A stretch of DNA of 58,673 bases. Source: Opitutales bacterium (GTDB taxonomy: Bacteria; Verrucomicrobiota; Verrucomicrobiia; Opitutales; Oceanipulchritudinaceae). The DNA lies in assembly GCA_020831485.1 (NCBI GenBank), contig JAFIGG010000014.1, forward strand, positions 1 to 58,673, in the 5' to 3' direction. A model generated the notes under the pieces. The model saw only the letters and a list, made by a program, of their open reading frames with translations. It was not told the origin of the DNA and searched no databases. Positions 1 to 58,673 of the stretch are shown piece after piece. How positions within the stretch are numbered: position 1 is the first letter of the stretch; every line of letters begins with the position of its first letter. The position numbers and the translations under genes were made by a program.

Positions 1-38
1 TAATCTTTAGTAAGTTTGTTTTTTTGGGAGAAAAATGG

Positions 39-106
39 GGTGCCTGACACCAGGGGGAATAGGAAACGGAGTGAAGGAGAAACCTGAAATCAGGGTGCCT
101 GGCACC
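39..106. repeat. Two REP-like 13-base palindromes upstream of trpD
   Basis: GGTGCCTGACACC (39-51) and GGTGCCTGGCACC (94-106) lie 55 bases apart. The second is a perfect palindrome around a central T; the first has one mismatch. The rest of bases 1-197 shows no gene-like ORF. Such short palindromes resemble REP-type intergenic repeats, but with only two intergenic copies here the assignment is weak. The same sequence type also occurs inside coding DNA at 5343-5355 and 33183-33195. Confidence 0.4.
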
Positions 107-224
107 AAACGGTAGGAGCGAAGAGTGCAGGGGGCGTTTAAAGGGAGGTGTCGCTGGGGTTTGTGGGAGTTGGATGGTTTATTTTGCTTGAATCTCAGTG
201 ATGGAGCTTGTGTTTATTTTGGTT

Positions 225-1280
225 ATGAAAGCCTTGGAACCATTGATCGAGCAGCTGCAATCCGGTGAATCCCTGAGTGAGGAGGGGGCGGAGCTGGCTG
301 CGCGGCTGCTGGCGGAGGAGGTTGTTGATGATGAGCTCAAGAGGGCGTTTCTCATAGCTCTGGGAGAAAAGGGTGAAACTGTTCAGGAAGTCTCAGCTTT
401 TGCCAGGGTATTTCGGTCGCTGGCGCTGAATCCAGGTTTGGAGGATTGGGCTGCGAGGGGAATTGATATAGTGGGCACAGGCGGGAGCGGTTCAGGGGGA
501 TACAACATTTCGTCTGTCACGGCTTTTGTCGTGGCGGCTGCGGGTGTTCCAGTCTTGAAGCACGGGAACCGGGCCATTACTTCACAAAGTGGCTCAGCGG
601 ATTTTTTGGGAATGGCCGGCATCAGCTTGGAATCCGATCCTGCGCGTCTGCGTAAATCGCTTGAAACGCTTAATTTTTGCTTCTTTTTCGCACCGGCATT
701 TCACCCAGCGTTCAAACACATTATGCCGGTTCGTAAGGCGATGGCGGCAGAAGGAAAACGCAGTGTTTTCAACATTCTTGGGCCATTGATCAATCCTGCT
801 GCTCCGCGTGCACAACTACTTGGTGTTTCCAGTCTGGAGTGGCTGGAGCCCTTGGCCGCAAGCTTGACTCAGCTGGGATTGGCAAGGGGGCTGACGGTTT
901 ACTCTGAGTTGAGCGATGGCCGACGAATGGATGAACTAACAACCGCTGGAGAAAATCATCTCGCCGGTATGGGGGATCTTGCGGACGTTCGGCAGACTAA
1001 AACTCCGGAGGATTGGGGCTTTGTCCGCACCAATCCGGAACAGTTGCGGGGTGCTGAAGCTGAAGCGAACTGGCAGCTTTTCCAGGACATTCTCGAGGGC
1101 AGGGGGCGATCCGGTCTGGTGGATACTATTGTCCTCAATGCCGCGGCAGCCCTATGGGTGGCAGAAAAAGCGGACAGTCTCGAGACAGGTCTTTCTATGG
1201 CGCGTGAATTGCTGCTCGGCGGTGCAGTGCGGGACTGGGTTAGTCGGACCCGTGCCTTCTATCAGGAAGCGTCAATATGA
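225..1280 (+). CDS. trpD: Anthranilate phosphoribosyltransferase
   Basis: Second step of tryptophan synthesis: transfers phosphoribose from PRPP to anthranilate, in the cytoplasm. Family motifs are visible in order: the glycine loop GTGGSGSGGYNISS, KHGNRAITSQSGSAD, the NILGPLINPA segment, and MDELTTAG near the metal/PRPP site. The length of about 351 aa is normal. I start at ATG 225 because MKALEPLIEQLQSG aligns with family N-termini. In-frame GTG 198 and ATG 201 would add nine hydrophobic residues that the family lacks, and no start has a convincing ribosome site. The glycine loop has Ser where most members have Asp (GTGGD) and lacks the usual Thr/Phe, a mild variant. The stop overlaps glmM by four bases (ATGA), suggesting coupled translation, although the two pathways are unrelated. 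No other trp gene is in the window. Confidence 0.92.
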   Translation: MKALEPLIEQLQSGESLSEEGAELAARLLAEEVVDDELKRAFLIALGEKGETVQEVSAFARVFRSLALNPGLEDWAARGIDIVGTGGSGSGGYNISSVTAFVVAAAGVPVLKHGNRAITSQSGSADFLGMAGISLESDPARLRKSLETLNFCFFFAPAFHPAFKHIMPVRKAMAAEGKRSVFNILGPLINPAAPRAQLLGVSSLEWLEPLAASLTQLGLARGLTVYSELSDGRRMDELTTAGENHLAGMGDLADVRQTKTPEDWGFVRTNPEQLRGAEAEANWQLFQDILEGRGRSGLVDTIVLNAAAALWVAEKADSLETGLSMARELLLGGAVRDWVSRTRAFYQEASI

Positions 1281-2626
1281 AATATTTTGGGACCGATGGA
1301 ATTCGCGACCGTGTGGATGGACCCTTGTTGCAGGAGTCCTTCGTCTGGCGCGTGGGTGCGGCCCTTGGGCGCTGGCTTAATGCGCGCCATCAAAAGGGAG
1401 CCGCACCACATGTCGTGATTGGCCGCGACACGCGTGCCAGCGGTGGGCGCTTGCTTTATGTTCTCACCGAAGGTTTGCATTCTGAGGGTATCAAGGTCTT
1501 TGACGGGGGAATTGTTCCGACTCCGGGGATTGCCCTTGCGGTTTCGGATCTGGATCTCGACCTCGGAGTGGTGATTACGGCGTCGCACAATCCGGCCAGT
1601 GATAATGGCATCAAACTTTTTGCGCCCGGAGGTGTTAAGCTGAAGGATGAAGACGAGCAGGCTATTGAGGACTTGATTGATGCCGTTCCAAAGCGTCATT
1701 TATCCTCGATCGTGCCGCCTCCCATAATGCTGTACGATGCCCGCCGTCACTATCTGGAGCGGATTCGCCGCGACGTCACTCCCAACTTACTTGTTGGGCG
1801 GCGTATCCTGCTGGACACCGCGAACGGTGCTGCTAGTTTCACCACCCCGGAGGTCCTTGCTGAGCTCGGCGCTCAATTGATTTGCCGGGGTAATGATCCC
1901 AGCGGCCATAACATCAATTCAGAGGTTGGCAGCGAATACGTGGACTTGCTGGCTCCGCGAGTGCGGGAACTGCCTGTAGATATTGCAATCGCTCACGATG
2001 GCGACGGCGATCGGGTGATATTTGTCGACGAATGCGGCAAGGTAGTCGACGGGGATGCCCTAATGGCTGTCATCGCCTGTCATTGGCTCCAGACCAAGCG
2101 TCTACGGAATCGGACACTTGTGACCACTGTTATGAGCAACGCTGGTTTGGAAACGGCGGTGCGGAACGCCGGAGGACAGGTGCAGCGAAGTGATGTAGGA
2201 GACCGTAATGTCTTCTTCAAAATGGTCGAAGGGGATTTCAATTTTGGTGGAGAATCCAGTGGACACTTTATTCTCCGCGATACTTTGCCGACGGGGGATG
2301 GTTTGCTGGCTGCGCTGGAGGTCTTGAAGATTATTGTGGAGACGGGGAGACCCCTGTCTGAACTCAGGGCGGTCTATCAGCCTGCTCCTCAGGCGAAGGT
2401 CAATCTGAAAGTTTCTGCGAAGCCAGCCCTGGAAGAGATGCCGGCCTTGCAGGAGGATTTGGAAGCATTCAACGCGGGATTGGGCGTTGGCGCACGCAGC
2501 CTGCTACGTTATTCGGGAACGGAGCCGCGTGTTCGCCTGCTGGTTGAGGCTCTGGAGAAGGATACTGCCGAGCGAGGATTGAAGGATCTGACCGAGATTG
2601 TCCGCAGGCATTTACCAGTGATTTGA
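1277..2626 (+). CDS. glmM: Phosphoglucosamine mutase
   Basis: Interconverts glucosamine-6-phosphate and glucosamine-1-phosphate, feeding UDP-GlcNAc for peptidoglycan and LPS. The 449 aa are full length. All four phosphohexomutase signatures are present: FGTDGIR at residues 4-10, the phosphoserine loop TASHNP with Ser103 as the likely phosphorylated residue, the metal loop DGDGDR at 241-246, the sugar-binding GGESSGH at 324-330, and the phosphate-binding RYSGTEPRVR at 411-420. GGESSGH and the short N-terminus fit GlmM better than phosphomannomutase. The start codon overlaps the trpD stop (ATGA). Confidence 0.94.
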   Translation: MKYFGTDGIRDRVDGPLLQESFVWRVGAALGRWLNARHQKGAAPHVVIGRDTRASGGRLLYVLTEGLHSEGIKVFDGGIVPTPGIALAVSDLDLDLGVVITASHNPASDNGIKLFAPGGVKLKDEDEQAIEDLIDAVPKRHLSSIVPPPIMLYDARRHYLERIRRDVTPNLLVGRRILLDTANGAASFTTPEVLAELGAQLICRGNDPSGHNINSEVGSEYVDLLAPRVRELPVDIAIAHDGDGDRVIFVDECGKVVDGDALMAVIACHWLQTKRLRNRTLVTTVMSNAGLETAVRNAGGQVQRSDVGDRNVFFKMVEGDFNFGGESSGHFILRDTLPTGDGLLAALEVLKIIVETGRPLSELRAVYQPAPQAKVNLKVSAKPALEEMPALQEDLEAFNAGLGVGARSLLRYSGTEPRVRLLVEALEKDTAERGLKDLTEIVRRHLPVI

Positions 2627-2685
2627 TTCATCTTTCCTCACGGTGCATTTTGCATTTTTTGCAAAGCGTGGTTCATTGACGGCTC

Positions 2686-3492
2686 ATGCTCTCCGTTTCA
2701 TCCGCACTACTACTTTTCTGGGCTATCCTGGTCGTCTCATTCACCGTACTCTGGTACCTTGGCGAACGTCGTGGAAACGCGGCCATTGTAGACGTCGCCT
2801 GGTCCTGGGGCTTGGGGCTGTGCGTGGTTGGACTTGCCTTGATCCTGCCGGGTGAACTTGCCCGACGGTTGCTGCTGGCGGCTTTGCTCGGTTTTTGGGG
2901 GCTACGACTGGGGTGGCATATCTTTGTCCGCCTGCGCAGAGAGGATGGAGAAGAGGGTCGCTACCGCTATTTGCGCGAGCATTGGGGAGAACGGGCTTTT
3001 TTCATGTTTTGGGTCTTTTTTCAGGTTCAGGCCTTTTCGATCATTCTGCTTGCCGCTCCGATTGCTGTTTTGATGGCATGGTCCCCCGGCGCGCTTGGTT
3101 TATGGGACTTTCTTGGCGCTGTCTGGATCGCCGGGGCTTTGGCAGGGGAGGCCATTGCAGACCGCCAGCTCTCAGTCTGGAAGGCGGACTCCGAAAACCG
3201 CGGCAAGACCTGTCGCAGGGGATTGTGGGCTTGGAGTCGACACCCCAATTATTTTTTTGAATGGTGTCATTGGTTGGGCTATCCAATCATTGGTATCCCT
3301 CTTTTGCTCGCAGGGCATTTGGGCGCCTGGGCCTTCCTTTGGCTCGGCCCGGTGGTGATGCTTTGGTTGCTCTTGCGTATGACTGGAATTCCTTACACTG
3401 AAAAGCAGGCACTGCGGAGTCGCGGTGAGGACTATGCGCGCTACCAGCGCGAAGTCTCTGCCTTTGTTCCTCTGCCACCGAAACGGAAATAA
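2686..3492 (+). CDS. DUF1295 membrane protein (steroid 5-alpha-reductase-like fold)
   Basis: An integral membrane protein of 268 aa with about six to seven hydrophobic segments. It ends in the DUF1295 signature GLWAWSRHPNYFFEW, followed by GEDYARYQ. This C-terminal pattern is shared with isoprenylcysteine methyltransferase and 5-alpha-reductase-like enzymes acting on lipids in the membrane. The substrate is unknown. It lies 7 bases upstream of a cyclopropane-synthase-like methyltransferase; DUF1295 and such methyltransferases are frequent neighbours in bacteria, often in lipid-modification or photo-oxidative-stress clusters. I infer that the two act on the same membrane fatty acyl chain. The start ATG 2686 is followed directly by the first membrane segment. 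Confidence 0.85.
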   Translation: MLSVSSALLLFWAILVVSFTVLWYLGERRGNAAIVDVAWSWGLGLCVVGLALILPGELARRLLLAALLGFWGLRLGWHIFVRLRREDGEEGRYRYLREHWGERAFFMFWVFFQVQAFSIILLAAPIAVLMAWSPGALGLWDFLGAVWIAGALAGEAIADRQLSVWKADSENRGKTCRRGLWAWSRHPNYFFEWCHWLGYPIIGIPLLLAGHLGAWAFLWLGPVVMLWLLLRMTGIPYTEKQALRSRGEDYARYQREVSAFVPLPPKRK

Positions 3493-3499
3493 TACAAAA

Positions 3500-4537
3500 A
3501 TGAGCGCGATAAAATGGGCGGAAAAATCCTGGATGCCCGATGCATTGATACGCATCGGGATTCGTAAACTCCTTGCAAAGCGGCTTCGGGACGAAGCTTC
3601 AACCCGCAAGGTCGACACCCTCAGTAATTTTGTTGCGGAACTGAAGACGCTGCCCGTTGCGATCGAGACCGAGAAAGCCAACGAGCAGCACTACGAGTTG
3701 CCCTCCAGCTATTTCAAAAAAGTTCTCGGGCCGCGGCTTAAATACAGTTCCACCTACTGGCCGGATGGCGTTAGGGACCTTGCTGAGTCAGAAGAGAGCA
3801 TGCTTAAGCTGACGGCTCGACGGGCTGGGATTCGGGACGGCGACCGCATTCTTGAGCTGGGTTGTGGTTGGGGTAGCTTCTCCCTGTGGGCGGCGGAGCA
3901 TTTTCCGAATAGCCAGGTCGTAGGCGTGTCCAACTCCCGTACTCAACGTGAATGGATTTCGAGTCAGGCGGAGCAGCGCGGCTTGATGAATATCGAGATT
4001 CGTACGGCGGACATGAATAGCTTTGACCCCGATTCCCAGTTTGATCGGGTCGTGTCGATTGAGATGTTTGAGCATATGAAAAACTACGAGGTGCTGCTTA
4101 AGCGTATCGCCTCCTGGCTGCGCCCCGGCGGCACGCTCTTCGTGCACATCTTTACCCATCGTCTTTTTGCTTACCATTTCGATGATCAAGGTGATGACGA
4201 CGATTGGATGGCACGCTATTTTTTCACCGGAGGCCTCATGCCGAGCGACCATCTTCTGCTTTATTTTCAGGATGACCTCCGCATTGACAGTCATTGGCGA
4301 TTGAACGGAACCCATTACAGCCGCACCCTCGAGGAATGGCTCAAGCGTCAGGATGCCTGCCGCAATGAGTTATTGCCAATCTTTACGGAGTGTTATGGAA
4401 GTCGTTCAGCTGCCCGGCTCTGGTTGCAGCGTTGGCGTATTTTCTACATGGCCTGCAGTGAGTTGTTCGGCTATAAGGGCGGTAAAGAATGGATGGTGTC
4501 CCATTACAGATTTATCAAACCCGAATCCAATAAATGA
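3500..4537 (+). CDS. Cyclopropane-fatty-acyl-phospholipid synthase-like methyltransferase
   Basis: An SAM-dependent methyltransferase of the CFA/mycolic-acid synthase family, 345 aa. The SAM-binding motif LELGCGWGS is at residues 118-126, preceded by HYELPSSYFKKVLG, the family's substrate-entry region. EMFEHM and FVHIFTHR follow as expected for the core. It is shorter than E. coli Cfa (about 380 aa), mostly at the N-terminus. The start is taken as ATG 3500, because an upstream in-frame extension to 3425 would lie inside the previous gene. It sits 7 bases after the DUF1295 gene and overlaps tamB by four bases (ATGA). It methylates unsaturated acyl chains by family analogy; whether the product is a cyclopropane, a methyl branch or a furan precursor cannot be told from sequence. 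Confidence 0.85.
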   Translation: MSAIKWAEKSWMPDALIRIGIRKLLAKRLRDEASTRKVDTLSNFVAELKTLPVAIETEKANEQHYELPSSYFKKVLGPRLKYSSTYWPDGVRDLAESEESMLKLTARRAGIRDGDRILELGCGWGSFSLWAAEHFPNSQVVGVSNSRTQREWISSQAEQRGLMNIEIRTADMNSFDPDSQFDRVVSIEMFEHMKNYEVLLKRIASWLRPGGTLFVHIFTHRLFAYHFDDQGDDDDWMARYFFTGGLMPSDHLLLYFQDDLRIDSHWRLNGTHYSRTLEEWLKRQDACRNELLPIFTECYGSRSAARLWLQRWRIFYMACSELFGYKGGKEWMVSHYRFIKPESNK

Positions 4538-7500
4538 GGGGTTGGTTGAAAAGCTGGAAGTTCTGGCTGTTGGCGGTCGTTTTCTTCTCTGTTCTCGCTG
4601 TGATCACCTTGCCTTGGTGGTTTGCCTGGGGCGCCCAGCTGGTGCTGCGGGGTCAGGGTATATCGGTTGGCTCCTGGCAGGTTGAAGGCTGGCAACATTA
4701 CGAGTTGCGCGACATTGAGGTTCAGTTGGATGCGGGCGAAGGTGAAGTGGGTCAATTGCGCATGGTGCAGCCCTGGACCTGGTCTCTCGGTGTCTGGCGG
4801 GAGACGGCGGATGTCGGCGCTGAGCCATCCCTGCACGCGAAAGACGTATTTTGGCGGCAGGCGATTGGGGATGGGGATCCCAGCGACGAGCCTGTTCCGG
4901 GAGTGACGGCTATTTACGAGTTGCTGGAAGAGCTTCAGCCTACTTTGCAGCGCTGGGTGCCGCACTTGCTGGTAGAGGGCACTCAGATCGATGCGGCAGG
5001 AAACCGCATTGATGTATCGCGACTCCTCTGGAAGGACGGTGAGTTGGATCTGGATCTCTCCTATCCGGTCGCCAATATTCGGGCTCACCTGTCCGGCCCC
5101 CTGGAGGGCCCCTGGACCCTCCGGGCTGAAACGCCTTTCTATCCGGAACCGCTCGAGTTGTCCTTGCGCCCGGAGCGCAGAGACAACCGCCTCGACCTTG
5201 GTTGGACGGTCAACTTGCGGCCAATGAGCGCCACTGGGGGGCTGCGGTTTAGCGGAGCGGACAGCATTCCGGTTTTTGGAGATGGAGAGTGGCTTTTGGC
5301 CGGCTTGAGCGGCGTTGATTTCGGTTTGCCCCAGTTAAGGGAGGTGTCAGGCACCGTTCAGTTTGAGTGGCGGGACGAGCGCTGGCAGGCGCTTGCGAAG
5401 CTCGAAGGTGTTTGGGAAGAGGCGGAGCACAGCATTCCGGTGCTGCTGGATATCGACCTGTTTGGAGACACCGAGCGGGCACATTTTCGGGCCTTGGAGG
5501 TTTCTGCACCTTGGTTGGAGGCTCAGTTGGACGCGGAGACCCGTTTCGATTTTGAGCAGCGGCTCTTTCTCGATCCATTTCGCTTTGACCTGCATGCACA
5601 TCTGGCGGCGCTTGAAATACCGGGTTTAGACGGGGAGTTATTTTTCAGTGTCGAAACCGATCCTTGGACCGGGGGTGCGGAGCTTCCGGGCAGTTTCTTC
5701 GAACTCAGCGCCGAACAGATCCGCTACATGGAATGGGACTTTCGGGATTTACAAGCCTCCGGGCAGCTGCGGTATCCAAAGCTGGAGTTTGACTCGCTCC
5801 GCCTGAGCATGGGTGAGGAGACTCATTTTTCAGCCGGCGCGGATCTGGACTTTGAGAGTCGGCTTTGGAATCTAACAGATGCCTCATTGCAGCTTTGGCA
5901 TCGTGATCTGGATTTTCTGCTCGAGGGTGAGACTTCGACGAACGGGCAAGTAGCTGCCGAGCAGTGGAGCCTTGGAAATGTGCCTTTCCCTGAATCGAGC
6001 CTTTGGACCCTCGATGCCCGCGGAAAATGGGGCGAGACTCAGGAGGCAATCGTTGACCTAAAACTGGAGAGCGATGCGCTCGACTCCCGCTTGGATCTGG
6101 GTTTGTATTGGGCAGCGCCCGAACTTCATTTGGCCTTGCAAGGCTTTCAAGTAGAAGCCCGTGGCGGCGATCCGCTGGAGTTGGAGAATCCCGTGGAACT
6201 GAACCTGACCGTGGGAGATACGCTGGTCTGGGCCTTTGACCGATTCAGCTTGTTGGGTGCCAGCGGCATGGCGTTGACGGCTGAAGGTCGTGGCCGGGGC
6301 GATTTACCCGAGCGACTTCAATTTGTTTTGGAAGACTTTGAAAGCCAGACTTGGGCGGAATGGTTGCCCGAGGAGTGGCCGCTTTTTGAGCTGAACCGGG
6401 TGGAGCTGGATTGGCATCCTGACTCAGAGTCTTCGGACTGGATTGCCGCCCGAATACGGGCTGAGGCCTTCGTTAAGGTGGATGTTCTGGAGGATAATCA
6501 AGGCGTTCATATCGACATCGATACCCGTATGGATAGCGAGGGTATGCACATTACGCGTTTTGACTGGCGTGGGCAAACTGCGCCCTTCATCGAAGCGGGT
6601 GGTTATTTTCCCTTGCGGCTGGCAAGCGAAGAGGACCAACTGCAGGCGCGGGTGATCCCGGAGCGCGACATGGATTTGAGCCTTCGGCTGAGCTCCCGGC
6701 CGGTTCTTCTAAGGATGGTCGAAGGGTTTACCGGACTTGAGCTCAGCGATCCACAGGTCAATCTCGAGCTGGCGGGCCGTTTCAACCGGCCAACAGGTCA
6801 TTTACAGGTGGCCATCGATCAGATCCGCAGCGACCGGTTTGGCGAAGCATTGCCCTTTCAATTGGACTCCATCGATCTGAATCTGAGCCTCAATCCCAAT
6901 GGGCTTTTTCTGGACCCTCTTGAGTTTTCGTACCTCGGTGACAGCTTTCGTGCCACCGGCGAGATGCCGATGCGGAATGAGGATTGGCAGGCACTCTGGG
7001 AAGAGCGTATCCTCCCGGATTGGAGTCGCACACAGGCTCGCTTGGAGTCTGAGCGCTTTCGCATTGAGGCACTGGCACCCTTGTTGCCGGACTTAATTGT
7101 TCCCGCAGGGACCATTGACATAGATCTGCGGCTGGAACCCGGCTGGAATCTCGGCGGCTTTGTCGAGTTGAGAGGTGCTTCCACCCGGCCCCTGGCTACC
7201 GGTTCAGGCTTACGCGACATCAATGGGCGGTTGATTTTTGATGGAACCCGGGTAGAAATCGACCACTTTCGCGCCTACATCGAGCGCCACGCTTTGAATT
7301 TGAGTGGCAGCGCGGACCTCAGCAATCCAATGGATCCTGGCCTGCAACTGCAACTGCAAGGCAACAATTTACCCATCATACGCCAGCAGGATTTGATCAT
7401 TCGCGGCGATGCCGACCTTAGATTGAATAAGGCTCCCGGGGGTCCGGCCAGAATCAGTGGAGACCTGAATCTACGTGAAAGCCTCGTATTGCAGGACTTG

Positions 7501-8223
7501 CGTGGCGTTATGAGACCCGGTGTTGCAACCGCAGCAGCGCGGCCTCCTTTTTTTAGCATCGAAGCCGATTATGTGAAGGATTGGGAACTCAATCTCAACA
7601 TTCGAGGTGACCGCTTCCTGCGGGTGCAGTCGCCCTTCTTCCGCGGACGACTTTCGAGTGACCTGCGCCTGCTCGGCACATTGGAAGAGCCCTATCTTAA
7701 CGGAGCGCTCACGGTGCCAACCGGTGTGGTTATTTTTCCTTTTGGCAACATTCGGCTGCAGCAGGGGGAAGTCCGCTTTGCCTCGGCTAATCCCTACGAT
7801 CCGCAGCTTGATGTCAGTGGTGAGGCTGAAACCATGGGCTACACCATTCGCATGAATGTCAGCGGTTCTGCCTATGATCCTCAGCTCCAGTTCAGCAGTA
7901 ATCCGCCACTGGCTCAGGAATCCATAATCCTGATGCTGACGGCTGGCATTATGCCCTCCGACGAAATAGGGGCTTCCGGCGGAGCGGTTGGCCAGCGCTT
8001 GGCGCTCTATCTGGGCCGCGGTCTTGCCGGCGATTTATTCACAGGAACGGAGGAGTCCTGGACCCGAAACCTTGATATCCGGAGTGGGGGAGCCATCTCT
8101 GAATCCGGACGCGAAACCTATCGCATCGAATACCGCCTCACAGAAGATTTCTCGATCTTTGGCGAAAACGATGTTTTTGATGAATACAACGTCGGCGTTC
8201 GCTGGCGTGTCTTTACCCGCTGA
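4534..8223 (+). CDS. tamB: TamB-like translocation and assembly module protein
   Basis: A 1229-aa inner-membrane-anchored periplasmic protein. One N-terminal membrane helix (about residues 10-32) is followed by a long, repetitive beta-rich region. A C-terminal TamB/DUF490 domain closes it (roughly 850-1229), with the typical late pattern of VPTGVVIFPFGNIRLQQGEV and NPPLAQESIILML and a beta-strand ending. TamB-type proteins form a hydrophobic groove across the periplasm that serves outer-membrane protein or phospholipid transport. The length matches E. coli TamB (about 1260 aa). The start overlaps the methyltransferase stop (ATGA), and the stop overlaps the Omp85 gene by one base (TGATG). The order tamB then tamA is the reverse of E. 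coli. Confidence 0.9.
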   Translation: MRGWLKSWKFWLLAVVFFSVLAVITLPWWFAWGAQLVLRGQGISVGSWQVEGWQHYELRDIEVQLDAGEGEVGQLRMVQPWTWSLGVWRETADVGAEPSLHAKDVFWRQAIGDGDPSDEPVPGVTAIYELLEELQPTLQRWVPHLLVEGTQIDAAGNRIDVSRLLWKDGELDLDLSYPVANIRAHLSGPLEGPWTLRAETPFYPEPLELSLRPERRDNRLDLGWTVNLRPMSATGGLRFSGADSIPVFGDGEWLLAGLSGVDFGLPQLREVSGTVQFEWRDERWQALAKLEGVWEEAEHSIPVLLDIDLFGDTERAHFRALEVSAPWLEAQLDAETRFDFEQRLFLDPFRFDLHAHLAALEIPGLDGELFFSVETDPWTGGAELPGSFFELSAEQIRYMEWDFRDLQASGQLRYPKLEFDSLRLSMGEETHFSAGADLDFESRLWNLTDASLQLWHRDLDFLLEGETSTNGQVAAEQWSLGNVPFPESSLWTLDARGKWGETQEAIVDLKLESDALDSRLDLGLYWAAPELHLALQGFQVEARGGDPLELENPVELNLTVGDTLVWAFDRFSLLGASGMALTAEGRGRGDLPERLQFVLEDFESQTWAEWLPEEWPLFELNRVELDWHPDSESSDWIAARIRAEAFVKVDVLEDNQGVHIDIDTRMDSEGMHITRFDWRGQTAPFIEAGGYFPLRLASEEDQLQARVIPERDMDLSLRLSSRPVLLRMVEGFTGLELSDPQVNLELAGRFNRPTGHLQVAIDQIRSDRFGEALPFQLDSIDLNLSLNPNGLFLDPLEFSYLGDSFRATGEMPMRNEDWQALWEERILPDWSRTQARLESERFRIEALAPLLPDLIVPAGTIDIDLRLEPGWNLGGFVELRGASTRPLATGSGLRDINGRLIFDGTRVEIDHFRAYIERHALNLSGSADLSNPMDPGLQLQLQGNNLPIIRQQDLIIRGDADLRLNKAPGGPARISGDLNLRESLVLQDLRGVMRPGVATAAARPPFFSIEADYVKDWELNLNIRGDRFLRVQSPFFRGRLSSDLRLLGTLEEPYLNGALTVPTGVVIFPFGNIRLQQGEVRFASANPYDPQLDVSGEAETMGYTIRMNVSGSAYDPQLQFSSNPPLAQESIILMLTAGIMPSDEIGASGGAVGQRLALYLGRGLAGDLFTGTEESWTRNLDIRSGGAISESGRETYRIEYRLTEDFSIFGENDVFDEYNVGVRWRVFTR

Positions 8224-10421
8224 TGTTTTTCTTGAATAGATTACGAGTCCTACTTACGCGCCGGTCACCTGCAGTCCTCGCATTGTGCGCCGTCTTATCG
8301 GTGGGCAGTTTGCCATTGGTTGCCGGCATCCCCGCCGAGGATGAAGGCGAGCGCAGTTTCCGGGTCAGCGGCTACGGACTATTCGGCAACCGGGCCCTCT
8401 CGCGAATTGCTCCGCTGCTGGAAGTCGGTGAGGACGAGGTCGACCCCTATTATGCACCGGAACTGCTGGAGAATATCCTCCTACTGGTACACTCACGCGT
8501 TGAGCGCGACGGCTACCGCGATCCCAGCTATCGGCTGGAGATGGTCAGCCCGTCGGGCAAAGAACTCAGCCTCGACTGGGACGGTCGCAGCTGGTTGGAG
8601 TTGCCGATGGGTTGGCGTGCCCAGCAGGTTCGGCTGCACATTGATCGCGGTGTCTATCATTACTACCGGAGCATTGAATTTATCGGACTTCCCCACATTT
8701 CCGCTGACGATGCCCAGGCCTTCTTTTTTCCGGGCGGGTTTATTCTGCAATTGAACCGTTACCGGCCCTTTTCCATGGCCGGCTTGAACAGCGGCAAGAA
8801 TAACCTCCTTGATGAGTTGCGGCAGTATGGCTACCGCGACCTCCGCGCTGCTGATCCCGTTGTCACAGTGGATTCCGAGAGCGGCGCGGTCGATGTGGAG
8901 CTGCGGATCGAAGCCGGCCCCCGCTATTGGGTCTCTGAGGTGGAGGTCGTCAGCTCTGAGGAGGCCGAAGGCTTGGACTTGCCGTTGGGAGTGCGTGAAA
9001 TCGAATCGACCGTCTTCTCGGCGCAATGGCAGCGCGAAAAGGTGAGGGAAGTTCTAAATGCCTACTACCAAGCTGGTTTTCCGGATGCGTCCAGCCGGGC
9101 CGAGCTGGTGACGCTCGATCGCAGCGATACCCGTGTGGATAACCGGCTGAGGATTCACATTCAACCGGGTCCCCGCGTGCGGGTTGGATCCATTGATTTT
9201 GTTGGTGAAGGCCGGACCATCGACAGCGTTTTGCACCGCCGGGTTGGTTTTGAATCCGGAGACTGGTTGAATCCCCTGGAGTTGGATGAAGCCCGCTTCC
9301 GTTTAGGGCGACTGGGGATTTTCGATCGCACCTTCGTCGAAACGGAAGCAGAGGAGCCTGATAGCGAGGAATCCGCCGAGGAGGACGCAAGCGAAGGGGA
9401 TGCCGATGAATACCGTTCCGTCCGTTTTGGATTTATTGAAGGGCAACGCCTGGAATTCAGTCTTTTGATGGGATACAGCACCTACGAGAAGATTCGCGGT
9501 GGCTTTGAAGTCGATCGGCGCAACCTGTGGGGACGTGCCCACCGCGACCGCCTGCGGGTAGTCCAGTCTTTCAAGGCTTCTTCGGCGCGCTACACCTACT
9601 CGATGCCCGAGTTTTTCGGTGAGGACCTGACCGCGTCTATCGAAGGGTCCTTTCTGCGCCGCGAAGAGCTTTCCTTTCGACGCTCGGAATGGGGTAGCGA
9701 ATTTCGGCTCACTAAGCTATTCAGCGGCCGCAGTCAGGCCTCCCTTGCATACCGCCTCGAAAGCCTGCAATCGAGTCGCTTTGAGTTCGTCGACGACATA
9801 GAAGGCCGCACCCGCTCCCGGGTTGCCAGCCTGAATCTGGCAGTCAGTCGCGACACCCGCGACAACCCGCTCTACCCCTCGCGGGGCAACCAATCCCGGG
9901 CGGAGCTCGAAATCGGCTCCCAGTACCTCGGGGCGGATGTGAACTACCAGCGCCTGCATTTTCTGCACAGCCGGCACTGGACCCTGCGCGACGGACTGCG
10001 CGTTCACGCGCGCCTTTCCCACGGCATCGCGGCGACCTTGAATGCCAGTAATGACAACCTGCCCGTCAACCGCCGCTTCTATCCAGGTGGGGTGCACTCC
10101 ATCCGCGGTTACCGTCCCGGCGCCGCTTCGCCAGTGGACAGCTCCGGCCAGTACATCGGCGCCGAGGTCTACGTTCTGGCCCAGGCGGAAATTGAACAGG
10201 ACATCAGTCCAGGCCTCGCCGGCGTCGTCTTTTACGATGCTCTTTGGACTGGTCGGTCCCTGGGCGACTATCCCGGGGACCTACACCTCAACACCGTTGG
10301 CCTCGGCCTCCGCTACCGCACCCTTGTCGGCCCGGTGCGCATCGAAGGCGGTTGGAACTTGGATCGGCGCGAGATTGATCCGGCTTTTACCCTGCAGTTG
10401 TCTCTGGGGTTCCCATTTTGA
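8223..10421 (+). CDS. Omp85-family outer-membrane protein, TamA/BamA-like
   Basis: A 732-aa outer-membrane protein with an N-terminal signal peptide (hydrophobic to about residue 35), several POTRA-like repeats to about residue 370, and a C-terminal 16-strand-type barrel. The L6 loop motif appears as SIRGYRPG near residues 627-634, and the protein ends LQLSLGFPF, a classic terminal beta-signal with final Phe. A strongly acidic stretch (about 373-399, rich in Glu, Asp and Ser) sits between POTRA and barrel and is not typical. Being directly coupled to tamB, it is best read as the TamA partner rather than the genome's main BamA. Its position just upstream of a giant outer-membrane/surface operon suggests, by inference, that the pair could help insert that operon's barrel protein. 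Confidence 0.88.
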   Translation: MFFLNRLRVLLTRRSPAVLALCAVLSVGSLPLVAGIPAEDEGERSFRVSGYGLFGNRALSRIAPLLEVGEDEVDPYYAPELLENILLLVHSRVERDGYRDPSYRLEMVSPSGKELSLDWDGRSWLELPMGWRAQQVRLHIDRGVYHYYRSIEFIGLPHISADDAQAFFFPGGFILQLNRYRPFSMAGLNSGKNNLLDELRQYGYRDLRAADPVVTVDSESGAVDVELRIEAGPRYWVSEVEVVSSEEAEGLDLPLGVREIESTVFSAQWQREKVREVLNAYYQAGFPDASSRAELVTLDRSDTRVDNRLRIHIQPGPRVRVGSIDFVGEGRTIDSVLHRRVGFESGDWLNPLELDEARFRLGRLGIFDRTFVETEAEEPDSEESAEEDASEGDADEYRSVRFGFIEGQRLEFSLLMGYSTYEKIRGGFEVDRRNLWGRAHRDRLRVVQSFKASSARYTYSMPEFFGEDLTASIEGSFLRREELSFRRSEWGSEFRLTKLFSGRSQASLAYRLESLQSSRFEFVDDIEGRTRSRVASLNLAVSRDTRDNPLYPSRGNQSRAELEIGSQYLGADVNYQRLHFLHSRHWTLRDGLRVHARLSHGIAATLNASNDNLPVNRRFYPGGVHSIRGYRPGAASPVDSSGQYIGAEVYVLAQAEIEQDISPGLAGVVFYDALWTGRSLGDYPGDLHLNTVGLGLRYRTLVGPVRIEGGWNLDRREIDPAFTLQLSLGFPF

Positions 10422-10502
10422 TAATAAGGTGGCGGCTCAGTCTTTCGGAAAATGCAAGTTGTTCAGCTTTGTTTTACAGTAAATAGGATTCAGTTCTTTG
10501 AT

Positions 10503-10634
10503 GGTAGGTGTTCTGCTACCTAATAGTAGGGTTTTAACCTTGATTAAAGGTCGGGCAGCTGCTTGGGTAGAAAGTCTGTCTTAGCTAAAGTCTGCCTGTT
10601 TTCAGGGGTCTTAGCTTCAGTCATAAACCTGAAG
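10503..10634 (+). promoter_or_regulatory. Leader region of surface operon: small hairpins and direct repeats
   Basis: The 223 bases between the Omp85 gene and the next CDS carry stem-loops GGTAG/CTACC (10503-10520), ACCTT/AAGGT (10537-10551) and CTTCAG/CTGAAG (10615-10634, ending 10 bases before the start codon). They also carry a 15-base direct repeat, GTCTTAGCTAAAGTC and GTCTTAGCTTCAGTC, whose copies start exactly 30 bases apart (10578 and 10608). AAAGTCTG also occurs twice (10571, 10588). No known riboswitch consensus was recognised. This is a candidate operator/attenuation region; function is inferred. Confidence 0.35.
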
Positions 10635-10644
10635 AATCCGAACT

Positions 10645-13600
10645 ATGCATTACAAACTCGCCCGAAATACGGGATTGCTCTTGGCGTTACTGACGTTTTT
10701 GAGCGCCATGGCTGTGTCGCTTCACGCGGCTACGCCCGCAGGGACCCAGATCCGCAATCAGGCATCTGCGACCTATACCGACAGTGCTGGGAGATCCCAG
10801 ACCTCGACTTCAAATGAAGTCATCAATGTTGTTGCCGCCATTCACGCGCTTGAGATTCTGCCGAATCAAGGCGACGGTGGAGATGTTGGCACTTTCTCAG
10901 GCGCACCTGCCCTCACTCAGGCGACTGCCGCCGGCAATATCGTTTACTACAGTTATTACCTGACCAATGAGTCCAATGTGGCTGATCGGTTTAGCCTGCG
11001 GTTTATTCAGAGTACCGCTGATGATGCCGATGCGTCTCGCGTGGCGATCTACGTCGATGTCAATGGCGATGGCCAGGTTGATCCGGGGGATTTGAAGTTG
11101 GTTGATAGTAATGATGTCGGCGTTGCTCTCGCGGCTTCTGACTTTGCAGACAGTGCCCTTACGCCGGTTGTCCAACCAGATGACACCCTGCGCCTTGTTG
11201 TTGCAGTGACGGTTCCCAGCACCAGCAATACGGGATCCATTGACATTGATATCGATGCTCGATCGGACGGCGACAACTCTGTCACTGACTCCGTTGGTAA
11301 CTTCAACCGAACCACTGTAACAGAGGGCAAAGGTATCATCGCTGCCTACAAATCGGTGGATGTGCAGAGTGCGGGTCCTGGAGATACGCTCACCTACACG
11401 ATTCAAGGTGGAAATGTCGGTGCCGCAAATGTGGAAGGTAGATTATTTGAGGATAACGACACTGAAATCCGCATTGATCTGGGTGCTGGTGCGGTAGACA
11501 CAACGGGTATCCTGATTGTCGATAACCTGCATCGGACAGTTATCGAATCTTTTATTGATATATCAACTATCGATTTTGGTGTTTCTGGCAGCGCCTCCTT
11601 TGGTGATGCTGTATTCTTGTTTGGGCGAGATTCGGGCACCTTTATTGAGTTTGTTCAGGCAGATACAGCTGCCGCCGCAGACACTGCATTTGGGGGAGGG
11701 GATCCTGTTGATAGGGTGGCGATCTATTTTCCGAATCGCACCTTGAGCCCAGGTCAGTCGTTTTCCGCTTCATTTGCTGTGGACGTCGAAGAAAACAGTG
11801 TTTTCACTGGCTCCGCAGCGCTGAGCCTAATTGAAAACACCGCTACGGTTCATTACAACGACGGCGACGGCAGCGACGAGGAGACTACCACCAACGCCGC
11901 GCAGACACAGGTGGACAACCGCTCTGCCGCAGGCAATCTGGGCGTGGCTTTCAGCCCATATACTTTTGCTGATGGTACGACCGCAGCGGGTGAATCGATT
12001 GAATTCGGCACGGATCGTGACATCAGCCGGCAGCATCCTGAAGTGGATAATACTACCGCGAACACTTACTCTTTGGTTGCAAACGGAAACACCACCACCG
12101 CGGACAACCGCAATGCTGGTGAGTTTTTTGCAATTCCGTTGACGGTTACCAACACCGGTGGTGCTACCGACACCTACAATATTACCTTTGTGAATGGCCT
12201 TCCATCCGGCTACCAGGTGTTTCTATTCCAGTCGGACGGCGTTACCCCTTTGGGCGACACCAACAGCGACGGGACCCCGGATTCAGGCCCCATCGCACCC
12301 GGAGGATTCCGTGACATTGTGGTAAAAATCCTAATCCCCGGAAATGCGGCTGAAACCACTGATGCGGGTCTAATAACTCTTACCGCTACTTCAGCGATAG
12401 ATGGGTCCATCACCAGCGACACTCTTATCGACATTCAGAATGTACGCCCTGCGGGCGTCGACATTGCGGTCGAGGACCAAACCTTCATCGCATCGACTGA
12501 TACCGTTGCCTCTCATGACGATACAAATGCCACAGGGGTTGGTGACAGCGCTGGCAATTCAGTCGTGGCAGGCGCATTTACGACCGTCCCTGTCGATGTT
12601 CGCAATGTGCGTGCGGTGACTGGCACGGAGGCTGAACGCCTCACCGGATCCCCGGATACCTATACGCTTTCCTGGGATGCGGATCCGGCAATTCGGAGTA
12701 GCTGGACGGTTAATTTCTTCCGCCGCGACGGCGGGGGTGAGCCCACAGGTCAGCCCATCAGCGACACCCGCGACTTGGATCCAAACGAACTCAGCCAACT
12801 GGTTGCCGTGATCCTTGTGCCTTCGACAGCGTTGGCTGGAACTTACATCATCGACCTTACGGCGACATCCACCAACAATACCGGAATCAACGATACCATG
12901 TACGTTGAGGTCATTGTTGAGGAAACACCGATCATCGAGATCGATCCAGACAACACCGCAACTGTGGTCCGAGGCGGCACCACCACCTTCAGGCATACGC
13001 TGTTCAATTTGGGTAATACCGATGAAGATGTTACCCTGACGCTCAACAGTGCGGATGGATACCAGGTTGTTTTTGTCGACTCGGATGGAACGGTTCTAGG
13101 TGAAACGCTTTCTGGCAATGATTACGACACTTCGCCGGGAGATGAAATTGAAATCTTCGTCCGCGTCTTCATTCCTCAGAACGCACCGGTGGGAAGTTCG
13201 TCCATCTTTACGGTGACCGCGACCTCGGCAGGCAATGCGCCCTCGGATACAGCGGTGAATATTGTGCAGGTCATTGATGGCAACTTGCAGTTGACCAAGT
13301 CATCCTCGGTAGTGTTCGACCCGGGCAATGGCCGCATTATCCCCACCAGTCCGGATGCCGATCCTGGTGCGGGTACCCCCACTCGATTCGACAATCTCTA
13401 TCCACTGCGCTACACAACCACTTACCAGAACCTTGGATCGCAACCAATCACGAATGTTGTGATTATTGACCAGGTTCCCGCGAACACTCGCTTGGTTGTG
13501 GAGGCGAAAACGAATCCGAATGTAGGTCCCGCTGGCGCAAACACGCTGGCCCCGACAGCCGTTCATCCGAACGGAGGCACGGTGACCATCGAATACTCCA

Positions 13601-13749
13601 CAAACGGCGGTATTTCCTGGGGACCAGCCCCGACGGCCGCAGATGATGGATCGGTATCGGGTGTCACTCATATTCGCTTCAGACTTGATCCTGGTAGCTT
13701 AGCGCCAGGCGAGTCCGAATCGGTCAGTTTCGACGTGCTCGTCAACTGA
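10645..13749 (+). CDS. Secreted DUF11-type repeat protein with TPAGT N-terminal module (1034 aa)
   Basis: Function unknown; probable surface or periplasmic structural protein. A signal peptide ends near residue 28, followed at once by TPAGTQIRNQASATY, a module shared with the proteins at 13853 and 34944. A calcium-loop-like DVNGDGQVDPGD lies near residues 138-149, at the same relative place as in those paralogues. The rest is beta-rich: tandem Ig-like/DUF11-type repeats with a recurrent DTNSDGTPDSGP-type loop. The C-terminal domain holds the pattern STNGGISW and ends in FDVLVN. No LPXTG, PEP-CTERM or Por-type sorting tail is visible. It is separated from the next gene by 103 bases holding two inverted repeats, so it may be the first cistron of the operon or transcribed at a different level. 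Confidence 0.85.
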   Translation: MHYKLARNTGLLLALLTFLSAMAVSLHAATPAGTQIRNQASATYTDSAGRSQTSTSNEVINVVAAIHALEILPNQGDGGDVGTFSGAPALTQATAAGNIVYYSYYLTNESNVADRFSLRFIQSTADDADASRVAIYVDVNGDGQVDPGDLKLVDSNDVGVALAASDFADSALTPVVQPDDTLRLVVAVTVPSTSNTGSIDIDIDARSDGDNSVTDSVGNFNRTTVTEGKGIIAAYKSVDVQSAGPGDTLTYTIQGGNVGAANVEGRLFEDNDTEIRIDLGAGAVDTTGILIVDNLHRTVIESFIDISTIDFGVSGSASFGDAVFLFGRDSGTFIEFVQADTAAAADTAFGGGDPVDRVAIYFPNRTLSPGQSFSASFAVDVEENSVFTGSAALSLIENTATVHYNDGDGSDEETTTNAAQTQVDNRSAAGNLGVAFSPYTFADGTTAAGESIEFGTDRDISRQHPEVDNTTANTYSLVANGNTTTADNRNAGEFFAIPLTVTNTGGATDTYNITFVNGLPSGYQVFLFQSDGVTPLGDTNSDGTPDSGPIAPGGFRDIVVKILIPGNAAETTDAGLITLTATSAIDGSITSDTLIDIQNVRPAGVDIAVEDQTFIASTDTVASHDDTNATGVGDSAGNSVVAGAFTTVPVDVRNVRAVTGTEAERLTGSPDTYTLSWDADPAIRSSWTVNFFRRDGGGEPTGQPISDTRDLDPNELSQLVAVILVPSTALAGTYIIDLTATSTNNTGINDTMYVEVIVEETPIIEIDPDNTATVVRGGTTTFRHTLFNLGNTDEDVTLTLNSADGYQVVFVDSDGTVLGETLSGNDYDTSPGDEIEIFVRVFIPQNAPVGSSSIFTVTATSAGNAPSDTAVNIVQVIDGNLQLTKSSSVVFDPGNGRIIPTSPDADPGAGTPTRFDNLYPLRYTTTYQNLGSQPITNVVIIDQVPANTRLVVEAKTNPNVGPAGANTLAPTAVHPNGGTVTIEYSTNGGISWGPAPTAADDGSVSGVTHIRFRLDPGSLAPGESESVSFDVLVN

Positions 13750-13779
13750 CGGATTCCTTCTAACAACGGATTCAGGTTT

Positions 13780-13830
13780 CAACTGAGCAGTTGGGTCCCA
13801 TCCCCTTCTGCCCAGTCTGAAAACAGACTG
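13780..13830. promoter_or_regulatory. Two inverted repeats between the first two surface genes
   Basis: CAACTG/CAGTTG with a 2-base spacer (13780-13793) and CAGTCTG-AAAA-CAGACTG (13813-13830) are both perfect. The second ends 22 bases before the proposed TTG start of the 2108-aa gene. Neither is followed by a T-run, so classic termination is unlikely. An mRNA processing or stabilising hairpin, or a protein-binding site, would fit. It occupies the only sizeable gap between the first two genes of the operon. Confidence 0.4.
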
Positions 13831-13852
13831 ACACTCCCGTCGTCACAAGCTG

Positions 13853-16800
13853 TTGCGAAATTTATGCTACACATTTCACAGTCTCCGCTTGGCATTCTTC
13901 AACAATTGGGCTGAAAGCCGATTTGTTGCCTTTGCCTTGCTGACACTGTTCGTTCTGAGTACTGACCTCAGTGCGCAGACTCCTGCTGGTACCCGGATAC
14001 AGAATCAAGCGTCCGGGAGCTTTGAATGGCAGGGTCGCAGCTACACGGTCACGTCCAATATGGTGTACAACCGGGTAGCGGAGATTCATCAATTCGAAAT
14101 TCTTCCCGACGGCACGGTCGACAATCCCGGGGTTTCTGCCCTGGGTTCACCCGGCACCGAGGTTTACCTGCCTTTCGTGCTCATTAATCACGGCAATGTG
14201 ACCGATGATTTTGATATTCGCGCCGTTTTTCTCAGCGACGACAGCGATTTTGATCCGTTTATGCGGCGTCTGCTGCTGGATGTAAATGGCGACGGACGCC
14301 TGGACCCGGGCGAAATGGGGCAAAATGCCAATGTTATCCGGAATGTAGCCCCCGGAGGCTTGGTCCACTTTTTTCTGGCGGTGCAGATCCCGTCGACTGC
14401 GCTCAATGGAGAGCGAGTTTTCTTCGATATTCAAGGATCCTCAAGAGGCGACACCAGCGCGGTGGATACCGGCAACGTCGCCCGTATTCTGGTCAACCAG
14501 GAGGGCCATCTCAGCCTCGGTAAACGTGCCGAACCCGGTCGCGTGGTCGCCGGCGATGAGGTAACTTACCATTTTGACATCATCAATCCGTCCGGTCGCG
14601 CAGTCCATGGAGTGGATGTAGTGGTCGACGGCATACTGCGCAACGGAGTTTTTGTGCGCGATCCGATTCCCGAGTTTGACACTGAGGGCACCCGCTACGT
14701 TCCGGGTTCAGTGCAAGGTGGCCCTCGAGGCCTGGCTTTGCTTTCAACCGATGGTGGTGTGACCTGGCAGTCCACCAACGGCGTCGATGACGAACCCCCG
14801 GCCGAGTTGGTGACTGATGTTGGCTATCTATGGGAAGCCAATTTCCGCGACGGCCAGACCGGTCGTTTCTCGTTCGCTGTCGAAGTAAACCCGAACCGAC
14901 GTTCCGGCCGAATCGCCAACAAAGGGACCCTCACTTTTACCGACAATCAAGGCAACGAGCTACGAGACGACTCCACTAATACCGTTTTTGTGACCGTCGC
15001 CAGCACTGCTGCAGGAGTTTTCCTCGGGCCATTTGGCGAACCGCGCGCAGTGGGTCCAGGGGGTACTGTAAACGACGATTTTACCCGCGATCCGGGGGTG
15101 AGTCCGGAAGCCGATCAGCCTTTTCAAGTCGCTGGTAATACCATCAGCTTCATGAACTCGGTTGAAAATGCCAGCGCTGAGGTCAGGCGCTTCAATATAT
15201 CGGTTGATGACCGCACAATTGCACCTGCAGCGGATGTGATCATGCCGGTCATCGACAGGACTGCGATGCCGGTAACGACGATCCCTGAGGCTTGGACCAT
15301 TCAGCTTCTGCAGGCGGATGGCAGCAGTACCCTCTTCGACACCAATGGCGATGGTAACCCGGACACAGGGCCTATGCAACCTGGGGAGGTGCGTCATTTC
15401 ATTGTACGTGTCACGATTCCTCCGGGTTGGGAAGAACCCGATGGAGTGGATTACGATTTCTGGGATGCGGTTGTACGTGCAGCCGCAGCCGATGATCCCA
15501 GTGTCTTTAATCTAACTGTCAACCAAGTGCCGCGCGTGCAGGCACTTTTCCGTTTCTGGGACAATTTTGAAAAGCTTCAGGACGCGCCGGCAGTACTCAA
15601 CCCGGGAGATGAAATTCGTTACACCAATCGCTTCGGTCATTCCGGGAACATGGTGGTGACGAATGCGGTCATTGTCGACACCCTGAGCGATTCCCTGATC
15701 AATATCAGCGACATTACCAGCGGTCTCATTCAGAACCTCCGGGGCCCGGAGCAGATTCAGGTGAATGGGAGCTACGATCCTGTGAATCATGAAATCATCT
15801 GGACAGTCCCACAAATTCCGCCGGATTTTCTGGGAGAGATTTCGTTCACCGCAGAGATCGCCGAGAATGTTCCGAACGGTAAGGAAATTGAGAACACCTT
15901 CACCATTACCAGTGCCGCCAGTCAGTCTGTGCGCGCTTCCAATCAGGTTTCTGCGGTCGTCGCAGGCAATGCGGTGCTGGACATCCAAAAGGAATCCAAT
16001 CGCCCGGATGCCGAGCTGGGCGATCCGGTGCAATACCGGATTCAGCTGGAAAACCTTGGACCAGTCGACCGCCTTTCAGACATCGATTTGTATGACATCC
16101 TGCCGCGGGGCTTTCGCTACGTTCCCGGCACCGCACGGGTAAATGGCCACTTGGTCGAACCGGAAATCAGCGAGGATGGCCAGCGCTTGCATTGGCCCTT
16201 GGACGACCTCGCAGTCAATGCCGGATACGAAATTGTTTATGCAGCCTTGGTGACAGCTGACGCGATCAATGGCAACGGCGTCAACACGGCCATTGCCGAG
16301 GCGACTTTCCCGGGTGGAACACGTTTTTCAACTGATACCAATCACCGTATCAAGGTGCACGAAGGCGTCTTTGAAAACCGTTCCTTGATTTTGGGCCGGG
16401 TCTTCGTCGACCTGAATGACAACCGCCTGCACGATTTTGGTGAGCCCGGAATTGAGGGCGTTCGCCTGTACTTGGACGATGGCACGGCCGTGCGCACGGA
16501 CCGCAATGGTATGTATCACATCGAAGGCGTGCATGCAGGATCCCGAGTCATTCGCCTTGATGAGACCACATTGCCGGAGGGCTATCAGCTCGGTGTCATT
16601 GACAGCGCCAATGCTGGGAATCCGGCATCGCGCTTCCTTGACCTGCGCTGGGGTACTCCTCAGAAAGCGAATTTCCGCGTCCTGCCTCCGCGCGGTGAGG
16701 TCGTCACTACCGATGAGAAAGATGGCAGGGTGCTGGCCAATGTCCGCCTCGAGAGTTGGAATCCCCATTCAGGTCGGTTAAATATTGAGACCGACCGGGA

Positions 16801-19800
16801 TGTTCAGGTTACCTCCTGGTATGAGGAAAGTACGGCGACACTCCATTTGACCTACCATTCGGCAAGCATCGACGAATCTGTTTCCTTCGATCGCTTTGCC
16901 GACACAGAAGCCCTCATCGAAAGCCTTGACCTCCTGCACGACGCCAAACGCGATCGTGTCATTGCCCGTATCCGCCTGGCAGAGGCCTGGGGTGAATTGG
17001 ACGAAAGCGAATGGCAGCTGGGGCCGCGTCACTTTCGGTTGGAGCGTGAAGGCGCCTTGAGTGAAGCCAAGACCGAGACCGTTGAGGACGCCGCAGAGGA
17101 AGTAGCTGCCGAGGATGAGGATCCGGCCCCCGCTGAGCCCAGCCAGGATTCCGGTCCGGTGATTGAATACCCTGCTCATGGCGAGGCCTTTATAGCCCGC
17201 AGCCGGATTTCAATTGGAACAACTGCCCACCTGGCGGCCGAATTTGAACTCCGTGTCAATGGCGAGCCAATCTCGCATGACCTGATCGGACTGCGTTCTT
17301 ACCGAGTGCGTGAGCGTCGCACCTTTTTTGAATTCGTCGGCGTCGAGTTGCAACCGGGGTCGAATACCATCGAGTGGGAAAACCGTGCGCCGGGACAGGA
17401 TCCTGAGGTCAAGACGATCGAAGTGTTCCGCTCGGCGAATCCAGAGGTGGTTGAGCTTAAGCACTTCCCTGAACGTTTACTGGCGGACGGCCGTACTCCG
17501 GCGGAGATCGAAATCCGTCTGCTGGACGCCAATGGCATCGCCACCGGTGAGGCCTCAGTTATTTCACTCAGGCTCGATAAAGGTGAGTTTTTGTCCGATG
17601 ACTTCCGCCCGGACGAGCCGGGGCATCAGGTGCAGATTCGCGATGGAGTGGGGCGGGTGCAATTGGCTCCAGTCGATCAAGCGACAACCCTGAACCTGAC
17701 TGTGGAGGCCGGTCGCATGCGCAGTCAGCATCCGCTCGTCTTTCAGCCGCATCTCCGCGACTGGATTATGGTCGGGTCGGCCGATGGAACCCTGAGCCGG
17801 AACCGCGTTCTGGAAGCGGGCCAAAGCGAGGTTTTTGACGACAACGATTGGAGCGGACGGGTTGCCGCCTTTCTCAAAGGTCAATTGCCGCATGACACCT
17901 TGTTGACCGCTTCCTACGACTCCGCCCGTCGTTGGGAGGACAACGATCTTTTCCGCCGCTACGAACCGGAACGCTACTATCCGGTTTTCGGCGATGGCAG
18001 CGATCCGACCTACGAGGCTGCTTCGAGAGACAAGCTCTTTGTTAAGTTGGAGAGAGAGCAATCCCATGTCATGTACGGGGATATCTGGACCGAACTTAGA
18101 GCTTCCGAACTTAGCGCATACAACCGTAGCCTCACAGGTGCCAAAGCCGATATCCGCACGAACTGGATCGACTTTCAGGGTTTTGTCGCGGAGGACGATC
18201 AACGCCAGATCCGCTTTGAGGTTCAGGGTCAGGGGGTGAGCGGTTATTACAATCTTCCCAATAGCAACCTCCTGATTAATTCCGACGAAATTTTGCTGCA
18301 GGTGCGCGACCGGGACCGGCCGGAGCTGATTATTTCCGAGCAACGGCTGTCCCGTCACAGCGACTATTCCATCGACTACTACCTTGGGCGCGTCTTGTTC
18401 AAGCGGCCCATTCCGTCCACCGACGAAAACTTCAATCCGGTGGTACTGGTCTTCCGCTACGAAGTCGAAAATGACCGCGAGGGCGAATTTCTCAGTTATG
18501 GTGGCCGGGTAGCGGTGCACGATCCTGGTCGTCGTGCCGAGATCGGTGTAACTCAGGTGATCGAGGAGAACGAGGACGTCAATCACCAGCTGCAAGGTGT
18601 TGACGGGCAGTTGGATCTCGGCCGCGGAATGCGCCTTGAAGCGGAATACGCCCGCACTCGGGATGCGGAAAACCTGGAGGACGACGCTGCACGCTTCGAG
18701 TTTCACGGCAACTGGCAGCAGCTCGACCTGCGCCTCTACTATCAGGATGTAGGCGAGTTCTTCAACAATCCCAATACCCGTGGTAATCTGGGAGGACGCG
18801 AAACCTACGGCGTCGACGCCCTGACCCGCGCCGGAGAACAGTGGGAATTCAAGACTCAGGCATACCGCCAATCCATCCGAGCATTTGATTCGACCGAGGA
18901 TGTTTTTGTCCAGGATGTCATCTACAAGACCCGTCGTGCCGACTTCCTGCTCGGCGGTGGTTATGTGCAGGAGAAGGCCGCCGTCCGCGGTGACCCGGAT
19001 GCCCCTCTTGAGGAGCGGGATAACCCCTTCCTCAAGGCAGGCGTCGGTATGCGCCTGTCAGAAAAACTGCGTGCGCAGGTCCTGCACCAGCAATCCCTTT
19101 CCAGTGATGTGACCCGGGACCAGTCCACTCGGAGCTCGGCCGACATTCTGTATCAGCTGTTCGACCACACTGCACTCAGCCTCACACTGGAGCGCCGCCA
19201 GATGATTGACGGTTATCAGGAATCGCTGCTGGCCGGGTCCGAGCACCGTTACAACGACTGGCTGACCGGATCTCACAAATATGCCCTGGACGGACACACC
19301 AGCGGCCGCCGCGGCCGCGCCGTCAACGGCTTGCAGGCTGATTACCGGGTAAACGAGCAGTTGTCCCTGCTCGGCAGCGTCGAGGTGAGCACCTTGATGA
19401 ATGAATCGGTCGATTCCAGTGACCTGTCCCGGGGCGACGACTTCTGGGCGACAGCGCTTGGCTTCCGCTATACTCAACGCAACGAATACACGCTGAACGG
19501 CAGGGTGGAAGTGCGCCAGGATGACCGTCAGGACGATTACTTCAAGGAGCTTGGCGGCACCCGCCGTTTCGGCAACAACCACACTTTCTTTGCCCGCAAC
19601 CGCCTGCATTATTCGGACCTCAAGGATCAGGACAGCGATCGCTGGCGCGTGCAGTTCCTGACTGGCTGGGCCTACCGCCCGATTCTTTTCGATCAGCTGC
19701 ACTACATTACAGATCTGCGGATCGAGTATGAGCAGGGAGGGGGCACTTCCGGATTTGGTCGGCTCAACCGTTTCATCTGGTCCAACGATTTGAATTACCA

Positions 19801-20179
19801 GTGGACCGACCGCCTCCACAGCGAGTGGAAGTATGCGATTAAGTGGACTCAGGCCAACTTTGCCGGCGGCCTCTTCACCAGCGACCTGTTTGCCAATCGC
19901 TGGCGCTACGATATTCATGAGCGCTGGTTCAGCGCCGTGGGTGTTCGCTTACTGCGCGATCACCGTGTCGACACCGCCAAGATCGGTTACGGCGCTGAAA
20001 TCGGCTTCCGCCCCGTCGACGACTTTATCATTGCAGTCGGCTACAATTTCGAAGGCTTCCGCGATCGCGACTTTTCCCGCGGAGACCATTGGGAAAAAGG
20101 TCCCTACATATCCTTCCGCTTCAAGTTTGATGAATCCATCCTAGGTGTGCTTCGCCGCCTCGAACGCAGTCCCCAGTAA
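13853..20179 (+). CDS. Multidomain surface protein with C-terminal outer-membrane barrel (2108 aa)
   Basis: Visible layout: signal peptide to about residue 42; TPAGTRIQNQASG module; calcium-loop-like DVNGDGRLDPGE (about 142-154); several DUF11-type domains; an SdrD/CNA-B-like domain (about 845-915, with VFVDLNDN and YHIEGVHAG); an acidic linker (about 1078-1104); an invasin-like Ig domain (about 1199-1300); and a long beta-strand-rich region (about 1305-2108) with alternating aromatic and polar residues. That last part carries YPVFGDGSDPTYEAASRDK, then GYNFEGFRDRDF near the end, patterns I associate with outer-membrane barrels joined to DUF11 repeats. I infer that it anchors the operon's products in the outer membrane. 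The only in-frame start upstream of the signal peptide core is TTG (13853, or TTG 13889); no ATG fits. The stop overlaps the giant gene by one base. Confidence 0.82.
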   Translation: MRNLCYTFHSLRLAFFNNWAESRFVAFALLTLFVLSTDLSAQTPAGTRIQNQASGSFEWQGRSYTVTSNMVYNRVAEIHQFEILPDGTVDNPGVSALGSPGTEVYLPFVLINHGNVTDDFDIRAVFLSDDSDFDPFMRRLLLDVNGDGRLDPGEMGQNANVIRNVAPGGLVHFFLAVQIPSTALNGERVFFDIQGSSRGDTSAVDTGNVARILVNQEGHLSLGKRAEPGRVVAGDEVTYHFDIINPSGRAVHGVDVVVDGILRNGVFVRDPIPEFDTEGTRYVPGSVQGGPRGLALLSTDGGVTWQSTNGVDDEPPAELVTDVGYLWEANFRDGQTGRFSFAVEVNPNRRSGRIANKGTLTFTDNQGNELRDDSTNTVFVTVASTAAGVFLGPFGEPRAVGPGGTVNDDFTRDPGVSPEADQPFQVAGNTISFMNSVENASAEVRRFNISVDDRTIAPAADVIMPVIDRTAMPVTTIPEAWTIQLLQADGSSTLFDTNGDGNPDTGPMQPGEVRHFIVRVTIPPGWEEPDGVDYDFWDAVVRAAAADDPSVFNLTVNQVPRVQALFRFWDNFEKLQDAPAVLNPGDEIRYTNRFGHSGNMVVTNAVIVDTLSDSLINISDITSGLIQNLRGPEQIQVNGSYDPVNHEIIWTVPQIPPDFLGEISFTAEIAENVPNGKEIENTFTITSAASQSVRASNQVSAVVAGNAVLDIQKESNRPDAELGDPVQYRIQLENLGPVDRLSDIDLYDILPRGFRYVPGTARVNGHLVEPEISEDGQRLHWPLDDLAVNAGYEIVYAALVTADAINGNGVNTAIAEATFPGGTRFSTDTNHRIKVHEGVFENRSLILGRVFVDLNDNRLHDFGEPGIEGVRLYLDDGTAVRTDRNGMYHIEGVHAGSRVIRLDETTLPEGYQLGVIDSANAGNPASRFLDLRWGTPQKANFRVLPPRGEVVTTDEKDGRVLANVRLESWNPHSGRLNIETDRDVQVTSWYEESTATLHLTYHSASIDESVSFDRFADTEALIESLDLLHDAKRDRVIARIRLAEAWGELDESEWQLGPRHFRLEREGALSEAKTETVEDAAEEVAAEDEDPAPAEPSQDSGPVIEYPAHGEAFIARSRISIGTTAHLAAEFELRVNGEPISHDLIGLRSYRVRERRTFFEFVGVELQPGSNTIEWENRAPGQDPEVKTIEVFRSANPEVVELKHFPERLLADGRTPAEIEIRLLDANGIATGEASVISLRLDKGEFLSDDFRPDEPGHQVQIRDGVGRVQLAPVDQATTLNLTVEAGRMRSQHPLVFQPHLRDWIMVGSADGTLSRNRVLEAGQSEVFDDNDWSGRVAAFLKGQLPHDTLLTASYDSARRWEDNDLFRRYEPERYYPVFGDGSDPTYEAASRDKLFVKLEREQSHVMYGDIWTELRASELSAYNRSLTGAKADIRTNWIDFQGFVAEDDQRQIRFEVQGQGVSGYYNLPNSNLLINSDEILLQVRDRDRPELIISEQRLSRHSDYSIDYYLGRVLFKRPIPSTDENFNPVVLVFRYEVENDREGEFLSYGGRVAVHDPGRRAEIGVTQVIEENEDVNHQLQGVDGQLDLGRGMRLEAEYARTRDAENLEDDAARFEFHGNWQQLDLRLYYQDVGEFFNNPNTRGNLGGRETYGVDALTRAGEQWEFKTQAYRQSIRAFDSTEDVFVQDVIYKTRRADFLLGGGYVQEKAAVRGDPDAPLEERDNPFLKAGVGMRLSEKLRAQVLHQQSLSSDVTRDQSTRSSADILYQLFDHTALSLTLERRQMIDGYQESLLAGSEHRYNDWLTGSHKYALDGHTSGRRGRAVNGLQADYRVNEQLSLLGSVEVSTLMNESVDSSDLSRGDDFWATALGFRYTQRNEYTLNGRVEVRQDDRQDDYFKELGGTRRFGNNHTFFARNRLHYSDLKDQDSDRWRVQFLTGWAYRPILFDQLHYITDLRIEYEQGGGTSGFGRLNRFIWSNDLNYQWTDRLHSEWKYAIKWTQANFAGGLFTSDLFANRWRYDIHERWFSAVGVRLLRDHRVDTAKIGYGAEIGFRPVDDFIIAVGYNFEGFRDRDFSRGDHWEKGPYISFRFKFDESILGVLRRLERSPQ

Positions 20180-23100
20180 TGCCAAACCCTTTCAACAGTT
20201 CCCTTTTGACCTCCAGCTCCACGCTCCAAGCTGCCATCCACCGCGTACCTCCCACCGCCCACCGTCCACCGTCCACCGCCCACTGCCTCCTCTTCCCCCT
20301 GTTGGCCCTGCTCACTTTACTCTTCGCCAGCAACCTTAGGGCGGATCCCTTTTTCTCAGAAATCCTATTCAATCCCAGTGGCTCTCAGGTCCAGGGGGAA
20401 TGGGTGGAAATCTACAATCCAACCGCTGGTTCGATTGTAATGAATGGCTATCGCGTGAAATTCTACAGCGCCACAGGAACGCTGGTAAATTCGTCGGCTG
20501 CCAATCAAACTATCAGCAGTTTCACTTTGGCATCGGGGCATTCGGTCGCTGTCAATGTGCGGTCCGGAACCCAGGACAGCCAAAATGTTTTCCTCGCCTC
20601 CGACGTGCCCCTGCTCGGCAACACTGGTGGTGCCGTGCTATTGGAAGACAGCGTCGGCAATCCGGTCCACTTTGTCGCCTATGGCAATTACACTGGCAGC
20701 ATTCCCGCTGGAGTCACCTGGAGCAACAATGTCAACATCTCCGGGATGAATGCAGACCAGTCCATCGCCTTCACGGGAAATAATCCTAGCAACGGCAATG
20801 ATTGGGTGCAGCGCGGGGTTGGGCAAGTGACTAAAGGCCAGTCCAATGGTGGCGGGAGTATTGATATTCGTATCAACGAATTTCTGATCGAACCAAACTC
20901 CGGCAGCGAATGGATTGAAATATACTACGAGAACGTCACTGGATTCCCGAATCTACAGGATTTCACAGTCACTACGACCAATGGCTCGCCGAACCTCAGC
21001 GGCCTTATCTTGCCACCTCTACCTTTCATTTCCGGTAGTGGCTACCTCGTAATTTATACGGGAAGCGGCAGTCCGACAGCCGATTCTGTCTATCTGGGTG
21101 AAGCTGAAACCGGGATTCTTGGCAATAGTGGTGGGTCTATCCGTTTCAACCGTCGCATTGGCGGTGCAGCTGTGGACTACGTTGCATGGGGAACCGAGCC
21201 ATCCAATCCGCCATCCGGTTTGAGCTTTCCAACATCCATCAGCCTGACTGCCGGTGGGAACTACGAAGCCGGTGACAGTTTGGCTTTCATCGGGACCAAC
21301 AACGACATTGCGGCCCAGTGGATCAATCGTCGTGGTGGCAACATTACTCCGGCTGCGGCCAATACCGTCCAATCGGCGCCCACTGTAGAATTCAACGAAA
21401 CCGGCATCGGTCCTCTGACCGGTTGTGAGGATACAACCCTGAGCTTCACCGTAACTTATACAGACGAAGCTCCTCTGCGCGACGCGGCGCTGCGGTTTAT
21501 CCTTCCCTCAGGTCTTGATGAGGATTTCTTCTTTGCCTCTGCTGATCAGGCTGGAACTTTCGATCCGGGCACGCGCACGGTGACCTGGAATCTCGGAAAC
21601 ATTGATGGAGTCAACACAGGAGACGGACCGACAACGCTACTGCGCTCGGTGGACATCCGTGCCGCCTGCGATGTCACTGCGGGTGAGATAACGGCCGCTG
21701 ACTTGAGTCTCGACTACGCACGCTACAGCAGCGGACCGACTTTGAGCGAAACATCTGCGAATGCAGTTGGAAGTTTTGACGTCCTGCAGCCGGATATCGA
21801 ACTGGAAATGTATGCTTACGATTCGGGTGGTGCCACCACGCAGAGCTATGTGGTTTCCGAGCAGTCCGGTATCGCCGAAGTCCGCCTGCGCTTCCGCAAT
21901 GATGGCGATGGCGCTTTGGCAGGCAGTGGCGGCATGGTGACCCTGGATTTGCCAGACAACCTTTCACTGCTGTCTGTTCGCCGCATCAGCGGATCTTCAT
22001 TGGTGGCTGTTGCCAATTTTACTGAGGACAACTCCAACAAGATTTACACCTGGGATACTGGCAGCATTCCTGCGGGCGAGTTTCAGGATTTCTATGTGCG
22101 GGCACGTATTCTGGAATGTGGCGATACGAATTTTAGTGTCGATTTGGACTACGGCTGTGGTGATGCATCGCCGGGAACAGCCAGTTGCAACAAGGGATTA
22201 AGTAACGAAATTTTCGAAATCTTCTGCCGTTTGATTTTGGAGATGGACATCGCTGCACCGACTGGAGCTCCGCATTACACAGTTGCAGAGGATATTCCTG
22301 TGACCCTGCGTGTGATCAATCCGAACGGTGTGGCGATTTCGCCGGAAGAGTTGGTCGTTAATTTTCCAAACATTTCCGGCGATCCGACGCTGTTCTCGGA
22401 CCGATCCTTCTATTGGATATCGTCGCAAATCGGAGGAGTGGACGTCGGGACTTACGATCAGGCCTCGAATCCTAAAACCCTGACTTTCTCAGCTGCTGAA
22501 ATCGGTGCTATTGGAGCGGGAGACGAGCTCGAAATTGACATCATTCTCCACGCTGGTTGCCAGATCCCGAACGATCGCAAACTCAACGCAACCTTGAGCT
22601 ACGAGTTTCCGGGGACCGGCGACGCCCGTACGGTTCAGCGTCAAAGCCAGGGCGTGCCCGTGCGCCTGCCGGCGATCAATGTGGCCCTGGAGGATCCCCA
22701 GGATCCGGGTAGTACCACTGTGTTGGCGGAGCGTGGTGACCAGGTGATTTTCCTTGCGACTGTCTTCAACAACGGCGATGGCGATCTCGACATCAATGGC
22801 GACGGAGCCAAGGTTGAAGTATTCGGATTGGGGACTGGCATCGAATTGGACCAGATTCGTGATGTCACTGGACTCAGTGGCCCCTTTACTGCCAGCAGCG
22901 GTACGCCTGTTGCCACCAGCATCAATACAGAAGGGCGCGAAGAATGGGATTCAGGGCCCATCCCCGCAGGGGAAACCCGCCAGTTCCTCTACATCGTGAA
23001 TGTCAATGACTGCGATCAGCTGGAGACCACCATTCGCGCATATTACACCGTCGAGGGAACCGACTCCGGGGACGTATGCACACGAATCAGCCCTTCCAGT

Positions 23101-26100
23101 GGATCCGTGTCCATCGACTTGCGCAAGCCGGAGTTGCTGATCGATGTTGTCGGCGGTCCGCCGGTCATTGACTACTGCGACGGCACCACGGTGACCATCG
23201 AGGTCACAAATCTTGAGGGAGCTGGCGCGGTGCGCAACCTCAGTCTCGAATTTGAAGGGCTCAATTCGACCGCATTTGAGATCAGTGTGACCAGTGGCAA
23301 TTTTGACTTCGACCCGGCTACCAATACCTTCACCCTGACCGGTGGCGATGAGCGCGACAACGACGGAGTTTTCAACGACCTGATTGCACCGGTCGACTCA
23401 GACCGCACGGAAACCCTCGTGTTTGACATCCGTATTGCCGATGGCGAGTGCAGTGCGCCCGGGGGTGGAACCTGGGTGATTCAACCGTATTACGAAGACG
23501 ACTGCAATATCCCCTGGACAGTTGGCACGGCGGTCACGGGATTCAGCCGGACCTCTCCGCCCTCCGTCGGCTTGAGCGGTCTTGATTCGCCTACTTTTGC
23601 GGATGTCTTGCAAGAGGACCTGGAGTATGAGTTGACCTTCACCTTCCTAGGTGATCCCAACGGCAATTTCGAATACAACTTGCAATACACCTTTCCGCTG
23701 ACTGATGAAGCAAACTTCAGCCTCCAATCGGTTGAAGAAGGAGGTAGCCCGCTGAACGAGGGCACTGACTACACCGTCGATGTCGCAGGTGATGTGGCTA
23801 CGGTAACCATACCGATCAATACCGTCTTCGACGGCAATGGCGAATATGTGGAGACCTTTGTTTTTACTCTGAATGCCCCCACCGATAACTGTGCTGCCGG
23901 AACGACTTACAGCTTTCCATTTTCCATCGATATCGTTGAGCCCGACGAACCGACCGACTGCAACGATTGTCCGGTCAGTACCAGTTTCAGCGGTGGCTTT
24001 TCCACGACCCTGAACAACAGTGAAGAAATCGACATCGTCGCGGGTACCCGCACTGTTGAATACCTGAATGTCAACAGCAATGACCTCGACAAGGGTGGGG
24101 TGATTACTGGCACCGCCGAGTCATGCACAGCGATTCGCTTTATCAACGCAATCCGCTTTGGCGAAGATGCTACTGGGCCGCTGGACAGCTGGAGCTTTAA
24201 CGGGGATCCGGTCGAGTGGGTCGATAACGCGACCAACGGTTTGCGGGTGATCGACGATGATGTGGCGACGATGAATCTGCGGGTTTATTACTTCGCCGCC
24301 GCTGGCAGTGGTCTTCCTTCAGATACCGGGTCCGCTACGGACTTTGGTCCAAATGGAAGCAATCTGGTGAGCCTGAGCGATATCGACTACACACCAGGCA
24401 CGGGCGACATCCGCATAGACCTCAGCGGGCTTAATGGTCAGTCCTTGTCACCCAACGACGGAGGCGTGCTTTGGATCGAATACACGGTGACTGCAACCTC
24501 GTCCACCCCGTCCGGATCCTTTATTGACTTCGCTGAGCTCAGTCTGCCGGTCGATACGGGGACCGATTGCGAAGATTCTCCCGAAACGACCGAATACCGC
24601 CAGGGCACGGTTGTCAGTGTCACCCGCTCAGCCGGAACAGTCAGCATTTCGAACGTCTCCAGCCCCAGCAGTTCTGCGATCGACCGTTGTGAGGCGATTG
24701 ATTTTCGCTTCAACCTGGGGGTTAATCAGGAGTTCGATGTCTACGACGCACGCCTGGTGGTCGACCTAGGGTTCAACAGCGGAACAGGTTCAACCAACTA
24801 CATTTACGACGAGACGGATACCTACGTAGTTTTCTCGAATCTGGTCGATGAGAACGGTAACGAAATTCTGGAATTTGATCCCATCATCTCTGGTGCGAAT
24901 GATGAACTGCTGATCTGGAACCTGGGTGACCTCCGTGGCATGCACCTGGCCAACACCTACATCGAAGTAAGGCTCTTCAAAAGCTGTGATTCCAACAGCA
25001 CGGCCTTGAATGCGACTCTCTATTCCAACGACAACTGCAACAACCTGGAAGACGGATTCAATGATACCGATTCGACTCCGCAGAATGCTCAGGATCCGGT
25101 GATCGCCGCCCTGAATCCAGGGGATTTCACCAGCTCAAACAGCGGTTCCTATTCTGCCCAGTTGCGGGCTGGCACTTTGGACACGCTCTTTTCGAGTAAC
25201 CTTATCTATTACAATACTGCTTATCCCGCAGGGCGGTTTTATGTGGTCAATTCTGGCAACGGAGCGCTCTACAATGTTCGCATTCCAATTGAATTGGGCA
25301 GTGAAACCGGCTTGTCCCTTTCTTATGTTCGTGCGCTAGCCCTCACCGTGAACGGGTCCGCTACCTTCGAGGGCAGTCCTCTGAGCAACGGCCAGGAGCT
25401 TACGGTCTACGATGTGAATGGAGACCCTATTCCAAACATCGACGATATCACCAGTGCCGCCGAAGCCGCCAACGAGATTTATCTGCATTTTGATCGCATT
25501 GCCCCAGGAACTATTCTGACCGTGAATCTAATCACACGCATGCACTACAACGAGCAGTTGGAAATGCGAATTGTTGATGCGGACTGGGGATGCTTCGACG
25601 TCACACGTGGCCCACCGCGCAGTGACACTCTGTCTATTCTTCAGGGCGATGTGGACATCGATGTGCTGTCCCACATCGCCGCTCCGTCGGTTTTGGACTT
25701 TTGTGGATCTCAAACAGAAATCCGGATTGATATCATTAACAGTGGGACGGTTGACGCCTATGAGCCAATAATCCAGGAGGAACTACCGCAGGGCTTGACC
25801 TTCGTTCCCGGTTCGGCTCGCTACGCCATCAATACTGGCGGCGGATTTGGAGCCTTGCAGGACTTCCCAACTGCCAGCACTTTTACCAATTTGTCCGGAA
25901 CGGGCGGTATAGGCGATCCTCAGGTCATTCAATGGAATCTGGTGCATCCGGATGGCGATCGGAGCTCTGAGAGTGGATCCCTTCTGACTGCAGTCGATCC
26001 CTTTGCGGACGACCCGGTGTTTACCCGCCACCGGGTGTTGGCACCAGGCACCAGAGTCCGGATCGTCTTTGATGCCGTGTTGGAAACGGATATCAATTGC

Positions 26101-29100
26101 ACCAACGCCGAAGCTTATGTCGCCAGCGACCGCTCGGCGCTCGCGAGTGTAATTTACGATTTGCCAAGTAATCACGACAATACCATTGATGAGTTCGGCA
26201 GCCCTGTTGGCGGATTCCGTGAGCCTTTTGAATTGAGTACCCGAGACAGTAATTTTCTCGATCCAGGTGAAGCCAATGTGCTGCTGACCGTTTCCGGGCA
26301 GAATATCACCCAAGCCGGCAGCTCATCGATCAATCAGGTCAATGCAGAGCAAGGGGATGAAGTGCGCTGGACGTTTAAGATGGATTCAGAGGGTCCCGGT
26401 GTGGTTCCCGAGGCACGTCTCGAAGTATTCCTTCCAAACAGTCTTCAGTTTGATGCCATCGATCCGGCGGCTGGGTCGCCAGCTAATATCGATGTGATTG
26501 CGGACGGTACCGATACTTCCGATCCGGACGGCACCTGGTATTTCTTTCGCTTCGAAAATACTGATTCTACGATGGTTGCACAAGGGCGTTCCACTTACTT
26601 CGACAGCACCGACACGGTCATTGTTGAAGTTACCAGCACGGTGCTCGGCTGTGAACTCGATTCGACTTCCGTGAGTGCGGTGTTCCGCTGGGGATGCTGT
26701 GATTCTATAACGTCCCTTTCCAGTGCGAACGGATTTGATGCCGGATCGGTCGATTTCAAGACGATCCCAGACCAGCCGGTAATCACTCTCTTCCAAGGAG
26801 GGGTTAATGGTGCGGCCGGCGACTTTTCAACCCGGGGTGGCTATGTCACCATTCGCCTCTCGAATCCCAGTCAGAACAATGAACTCAGCCTGTATGACTT
26901 CGACCTTCGGCTCGAAGTTCCGGATGGTTATGTTTACGACGGGTCCTCAACCGGCACAGAATGGAGCTACTACCGCACGGGCAGTCCGAGTACACCCAGC
27001 AGCCGTCCCTCGTCACTCGAATTGGACCCAGGTGAGGAAGAGCCTGTTCAGGAGGTCATCGGCGGTCAGCGCTACCTGCGCTGGCACGATGATTTTGGTA
27101 GCCTGCCGGAAGACAAGGCGCGGCTATGGCCCCAGGAGACGGTGGAGATCACGGCCTACTTCAAGGTAGATACCTCGCTCCCTGAGGGAGACAGTCTGTG
27201 CGACCTTAATCCGGCTACCGAGCCAAACATTCCCAATTTTTCTCAGTCTGCCGAATTTTCCTACACCGATTCCTGCGGCACAGCCTATGGGCCGATTGTG
27301 CGTACCCAGCAAGTGAATCCCATCGCACCGCGATTAACCGTCTCCATTTTCCCTGAGCCAGGTGACGAATTCATTACCGCAGGTGACGATACTGTTATCT
27401 GGAATGTAGTGGTTCAAAATGCCGGCGATGACCTCGCCGACGAAATCGAAATGGTTGTGGATTTTGGTCCCGGCTATTCAAGTGTGCAGCGCCTCGCAGG
27501 CGACGCGACCGCGAATGCGCCCAACGCGGACAGCCAGACGGGCAATGAGTTTACCTGGAACCGCAGCACGGTTCCGGATATCGACCACACCGGAGGCAGC
27601 AACACTCGGACTTGGCAGTTTGAGGCAACTATTAATACGAGTGCTCGGGATGACTTATCAGCGACTGTGGAGATAGAAGGCTGGCTGCTGGATCGCGCTG
27701 GTGTTGACCTCTGCACCTATTCCTTGCAGGAACGCACCGACTTTGTCTCTGGTGGGACCATTGTCCAAGTGATCGACGGTACGGAGCTCCAGTTCCCGGC
27801 GGTTTCTACCGACCCGGGGGCCAATAATGCCGAAGCCAAAGCCGCAGACCTCACTATCGGCTCCGTTGTCCGCTATTTCCTGACCATCGAACTGTATGAA
27901 GGGGGCTCAACCGACCTGCGCCTCGACAGCTTTTTGCCGGCGGGTATGAAGTTTCTTCAGGCCAATGCACGTTTTGGCGACAGCGGTCCCTGGGAAACGC
28001 TAACCTCGAGCGAGGGTGGAGGCGTTCGGGTCTTCGACAACCAGTCCATTCTGCAGAACATTACAGGAGCCGCAATTGGCAGTGATGCCCTTTTCATCGA
28101 GCTTTGGGCTCAAGTGGAGGATGACACCGATACCGCCTTCGAGGATGAAGTCTTTGAGCACGCCACCGAGCTACGCATCATCAAAGGCGGTGGATCGAGG
28201 GTCTTTATTCATGGTGATGCTGGTGTAGAGCTGCGCGATACGACCGAAGTCACTATTCTTGAGCCGGAACTCACGAACGCGTCGAAAGTATCGGTTCCGG
28301 ACGGCAGCAATCCCAGTCCGCCTGAGCCATTTGATTTCGAGGAGGATGGCAACACCATTGACTACACCGTCCGCGCGACCAACACCGGCTCCAGTCCGGC
28401 CTACGATGTGGTGCTGACAGATGACATTCCGTTTGGTATGATCGTCGTTGACTGGGACAGCGGTGGTGTCGAAGTGACCCTTGATCCAGATGGAGGTGCC
28501 CCGGTCACCTTAACCGAGAATACCGATTTTGAAGTCACTTTTGTTGCAGGGACTGGCGGTTCCCCGGGCCTGCTTACTGTCAGCCTGATCGATATACCGC
28601 TCGAAATCGACGATGAAGTGATCATTGAATACACTGCTGAAATTGTTGGCGCTGCCCCTGGGGTTTTCCTAGTCAACGAGGCGACCTTCAGCAGTTACGC
28701 CAGTTTGCCAGCGGACCAGCCGGCAAAAACCACTGCCGTCAGCACTGAGCTTGAGGAAACCGATGAAAGACGCACATCATACGGCTCGACTTATCGTCCT
28801 GCAGATGAATTGAACACCTATCACCGCATCGACGGCGATGTGGACACGGCTAAAGCTGTTCAATCCGAAATCACACTGGCTGCTGGCAGCGGAGCGATCG
28901 ATTTCCGCGACAGCACCGACCCTAGTACCCGTGCCACAATAGGGGAGGTTGTGACTTGGCAGGCCCGGCTGGAGGTTCCTCCCTTTGTCCGCGTTTATGA
29001 TGCCGCTTACGAGTTCCAGGTGCCGGATGGGTTGGAAGTCACTTCCGTGAGCTGGGATGTCGTGGATAGGGGAGCTGACTTTGATGCCACAGTCGAGGTT

Positions 29101-32100
29101 GAAGTGGATGTCGCCGATTCTGGAAGCCATCCATCCGTCAGTGTCAGTCTGGGATCCGGTGGCAGTACTGTGGTTGCCGTGGATACAAGTCAGGGAGGTA
29201 CGCCTTATGAGGATTACATTGATGGAGGACCTGTGCCTGGTCGTGACCTGCTGGTTCAGGTGAGTGCCACGGTCAAGCAGCGCCGTGTGGATGGGTCGCG
29301 CATCCTGAGTGGTCTGGTGCGCGAGGCAAGTTCTTCCTTCTTCTGGGCGAATTTTGAAGGTGGACCTCTGAATACAGCGGACCCAGCTATCACAGAAATT
29401 GTTTCCTTCGAGACAGTCGTTTTGGAAATGGATGAATTTAGTACAAGCTTGGAAGTACATCAGGAAGCCGATGGATCTACCGTAGTGACCAGTCCGGACC
29501 TGGAGTCGTATACCAACGACTATCCCGAAGGACCAGCCGATCCGGAATCTGTCCGCGTCGTGCGGCCCTATGAGTATGTTCAGTATCAAATCGAGGTCGA
29601 AAATACCGGGACCGCTACGGCCTATAACCTCCAGTTTACCGACACGCTTCCGCGGTGGGACGACACCCGCGAAGGACTGACGCTGTTGACGGGCGATGTA
29701 AGCAAACCCTTTGAGGTTTCCGGTTCTACCGCTACAGATTTTTCCCCAGGAAAGGACCCGGAGCTGGATGGAAATGTTATTAGCTTTGAAGTTAACGAAC
29801 TGGAAGCGGGCGATACCCTGACCGTTTCCTACTGGCTTCGGGTCGACGAGGAAATAGGCGCGGGCGCACTCTTACAGCGCAAAGTCGAGCTGGTGGATTT
29901 CCGCACCCTCCCTGACACCAATATCGGCAACGTTCAGTTCCCGACGCGGGCCCGCAGTGTTCAGGATGGCGACACAACCTTTGAGGAGTTGGATCCACTC
30001 TTTACCGTATTGGGCACGCCCTATCCCGAACTAATTCTCGAATTGCAGTCGACCCACACGCCGCCAAATGCCTCCAGTTACGTCGATGACAATTCCACCC
30101 AGGCCACCATCGGTGAAGAAGTGATCTACCGGGTGCAGCTCTTTCTCGAGCCCAACCTGATCCTCTATCAACATCGCTTTGAAGGCCTGCTGCCGGATGG
30201 GCTGGATTTGTGGAAGGCAACCTATCAGATTGGGACCGATTCCGAGCAAGACTTGGATTTAAGCAGTGCCACCAATGGCCAGACCGCGATCACTATCGAC
30301 ACTCCGGTAACGGTTCAGGAATCTGCGATAAGCAAGCTAGATCCCAGTGATCCGGAAGTGGTCTATACCTTGTATGCCATCGTCAAAAAAGAATACGACG
30401 ACGAAGAGCCTGTGCTGCGCGGGGACAGTTTCGAATTCCTGCCAAATCTGGTCTGGAATGCTTTTGACGATCTGTCGGGAGAAAATACGCAGAATGCCGC
30501 CGATGATCCGATTGCATTTACAGTGGTCGAGCCGGGCCTGGTCGACCTGATCAAATCCTTCAATGAGTCGGAGACCACAAGTGAGCATCAGGCGCGACAG
30601 GGCGAATCCTCTTTGCGCAACTTTTACGGTGAAGGACCCAACAGCCCTGCGGACCCGGTTGCCAATGTGCCGGTCTATTTGCCGGGTGATATCCTGATCT
30701 TCGAAATCGAATTCACCAACTCCGGCGATTCGGTAGCCTACGATGTCGAGGTGCGGGACTGGATCCCGCAGGGCACCATTTATGTGAACGATTCCGCCGA
30801 ATTGCTGGGCACCCCATCCGGGACCCTGACGGAAACCGTCGAGCCCAACGCGGACAGCGTGCACTACAGCCAGACCCTGACCTTTGCTATCGACGAAGTT
30901 GCCGATGGGGAAACCGTGACGATCCGCTACGAAGTGGCCGTGCGTGACGAACCTGCGCCCGCCGATCCAATTGTGGCCGCATCGCGCTACCTGCAGAATC
31001 GATCGGACCTTACGGGATATTCATCGCTGCCATCCACTTATGAGCGCAGCGATGATGCCGATATCTCCAGTGGTTTTCGCACTACTTCCGGAGATACGGC
31101 CTATGACACCCTTGGGCCGCAGTACGCCTTTGCCGGTACGGTCGGTATCGAAAACTTCAATAAGTCGATTCAAACGGAATTGTCGGAACCGTCGGGGATC
31201 AATGACGATGGCAGCAGCCGGGCCACCATCGGTGAACGGGTCGACTATATCCTGACGATCGAAATACCCCAATTCATCGCTCTGTATGACTTTTTCCTGT
31301 TTGACGAATTCCCGGATGGCACCACCGTGCTCGATGAAGCCGACTTGGAAATTGATTTTGGCGATATGGATTCGGTCGCCCACGAATGGTTCTTCGGAGT
31401 CGGTGCCAGTGATCGCGAAGTCGGATTAACCTTGGATGACCTTGTGGGTTCGGCGACAAACAGCGTTCTTACCCTTACTATACCGGTCACCATCGATCAG
31501 ACTCTGGATACTGACAGTTCGGTCATCCGCCAGCGCGGCGACGAACTGGAGAATCAATTCAGCTTTTCCTGGAACCAGATCAATGAAGCCAATCCGACGC
31601 GGAACTTGAGCAGCGACGACCGTGAAACTGTCGTATCTGAGGATTCCAATACTGTTTCACTGACCCTCGTCGAGCCGGTCATCGACAGCTTTGTCAAGCT
31701 TCAGGCCAATGTGCGTGAGGGTGGGGCGGTCGGCGCTGCTGGAGATCCCCGTGGAGATGATACCTTTTACAGCTACGACTCGGGAAGCAATCTCACCGTG
31801 CACGAGGACATCGAATACGTGCTGCCCGACGACCGTATTTCCTACCGGATTGAACTCGAGAACACTGGCGACTCACCTGCGTTCAATCTGGTCCTCACCG
31901 ATGTGCTGCCTCCTCAGGCGGTGATCGAGTACCTCAGTGGCACCGGCACTTCGGTCGCCGATGGAAGCGGGGGCACAGGTTCCTGGGATGGTTTGTATTT
32001 CGGCAGCACCGACAGTGAGTTGATCGTTACCAGTGATACGGTCTCGATCAATGGAGAGAATCACACTGAAGTCACCTTCGAGGTCGATTTTCTCCTCGCT

Positions 32101-34947
32101 GGAGAGACACTCGTTATCGAATACCTCGCACAGATCGAACGTGGCGTCGCTGCGGCCCGCTTCCTCGGACCCAGTACCGCCGAGCTCAGCGATTACAGCA
32201 GTCTGCCCTCAACCTTGATGGGTACCGATGTGGGCAACCTCTCCGCTGGCGACGCAGTGGAGGATGCAAGCCTCGCTCGCAACACCAGCAGCAATCCAGG
32301 CGCTTATCCAACCTTTGACGACGAGCAGGCGCTCGGTATTGAATGGCCCAGCTTTACCACGGAGCTGTACCGCCTGTTCGATGCAGATGGTACCATCGAC
32401 ACCGCCAGCCCGCCGGAAATCACCAGCACGGAGTATGTGCGTATCGGTGAAGTCCTGCGTTACCATCTCGTCACAGAATTGCCGCGGCATACCGTTTTAC
32501 TCGACGGCAACCTAAGCCCCAGTGGGCTCGCTCACCGCAGTTTGCTGCCTGCCGGTTTTGCCCTGCGCGAAGGCTCCGAGCAAATTTTAACTGATGTCGA
32601 TGTGACTGCCGACCCACTCAGCCCTCCTGTTCCAACGTTGAACACTATGGGCAGCGGGCAGCAATGGGTATGGCGTTGGACCGAGTTTGCCAACAGCAAC
32701 GACAACCCGGCCAGCTTCCAGCTCCAGTTTGAAGTCGATGTCACCGATACCGACGCGACTGGTGGCACTCTGCATTCTGGAACATCACAATCCAGCCTTA
32801 GCCCTCACCAAGCCTGGCTCTTCTGGGAAACCGATCTTTCGGGTTATGGCCGCAACAGCCTCAATGCTGTTTCAAGCGGCGACCCGCCCTGGCTGGCGCA
32901 CAGCTCGCCGCTCGTGGAAGTCGTTCAGCCTGACCTCGCCTTCGCCAAGGAATCGTTTGTGTTTGATCCAACTGAAGACGCTCCAGACTATTCGGGCGCC
33001 GCCTACGCACCCAACGATCTGATCGGAGTTACCGGTGACAACAGCGGCAACCGCACCGGCGATACTCTGGTTTATCGTCTGTCCGTGAGCAACAATGGCA
33101 GCAATCCCCAGGTCCACAGTGAAGGCTACGACTTCAACCTTACGGACCGCCTGCCGGTGGATCTGCGCTATGAAGACGACATGGTGCCAGGCACCGACCT
33201 GAATGCCGGCGCGACTAATTTTATCGCCTTTATCGAACAGGTCGGCGGGAGTATACGCATGCTCGAGCCGGACACCGGTGCTGGTGGCGACTACGTCCTG
33301 ACTCATAGCGGTGGCGACGCGAGCTGGTTCCTCAGTACGCAGTACAACACCGGGAACAATGCTTACAACGCCCGCCTGGACCTCGGCGAAACCCTGATTC
33401 TTGCCTATAAGACCACGCTGAACCCCGCCGTCGGTGCCAAGGGTGGTGGTTTTGGTCTGCGGGTAAACCGTGCGGGCCTCGATTACCTCAGCTTCCCGGC
33501 GAGCCGCGTCGACAGCCAGATCGACGGCTCGAATTTGGAGAATACGGATAATTCCCAACCCAAAGCCTACGATCCTGCGGACCGCTCTTTTGCGCTCTTG
33601 CTGGATACACCTGCCGTTCGCAAGGTAGCCGCGAGCCCGAGTGCCGGATCAAGCGTGTCGTCCGATGACTTGATCACCTACCGTATTGCGGTTCCATTTG
33701 AGACCATCCGTGCGACCATGTATGACGTGCAGATTGTCGATGTGCTGCCGAATGGCCTGACGATCGATCCCGTCGGCGACCCCGACACCGAAGTGGTGCT
33801 TCAGGGAGCCGATGGTGCAACGGTGAATACGACGATCAATGGGCGGACCATAGAAATCGACATCTCCCGTATTGATCCAGGAGCGGGGGAAGTCGCCGAC
33901 CGCTTTGGCGATCCGACAGACGGATTCCTCAATCTTGAGACTGCGGATACAAATGATTTCAACGCAAATGCCCGTGATCAGGTTTTTGTCGAGATCACCG
34001 CTCGGGTCAGCGATACCGGAACCTTCGCCAACGGCGCACCTATTTCGCGCCTCCATGAATTCCAGAATTTCGCATCCGTCTTCTGGCACGATGCCCCGGA
34101 CAGCGTATCCGACCGCAACTTCTACGGTGTGGTTTCCGGCATTGTCAGTCACTTCTTCGAGGCCACTGGCATTATCTTCGAACCCAGCCATACAGAGAGC
34201 GGTATCCGCGGCACGGTGAAAGAGTATCCGCACAAGATCCGCAACTTCTCTCAGCAAGCCAGTGATGTGGAATTGACCTGGGCTGCCTCCACCCGCGATT
34301 GGGATTGGGCATTTTATATCGTCGCCTCCGACGGTAGCCGCAGCGGCCCGTATCAGAGTGGAGAGGTCATCAATGTTCCGGCACGCGATGTTGGTGGTGG
34401 CCAGAGTGGGACGGTGGATGTTCTCTTCCGCGCCTTCATTCCCAGTGAGACGCCTCCCAACGCGACGGATATTCTGCTGGTTACGGCCACAAGTCCGACC
34501 GATGAGTTTGAGCCGATTGATATCACCAACGTCACCACGGTTACCAACGAGGACATCGGCATTCTCAAGGCCGTGAGTATTGGCGACCAAGTCAACGGTC
34601 CTTACAGCACTGAACTCGAGGCCAGGCCGAACGACGCCGATCGGGTGTGGAATCGGCTGACCGTGCAGAACCTCAGCAATGAGACTTTGAATGAAGTTTT
34701 TGTTTACGACTACATGCCGGAGCACACCCGCTACGTGGCCGGAACTGCGACGACGCTAGGTGGTGAATTTGTATTGTCCTACAGTATCGACGGCGGTCAG
34801 AACTGGATTTCGGGCGAACCCGGAGGCGCTTCGGCCCAGGTCACCAACCTGCGCTGGCAGTACGTCGGCGATACTGGCGGCAAGGGCGCAGGCATGCTTG
34901 AACCCGGCACCGAAAAAGTTTTGTATTTCCAGATGCGTATTAAATGA
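20179..34947 (+). CDS. Giant secreted repeat protein with lamin-tail domains (4922 aa)
   Basis: Function unknown; likely a very long surface fibre or adhesin. The N-terminus is unusual: about 17 ordinary residues, then a segment encoded by a period-7 DNA repeat, then the hydrophobic signal core LLFPLLALLTLLFASNLRA. Two lamin-tail domains follow (about 56-190 and 231-385; EWVEIYNPT and EWIEIYYEN mark them). Residues about 400-2512 are DUF11-like domains that contain all the cysteines of the mature protein. Residues about 2550-4750 form bipartite repeats of 360-410 aa without cysteine, alternating an RATIGE-type half and an ENTGDSPAYN-type half. The last 200 residues resemble the C-terminal domain of the paralogues (YSIDGGQNW). 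The start overlaps the previous stop (TAATG) and the end overlaps the next start (ATGA). No covalent sorting signal is visible. Confidence 0.85.
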   Translation: MPNPFNSSLLTSSSTLQAAIHRVPPTAHRPPSTAHCLLFPLLALLTLLFASNLRADPFFSEILFNPSGSQVQGEWVEIYNPTAGSIVMNGYRVKFYSATGTLVNSSAANQTISSFTLASGHSVAVNVRSGTQDSQNVFLASDVPLLGNTGGAVLLEDSVGNPVHFVAYGNYTGSIPAGVTWSNNVNISGMNADQSIAFTGNNPSNGNDWVQRGVGQVTKGQSNGGGSIDIRINEFLIEPNSGSEWIEIYYENVTGFPNLQDFTVTTTNGSPNLSGLILPPLPFISGSGYLVIYTGSGSPTADSVYLGEAETGILGNSGGSIRFNRRIGGAAVDYVAWGTEPSNPPSGLSFPTSISLTAGGNYEAGDSLAFIGTNNDIAAQWINRRGGNITPAAANTVQSAPTVEFNETGIGPLTGCEDTTLSFTVTYTDEAPLRDAALRFILPSGLDEDFFFASADQAGTFDPGTRTVTWNLGNIDGVNTGDGPTTLLRSVDIRAACDVTAGEITAADLSLDYARYSSGPTLSETSANAVGSFDVLQPDIELEMYAYDSGGATTQSYVVSEQSGIAEVRLRFRNDGDGALAGSGGMVTLDLPDNLSLLSVRRISGSSLVAVANFTEDNSNKIYTWDTGSIPAGEFQDFYVRARILECGDTNFSVDLDYGCGDASPGTASCNKGLSNEIFEIFCRLILEMDIAAPTGAPHYTVAEDIPVTLRVINPNGVAISPEELVVNFPNISGDPTLFSDRSFYWISSQIGGVDVGTYDQASNPKTLTFSAAEIGAIGAGDELEIDIILHAGCQIPNDRKLNATLSYEFPGTGDARTVQRQSQGVPVRLPAINVALEDPQDPGSTTVLAERGDQVIFLATVFNNGDGDLDINGDGAKVEVFGLGTGIELDQIRDVTGLSGPFTASSGTPVATSINTEGREEWDSGPIPAGETRQFLYIVNVNDCDQLETTIRAYYTVEGTDSGDVCTRISPSSGSVSIDLRKPELLIDVVGGPPVIDYCDGTTVTIEVTNLEGAGAVRNLSLEFEGLNSTAFEISVTSGNFDFDPATNTFTLTGGDERDNDGVFNDLIAPVDSDRTETLVFDIRIADGECSAPGGGTWVIQPYYEDDCNIPWTVGTAVTGFSRTSPPSVGLSGLDSPTFADVLQEDLEYELTFTFLGDPNGNFEYNLQYTFPLTDEANFSLQSVEEGGSPLNEGTDYTVDVAGDVATVTIPINTVFDGNGEYVETFVFTLNAPTDNCAAGTTYSFPFSIDIVEPDEPTDCNDCPVSTSFSGGFSTTLNNSEEIDIVAGTRTVEYLNVNSNDLDKGGVITGTAESCTAIRFINAIRFGEDATGPLDSWSFNGDPVEWVDNATNGLRVIDDDVATMNLRVYYFAAAGSGLPSDTGSATDFGPNGSNLVSLSDIDYTPGTGDIRIDLSGLNGQSLSPNDGGVLWIEYTVTATSSTPSGSFIDFAELSLPVDTGTDCEDSPETTEYRQGTVVSVTRSAGTVSISNVSSPSSSAIDRCEAIDFRFNLGVNQEFDVYDARLVVDLGFNSGTGSTNYIYDETDTYVVFSNLVDENGNEILEFDPIISGANDELLIWNLGDLRGMHLANTYIEVRLFKSCDSNSTALNATLYSNDNCNNLEDGFNDTDSTPQNAQDPVIAALNPGDFTSSNSGSYSAQLRAGTLDTLFSSNLIYYNTAYPAGRFYVVNSGNGALYNVRIPIELGSETGLSLSYVRALALTVNGSATFEGSPLSNGQELTVYDVNGDPIPNIDDITSAAEAANEIYLHFDRIAPGTILTVNLITRMHYNEQLEMRIVDADWGCFDVTRGPPRSDTLSILQGDVDIDVLSHIAAPSVLDFCGSQTEIRIDIINSGTVDAYEPIIQEELPQGLTFVPGSARYAINTGGGFGALQDFPTASTFTNLSGTGGIGDPQVIQWNLVHPDGDRSSESGSLLTAVDPFADDPVFTRHRVLAPGTRVRIVFDAVLETDINCTNAEAYVASDRSALASVIYDLPSNHDNTIDEFGSPVGGFREPFELSTRDSNFLDPGEANVLLTVSGQNITQAGSSSINQVNAEQGDEVRWTFKMDSEGPGVVPEARLEVFLPNSLQFDAIDPAAGSPANIDVIADGTDTSDPDGTWYFFRFENTDSTMVAQGRSTYFDSTDTVIVEVTSTVLGCELDSTSVSAVFRWGCCDSITSLSSANGFDAGSVDFKTIPDQPVITLFQGGVNGAAGDFSTRGGYVTIRLSNPSQNNELSLYDFDLRLEVPDGYVYDGSSTGTEWSYYRTGSPSTPSSRPSSLELDPGEEEPVQEVIGGQRYLRWHDDFGSLPEDKARLWPQETVEITAYFKVDTSLPEGDSLCDLNPATEPNIPNFSQSAEFSYTDSCGTAYGPIVRTQQVNPIAPRLTVSIFPEPGDEFITAGDDTVIWNVVVQNAGDDLADEIEMVVDFGPGYSSVQRLAGDATANAPNADSQTGNEFTWNRSTVPDIDHTGGSNTRTWQFEATINTSARDDLSATVEIEGWLLDRAGVDLCTYSLQERTDFVSGGTIVQVIDGTELQFPAVSTDPGANNAEAKAADLTIGSVVRYFLTIELYEGGSTDLRLDSFLPAGMKFLQANARFGDSGPWETLTSSEGGGVRVFDNQSILQNITGAAIGSDALFIELWAQVEDDTDTAFEDEVFEHATELRIIKGGGSRVFIHGDAGVELRDTTEVTILEPELTNASKVSVPDGSNPSPPEPFDFEEDGNTIDYTVRATNTGSSPAYDVVLTDDIPFGMIVVDWDSGGVEVTLDPDGGAPVTLTENTDFEVTFVAGTGGSPGLLTVSLIDIPLEIDDEVIIEYTAEIVGAAPGVFLVNEATFSSYASLPADQPAKTTAVSTELEETDERRTSYGSTYRPADELNTYHRIDGDVDTAKAVQSEITLAAGSGAIDFRDSTDPSTRATIGEVVTWQARLEVPPFVRVYDAAYEFQVPDGLEVTSVSWDVVDRGADFDATVEVEVDVADSGSHPSVSVSLGSGGSTVVAVDTSQGGTPYEDYIDGGPVPGRDLLVQVSATVKQRRVDGSRILSGLVREASSSFFWANFEGGPLNTADPAITEIVSFETVVLEMDEFSTSLEVHQEADGSTVVTSPDLESYTNDYPEGPADPESVRVVRPYEYVQYQIEVENTGTATAYNLQFTDTLPRWDDTREGLTLLTGDVSKPFEVSGSTATDFSPGKDPELDGNVISFEVNELEAGDTLTVSYWLRVDEEIGAGALLQRKVELVDFRTLPDTNIGNVQFPTRARSVQDGDTTFEELDPLFTVLGTPYPELILELQSTHTPPNASSYVDDNSTQATIGEEVIYRVQLFLEPNLILYQHRFEGLLPDGLDLWKATYQIGTDSEQDLDLSSATNGQTAITIDTPVTVQESAISKLDPSDPEVVYTLYAIVKKEYDDEEPVLRGDSFEFLPNLVWNAFDDLSGENTQNAADDPIAFTVVEPGLVDLIKSFNESETTSEHQARQGESSLRNFYGEGPNSPADPVANVPVYLPGDILIFEIEFTNSGDSVAYDVEVRDWIPQGTIYVNDSAELLGTPSGTLTETVEPNADSVHYSQTLTFAIDEVADGETVTIRYEVAVRDEPAPADPIVAASRYLQNRSDLTGYSSLPSTYERSDDADISSGFRTTSGDTAYDTLGPQYAFAGTVGIENFNKSIQTELSEPSGINDDGSSRATIGERVDYILTIEIPQFIALYDFFLFDEFPDGTTVLDEADLEIDFGDMDSVAHEWFFGVGASDREVGLTLDDLVGSATNSVLTLTIPVTIDQTLDTDSSVIRQRGDELENQFSFSWNQINEANPTRNLSSDDRETVVSEDSNTVSLTLVEPVIDSFVKLQANVREGGAVGAAGDPRGDDTFYSYDSGSNLTVHEDIEYVLPDDRISYRIELENTGDSPAFNLVLTDVLPPQAVIEYLSGTGTSVADGSGGTGSWDGLYFGSTDSELIVTSDTVSINGENHTEVTFEVDFLLAGETLVIEYLAQIERGVAAARFLGPSTAELSDYSSLPSTLMGTDVGNLSAGDAVEDASLARNTSSNPGAYPTFDDEQALGIEWPSFTTELYRLFDADGTIDTASPPEITSTEYVRIGEVLRYHLVTELPRHTVLLDGNLSPSGLAHRSLLPAGFALREGSEQILTDVDVTADPLSPPVPTLNTMGSGQQWVWRWTEFANSNDNPASFQLQFEVDVTDTDATGGTLHSGTSQSSLSPHQAWLFWETDLSGYGRNSLNAVSSGDPPWLAHSSPLVEVVQPDLAFAKESFVFDPTEDAPDYSGAAYAPNDLIGVTGDNSGNRTGDTLVYRLSVSNNGSNPQVHSEGYDFNLTDRLPVDLRYEDDMVPGTDLNAGATNFIAFIEQVGGSIRMLEPDTGAGGDYVLTHSGGDASWFLSTQYNTGNNAYNARLDLGETLILAYKTTLNPAVGAKGGGFGLRVNRAGLDYLSFPASRVDSQIDGSNLENTDNSQPKAYDPADRSFALLLDTPAVRKVAASPSAGSSVSSDDLITYRIAVPFETIRATMYDVQIVDVLPNGLTIDPVGDPDTEVVLQGADGATVNTTINGRTIEIDISRIDPGAGEVADRFGDPTDGFLNLETADTNDFNANARDQVFVEITARVSDTGTFANGAPISRLHEFQNFASVFWHDAPDSVSDRNFYGVVSGIVSHFFEATGIIFEPSHTESGIRGTVKEYPHKIRNFSQQASDVELTWAASTRDWDWAFYIVASDGSRSGPYQSGEVINVPARDVGGGQSGTVDVLFRAFIPSETPPNATDILLVTATSPTDEFEPIDITNVTTVTNEDIGILKAVSIGDQVNGPYSTELEARPNDADRVWNRLTVQNLSNETLNEVFVYDYMPEHTRYVAGTATTLGGEFVLSYSIDGGQNWISGEPGGASAQVTNLRWQYVGDTGGKGAGMLEPGTEKVLYFQMRIK
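20237..20285 (+). repeat. Heptanucleotide tandem repeat inside signal-peptide codons
   Basis: Seven in-register 7-base units: TCCACCG, CGTACCT, CCCACCG, CCCACCG, TCCACCG, TCCACCG, CCCACTG. The second is degenerate. The array lies within the first 36 codons of the 4922-aa gene and encodes the odd PTAHRPPSTAH segment. Since 7 is not a multiple of 3, gain or loss of one or two units would move the start codon out of frame with the signal peptide. Confidence 0.85.
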
Positions 34948-37900
34948 ACCCTTGCTTGAACAGATTCAGCTGGCTGCTCGCCTGTTTCCTCCTCCTCGCA
35001 TTTGCCCAGGAAGCTGCCGCGCAGACGCCTGCCGGCACCCTGATTCGCAATCAGGCGAAGATGACCTATGAATTAGCCAGCGATCCGGGCCGGGTCTATG
35101 AGGCTTCCTCGAACGAGATCCTGATCGAAGTTCTGCCCATTTACGGCATCGAGATCACCCCCAGTTCGTCTACGCCTTTGGATATTTTGGTTCCAGGCAA
35201 TGAAGCCCAGTTTCAATACGCCCTGTCGAAGCCGGATCGGCAGCGAATTACCCTGCAGTACCGTTTGACTTTTACCGGTAACGTTCCTGACACCGCAACC
35301 ATCCGCCCCACCTTCCTCGATGGCCAGAGTGACCTCGGTTTCCGCCCTCAACTTGAGGATGGCGATACTGGTTTTCTGGTTTACCGCGATGTCGACAACA
35401 CCGGCAGCGTTTCGGCCAATGATGTTCTCGTTGCCAGTTGGCGGGATGCCAACCTCGACGGCGTGCTGCAGGAGACTGAAATTTCAGTTACCACCCTTGG
35501 CCTGAATTACGAGCCCGGCGAAACCGAAAACTTCCTCATTACCTTTTTCGTGCCCAACGGATTGAGCCCCGGTGAACGCATTTTTCTGGGTATTGAGGGC
35601 ATTTCCGTCGGTGATCCAAGTCAGACCGCTGAGCACAACTATTCCTTCGTGCAGGTGGTCGATGGTCCCGTGATGGACCTGCGCAAAACGGCCGACGAGT
35701 CCAGCATAGCCGCAGGCAACACGCTCACCTACACCGTGGATGCTGAAAATATCGGCAGTGGAAATGCCGAAGGGGTGAGTCTGGAAGTGGACGGTAACCC
35801 TGGCAGTCACACCGGGGTGTTGGTCTTTGACCGGATTCCGGTGGACGAAACCACCAATGAGCCTTTTATCCTCGACGACGATCCGACACAGCTTTCTGGC
35901 GTTAGCGGAACCTTCATCTACACCACCCGCGACTTGGACAGCGCCAGCTCGGCCAACCCTGAAAGCACGAGCTTTGACCCCACCGGCAACGAGTGGAACT
36001 GGAGCACCATCCGCGACGTCAACGAGGCGTATACGTTGGTCGCCTTCGTCACCAGCACTGGTGCAGCGGATATCGACCTGGCCCCCGACGAAGGCGTCTC
36101 TTTCCGACTCGAACTGGATGTTCCAATGGGAACCCGCCAGCAAGCTATCCTTAACCGCGCATATTCGCACTTTCTCGACAACGGCAGTCCGCGCACCATC
36201 CGCTCCGTCAACGAAACCCGCACCGTCGTCGAGGGCAGCTTTGGCATTTCACTGACGCCTGCGGAACAGACCGAACCCGCTGCCCAGCCCGGTCGTTCGG
36301 TCTATTTCACGAGCCGTGTTATCAATACCGGAACGGGCGTCGATACCTTTAATTTGACCTTCGCCACCGACGATGGTGACTGGGACTTGCCTTCCGGCTG
36401 GAGTGCGGTGTTCCTCAAAAGTGACGGCCTCACACCTTTGACCGATACTGGACAGGATGGAATCGGCGACACCGGCCAACTGCAGCCAGTGATCGATGTC
36501 GGCAACCCCCAGGAAGGCAGCTTCTTCGATGTGATTGTTCGCGTAGACATCCCTGAAGGTGCGACTCTGCCGGACCCCAATGCCGCACCGGTCGCGAGCA
36601 TCGTCTTCAAGGCCAGCTCGGTTGCTGATCCCGTTGATACCAATGCCATGGCCATCAACCGCATCGGTATCCTGGGGATTCTGGAAATGGATCTGGAGAA
36701 CAATTTCACCCTAGCTCCTGACCAGCCGGGTGGGGCCACTCCCGGCGATGCCGCCAATAAGGATCCGGTGACCCTGATTGGGCGCGCCGGAGGCTTTGTC
36801 GACTTTCCCCTGATCGTCCGCAATACTGGAGTTGTGGACGGAGAGACCGACAGCTACCGCCTGACCGCGCCCCTGCTTCCTGAGGGCTGGCGGGTGGATT
36901 TCTACCGCGACCTCAACGAAGATGGGATCCTCGATCCCGCCGAGAGCGCGCGAACAGATGGCAGCACCGGCCCCGTAAAACCCGGCGAAGATGCCTACAT
37001 GATCGCCCGCGTGCAAATTCCGGCAAATATGCCCGCAGATGCCGACTACGCCGGCGACCCGGATCAGAACGCAGCCTTTGCTTTGACCTTCAGGGCGGAG
37101 TCCTCGCAGTTGCCCGGGCTGATTGCCGAGCAGGACAACTTTGTCGAGCTGGAGTATTTCGACAGTTTTCAGCTGGAAGCCGACCGCAGTGGCGTCATCC
37201 AAGCCGGGAGTGTGACCGAATACAGCCACACCGTGCGTAATTTCAGCGACCGCGCCAACCGCTTCTACATTCAGGTCAATGGCGGCAAGGACGATTGGAG
37301 TTATCGCCTCATCGATACCGCCGGCGACCTCCTTCCGGTCGAAGCTGCGCCCGATGGCATTGAACGCCCTTATGTCGATCTCGTCCGACTCGACCGTCGC
37401 ACCAACAACGTCGCCGGAACCGAAGCTCCTTTCAAGCTGCGGATATTTGCCTCCATTGATTCGCCTGTAGGTACAACCGATGTCACCAGTCTGCAGGTGC
37501 TGGCCTGGGAGCCCCTGGACGGAACCACCCAGTGGGCGGTTAAAGACGCTCACTATGTGGTCGATGTCACCACAGTCGTTTCCGGGGATCTGAGGCTCTT
37601 CAAGCAATCCTCCCGTCCATACGATGACCACATCGAGCCCCAGGAAGAGATCCGCTACACTACGGAATTCAGCAATCACAGCAGCGGCCCGCTTTCCGAT
37701 ATCGTCATTTACGATCAGATTTCGCCCTTCACCGATTACCTGATGGGCAGTGGTGAAGTGACCATCAACGGCAGTCCCGCAGGGCCTGGAGACGCGGTTT
37801 TTGAGATCTCGATGGATGGGGGCATTTCCTACCAAAGCGATGACACCGTTCTAGGTTCCAGCAACGAAGACGTTACCAACGTCCGCATCCGTCTCCAGAA

Positions 37901-37955
37901 TGACCTTGATCCGGGTGATACCGGGTCCTATGAGTTCAGTGTCATCGTTAAATGA
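34944..37955 (+). CDS. Secreted DUF11-type repeat protein with TPAGT module (1003 aa)
   Basis: A third member of the paralogous set. The signal peptide ends near residue 27 (FAQEAAAQ), followed by TPAGTLIRNQAKMTY, then a calcium-loop-like YRDVDNTGSVSANDV near residue 147, matching the position of DVNGDG loops in the other two. Beta-rich repeats follow, with YRDLNEDGILDPAE inside a repeat near residue 655. The C-terminal domain contains SMDGGISYQSDD and ends FSVIVK. Function is unknown; a structural surface role is inferred from its family and from a four-base overlap with the giant gene upstream. Another 7 bases separate it from the DUF1573 gene. Confidence 0.85.
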   Translation: MNPCLNRFSWLLACFLLLAFAQEAAAQTPAGTLIRNQAKMTYELASDPGRVYEASSNEILIEVLPIYGIEITPSSSTPLDILVPGNEAQFQYALSKPDRQRITLQYRLTFTGNVPDTATIRPTFLDGQSDLGFRPQLEDGDTGFLVYRDVDNTGSVSANDVLVASWRDANLDGVLQETEISVTTLGLNYEPGETENFLITFFVPNGLSPGERIFLGIEGISVGDPSQTAEHNYSFVQVVDGPVMDLRKTADESSIAAGNTLTYTVDAENIGSGNAEGVSLEVDGNPGSHTGVLVFDRIPVDETTNEPFILDDDPTQLSGVSGTFIYTTRDLDSASSANPESTSFDPTGNEWNWSTIRDVNEAYTLVAFVTSTGAADIDLAPDEGVSFRLELDVPMGTRQQAILNRAYSHFLDNGSPRTIRSVNETRTVVEGSFGISLTPAEQTEPAAQPGRSVYFTSRVINTGTGVDTFNLTFATDDGDWDLPSGWSAVFLKSDGLTPLTDTGQDGIGDTGQLQPVIDVGNPQEGSFFDVIVRVDIPEGATLPDPNAAPVASIVFKASSVADPVDTNAMAINRIGILGILEMDLENNFTLAPDQPGGATPGDAANKDPVTLIGRAGGFVDFPLIVRNTGVVDGETDSYRLTAPLLPEGWRVDFYRDLNEDGILDPAESARTDGSTGPVKPGEDAYMIARVQIPANMPADADYAGDPDQNAAFALTFRAESSQLPGLIAEQDNFVELEYFDSFQLEADRSGVIQAGSVTEYSHTVRNFSDRANRFYIQVNGGKDDWSYRLIDTAGDLLPVEAAPDGIERPYVDLVRLDRRTNNVAGTEAPFKLRIFASIDSPVGTTDVTSLQVLAWEPLDGTTQWAVKDAHYVVDVTTVVSGDLRLFKQSSRPYDDHIEPQEEIRYTTEFSNHSSGPLSDIVIYDQISPFTDYLMGSGEVTINGSPAGPGDAVFEISMDGGISYQSDDTVLGSSNEDVTNVRIRLQNDLDPGDTGSYEFSVIVK

Positions 37956-37962
37956 TTAATCC

Positions 37963-38616
37963 ATGTTGCGTCGCTTATTTTCCACGATCTTTTTTTGCCT
38001 GACTATTTTTTGCAGTACCGCTCTGGCTGTCCTCGAGTTTGAGCGTGACCGGATTGAGCTGGACGCCGGTTGGGACGATCAGTCGGTGGATGTAGCCTTC
38101 CCGTTTGAAAATACCGGGTCTAAACCTATTCGCATTCAGAACGTCCGCACCAGCTGCGGCTGCACAGCAGCCACACCCGAGAAGCGTGTCTATCAGCCCG
38201 GTGAGTCCGGCAGCATCAGCGCCAACTTCACCGTCGGCAACCGCCAGGGCGTTCAGCGCAACCGGATCACCGTGCAGACCGATGAGGCCTCTTACGGTTT
38301 GGAGATGGTTGTGAATGTGCCGGTCGCCTGGCAGCTGCGCAACCGTGTCCTTGTCTGGCGCGAACATGAAAAAAGCCAAACCCGGTCGGCCGAACTGGTC
38401 GTGCACGACCCCAGCATCGTCGTGGTTGACCTGCACACGCCTTCCGACTCCGCCTGGACAGTTTCAATCCAGCGCCCTTCGGCGGATGAGCCGGTTTGGC
38501 TTATCGAAGCAACGCCGGAGTTTTATGAAAGCCAACGCCGGGAATCACTGGGACTGCGGATGATCCGTGAGGATGGTTCGGAGATTAATGGCAGCCTCTT
38601 TCTGCGAATGTTTTAA
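37963..38616 (+). CDS. DUF1573 domain secreted protein
   Basis: A 217-aa protein with a signal peptide (to about residue 22) and one DUF1573 domain: FPFENTGSKPIRIQNVRTSCGCTAA at residues 47-70, with Cys65 and Cys67, then YQPGESGSI and GNRQGVQ. DUF1573 is an Ig-like (ASPM/SPD2/Hydin-related) fold common in Verrucomicrobia and Bacteroidetes envelopes; its role is unknown. The C-terminal half shows no recognised domain. Location in the middle of the surface operon suggests a periplasmic accessory, perhaps a chaperone-like or docking factor for the large repeat proteins; that is inference. Confidence 0.87.
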   Translation: MLRRLFSTIFFCLTIFCSTALAVLEFERDRIELDAGWDDQSVDVAFPFENTGSKPIRIQNVRTSCGCTAATPEKRVYQPGESGSISANFTVGNRQGVQRNRITVQTDEASYGLEMVVNVPVAWQLRNRVLVWREHEKSQTRSAELVVHDPSIVVVDLHTPSDSAWTVSIQRPSADEPVWLIEATPEFYESQRRESLGLRMIREDGSEINGSLFLRMF

Positions 38617-38663
38617 GCGGGTTGTGTTCCAGACCCATTCACTTATTAATCAGTAAATTCATT

Positions 38664-39161
38664 ATGAACAAATCCCTCTCCATTTCCACTTTTTGCCTGT
38701 TTGGCCTGCTTTTGCCTTTTGCTTTGCTCTTCGCTCAAGAGGCGGCACCCGAATCACCTCTACAGGTTCAGCTCAACGCCTATCAGTTTGCACATGGCGA
38801 GCGCGGTCAGGCCTTGACGGAGGATTCCGAAATTCTTCCCGGCCACATTATCGAGTATGAGCTGACCTACGTCAACGTATCGGACGAATCCTTGTTCAAG
38901 GTGAATGCGGAAGGGGCGATCCCCGAAGATACCGTTTATATTGGCGGCAGTGCCACTGCGGAGGAAGGGATCGAGCCCAAGTATTCGGTAGACGGGACAT
39001 CCTTTTCCGTTTTGCCGCTGATTATTGAGGAGGAGAATGACGCCGGTGAAGTGGTCGAAGTCGAGGCGGGTCCGGAAAGCTTTCGTGCTATTCGCTGGGA
39101 GATCGAAGAGTTGATCCCTGGTGCCAGCCATACCTTTAGCTATCAAGTGCAGGTCAACTGA
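38664..39161 (+). CDS. Small secreted protein, single DUF11-type C-terminal domain (165 aa)
   Basis: A signal peptide (about residues 1-26, ending LLFAQ) is followed by one domain of about 135 aa. The domain reads IEYELTYVNVSDES, GSATAEEG, YSVDGTSFS, then IRWEIEELIPGASHTFSYQVQVN at the end. This is the same order of motifs as the last domain of the 1034-, 4922- and 1003-aa proteins, so it looks like a free-standing copy of their C-terminal module. ATG 38664 is preferred over an in-frame GTG at 38622, because the signal peptide begins directly there. Last gene of the surface run; a stem-loop follows. Confidence 0.8.
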   Translation: MNKSLSISTFCLFGLLLPFALLFAQEAAPESPLQVQLNAYQFAHGERGQALTEDSEILPGHIIEYELTYVNVSDESLFKVNAEGAIPEDTVYIGGSATAEEGIEPKYSVDGTSFSVLPLIIEEENDAGEVVEVEAGPESFRAIRWEIEELIPGASHTFSYQVQVN

Positions 39162-39197
39162 GCCTGCTGTTCTTGTATTAGCGATTTTTATCTTGAA

Positions 39198-39220
39198 AAC
39201 CTTTGGAATAACCAAAGGTT
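39198..39220 (+). terminator. Stem-loop after the surface operon
   Basis: AACCTTTGG-AATAA-CCAAAGGTT, a perfect 9-bp stem with a 5-base loop, 36 bases after the last surface-gene stop. It is followed by ATTTGCTT, only weakly T-rich, so termination is plausible but not textbook. A 10-base palindrome CCTTGCAAGG (39254-39263) lies further on, in the presumed promoter region of gap. Confidence 0.6.
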
Positions 39221-39329
39221 ATTTGCTTCGAAGCTAAGATTTCGCAAGTTAACCCTTGCAAGGAATTTTGGAGTTGGGTCAGTATTGGGCCTGCTTACGC
39301 TTTGATCGCATTCATTGAGATCACTTTAA

Positions 39330-40385
<1,056 letters not shown>

Positions 40386-40396
40386 GGACTGCTTGA

Positions 40397-41593
40397 ATGG
40401 CGACTCAAACCATAGATTCCCTGGGCGACATCGCGGGTAAGCGGGTGCTCATTCGGGTGGACTTCAACGTCCCGCTCAAGGATGGCCAGGTTTCCGATGA
40501 CAGCCGTATCAACGCCGCCCTGCCAACGCTGAACGCGTTGATCGAGCGCGGCGCACGGTTGGTTCTGATGAGCCACCTCGGCCGTCCCAAGGGTCAGCCC
40601 AATCCGGAGTTCACCCTGGCCCCGGTGGCCGCTGCCTTGGCTGAAAAGCTGTGCCGGCCGGTTGCCTTCGCGGAAGACTGCATTGGTCCCAAGGCCGAGT
40701 CCGCGGTGGCCGCTCTCAAGGACGGCGATGTGCTGCTACTTGAGAATGTGCGCTATCACGCAGGTGAAGAAAAGAACGATCCAGCATTTGCCGCCGAACT
40801 GGCCAAGCTGGGCGATCTCTACGTCAACGACGCTTTTGGTGCGGCTCACCGCGCCCACGCGTCGACCGAGGGGGTTGCCAAGCTGCTCAGCCCGGCGGTT
40901 TCGGGTTACCTGATCGCCAAGGAATTGACCTTCCTCGGCGACAAGACCTCGAATCCGGATCGTCCCTTTGTCGTCATCCTCGGCGGCGCCAAGGTCAGTG
41001 ACAAGATCACTGTCATTGACGCCTTGCTGGAGAAGGCTGACACCATTCTGATCGGGGGCGCCATGGCCTATACCTTCCGCCTCGCACAAGGAGGCAAGGT
41101 GGGCGACAGTCTGGCAGAGCCGGATAAGGCGGAAACTGCTCTGTCGGCCTTGAAAAAGGCCAAAGAGAAGGGCGTCGAATTCCTGCTTCCGGAAGACAAT
41201 CTGGTCTGCAACAAGCTCGATTTCAAGGCCGGCACTCTGGGAGATACCAAGGTTGTCGAAGGCGATATCGAAGATGGTTGGGAAGGGGTCGACATCGGTC
41301 CCAAGACCATTGAACGTTACCGTTCGGTCATTGGCTCCGCCCGCACAGTGTTGTGGAACGGTCCAATGGGGATCTTCGAGATCGCGGATTCCTCCAAGGG
41401 AACCTTCGCGGTTGCCGAAGCCGTTGCCGAATCCGATTGTATGTCCATCATCGGCGGCGGAGATTCCGTTAAAGCCATCAATAAAAGTGGATACAGCGAC
41501 AAGGTCAGCTTTATGAGCACCGGTGGCGGCGCCAGCCTCGAGTTCCTCGAAGGCAAGGAACTGCCCGGCGTGGTGGCTCTGGACCAAGTCTGA
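40397..41593 (+). CDS. pgk: Phosphoglycerate kinase
   Basis: Transfers phosphate from 1,3-bisphosphoglycerate to ADP. The 398 aa are full length, with the N-domain substrate signature RVDFNVPL at residues 20-27, SHLGRPKG at 59-66, [10 protein letters not shown], the hinge LGGAKVSDK, and the C-domain nucleotide loops GPMGIFE and GGGDSVKA. It sits between gap and tpiA in one operon, with short spacers of 11 and 25 bases. Confidence 0.97.
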
Positions 41594-41618
41594 AAATCAC
41601 TGAACTGAAGAGAAACTT

Positions 41619-42395
41619 ATGTCCAACGCAATTCGCAAATACCTCATCGCCGGTAATTGGAAGATGAACAAGACCGCTTCCGAAGGTGTGGATCTCGCCA
41701 ACGAGATTGTGCTTTCGCTCGCACACCAAACGGACGTGTCTGCGGTCATTTGTCCTCCATTCACGGCGCTTGAGAGCTGTGCCAAAGTCCTCGAAGGCAG
41801 TAATGTGCAGTTGGGTGCACAGAACATGTACCCAAAAGCTGAGGGTGCCTTTACGGGTGAAGTTTCACCTGTGATGCTGCGCTCTCTGTTTTGCAACTTC
41901 GTGATTCTCGGGCATAGCGAACGCCGCGAGTATTTCAAGGAGTCCGATGCCTTCATTAATGAGAAGGTCAAGGCCGCCCTTGAAAGCTCCCTCAAGCCTA
42001 TCCTCTGTGTAGGGGAAACGCTGGAAGAGCGCGAGGCCGACAAGACCCTCGAAGTCATCAAGACCCAGTTGTCCGGTGGCCTCGCAGGCATTGATGTCGA
42101 AAACGCAGAACCGATCGTCATTGCATATGAACCGGTTTGGGCCATTGGCACCGGCAAGACCGCAACGCCGGAAATGGCTCAGGAAGTACACGCCGCGATT
42201 CGCAAGGAGTTGGCGTCTATCTTCAATGAGTCGGTGGCCGACCACATCCGCATTCTCTACGGCGGATCCATGAAGCCGGAAAATGCTTCCGAGCTTTTGG
42301 ATCAGCCGGACATTGACGGTGGCCTGATTGGTGGCGCTGCGCTCAAAGCGAAGTCCTTTATCGAGCTCGTCGAGATTGCACGTCAGAAAGTCTGA
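41619..42395 (+). CDS. tpiA: Triose-phosphate isomerase
   Basis: Interconverts dihydroxyacetone phosphate and glyceraldehyde-3-phosphate. The 258 aa are full length. AGNWKMNKT carries Lys15, ILGHSERR carries the electrophilic His99, and AYEPVWAIGTGKTAT carries the catalytic Glu171. YGGSMKPENA and GGLIGGAALK form the phosphate-binding loops near the end. Last gene of the gap-pgk-tpiA operon; a strong terminator begins 90 bases downstream. A possible 30-aa ORF on the opposite strand overlaps its last 13 bases. Confidence 0.97.
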   Translation: MSNAIRKYLIAGNWKMNKTASEGVDLANEIVLSLAHQTDVSAVICPPFTALESCAKVLEGSNVQLGAQNMYPKAEGAFTGEVSPVMLRSLFCNFVILGHSERREYFKESDAFINEKVKAALESSLKPILCVGETLEEREADKTLEVIKTQLSGGLAGIDVENAEPIVIAYEPVWAIGTGKTATPEMAQEVHAAIRKELASIFNESVADHIRILYGGSMKPENASELLDQPDIDGGLIGGAALKAKSFIELVEIARQKV

Positions 42396-42475
42396 ATCCA
42401 GCCGAACAGCCGCTGAACGCTCCAACTGGCAGCGGCCAGCAGCGTAAGGCCGGCGACGACTGCCAGCGTTTTCAT
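42383..42475 (-). CDS. Possible 30-aa hydrophobic peptide antisense to the tpiA 3' end
   Basis: The minus strand reads MKTLAVVAGLTLLAAASWS then VQRLFGWIQTF and stops. It has a short basic N-terminus, one hydrophobic segment and an amphipathic tail, the look of a small membrane peptide. It overlaps the last 13 bases of tpiA on the opposite strand. A GAG directly before the ATG is not a useful ribosome site. Its only transcript source would be from the terminator side. I cannot exclude chance. Confidence 0.25.
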   Translation of the reverse strand: MKTLAVVAGLTLLAAASWSVQRLFGWIQTF

Positions 42476-42484
42476 CTCAGCTTT

Positions 42485-42521
42485 AGTCAGTCCGGGCAAT
42501 CTGCCCGGGCTGACTTTTTTT
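42485..42521 (+). terminator. Rho-independent terminator of the gap-pgk-tpiA operon
   Basis: AGTCAGTCCGGGCA pairs with TGCCCGGGCTGACT (14 bp with one T-G wobble) around an ATC loop, followed by a run of seven T. This is the clearest terminator in the window. Confidence 0.93.
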
Positions 42522-42579
42522 ATCCTCGCCCCAATGCTGCTTTCATCCATAGTTTTACATCAATCGTTGAAAGTCTGAA

Positions 42580-43944
42580 ATGACAGTTCCGGTACTCATA
42601 GTCGATGACGAAAAACACACCCGTGAGGGCCTCATGCTCGCCTTGGAAGATGATTACGACGTGTATTTGGCCAGCGATGCGGATGAAGCCTTCCGGCTGA
42701 TGGAGTCCGAGCACTTCGAGGTGGTGTTGACTGACCTGCGCATGGCAGGGAAGAGTGGCATGAAGGTGATTGACCGGGCGATGGCGCTGCCCAATCAGCC
42801 GATCGTGATCATGATGACCGCTTACGGCAATGTTGAGACCGCTGTCGAGGCGATGAAACGGGGCGCCTGCGATTTCCTGACCAAGCCGGTCAATATCGAG
42901 AAGCTGGAAATCCTGATGCGTCGCGCCCTCCAGAACCGCGCAACTGAGGCGAAAGTGGAGCAACTGCATGAGCGGCTGGACGAAAAATTCAGCTTCGACG
43001 GGGTCATTGGCAACTCACCGCCCCTGCAGGCAGTTATCGAAAAGATCAAACGCGTGGCCCCTTCCAAGGCTACTGTCCTGATCGAAGGCGAAACCGGCAC
43101 AGGCAAGGAACTGGTGGCCCAGTCCATCCACCAGAACAGCCCCCGCGCGCGTCAGCCCTTTGTCGCAGTGCATTGTGCAGCCCTGGCCGCCAACTTGCTC
43201 GAGAGCGAACTCTTTGGACATGAAAAAGGTGCCTTTACCGGCGCGAGCGAACGTCGCATCGGCCGCTTTGAAGCGGCTGATCAGGGGACTTTGTTCCTCG
43301 ATGAAATCGGCGAAATCGACGCCTCGATTCAGGTCAAACTGTTGCGTTTCCTCGAAACCCGTTCCTTCGAGCGCCTCGGCAGCATCAAGCCGACCGCCGT
43401 CGATGTACGCCTGATTGCCGCCACCAACCGCGACCTGCGGGCAATGGTTGAAAAGGGCGAATTCCGCGAAGACCTTTATTACCGCCTCAACGTGGTCACC
43501 ATCCGCACCCCTTCACTGCGCGAGCGGGGAGAGGACATCCCCTTGCTGATCAAACATTTCCTCAGCTATTTCGCCAAAGAGAACGGTCTCCCGGAAGTTG
43601 AGGTCGAGCCGGGCGTCATGCGCATTCTCCAGAGCTACGGCTGGCCGGGCAATATCCGCGAACTGCGCAACTTCGCCGAAAACGCCGTCGTCCTCAATCG
43701 CGGTGGCCGCCTCACCGAATACGATTTGGACCCAAAATTCACCGGCCAGAAATTATTGACTGCCGGCAATGGCTCCTCCCTCAGCCAGCAGCCCCTTTCC
43801 GTCGAGGAGAACGAAAAGCGCCTCCTCCGTAACGCCCTCGTTCAAGCCAAAGGCAACCGAACCAAAGCCGCCGAACTCCTGGGCGTCAGCCGCCGTACTC
43901 TGCACCGAAAACTCAATCAATGGCCCGATCTTGATGTGCGCTAG
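42580..43944 (+). CDS. NtrC-family sigma-54-dependent response regulator
   Basis: A 454-aa transcription activator. The receiver domain (1-115) has VDDE, phosphoacceptor Asp52 and Lys102 in TKP. The AAA+ domain (about 140-375) has Walker A GETGTGKE at 170-177, the sigma-54 contact loop GAFTGA at 217-222 and Walker B LFLDEIGE. A Fis-type helix-turn-helix closes it (about 410-450; RTKAAELLGVSRRTLHRKL). It should activate promoters used by RNA polymerase with RpoN. No cognate histidine kinase is adjacent, so it is an orphan here and its targets are unknown. The CDS end forms part of a perfect 22-bp palindrome. Confidence 0.94.
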   Translation: MTVPVLIVDDEKHTREGLMLALEDDYDVYLASDADEAFRLMESEHFEVVLTDLRMAGKSGMKVIDRAMALPNQPIVIMMTAYGNVETAVEAMKRGACDFLTKPVNIEKLEILMRRALQNRATEAKVEQLHERLDEKFSFDGVIGNSPPLQAVIEKIKRVAPSKATVLIEGETGTGKELVAQSIHQNSPRARQPFVAVHCAALAANLLESELFGHEKGAFTGASERRIGRFEAADQGTLFLDEIGEIDASIQVKLLRFLETRSFERLGSIKPTAVDVRLIAATNRDLRAMVEKGEFREDLYYRLNVVTIRTPSLRERGEDIPLLIKHFLSYFAKENGLPEVEVEPGVMRILQSYGWPGNIRELRNFAENAVVLNRGGRLTEYDLDPKFTGQKLLTAGNGSSLSQQPLSVEENEKRLLRNALVQAKGNRTKAAELLGVSRRTLHRKLNQWPDLDVR

Positions 43945-43979
43945 CCATTTCGAGCTGAGCTCGAAATGGCTAGCGCACA
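43935..43979. terminator. Perfect 22-bp inverted repeat over the regulator's stop codon
   Basis: The arms 43935-43956 and 43958-43979 are exact reverse complements around a single G at 43957. The left arm includes the last codons and TAG stop of the NtrC-type gene. The flanking minus-strand gene converges on it, so a bidirectional transcription barrier is plausible, although there is no T-run. A heptamer array begins at its right edge (43979), so it may instead be part of that repeat element. Confidence 0.65.
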
Positions 43980-44080
43980 ATTCTTAATTCCTAATTCGTA
44001 ATTCTTGATGGAGTGCGTTGGATTGGCCTTCCGCCCTCGGGACGAGCGCGGCTACGTAGGTGCGGCGGTCCCCGCTGCAC
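43979..44080. repeat. Heptamer-armed intergenic repeat element, copy A
   Basis: Four 7-base units, AATTCTT, AATTCCT, AATTCGT, AATTCTT (43979-44006), are followed by a core (44007-44056; GAGTGCGTTGGATTGG, CCCTCGGGACGAGCGCGG, CTACG) and a hairpin GTGCGGCGG-TCC-CCGCTGCAC with one G-T pair (44060-44080). The core is clearly homologous to copy B at 57735-57784 and more weakly to copy C at 45241-45280. The rest of the gap to 44151 shows nothing further. Confidence 0.75.
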
Positions 44081-44151
44081 AGCGCGGCATTGGGAAGTGC
44101 CTTGGATACGGGAGATAGGATCTCAAATTTGAAATGGCGAAGCCTTACACC

Positions 44152-45177
44152 TCACTCCGCCACTTCCAGCGCCTGCACCAGGGCATCGGAAAAGGCCATG
44201 TAGCGCACGCCGTCGGCAAATGATGTCAATTCAACCGGCTTGCCTTCGCGGATGCTGTCGATGAAATCCGCTTCGACACGCCAGCCGACTTTGTCGGCTT
44301 CGGGAATCTCCAGTTCGCGTTCTTCGTTGCTGCCGGCTTCGGCAATCCAGACTTTTTCCGCGGCCACGTCGCAGCGCAGGCTGGCCTGGTCGCCGTGAAT
44401 GCGGATCTCGTTGCGGGCGAGGCCGGATTCGACTCCGGAAAAGTGATAGAAATACTGACACTGAGCCGCATCTTCAGCCCAGATCGAAACCGTGTCGGGT
44501 AGGGCGATTTCCGCCGTTTCTCCCGGCCGGTCCCAGTGCTTACGCTCACGGGTGTGAATGCAGCCGCGGGCCTGCAGGGCGGTGATTTCCGGATTCAGCC
44601 AGCGCAGCACGACCTCGTGGTAGATGCCGACCGTCAGCAGGTTGCAACCGCTGACCTCAGGATCCTGGCGCCAGGTCATGGGCGCATCGCTGCGCGCCAG
44701 CGCAGCGTGCGTGTGCGTGACGTGGACTTCGCGCAGGTGGCCGGCCTTGCCTGCAGCCAGCCAGGCTTTGACCGCCCGGTCGACATTCAGGGTGAAAGGG
44801 GAGGGCACGACCTGAGCTACCAGGTTAGGATGCTGTTCGGCAACTTCCAGCATGCCTTCCGCCTCTTCGAGGTTCATTGCCAGCCGCGCCTCAGTTAGTA
44901 CATGCTTGCCCGCCTCCAGCGCAGCAATCGTTGCCTCGGCGTGCAAATAGGGCCAGGTGCCGATGCAGACCGCATCGATATCCGGGTTTTCAATCACATC
45001 CTGCCACCTGCCCGACGCCTGCGGGATGCCAAAGGCCTCCGCAACCTTCTGGGCCGATTCCAGCGAGCGGTTCGCCACCTGCACGACCTCAACGCCCTCA
45101 ATTTCCTGAAAGCCAGGAATATGCCTCAAGCGGGTATTCGCCCCCGCACCGATGATCCCGATACGCAGTTTTTCCAT
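44152..45177 (-). CDS. Gfo/Idh/MocA-family protein, atypical catalytic motif
   Basis: A 341-aa Rossmann-fold protein. It begins MEKLRIGIIGAGANTRLRHIP, the dinucleotide-binding loop, and later shows HVLTEARLAMN and SGCNLLTVGIYHEVVLRWL. In most Gfo/Idh/MocA dehydrogenases these positions are EKP (catalytic Lys) and an Asp-x3-His pair. Here EKP reads EAR and the Asp is Thr, while His is kept. It may belong to a subfamily with different chemistry, or have lost dehydrogenase activity. ATG 45177 is preferred; an in-frame GTG at 45192 would add five residues. It stands alone between repeat elements A and C, convergent with the NtrC-type gene. The sugar or cyclitol substrate is unknown. Confidence 0.8.
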   Translation of the reverse strand: MEKLRIGIIGAGANTRLRHIPGFQEIEGVEVVQVANRSLESAQKVAEAFGIPQASGRWQDVIENPDIDAVCIGTWPYLHAEATIAALEAGKHVLTEARLAMNLEEAEGMLEVAEQHPNLVAQVVPSPFTLNVDRAVKAWLAAGKAGHLREVHVTHTHAALARSDAPMTWRQDPEVSGCNLLTVGIYHEVVLRWLNPEITALQARGCIHTRERKHWDRPGETAEIALPDTVSIWAEDAAQCQYFYHFSGVESGLARNEIRIHGDQASLRCDVAAEKVWIAEAGSNEERELEIPEADKVGWRVEADFIDSIREGKPVELTSFADGVRYMAFSDALVQALEVAE

Positions 45178-45225
45178 AGTTTCGAGTTTCACAGCCTTCA
45201 GCCTGTAAGCGCGAGCGAAAAACCT

Positions 45226-45316
45226 ACTTCGTAAATTCTTATGAAAAGCGTTGTTTTTGGCTTCTGCCCTCGGGTCGAGGATATCAGGAATTACGAATTA
45301 CGAATTAAGAATTTAA
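45226..45316. repeat. Heptamer-armed intergenic repeat element, copy C
   Basis: A decayed left array (ACTTCGT, AATTCTT; 45226-45240) leads to a core related to copies A and B (45241-45280, containing AGCGTTG, TTTGGCTTCTGCCCTCGGG and TCGAG). An inverted right array follows: AATTACG, AATTACG, AATTAAG, AATTTAA (45289-45316). The right array is the reverse complement type of the left one. A strong hairpin abuts it. Confidence 0.7.
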
Positions 45317-45343
45317 AATCCCGCGCCTCGCGGCGCGGATTTT
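45315..45343. terminator. GC-rich hairpin abutting repeat copy C
   Basis: AAAATCCCGCGCC pairs with GGCGCGGATTTT (one bulged C, short TCGC loop). A/T tails on both sides could end transcription in either direction. It lies 50 bases upstream of the LptF/G-type gene and could insulate it from the divergent minus-strand gene. Confidence 0.5.
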
Positions 45344-45392
45344 ATGCTCGCCTGTATTTTAGGGTAGGCATTGTTATAGAGGCTGAAAAGGC

Positions 45393-46508
45393 ATGCGACT
45401 GGACCGTTATATATTTTTCGAATGGCTAAAGGTTTTTCTGCTGTCGCTGTTGGCGATTGTTGGGATTCTGATGCTGGAAGCGATCCAGAATGAGTTGCAG
45501 GACCTGCTGCGCTTTGGTGCTACCTGGCGCGAAGTGCTTCAGTATTATGCGATCCTGACGCCTGGCTTTTTGCCGTTGGTACTGCCGATTTCGCTGATGG
45601 TTTCAGTGCTGTTTGTGCTGGGGCAATTTCATCGCCACCAGGAAATTGTAGCCATGCGCGCCTGTGGGCTCAGCCTTTGGCGCATTACCAGGACAATCTG
45701 GCTCGCGGGCGCCGTACTGGCAATTTCCCTGTTCGAGTTGAACGGGCGGATCACCCCCTGGTCGATCGAGCAGTCGCGGACCATTTACGACAATTTACGC
45801 TTTGCCAGCGAGCTGATCGAAGTGGAAGAGGAAGATGTCGGATTGATCTATAATCTGACCTTCATCAACCACTCCGACAACCGCATGTGGTTCATCAACC
45901 GCTTTAACGAATACAATTACCGGGCCTATGGCCTGACGGTCTCCGAGCTGGGGCCGACCGGGGTCGAGGAGCGCCGCGTGGTGGCCAATGAAGGTTACTA
46001 TGAACCGCACCGGGCGCACTGGGTCTTCCTGCGCGGGCGCACCTTTGATTTTGATCCTGCGACGGGCGACCCGATTCGCAGCCTCGGGTTCGACAGTCAA
46101 GTGCTGGAGGGCTATTACGAAGATCCCGAGCTGATGAAGTTTCTCGAAAAGCGGCCCAAAGACCTGTCCTTCAACGAATTGAGCCAGATTCTTTCGTCCC
46201 TTGATCCCGATCAGGATCCACGGGTTGCTGCCTATGCGGTGCAGTATTACGGCATGCTGATGAACCCGTTGAGTTGCCTCATTGTGGTCGGCCTGGCGAT
46301 ACCCTTCGCCGTTGCCGGAGTGCGCACGAATCCAATGGTTGGCGTATCCAAAGCTATGGGCCTTTTCCTAGCGTATTATGTGCTCGCTCAGGTCAGTCAC
46401 CTCATGGGAGGTGGTTTGCTCAGTCCCTTTGCCGCAGCTGCCATCCCGAATCTGGTAGCACTGGCTGCCGCACTCTGGTTTCACTACCGAGCCACCCGGC
46501 CGGCTTGA
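45393..46508 (+). CDS. LptF/LptG-family permease (YjgP/YjgQ)
   Basis: A 371-aa inner-membrane subunit of the LPS exporter LptB2FG. Three hydrophobic segments in the first 110 residues are followed by a periplasmic beta-jellyroll-like domain (about 130-280) and three more segments in the last 90 residues. This is the YjgP/YjgQ layout, with the family's typical ILMLEAIQ, PLVLPISLMVSVLFVLGQF and NPLSCLIVVGLAIPFA segments. F and G paralogues cannot be told apart from one gene, and no second paralogue, lptB or lptA is in the window. It begins soon after repeat copy C and converges on the receiver gene 9 bases downstream. Confidence 0.9.
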   Translation: MRLDRYIFFEWLKVFLLSLLAIVGILMLEAIQNELQDLLRFGATWREVLQYYAILTPGFLPLVLPISLMVSVLFVLGQFHRHQEIVAMRACGLSLWRITRTIWLAGAVLAISLFELNGRITPWSIEQSRTIYDNLRFASELIEVEEEDVGLIYNLTFINHSDNRMWFINRFNEYNYRAYGLTVSELGPTGVEERRVVANEGYYEPHRAHWVFLRGRTFDFDPATGDPIRSLGFDSQVLEGYYEDPELMKFLEKRPKDLSFNELSQILSSLDPDQDPRVAAYAVQYYGMLMNPLSCLIVVGLAIPFAVAGVRTNPMVGVSKAMGLFLAYYVLAQVSHLMGGGLLSPFAAAAIPNLVALAAALWFHYRATRPA

Positions 46509-46517
46509 ATTGAACAA

Positions 46518-46979
46518 CTACAGGGCGTAGCGGCAGGGATCGACCCGGTTCAATTCATTGCTCTCGCCCCCTTCGGAAAGAAAGTTGAGGCGAAACAGCA
46601 GCTCCTTCAGCAGCTGCACTTTCAGGGGTTTGGTCATGATTCCGTCCATGCCCGCTTCGCGGCAGGTTTTCTCTGACACGGTTGAGGCCGTCACAGCTAT
46701 GATATTGGGCTGCTTCAGGCTCTTGTCCGAGCGGATTCTCCGCGCAGCGTCCAGACCGTTCAGTATCGGCATGTCGATGTCCATGAGGACCAAACCGTAA
46801 GCGCGTCGATTCAGGGCTTCCAGAGACTCTAGGCCGTTGTTGACCAAGTCACAGCGCAAACCGACGTGTTTCAGCATTAGCATCATCATGCGCTGGTTCA
46901 GGTGGTTGTCTTCAACCACCAGAATGCCTTCGCTTTCCGGCTCCGTCTGGCCGTGCCTGTTTTGGGATATCCAGAGCAC
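46518..46979 (-). CDS. Stand-alone response-regulator receiver protein
   Basis: A CheY-type receiver of about 153 aa: the acidic pair is Glu23-Asp24 in ILVVEDN, the phosphoacceptor is Asp67 in VLMDIDMP, with Thr97 and Lys117 in MTKP. No output domain; a short tail ends CRYAL. The sequence is of the kind found as C-terminal receivers of hybrid kinases. The reading frame stays open upstream but overlaps the YcaO-like gene, so I take GTG 46979, 4 bases after that gene's stop, as the most likely start; this is uncertain. It could receive phosphate from the hybrid kinase at 48328, or be a remnant of a larger hybrid kinase. Confidence 0.72.
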   Translation of the reverse strand: MLWISQNRHGQTEPESEGILVVEDNHLNQRMMMLMLKHVGLRCDLVNNGLESLEALNRRAYGLVLMDIDMPILNGLDAARRIRSDKSLKQPNIIAVTASTVSEKTCREAGMDGIMTKPLKVQLLKELLFRLNFLSEGGESNELNRVDPCRYAL

Positions 46980-46983
46980 AGGA

Positions 46984-47889
46984 TTACCAGAAGAAGAAGT
47001 TACTGTCTGCGTCCAGATACTCACGGGTCGGCATTGGCAAGACCACTCGCCAAACCCGTGCATAACGATCCCATGGCCCCTTGATTTCACAATCGATCAA
47101 TGGCTTTACTTTCGAGGGGGCCGATTCGCTGACCGACTGACTCAGGCGGCTTTGAAACTGACGATGGCCTTCCGCCAGGGAATAATACACCACCCGGCGC
47201 TCCTGATAGTTTTCGATTACGGAAAGGTCACCGATCTCGAAGCCAGGGTTTTCTTTGTAGAACCGATCGAGCACATGCAACGACCGGTCCATTTCCACAT
47301 ACGCCTTCCAAATGGCATCCTTCAGCTTGCGGGCTGAAGCGAATCCATAAGTATAATAGCCCTGTGGCGACAGCTTCCAGATAAGCACCACCCGGTCCTT
47401 GGAGGCCGGATTGCGGATTTCGACGCCGTCAATGGGCAAGTCGGACGCCGGCAGGGGCTTGGTGGGAAGAAGGCCTTCCCACCAAGAGACCAGGCAGTAA
47501 CGTTCTGCTGCCTCGGCCAGCGCCTTACGCCGGGCCTGAAACCGGAACAATCCGGGAAAGGCCGACATACCGTTTGAAGAGGCATCCACATCGAAGCCGT
47601 ATTGAGCGGCTTTCGGGGTGCCACAAATTACATACATCGCCCAACGTTCCAAGGCTTCAGAGATTGCAATGTAGCGTGCCAGCATGGGCGAGCGGTGAGT
47701 GCCCGAGCCGTCGGCGTTGCTGTAGATCTGAAGGCGGGACTTTTTGAGCCCCAGACTGCCATTCAGATAGGCATTTGCCTGATAGAATGGACTGCCCAGT
47801 ATGTCGACTCGCCCATACTCAATGCGTTCAATCGGTCCGGATTGAGAACCCAGAATATTGGCGTAGCGTAGAGGTGCGATGTTGAACAT
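46984..47889 (-). CDS. Stand-alone YcaO-fold protein (301 aa)
   Basis: YcaO enzymes use ATP to activate peptide amides, making azolines, thioamides or amidines. The ATP/Mg-binding signatures are visible: GSGTHRSPMLARYIAISEALERW, with Glu78, Glu81 and Arg82; then SSNGMSA (104-110) leading to ALAEAAERY with Glu126, Glu129 and Arg130; then AYVEMDRS near 196-203. At 301 aa it is at the short end of the family and carries no fused E1-like or ThiF domain. The C-terminus is FFFW, without the Pro-rich tail of azoline-forming members. A 57-aa peptide gene lies 45 bases upstream on the same strand and a receiver domain lies directly downstream. No dehydrogenase, TfuA, protease or transporter neighbour is seen. 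Substrate unknown; a RiPP role is inferred. Start ATG 47889 lacks a clear ribosome site. Confidence 0.8.
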   Translation of the reverse strand: MFNIAPLRYANILGSQSGPIERIEYGRVDILGSPFYQANAYLNGSLGLKKSRLQIYSNADGSGTHRSPMLARYIAISEALERWAMYVICGTPKAAQYGFDVDASSNGMSAFPGLFRFQARRKALAEAAERYCLVSWWEGLLPTKPLPASDLPIDGVEIRNPASKDRVVLIWKLSPQGYYTYGFASARKLKDAIWKAYVEMDRSLHVLDRFYKENPGFEIGDLSVIENYQERRVVYYSLAEGHRQFQSRLSQSVSESAPSKVKPLIDCEIKGPWDRYARVWRVVLPMPTREYLDADSNFFFW

Positions 47890-47934
47890 GGCTGGGAAAG
47901 GTTGGAGGCGGGAATGTTTGAGAGTTAAGAAAAA

Positions 47935-48108
47935 TCAGCGGCCCTGACCATTGCCACAAGGCAGTGCACAGGAAATCGATTGGTCAATTTGAGTGATTTC
48001 ATCGATGGAGGTATCTAGAAAACCCGGGTCGATCCATTCGGCAGCGCGAACAAGACCACAGGTGACAAGGAGACAGGCAGTGAGTTGAAGAATGTTTTTT
48101 AATTTCAT
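47935..48108 (-). CDS. 57-aa secreted-type small peptide, possible YcaO substrate
   Basis: The sequence begins MKLKNILQLTACLLVTC, a signal-peptide-like N-terminus with probable cleavage after VRA at residue 22. A short mature part of about 35 residues follows: acidic (FLDTSIDEITQIDQ), then SISCALPCGNGQGR at the C-terminus, rich in Ser, Cys and Gly. AGGAG lies just before ATG 48108, one of the better ribosome sites in this window; an upstream in-frame start (48159) is less likely. It is followed on the same strand by the YcaO-like gene. The Cys/Ser/Gly-rich end is what a YcaO-modified core could look like, but a Sec-type signal is unusual for known YcaO precursors, so an unrelated small envelope protein is equally possible. 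No homologue recognised. Confidence 0.6.
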   Translation of the reverse strand: MKLKNILQLTACLLVTCGLVRAAEWIDPGFLDTSIDEITQIDQSISCALPCGNGQGR

Positions 48109-48191
48109 AACTCCTGCAGTTTCCTGCCTATTAGACCCCGGAACAATCTCCCCAATCACCTTAAATTAGGTGTAAAATATTCTTGACAACT

Positions 48192-48197
48192 ATTATA
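48192..48197 (-). promoter_or_regulatory. Possible -10 box for the peptide-YcaO cassette
   Basis: On the minus strand a perfect TATAAT occurs in an AT-rich patch (48161-48205) that contrasts with its surroundings, about 85 bases before the small-peptide start. No matching -35 is present at standard spacing (the site falls in a C-run on the plus strand), so this is only suggestive. A TTGACA on the plus strand (48183-48188) has no partner -10. Confidence 0.25.
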
Positions 48198-48226
48198 TTT
48201 TAGTAGACCCACCCCCCCCCTCGGAT

Positions 48227-48247
48227 GTGCAGCGGTCCCCGCTGCAC
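48227..48247. repeat. Hairpin related to the one in repeat copy A
   Basis: GTGCAGCGG-TCC-CCGCTGCAC is a perfect 9-bp stem with a 3-base loop. It matches the hairpin at 44060-44080 in all but one base, and a CCCTCGGG fragment like that of the element core follows at 48270. A run of nine C precedes it (48212-48220). It appears to be a partial, rearranged copy of the same repeat family. Otherwise the 219-base gap between the divergent genes holds only the AT-rich patch. Confidence 0.6.
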
Positions 48248-48327
48248 GCCGTGGTAACCAGCCCGCGCCCTCGGGTATAAACGAAAAGCTTGATGTTTGC
48301 TGTGAGCGAAGGAATTCTGACTGCGAC

Positions 48328-51300
48328 ATGTCGGTTCGCCCTCTCTGTTTTCTATTCTGTTGCCTGCAAGGTCTGTTTGTGGGTGCTGGGCTGCTTGTTG
48401 CCGGGGGGTGGAATGTTGACTACGGTTTGCCGCTGATGGAGCGTTTTGGTTCTGAATCGCTGGATCCGGACCGCTATATCTGGACGGCTTTTGAGGATGA
48501 GGACGGGGTGTTGTATTTTGGTCAGGATCATTTGCTGCGCTTTGACGGCAGCCACTGGTCTCGTCTGGGGCCGAGTGGTCTGGATGTGCTCAGGGGAGTG
48601 GATGTGGACGCTTCCGGCCGTCTGTGGATTGCCGCCTTCAACGAAATCGGCTATTTCCCGGCCGGGGATTGGCAGCAGGGGTCGTTTGTTTCACTGCGCT
48701 CCCACTTGCCCGAGGAGTGGCGGGACTTCGGCGAAGCCTGGAGCCTTCATTCCCGTGGCGATGAAGTTTGGATGGCTTCCGGAAGCCGCATCTACCGATG
48801 GGATGGCGATGCGTTTGAGGTTTGGCCCATCGCTGCGGACAGTCGGGTGATTTTTCACTTCGATGCGGAGGGCATCTTTTATCACGTGGCAGGGCAGGGG
48901 ATTTACCGCTTCGATGAGGGTCAATCGACGCTCTATGCCGACGACCCGGATCTGGCGCGTTTCAGTCAGGTTCTGTGGCAGTCTGTTGGGTCCGGGCGTT
49001 ACCTTGGGGTTTCCCTGGATGGGTTTTTTGAGTGGTCTTCGAATCGGCGCGAACTGCTTCACCGGCACAGATGTTCAGAACTGTATCAAGCCGTTCCGGC
49101 CGCCGCCGTGCGTCTGGACGACGGCCGCATCGTGGTCGCCACCCTGCAGTCCGGTCTGCTGTTTTACAGTGCGGATTATGAGCTGGAGTTGCGCCTGGAT
49201 TCCGCCAGTGGCGCTCCTTCGGATCTGGTCACAGGGCTGAAACTGGACTCGGAGGGTGGGCTTTGGGCTTTTTTCTCCGGCGCGCTGCTGCGTCTGGATT
49301 TGAAACGGCCCGGTGGACAGTTTTCCGCGGACAGCCAGCTGCCTTCCGGAGTCGTTCGGGGGGTTGCCCGCATGGATGGCCGCTATCGCATCGCAACGGA
49401 TCAGGGGCTGTTTGAACAGCTTGAAACAGACAATGGGTCCATCACCAATTTTGCCCGCCTCTCGGGTGAAGGGCTCCGCAATGACTTCTATCCGGTGCCC
49501 GGCAGCGATGGCCGCGATATGCTGGTTGTTGAATACGGCAGCATCCACTACTGGAGGGATGGAACCGTGAAGGGGACGCACCCGACGGATGGCTACATTC
49601 GTGCCCTTAGTCCTTCCCATCAGGCCCCCGGACAGTTCTGGGTCCTGCTGGATCAGGCTTTTGCCCTGCTGGAATGGCAAGAGGACGATGGCTGGCGCAG
49701 TGTTCAGCAAATGCAGGATTTACCAACGGTGGCTGAATACATCCACGAGGACCGGCAGGGGCGGCTTTGGTTCAGCGCCCCGGGCAGCGCTCTGGTGATG
49801 GGGGATTGGACTGAGGGCGGGGAATTGCAGCTGCAAACCTTTCGCAGTCCCGCGGGATTCAACCTTGAAGAACGCAACTGGCTTCTCATCCCCTGGGGAA
49901 AGTCTGTGGCCTTGGTCTCCGCCGCCGCGCTTTGCGTGTATGAAGAGGACAGCTGGCATCTTGCATCTCTGCCGGAGGGTGGCCTGCCGGCGCCACCCTG
50001 GTTGGCGGTTGAATGGACAGAGGATTCTCTGTTCATGGTATGCCGTAGTGGCGATGGCGAACAGGCCAAGCTGGTTCGGTTGGAGCGGGATTCTGCAGGG
50101 TCAGCACGTATCCAACCCTTCCACCACCCGGGCTGGCAGTCGCTTGGCAGCCCCCGGGGTATTCAGCTTTCGGGCACTGCTGAGCAGGCAATGCTGCACC
50201 TCTGGGGTGGCCGCGGTATACTCAATATGAGCCTCGACATGTCGACGCACATCGAGCGCCCAAGGAAACCGGTCCTGAAGGAGTGGAGGGTCGACGGCGA
50301 ACTTATCGATACAGTGGCAGCGGCGCGGCCTCGCATTGCTTTTGACTACAGTGAAATGCAGGTCGCCTTTGCCTCGACGGGTTTCCGCGCTGCGCGGCCC
50401 TATCAGTATCAGCTGAGACTCGGCGGCGAGGATGCCCAATGGGGAGGATTGTCGTCGCAATCCAGACGTGAACTGGGGAGGCTTCTTGAGGGTGAGTATT
50501 ACCTGGCGATTCGCGCGGTGGATGCCAATGGCAGAGCCTCCGAAGCTCTGGTCTTGTCTTTTCAAATACTACCACCATGGTACCGCACGGTCTGGGCTTA
50601 CGGCTCATACCTGTTCACGATAGGCATGGGGATTTGGATCATCGTTTATTACCGCGAGCGCAACCTGCGCAAACGCAAACGCATGCTGGAACAGCTCGTG
50701 GCCCAGCGAACCCTGGAGCTGGAGAAGGCCAGCCGGATCAAGAGTGACTTCATCGCCAATATGAGTCACGAAATCCGCAATCCCCTCAACGGGGTGATCG
50801 GCCTGATCAGCCGCTTGCGCCCCGGTGAGGCCGTTCCCGAGCGGCATCAGCAGGCTTTGCGCAGGGCTGCTCAATACCTGCAGACGACGGTCGAGGAAGT
50901 ATTGGATTTCTCCCGCATCGAGTCCGGTCACATCGAGCTGAATATTCAGGCCTTCGATCCGGAGTCCATTCTCGAGGGCGTCATTGAAATCTATTCCGAA
51001 CGGGCGGTTTCGAAAAAACTCAAGCTGACCTTCTCGCCGCGCAATGCAGGGGCATGGCAGGTCATCAGCGATCCTTCCAAGGTGCAGCAGATTGCCGGCA
51101 ATCTGGTGGGGAATGCAGTTAAGTTTACCGACAAAGGGGGCGTGCACCTGGGGCTTTCAATTGACGAGGTCGAAGCGGGCAAGGGACTCCTCAAGTTCTG
51201 GGTGCAAGACACCGGTCCGGGCATTCCCGAGGAGGAACAGAAGAAGGTCTTTGGCAAGTATTACCAGATTCAAAGAGAGGGCGATGATTCCCACCGCGCG

Positions 51301-52224
51301 GGGACTGGCCTGGGCCTTTCGCTCTGCCACGATTTTGTCAAGCGTCTGGGTGGTTCCATGCAGCTGTTCAGTGAATACGGTGAGGGCAGCACCTTTACCG
51401 TGACGATCCCGGTCGGGCTGCAGGCGGCGCAGCCGCCGGCCGCATTGACGGCCGACCAACCGGCCCTGCCGACTCTGCGTGTCCTGGTGGTGGAAGACCT
51501 CGAATACAACCGTCTTTTCCTCGAGGACTGGCTGCGCGAACAGGGCTGTGTGGTGAACACCTGCGTCGACGGCGAGTCGGGCTATGCGGAGGCGCGGTCG
51601 GGGCACTACGATTTGATCTTTCTCGACTGGGATCTGCCGCGCATGTCCGGCCTGGAAGTCGCCCAAAGTCTGCGCAAGACAGATTCTCCGGCCAGTCAGG
51701 CACGCATCATCGGCATGACGGCCTTTGCGACCATGGAAACCCGCAAGGCCTGTCTGGATGCGGGTATGGATACTTTCATTACGAAACCGATATCGGAAGA
51801 TCGCCTGCTGGCGGTCCTGCGCGAGGCAGCCGCTTCGACAGGCGTGCCTGCAGCCGTCTCGGAGCCTACAACCGAGCCGGAGGTCGACTGGGAAGTGCTA
51901 GAACGCATGTCCAAGGCAAAGCAGGTGCCGCTGTCCAGCGAGTTTGAGCGCTTTCTGGGCATACTTGACGAGCAGCTAGAGGAGCTCGAGAGCACTCTCA
52001 AGGGGAGCGACCTGGAAGCGGGTCGTCACCAGATTCACGCGATGCTGGGGCACTCGGGCTTGATCCGTTTTCAGGCTTTCACCGAAGCGGTTCTGGATCT
52101 TCAGGTGGCCTTCCTTTCCGAAGATAAGCTGGGCGTCGAAACAGAGTGGCAGCGCGTGCAGCAAGCCCGCCGCAGACTCGATGCCGTGCTGGCAGAGCTC
52201 AAGCAGGGGAGTGCAGTCCAGTGA
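48328..52224 (+). CDS. Hybrid sensor histidine kinase, propeller-type sensor, receiver and HPt domains
   Basis: A 1298-aa one-protein phosphorelay. A signal/membrane segment is followed by a long periplasmic sensor (about 30-660) of beta-propeller type with repeated LWIAAFN/LWFSAPG-like blades, then a YYY-type Ig domain (about 660-745) and one membrane helix (about 755-776). The cytoplasmic part has HisKA with His814 in SHEIRNPLNG, HATPase with NLVGNAVKFTD and DTGPGIPEEE and GTGLGLS, a receiver (about 1053-1170) with Asp1100 and Lys1153, and an HPt domain with likely His1237. The architecture resembles sensors of polysaccharide breakdown products in Bacteroidetes and Verrucomicrobia. It lacks a DNA-binding output, so it must signal onward. 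The stop overlaps the SIS gene (GTGA), linking it to an amino-sugar operon it may sense for. Confidence 0.9.
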   Translation: MSVRPLCFLFCCLQGLFVGAGLLVAGGWNVDYGLPLMERFGSESLDPDRYIWTAFEDEDGVLYFGQDHLLRFDGSHWSRLGPSGLDVLRGVDVDASGRLWIAAFNEIGYFPAGDWQQGSFVSLRSHLPEEWRDFGEAWSLHSRGDEVWMASGSRIYRWDGDAFEVWPIAADSRVIFHFDAEGIFYHVAGQGIYRFDEGQSTLYADDPDLARFSQVLWQSVGSGRYLGVSLDGFFEWSSNRRELLHRHRCSELYQAVPAAAVRLDDGRIVVATLQSGLLFYSADYELELRLDSASGAPSDLVTGLKLDSEGGLWAFFSGALLRLDLKRPGGQFSADSQLPSGVVRGVARMDGRYRIATDQGLFEQLETDNGSITNFARLSGEGLRNDFYPVPGSDGRDMLVVEYGSIHYWRDGTVKGTHPTDGYIRALSPSHQAPGQFWVLLDQAFALLEWQEDDGWRSVQQMQDLPTVAEYIHEDRQGRLWFSAPGSALVMGDWTEGGELQLQTFRSPAGFNLEERNWLLIPWGKSVALVSAAALCVYEEDSWHLASLPEGGLPAPPWLAVEWTEDSLFMVCRSGDGEQAKLVRLERDSAGSARIQPFHHPGWQSLGSPRGIQLSGTAEQAMLHLWGGRGILNMSLDMSTHIERPRKPVLKEWRVDGELIDTVAAARPRIAFDYSEMQVAFASTGFRAARPYQYQLRLGGEDAQWGGLSSQSRRELGRLLEGEYYLAIRAVDANGRASEALVLSFQILPPWYRTVWAYGSYLFTIGMGIWIIVYYRERNLRKRKRMLEQLVAQRTLELEKASRIKSDFIANMSHEIRNPLNGVIGLISRLRPGEAVPERHQQALRRAAQYLQTTVEEVLDFSRIESGHIELNIQAFDPESILEGVIEIYSERAVSKKLKLTFSPRNAGAWQVISDPSKVQQIAGNLVGNAVKFTDKGGVHLGLSIDEVEAGKGLLKFWVQDTGPGIPEEEQKKVFGKYYQIQREGDDSHRAGTGLGLSLCHDFVKRLGGSMQLFSEYGEGSTFTVTIPVGLQAAQPPAALTADQPALPTLRVLVVEDLEYNRLFLEDWLREQGCVVNTCVDGESGYAEARSGHYDLIFLDWDLPRMSGLEVAQSLRKTDSPASQARIIGMTAFATMETRKACLDAGMDTFITKPISEDRLLAVLREAAASTGVPAAVSEPTTEPEVDWEVLERMSKAKQVPLSSEFERFLGILDEQLEELESTLKGSDLEAGRHQIHAMLGHSGLIRFQAFTEAVLDLQVAFLSEDKLGVETEWQRVQQARRRLDAVLAELKQGSAVQ

Positions 52225-53771
52225 CGGAGCTGAGCAACCCGCTGGCTTCCCCGGAGGCTTTCCTCGCTACTGGTGAAACCTTCCGCCTGGGCTTCCTGCC
52301 AACGGAGCAATCGCATCCGGATTCACAGAATCTGGACCGCCTCGCCCGGCAAGATCCGCAGGCTGCTCTGGACTGCCTGCAGGGGGTCGATGCGAAGGCT
52401 TGGAGGGCGATCGACGAGGGCCTCAATGGATTGGAGACGTTGGCCGCCGACCTGAAGACAGTATTGAATACGGGTGGGCGCATCTTCGTCGCTGGTTGCG
52501 GTGCCACCGGTCGCCTGGCGCTGACTCTCGAAAGCTGGTCTCAGGTGGGCTGGCTGCCGGGGCTGAGGCCGGGCCAGATTGTCGCCTTCATGGCGGGCGG
52601 CGATGCGGCACTGGTCCGCTCGCTGGAGGGTTTCGAGGACCACCCGGAGTTTGGACGCCGTCAGCTGAACGACCTGGGATTCAACTCCGAAGATTTACTG
52701 ATCGGCGTGACCGAAGGCGGCGAAACGCCTTTTGTCATTGGCGCAACCGAAGCTGCCTCTGAGCAGTCGCGCCACGCAGCCTGGTTCCTGTTTTGCAACC
52801 CGATTGAACCGCTGCTGCGCATCGAGCGCTCCCGGCGTGTAATTGAATCCGACCGCATCCGCAGCCTGCCACTGGTCACCGGGCCACAGGCGGTCGCGGG
52901 CAGCACCCGCATGCAAGCCTCAAGTGTGCTTCTGGCCGGGCTCTGGCTTGCAGTGACGGCTATGGCGTCCCCGGGCTCGCTGCGAGCGCACTGGAGCAGT
53001 CTCAAACAGCGCCTGCAAAGCCACAGCTACCGCGATATCGCCGACTTTCCGATTGTCGAAAGCGAACAGTATCAGAACGGCAACTACGTGCTTTACACCG
53101 CAGAGGAAAGTGCCTTGAGCGTCCTCACCGATACCACCGAGCGCGCGCCGACCTTCAGCTTGGTGCCATTTGAAAATCTCCTCGAGTCGGCGGATGCATT
53201 GTCACTCTGCTACCTGTCGATGCCTTCCGCTCCGACTGCAGCCCTGGCCTGGCAGCGACTGCTTGGGCGCTCGCCGCGCACGGTGGAATGGCCGCAATTG
53301 AGCGCCCGCAGCGGACTACAGCGCCTGCTCGGCTTTGATATCTCCCGCCAGGCCGCACAGCGCCGTCAGCAGGCCGCGGCGCCCGCTGCCAGCGACCCCT
53401 TCCGGGTCGCCACTTCGCCTGCCGGTATTCAATGGCAGTTCAAGGATCAAAGCCTTGAGCTGGCCACACCCGGCTGGTCGCAGCCAGAGCAACAGTTGCT
53501 CTTGAAGCTACTGCTGAATGCGCATTCGACTTGCCTGATGGGCCGCCTGGGCCGTTACGAGGGCAATTGCATGACCTGGGTCCAGGCCTCCAACGGAAAG
53601 CTGATTGACCGCGCGGCCCGCACCGTGCAAATGCTTTATCAACGCCAGCGTTCACGAGGGCTGGATTACGAACAGGCGGTGCGCGCGGTGTTTGCCGTCC
53701 GTTCGCAGCTCAAACCAGGACAACCGGTGGTAATGCCGGCCCTGCAACTAGTGTTGAAAGCGAATCTATGA
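52221..53771 (+). CDS. SIS-domain protein, MurQ / glucokinase-regulator-like
   Basis: A 516-aa protein with SIS motifs of the N-acetylmuramic acid 6-phosphate etherase and GCKR group: GCGATGRL at 92-99, AGGDAALVRSLEGFED at 125-140, GVTEGGETPFVIGA at 162-175 and GSTRMQA at 227-233. Bacterial MurQ is about 300 aa, so this is a long member with a second SIS-like half, closer in layout to the glucokinase regulatory protein. Role by context: it handles a phosphorylated amino sugar, either cleaving the lactyl ether of MurNAc-6-P or sensing a sugar phosphate. GTG 52221 is chosen because it overlaps the upstream stop (GTGA); upstream in-frame codons lie inside the kinase gene. The stop overlaps the symporter start (ATGA). 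Confidence 0.82.
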   Translation: MTELSNPLASPEAFLATGETFRLGFLPTEQSHPDSQNLDRLARQDPQAALDCLQGVDAKAWRAIDEGLNGLETLAADLKTVLNTGGRIFVAGCGATGRLALTLESWSQVGWLPGLRPGQIVAFMAGGDAALVRSLEGFEDHPEFGRRQLNDLGFNSEDLLIGVTEGGETPFVIGATEAASEQSRHAAWFLFCNPIEPLLRIERSRRVIESDRIRSLPLVTGPQAVAGSTRMQASSVLLAGLWLAVTAMASPGSLRAHWSSLKQRLQSHSYRDIADFPIVESEQYQNGNYVLYTAEESALSVLTDTTERAPTFSLVPFENLLESADALSLCYLSMPSAPTAALAWQRLLGRSPRTVEWPQLSARSGLQRLLGFDISRQAAQRRQQAAAPAASDPFRVATSPAGIQWQFKDQSLELATPGWSQPEQQLLLKLLLNAHSTCLMGRLGRYEGNCMTWVQASNGKLIDRAARTVQMLYQRQRSRGLDYEQAVRAVFAVRSQLKPGQPVVMPALQLVLKANL

Positions 53772-55243
53772 GTTGGATCGACCTTACTATCCTAGTGTTC
53801 TACTTCATCGCGATCGTCGGTGTCGGCCTCTATGCCGGGCGCCGCGAAAAGGACAGTCGTGACTTTCTGATCGGCGGCCGTTCCGTGCCATGGCCCGCTG
53901 TGCTCGGTTCCATCGTGGCTACCGAGGTCAGCGCCGCGACCTTCCTCGCCGTTCCAGGAGTGGGCTTCTCCGAGAACATGAACTACCTGCAGTTCGGCAT
54001 CGGTTCATTGGCGGCCCGTTTCTTCATCGCCTTCATCTTTATTGGGGCCTTTTTCTCCGCCGAATGTTTCAGTATTTATGAATACCTGCGCAAACGCTTC
54101 GGCCACCGCAGTCAATACACCGCCTCGGCCTATTTTCTGGTGACACGCCTGCTGTCCTCAGGCGTTCGCCTGATGATCGCCGCCAGTGGAGTTTCGGTGA
54201 TTCTGGACATCCCACTGGGGCTTTGCCTGCTGGTTTTTGCTGTGCTGACCATTGCCTACACCGCAATGGGTGGGATCAAGGCGGTGATCTGGACCGATTG
54301 CATTCAGGCGGTGGTTTTCCTTTCCGCGGGCATCGGCCTGCTGAGCTACATCGTTTACCGCATCGGCTGGACCGAATGGTGGTCGACCGCGGGCGAGGCC
54401 GGACGATTTGAAGTCCTGCGCTTTAGCTCGGAAGAGGGCAGTGACCTCTGGTCCTTGCTGGCCGATCCGCAGTGGTTCTGGATCGCGGTGTTGTTCGGCT
54501 TTGTCAGTAGCGCCGCCGCCTTCGGCACCGATCAGGACTCCACTCAGCGCATGCTCAGTTGCCGCAATGCCAGCCAGGCCCGGCGCAGCTTGATCCTCAG
54601 CGGCTTTGTCGCCATCCCCGTGGCTACACTTTTTCTGCTGATCGGCACCGCCCTGTTTGCCTTTTATCAACTCTATCCCGACCCCTCGCTGCCGGAGTCG
54701 GCCGACGAAGTTTTCCCCTGGTTCATCATCCGCGAATTGCCGGTGGGCTTGAAAGGCCTGCTTTTGACCGGCGTCGTGGCGGCGGCCATGTCCAGCCTGG
54801 ATTCCGCAATGGCCGCGCTCGGTTCTTCCGCCGTAGTCGATCTGGTCAAGCCGCTGCGCAAGCGGGCCTTGAGCGAGACCCAACTGCTGTGGACTTCGCG
54901 CGTGCTCACCGTTGTGTTCGCCGCTACCATCACCCTCATCGCCTGGGTCCTGCAGGATGGGGGCCGCTTCCTCTGGCTGGCCTTTCAGATTACCGGGATC
55001 ACCTACAGCGGTTTGCTGGGAGTCTTCCTGCTGGGCCTGATGACCAATCGCGGTTCCGACGCACTGAATCTCTTTGCCATGCTGGCCGGCTCGGGACTGG
55101 TGATCCTGCTGCTGGTTTTCGATCAACTGGGCCGGGGCTTTATTGGCTGGACCTGGTTCCTTTTCCTCGGGACCCTCGTCACTTTCACCATTGGACTGTT
55201 CGGAAAACCCCGAACCAACGATCCCGATACCCATCATGCTTGA
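53768..55243 (+). CDS. Sodium:solute symporter family transporter
   Basis: A 491-aa inner-membrane protein with about 13 hydrophobic helices. The SSS family pattern is clear: AGRREKDSRDFLIGGRSVPW near the start, TEVSAATFLAVPG, AMGGIKAVIWTD, FGTDQDSTQRMLSCR and VAAAMSSLDSAM. Members take up sugars, sialic acid or amino acids with Na+. Sandwiched between a MurQ-like protein and a GH20 hexosaminidase, it most likely imports an amino sugar such as GlcNAc, MurNAc or anhydroMurNAc, by context only. It overlaps both neighbours, by 4 and 8 bases. Confidence 0.92.
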   Translation: MSWIDLTILVFYFIAIVGVGLYAGRREKDSRDFLIGGRSVPWPAVLGSIVATEVSAATFLAVPGVGFSENMNYLQFGIGSLAARFFIAFIFIGAFFSAECFSIYEYLRKRFGHRSQYTASAYFLVTRLLSSGVRLMIAASGVSVILDIPLGLCLLVFAVLTIAYTAMGGIKAVIWTDCIQAVVFLSAGIGLLSYIVYRIGWTEWWSTAGEAGRFEVLRFSSEEGSDLWSLLADPQWFWIAVLFGFVSSAAAFGTDQDSTQRMLSCRNASQARRSLILSGFVAIPVATLFLLIGTALFAFYQLYPDPSLPESADEVFPWFIIRELPVGLKGLLLTGVVAAAMSSLDSAMAALGSSAVVDLVKPLRKRALSETQLLWTSRVLTVVFAATITLIAWVLQDGGRFLWLAFQITGITYSGLLGVFLLGLMTNRGSDALNLFAMLAGSGLVILLLVFDQLGRGFIGWTWFLFLGTLVTFTIGLFGKPRTNDPDTHHA

Positions 55244-57701
55244 ATCCATTCCATTTCGTTTCCGTCCCCGTGAACTCGCCGCCATCGCCGGCGCACCGGG
55301 ACTCCAAGCCGATCCCAGTATTGCAGTTGAGATTAAGGCCGACCTTCCGCCCAACGGCTTTCAGATTCGCTGGCAGGGCGCCGAGGCCCATATCCGTGCT
55401 GCCGATGCTGCCGCCGAACAGTATGCGCGCGGGCTGATCGAGGAGCTGAGTCAGGGCCCCCTCAGAGAGGGTCTCGAAATTCCGGCCCTGGAAGTCGCCG
55501 ACTGGCCCAATTTTATCCACCGCGGCTACATGCTCGACATCAGTCGCGATCGCGTGCCGACCACGGACCGTCTCCGCCAGCTGATCGACGAGTTGGCGAC
55601 TCTCCGCTACAACGAGTTGCAGCTCTACACCGAGCACACCTTCGCCTACAAAGGGCATGAGGTGGTCTGGGGCCGTTCCGGGGCGCTGACCGGCGAGGAG
55701 ATCCGTGCACTCGACGACTACGCTGCCGATCGCAACATCGAGCTGGTGCCGAACCAGAACTCCTTCGGCCACATGGAGCGCTGGCTCAAGCACCCCGAAT
55801 ACCGTCACCTTGCCGAATGCCCGGACGGTTTTATCCACCCCGGCGACGGTAAACGCCGCACGGTTGGCAGTGTCTTGCTCCCTTGCCAGGAATCCCTCGA
55901 CTTCGTCGACAGACTTTACCGGGAGTTACTGCCGAATTTCCGCTCCAAGCGCTTTCACATCGGTGGCGACGAGGCTTGGGAACTGGGCCTCGGCCGCTCG
56001 GCCCTCGAGCCCGATTTTCCCGGACGCGCGGCCATTTATGCCCGCTTTCTGCGCCAGCTTATTGAGCTCTGCGAGCGCCACGACCACAGCCCGCTGGTCT
56101 GGGCGGATGAATTGCTCAAAGACGGCGATGTCCCCGGTGACTTCCCGGCCTCTGCCACCCCGGTCATCTGGGGCTACGAGCCGGGCCATCCCTGGGAAGA
56201 GCAGATTGCACGGGTTCAGAAGGCCGGTTGCAAATCCGTCTACCTGGCCCCGGGCACCTCCTGCTGGAACAGCTTCAGCGGCCGCTACCAGTTTGCCTGG
56301 CAGAACCTGCGCGAATGCGCCGAGGCCGGCAGCCGCAACCGTTGTCAGGGCATCCTGGTCACCACCTGGGGAGACCACGGCCACCATTTTCCCTGGGTTC
56401 TGCAGTATCCGGGGATGACGCTCGGTGCCTGGGCCGGCTGGAATCACGGCCTGATGGATGAGCTGCCGCTGGATAAGACGATCGACAGCGTTTTCGGCCT
56501 GGCCGATGGGGCAGGGGAGCTGCTCATCGATTCAGCCGCGGTGGAGTACAAACACCTGAAATGGATTCATAACGAGTCCCGCATCCACAATATGTTTCGC
56601 TCCGCCGATGCCGCCGAACGCCGCCGCTGGGCCGGCGACCACCCGATCGAGACCTGGCAGGCCCTTCGGGCGGATATCGAAGCGCTGCGCGAGCGCGCCG
56701 CAGTCTGTGCCGATGCCGTCGTCGGCCGCGACGTCGGCCTCATGCAGGACTTCAACCTGCTGGGCGTCGAGCGCGCCTTTGCCGTGCTCGAAGGCCGTAG
56801 CGAAACCCACTTGCGGTCGCGCTTTTTCGAGCTGCTTGGCCGCCATGAGGAGAGCTGGATGCGCGAAAGCCGTCCCGGCGGTCTGCCGGAGAGCATTGAC
56901 TTTTTGCTGGGGGATGTCGCCTCGATGACACCCGTCGCCACCTTTCCCTCCCTGGTATTCAGCCGCAGCCACCACATTCAGGGCTACGAAGTCGGAGCCC
57001 GCCGCACCGCCAAGTTTTCGACCCTGTTGAATCAGTTTCAGGACATTGCCGAATCCCACGCCGCCGAGTTAGGCGTCTCCCTCGATGCCCTTAAGGAGAA
57101 AGGGATGCTCTGGGTTCTCTCCCGCTACCACATCCGTATGCACAGCCTGCCAACCGTCGGCGACACCATTTCCATCCAAAGCTGGCCTAGCGCCTGGGAA
57201 CGCCTCTTTGCCATTCGCGACTTTCGCGTCTGTGCCCCATCGGGCGAGGAAATAGGCGTCGCCAGCTCCGCCTGGTTAGTGGTTGAAGCCGACAGCTTTC
57301 GCCCCGTTCGCGGCAAGGACCTCCTGCCCCAGTTTCGACTTCACCCCGAACGCGCCCTCGTCGCCGAGTGGAAAAAGATCTCCCTCCCGGACCATTTCGA
57401 TCACCAGCGCGACTTTCAGGTCATGCACCACGACCTCGACGTCAACGGCCACGTCAATAACGCCGTCTACGCCGTCTGGGCCCTCGAGTCCGCCCCCGAT
57501 TCCTGCTGGCAAAACCACCGCCCCATGGAAATGGAAATCCAGTTCCTCGCCATGGCCTTCGCCGGCGAAACCGTCCGCGCCGAAACCTCCGTCCAACAAT
57601 CCGGCAGCACCTACACCCTCCACCACCGCCTCCTCAAACAATCCGACAATACCGAACTCATCCGCGCCCGGAGCCATTGGCAAGGCCTTGCGAATGGCTA
57701 A
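55236..57701 (+). CDS. GH20 beta-N-acetylhexosaminidase fused in frame to acyl-ACP thioesterase
   Basis: One open frame of 821 aa holds two complete-looking enzymes. Residues 1-563: a GH20-type TIM barrel with NFIHRGYMLDISRDR and the catalytic pair Asp245-Glu246 in HIGGDE, ending RPGGLPESIDFLLGD, which looks like the natural end of the enzyme. Residues 564-821: an acyl-ACP thioesterase double hot-dog with Asn737 and His739 in DLDVNGHVNN, beginning at an in-frame Met (ATG 56925). There is no signal peptide, so the hexosaminidase should act in the cytoplasm on imported sugars. The enzymes share no pathway I know. A run of five G (56909-56913) lies 11 bases before that ATG. With four G the first enzyme would end MSR-stop, with TGA overlapping the ATG, exactly the ATGA junction common in this window. 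The fusion may therefore be a frameshift. Start ATG 55236 overlaps the symporter stop by 8 bases. Confidence 0.85.
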   Translation: MLESIPFRFRPRELAAIAGAPGLQADPSIAVEIKADLPPNGFQIRWQGAEAHIRAADAAAEQYARGLIEELSQGPLREGLEIPALEVADWPNFIHRGYMLDISRDRVPTTDRLRQLIDELATLRYNELQLYTEHTFAYKGHEVVWGRSGALTGEEIRALDDYAADRNIELVPNQNSFGHMERWLKHPEYRHLAECPDGFIHPGDGKRRTVGSVLLPCQESLDFVDRLYRELLPNFRSKRFHIGGDEAWELGLGRSALEPDFPGRAAIYARFLRQLIELCERHDHSPLVWADELLKDGDVPGDFPASATPVIWGYEPGHPWEEQIARVQKAGCKSVYLAPGTSCWNSFSGRYQFAWQNLRECAEAGSRNRCQGILVTTWGDHGHHFPWVLQYPGMTLGAWAGWNHGLMDELPLDKTIDSVFGLADGAGELLIDSAAVEYKHLKWIHNESRIHNMFRSADAAERRRWAGDHPIETWQALRADIEALRERAAVCADAVVGRDVGLMQDFNLLGVERAFAVLEGRSETHLRSRFFELLGRHEESWMRESRPGGLPESIDFLLGDVASMTPVATFPSLVFSRSHHIQGYEVGARRTAKFSTLLNQFQDIAESHAAELGVSLDALKEKGMLWVLSRYHIRMHSLPTVGDTISIQSWPSAWERLFAIRDFRVCAPSGEEIGVASSAWLVVEADSFRPVRGKDLLPQFRLHPERALVAEWKKISLPDHFDHQRDFQVMHHDLDVNGHVNNAVYAVWALESAPDSCWQNHRPMEMEIQFLAMAFAGETVRAETSVQQSGSTYTLHHRLLKQSDNTELIRARSHWQGLANG

Positions 57702-57837
57702 TTCGTAATTCGTAATTCTTGATTCGTAATTCTTAATGAAGTGCGTTGGGTTTGGATTCCGCACTCGGGACGAGCGCGGCTACGGTCCCTCTCACAATTA
57801 CGAATGAAGAATCAAGAATTACGAATTACCAATCAGC
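57700..57837. repeat. Heptamer-armed intergenic repeat element, copy B
   Basis: The most complete copy. Left array AATTCGT, AATTCGT, AATTCTT, GATTCGT, AATTCTT, AATGAAG (57700-57741), which starts inside the upstream stop codon. Core to about 57784 with TGCGTTGGG, ACTCGGGACGAGCGCGG and CTACG. Inverted right array AATTACG, AATGAAG, AATCAAG, AATTACG, AATTACC, AATCAGC (57796-57837). The arrays are reverse complements in type, so the whole unit could fold. Confidence 0.8.
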
Positions 57838-57854
57838 GGCTTCGCCGTTGATTG
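57830..57854. terminator. Hairpin abutting repeat copy B
   Basis: CAATCAGCGGC-TTC-GCCGTTGATTG, an 11-bp stem with one wobble pair, overlaps the last heptamer unit. No T-run follows. It lies after the operon end and before the amidase gene, so it may limit read-through. Confidence 0.45.
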
Positions 57855-57865
57855 TAGATCCAGAA

Positions 57866-57895
57866 TTGACCATTTGCCATATACCCGACAACAAT
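57866..57895 (+). promoter_or_regulatory. Possible promoter of the LysM-amidase gene
   Basis: TTGACC (57866-57871) with an 18-base spacer to AACAAT (57890-57895), five and four matches to the sigma-70 boxes, ending 18 bases before the start ATG 57914. Plausible placement, unverified. Confidence 0.3.
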
Positions 57896-57913
57896 AGCCC
57901 TGTCTGATCCTTT

Positions 57914-58673
57914 ATGTCCGCCCGTCGTCAATTCCTCCGCCGTCTCCTTTTGGGGAGCAGCGGGCTGCTCCTGGCCCAACCCTTTCTATTGAGAGGGCAG
58001 TCGGACAGTGTGCACATTGTGCAGGCGGGGGATACCTTATCGCACATTGCGGTGCGCTATGGGATGTCGGTTTCTGAGCTGCGGCGGCTGAATGGTTTGC
58101 AGACTGATCGTATCAACGTTGGCCAGACCCTGGTGGTCCGCAACACCGGCACGGCCACCATCACCTACACGGTGCGCCGCGGCGACACCCTGGGGGCTAT
58201 CGCCGCACGGTTTGGTGTATCCATCGCCGACATCCAGCGGGCTAACGGCCTGCGTGGCAGCCGCATTCTGGTCGGGCAGACCCTCAACATCCCGAACCAA
58301 CCGCAGGGGCTCGACACGGGGACCAGCTACATTCAGAACGTCATCGAAGTCACCAACCGCCTACAGGTCCCGCGTGGCCGCTGGCAGTACATAGTTGGCC
58401 ACCACAGCGCCACCGAAAATGGCAATGCTGCCTCCTATGACCGTTACCACCGCGAGGAACGCCGCATGGAAAACGGTCTGGCCTATCATTTTGTCATCGG
58501 CAACGGCCGCGCCTCCGGCCGCGGTGAAGTGGAAATCGGCAACCGCTGGATCCGCCAGCTGCAAGGCGGCCACGTCCGCAATCACGACGTAAATATGAGC
58601 GGCATCGGCATCTGCCTCGTCGGCAATTTCGAAAATCGCGCCCCCTTTCCCGAGCAGACCGAAGCCTTTATTC
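57914..58673 (+). CDS. LysM-repeat N-acetylmuramoyl-L-alanine amidase (partial, cut by window end)
   Basis: An exported peptidoglycan-binding hydrolase; 253 residues are visible and no stop is reached. The N-terminus MSARRQFLRRLLLGSSG is twin-arginine-like. Two LysM repeats follow, 32-76 (VQAGDTLSHIAVRYG) and 83-127 (VRRGDTLGAIAARFG), each ending in a GQTL motif. From about 155 an Amidase_2/PGRP-type domain begins, with YIVGHHS holding a probable zinc His near 163, and GGHVRNHDVNMSGIGICLVGNFE with His220 as a second ligand. It should cleave the amide between MurNAc and the stem peptide, fitting the amino-sugar operon just upstream, although a repeat element and hairpin separate them. Confidence 0.9.
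   Translation, partial: MSARRQFLRRLLLGSSGLLLAQPFLLRGQSDSVHIVQAGDTLSHIAVRYGMSVSELRRLNGLQTDRINVGQTLVVRNTGTATITYTVRRGDTLGAIAARFGVSIADIQRANGLRGSRILVGQTLNIPNQPQGLDTGTSYIQNVIEVTNRLQVPRGRWQYIVGHHSATENGNAASYDRYHREERRMENGLAYHFVIGNGRASGRGEVEIGNRWIRQLQGGHVRNHDVNMSGIGICLVGNFENRAPFPEQTEAFI

Follow-up and report, generated by a model that had tools for sequence, protein, structure and literature searches.

The question raised by this locus is what a stand-alone YcaO protein does next to a very short peptide gene and a signalling gene. We analysed a stretch of 58,673 nucleotides from an Opitutales bacterium (hereafter the window), whose minus strand carries, in order, a gene for a 57-aa peptide, a YcaO gene and a gene for a lone receiver, which begins 4 bases past the YcaO stop and is the final gene of the operon (Table 1). 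Open reading frames and Pfam place these three genes where a preliminary description of the sequence had put them, the YcaO scoring above the PF02624 cut-off of 25.7 bits, and no output domain was found on the 153-aa receiver. The peptide itself has no match in Pfam; it is recovered with an E-value of 8e-16 by an HMM of its family, of which it is itself a row. The genome harbors a single YcaO. As that description had also stated, TfuA is missing (no match to PF07812 in the genome at E <= 1), and no C or ocin-ThiF partner is present in the cassette or conserved among the neighbours examined. No Rfam element was found between positions 44000 and 52500, and scans for sigma-70 promoters and terminators gave counts no higher than in shuffled sequences. 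The receiver gene converges with a gene coding for a 371-aa membrane protein (45393-46508), which reads as LptF from its sequence.

Table 1. Features of the YcaO locus, with positions numbered along the window.
Feature	Position	Strand	Details
Precursor peptide gene, 57 aa	47935..48108	-	ATG 48108, stop 47935-47937; family of 82 peptides
Peptide leader and core			Leader about residues 1-28, MKLKNILQLTACLLVTCGLVRAAEWIDP; core about residues 29-57, ending in SISCALPCGNGQGR
Stand-alone YcaO, 301 aa	46984..47889	-	PF02624, 31.1 bits
Single-domain receiver, 153 aa	46518..46979	-	GTG 46979, stop 46518; PF00072 (Response_reg), 75.5 bits
Palindromic operator (predicted), CACCTAATTTAAGGTG	48157..48172	.	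Family motif YACCK-N6-MGGTR; 64 bp 5' of the peptide start codon
Divergent hybrid histidine kinase, 1298 aa	48328..52224	+	Pfam, sensor model, synteny

The cassette belongs to a large family. A search with an alignment of the YcaO family recovered about 80 loci in GTDB, almost all of them in Opitutales and four in Bacteriovoracia; a scan of GTDB contigs for close relatives, with the window YcaO alone as query, returned nothing. A YcaO of this clade is present in 13 of 55 relatives and in 40 of 373 genomes across the order, and in a phylum-wide sample the clade was confined to genomes of the same order. The peptide model matches 38 of the 373 genomes, 34 of which share the YcaO, the four peptide-only matches being weak (E 4e-4 to 0.006) and lying inside frames of 245-556 aa. 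Genomes with the YcaO and no match to the peptide model are G082, G095, G105, G114 and G126, all of family f21, and G175. Three genomes harbor a pair of YcaO systems with a separate peptide for each (L004/L017 in G006, L005/L016 in G011 and L008/L015 in G048).

The preliminary description had asked whether a short peptide gene always precedes this YcaO. A related peptide lies just 5' of it in 74 of the 75 Opitutales loci having upstream sequence; the same pattern was absent from all 4,013 control windows and preceded a single one of 485 other ORFs with 300 aa or more, so that the pairing is not due to chance. The sole exception (L091) looks like a decayed second copy, since its kinase frame is in two parts and the same genome harbors an intact locus (L042). 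Peptide homologues remote from any YcaO, which would have spoken against the pairing, reached only marginal scores in the 373 genomes, and YcaO genes with no upstream peptide occur only at the edges of the family, in the four Bacteriovoracia loci (L089, L090, L092 and L093). There, no recognised peptide is present and the YcaO lies directly 3' of a mutually related gene, which is SBP_bac_5 by Pfam in L093 only, with a HATPase kinase nearby in L090 and L093. These loci show that this YcaO clade is able to work in a different setting. In one locus (L019) the YcaO at 1840 is preceded by two precursor-like peptides that differ from each other, arranged in tandem at distances of 733 and 555 bp.

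The peptides have a conserved and hydrophobic leader (about MK...LG..SSLLL..GF..AA..LDP) and a variable core, for example SSAFSELPCQF or GCAQLPCYHRDF, an arrangement of leader and core encoded beside an enzyme that is the one expected of a RiPP precursor. Their genes are under purifying selection at the codon level (pN/pS 0.24-0.66 between related peptides). Most cores have one or two Cys, with Cys after residue 28 in 78 of the 82 peptides and a single one after that residue in 30. Three peptides lack Cys anywhere (L020, L021 and L067) and a further one lacks it in the core (L050), a point against a modified-peptide signal; in Cerasicoccus, L050 and L067 have Thr at the position where L073 has Cys (PTYPTEV and PTFPTEV, versus PTWPCEV). 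The Sec-type leader that had been proposed fits most of the family: 62 of the 82 peptides pass a crude signal-peptide rule (N-terminal positive charge, hydrophobic core and AxA-like site), but about a quarter fail it, including those of Cerasicoccus and Coraliomargarita, which counts against reading the module as a signal. The conserved LDP sits past the predicted cleavage site. We read the leader as a putative YcaO recognition helix, doubling as a Sec signal in most species. Weak matches of two peptides to Phr_nterm (E 0.017) were dropped, as they resemble generic signal-peptide similarity.

We regard multi-core repeats as the best evidence for RiPP-like precursors. The core is repeated two to five times in six precursors (three copies in L085, L086 and L027, five in L081, two in L096 and L053), and the repeats differ synonymously with their amino acids barely altered (pS 0.58-0.96, pN 0.016-0.092). 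Selection thus holds the amino acids of every copy, and each repeated core is therefore probably a product. The fixed adjacency, the co-occurrence and the multi-core precursors make it very likely that the peptide is the substrate of the YcaO, in line with what adjacency and composition had first suggested.

A phosphorelay partner had also been seen in the cassette, in the form of the lone receiver. Signalling genes do belong to it, and the sampled genes 3' of the YcaO bear kinase or receiver domains, but the lone receiver is confined to some loci (the closest relative, L018, has one at the same place). This receiver is a variable add-on, and the role of constant phosphorelay partner falls to the divergent hybrid kinase, which had been overlooked. 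A divergent hybrid kinase of about 1,300 aa is encoded in all 71 Opitutales loci where the contig extends far enough to tell, a count that leaves aside six loci with a contig ending too early and the four of Bacteriovoracia. By an ORF-cluster criterion it is present in 70 of 81 loci, to which L052 adds one in a longer frame, and its frame is interrupted in some MAGs (L025, L060 and L091). The window kinase is organised as a periplasmic double propeller with a Y_Y_Y-like domain, a TM helix, HisKA, HATPase, receiver and HPt, and so has the Reg_prop propeller, HisKA, HATPase and receiver of a Reg_prop-type hybrid kinase. Pfam scans of 35 of these kinases identified HisKA and HATPase in 35, a receiver in 34, Reg_prop in 26, Y_Y_Y in 22 and HPt in 20; H814 of HisKA and H1237 of HPt are invariant and D1100 nearly so. 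The model of the sensor (pLDDT 83.7) has its best PDB matches in BT4663 (4a2m/4a2l, E 1e-28), and on this model the sensor is a periplasmic double propeller of the BT4663 type. The usual companion of the divergent kinase is a REC-LuxR regulator: among the regulators flanking it, 40 of 40 have a LuxR-type HTH (GerE) and 38 of 40 a receiver. The window has no flanking regulator, and an orthologue, 54% identical to that of L018, is encoded elsewhere in the genome (G000:C60). Genes 3' of the kinase (52146-57701) code for an apparent SIS/MurQ-type etherase, a sodium-solute symporter and a hexosaminidase-like protein, as read from their sequences.

A phased dyad, YACCK-N6-MGGTR, was found in the 330 bp 5' of the peptide gene in 34 of 72 loci, where a background of 0.007 per locus in the rest of the same sequence predicts 0.5; because the motif was discovered in these same upstream regions, the count does not come from an independent set, and the support for an operator comes from how regularly the sites are placed and how rare they are in the background. 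Most sites lie 64, 86 or 107 bp before the peptide gene, distances that differ by about two helical turns, and L052 has three copies spaced 22 bp; the operator was not detected in 38 of the 72 loci, which counts against the signal reading. Stronger forms of the dyad recur in some other Opitutales genomes (6 in G307, 6 in G367 and 3 in G029, with 0 for the reversed control), and these sites lie at the promoter of the peptide, 5' of response-regulator genes and close to further genes. The same palindrome was seen near response regulators, receiver or kinase genes, a gene for an exported protein of about 211 aa and an ABC-permease-like gene, named from their sequences (L180, L182, L185, L188, L189 and L192), and may mark a regulon there. 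In the window genome no regulon is readable, since the short form of the dyad is no commoner than its control (6 sites versus 5 for the reversed one); a second dyad, CACCT-N6-AGGTG, at 46398-46413 inside the 371-aa ORF, was set aside as a chance occurrence on the same counts.

We lean, by a modest degree, towards reading the whole module as a RiPP signal with its receptor, comprising precursor, YcaO modification, Sec export, propeller kinase, phosphorelay and operator feedback. The operon would yield a short precursor made of a hydrophobic leader and a variable core. Once modified, the peptide would be directed to Sec by its leader, a route that we propose because no transporter is encoded beside it, and one or more cores would be freed by proteolysis; neither a dedicated protease nor an exporter was found near the cassette, which counts against this reading. 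The double-propeller sensor of the kinase would perceive the product, either within the periplasm or from outside, and phosphate would pass from H814 to D1100, then to H1237 of the HPt domain and on to a response regulator of the LuxR type, whose gene adjoins that of the kinase in most loci and lies in trans in the window genome. This regulator may bind the palindrome 5' of the peptide gene and activate the operon, resulting in autoinduction.

The chances that the peptide is the kinase ligand appear to us evenly balanced. To our knowledge, BT4663-type sensors with a known ligand bind oligosaccharides, which counts against a peptide. The distances of YcaO and kinase correlate (Mantel r 0.93), as vertical descent alone could produce. 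A partial Mantel signal in which the leader tracks the YcaO and the core tracks the sensor was lost under polynomial or rank controls and in a restricted set; this covariation was not used because it is not robust once saturation is controlled, and the pairing of ligand and receptor consequently draws on synteny. Next to twelve Reg_prop-type kinases that are not beside a YcaO, no such peptide was found in the sequence covered, several of these loci stopping before the kinase start.

The heparin-sensing type of the sensor would suit a peptide that is a YcaO-modified RiPP with an antimicrobial, metal-binding or envelope job, the kinase sensing another cue, for example a polysaccharide fragment, and switching its production on. 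The apparent sugar-use genes that follow the window kinase fit this alternative, as does the resemblance of the Cys-bearing cores to the bufferins, copper-binders with a Sec signal (PMC12452194). However, no immunity or transport gene is conserved, the single Cys of many cores is poor for chelation, and the kinase stays with the peptide-YcaO pair across genera while the other neighbours change. We consider a non-signalling role unlikely.

The modification step of the signal-and-receptor reading concerns the YcaO itself. Its AlphaFold model has a pLDDT of 94.6, and the top Foldseek matches are YcaOs (E 6e-7). VIA Z-scores range from 12 to 16.7 across 237-267 residues for most YcaOs compared, with 16.7 for McbD (4.4 A over 267), 15.9 for a Methanopyrus YcaO, 15.7 for LynD, 15.1 for the YcaO peptidase 7u58 and about 12 for E. 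coli YcaO. As a PDB sequence search gave no significant match (best E 0.71), the fold rests on Pfam and on the structure model, according to which the window protein has a YcaO fold. The ATP site comprises a Glu/Arg set that we take to be E75, E78, E191, E199, E202 and R203 in E. coli YcaO numbering. In the HMM alignment the equivalents of E199, E202 and R203 are kept in 79, 78 and 73 of 79 sequences, and those of E75 and E78, matched by motif instead of HMM alignment, in 79 of 79. The equivalent of E191 is Gln in 55 of 79 (Q118 in the window YcaO) and Glu in 5, and that of R203 is lost in one subclade, with Tyr in five sequences and His in one; both changes count against modification. Within the ATP-binding set, whose loss had been named beforehand as a sign against the idea, R203 is lost only at this edge. 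E202A served as the inactive control for E. coli YcaO (PMC13063428). From its conserved residues, the enzyme is probably ATP-using. A C-terminal PxPxP is the mark of azoline-forming (TOMM) YcaOs; in this clade the C-terminus is not PxPxP but FFW-like, the window protein ending in FFW and W being present in 57 of 79.

The changes at E191 and R203, together with the place of 7u58 among the structural matches, would fit a YcaO that cleaves the peptide at the expense of ATP, the peptidase activity reported for 7u58, or that serves it as a chaperone, the signal staying unmodified. Multi-core precursors need cutting, yet no dedicated protease is encoded. We judge this improbable, as the azoline-forming McbD and LynD score equal or higher and a nucleophilic Cys (Thr in some peptides) is retained near the C-terminus. 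In a further alternative, the YcaO would modify another protein (kinase, regulator or ribosomal protein), and the peptide, small and exported, would regulate the kinase independently. This recalls both uL16, the non-RiPP substrate of E. coli YcaO (PMC13063428), and the Bacteriovoracia YcaOs beside SBP_bac_5-like genes with no recognised peptide, but is made very improbable by the near-perfect peptide-YcaO linkage in Opitutales. For the RiPP signal, then, we propose that the leader would be recognised by the YcaO, which would carry out an ATP-driven modification of one residue in the core. The likeliest target would be the Cys conserved towards the C-terminus, replaced by Thr in two Cerasicoccus peptides. 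Our first guess at the product is an azoline (-18 Da); a thioamide (+16) or an amidine is possible.

In its most specific form, put forward tentatively and at slightly under even chances, the proposal is that of a YcaO-modified, Sec-exported peptide pheromone, which a hybrid kinase perceives through its periplasmic double propeller and which feeds back positively on its own production. It is with the same reserve that we suggest that it may constitute a class of Gram-negative cell-cell signalling, widespread in Opitutales, with species-specific cores, some of them in tandem. If true, a RiPP-based family of peptide signalling would be added to a Gram-negative phylum for which the literature searched shows no peptide quorum sensing, and BT4663-type sensors would gain a non-sugar ligand. 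Moreover, work on the chemistry of such YcaOs would gain a small clade of partner-free enzymes, supplied with dozens of natural substrates, multi-core ones included. Some hosts are apparently cultured (Cerasicoccus and Coraliomargarita), and the module is therefore testable.

Neither the partner-free YcaO nor the Sec leader on a RiPP is as new as initially supposed, both being already known; it is their combination with this type of signalling that is absent from the literature searched, which lay mostly outside subscription titles and never joins a YcaO to it. Bottromycin and streptamidine (PMC8442711) likewise pair a YcaO independent of any E1/ThiF protein with a nearby gene for a short precursor; they belong to Actinobacteria, have other precursors and tailoring enzymes, and a two-component module is not described in the available part of that source. 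The MNIO RiPPs, bufferins and oxazolins (PMC12452194), share with the window a Sec-type leader and a short Cys-bearing precursor ahead of the enzyme gene, whereas they rely on an MNIO enzyme and its DUF2063-type partner and their known role is copper binding, not signalling. In the peptide pheromone systems Agr and ComQXPA (compare PMC4008528), precursor, modifying enzyme, histidine kinase and response regulator adjoin as they do here, but these systems are Gram-positive, AgrB or ComQ takes the place of the YcaO, and their kinases are without a propeller sensor. Finally, the Bacteroides BT4663 hybrid system shares the periplasmic double propeller followed by Y_Y_Y, HisKA, HATPase and receiver; BT4663 senses heparin/heparan sulphate, whereas the window kinase has an HPt-like domain at its end and keeps a fixed place beside the peptide-YcaO pair.
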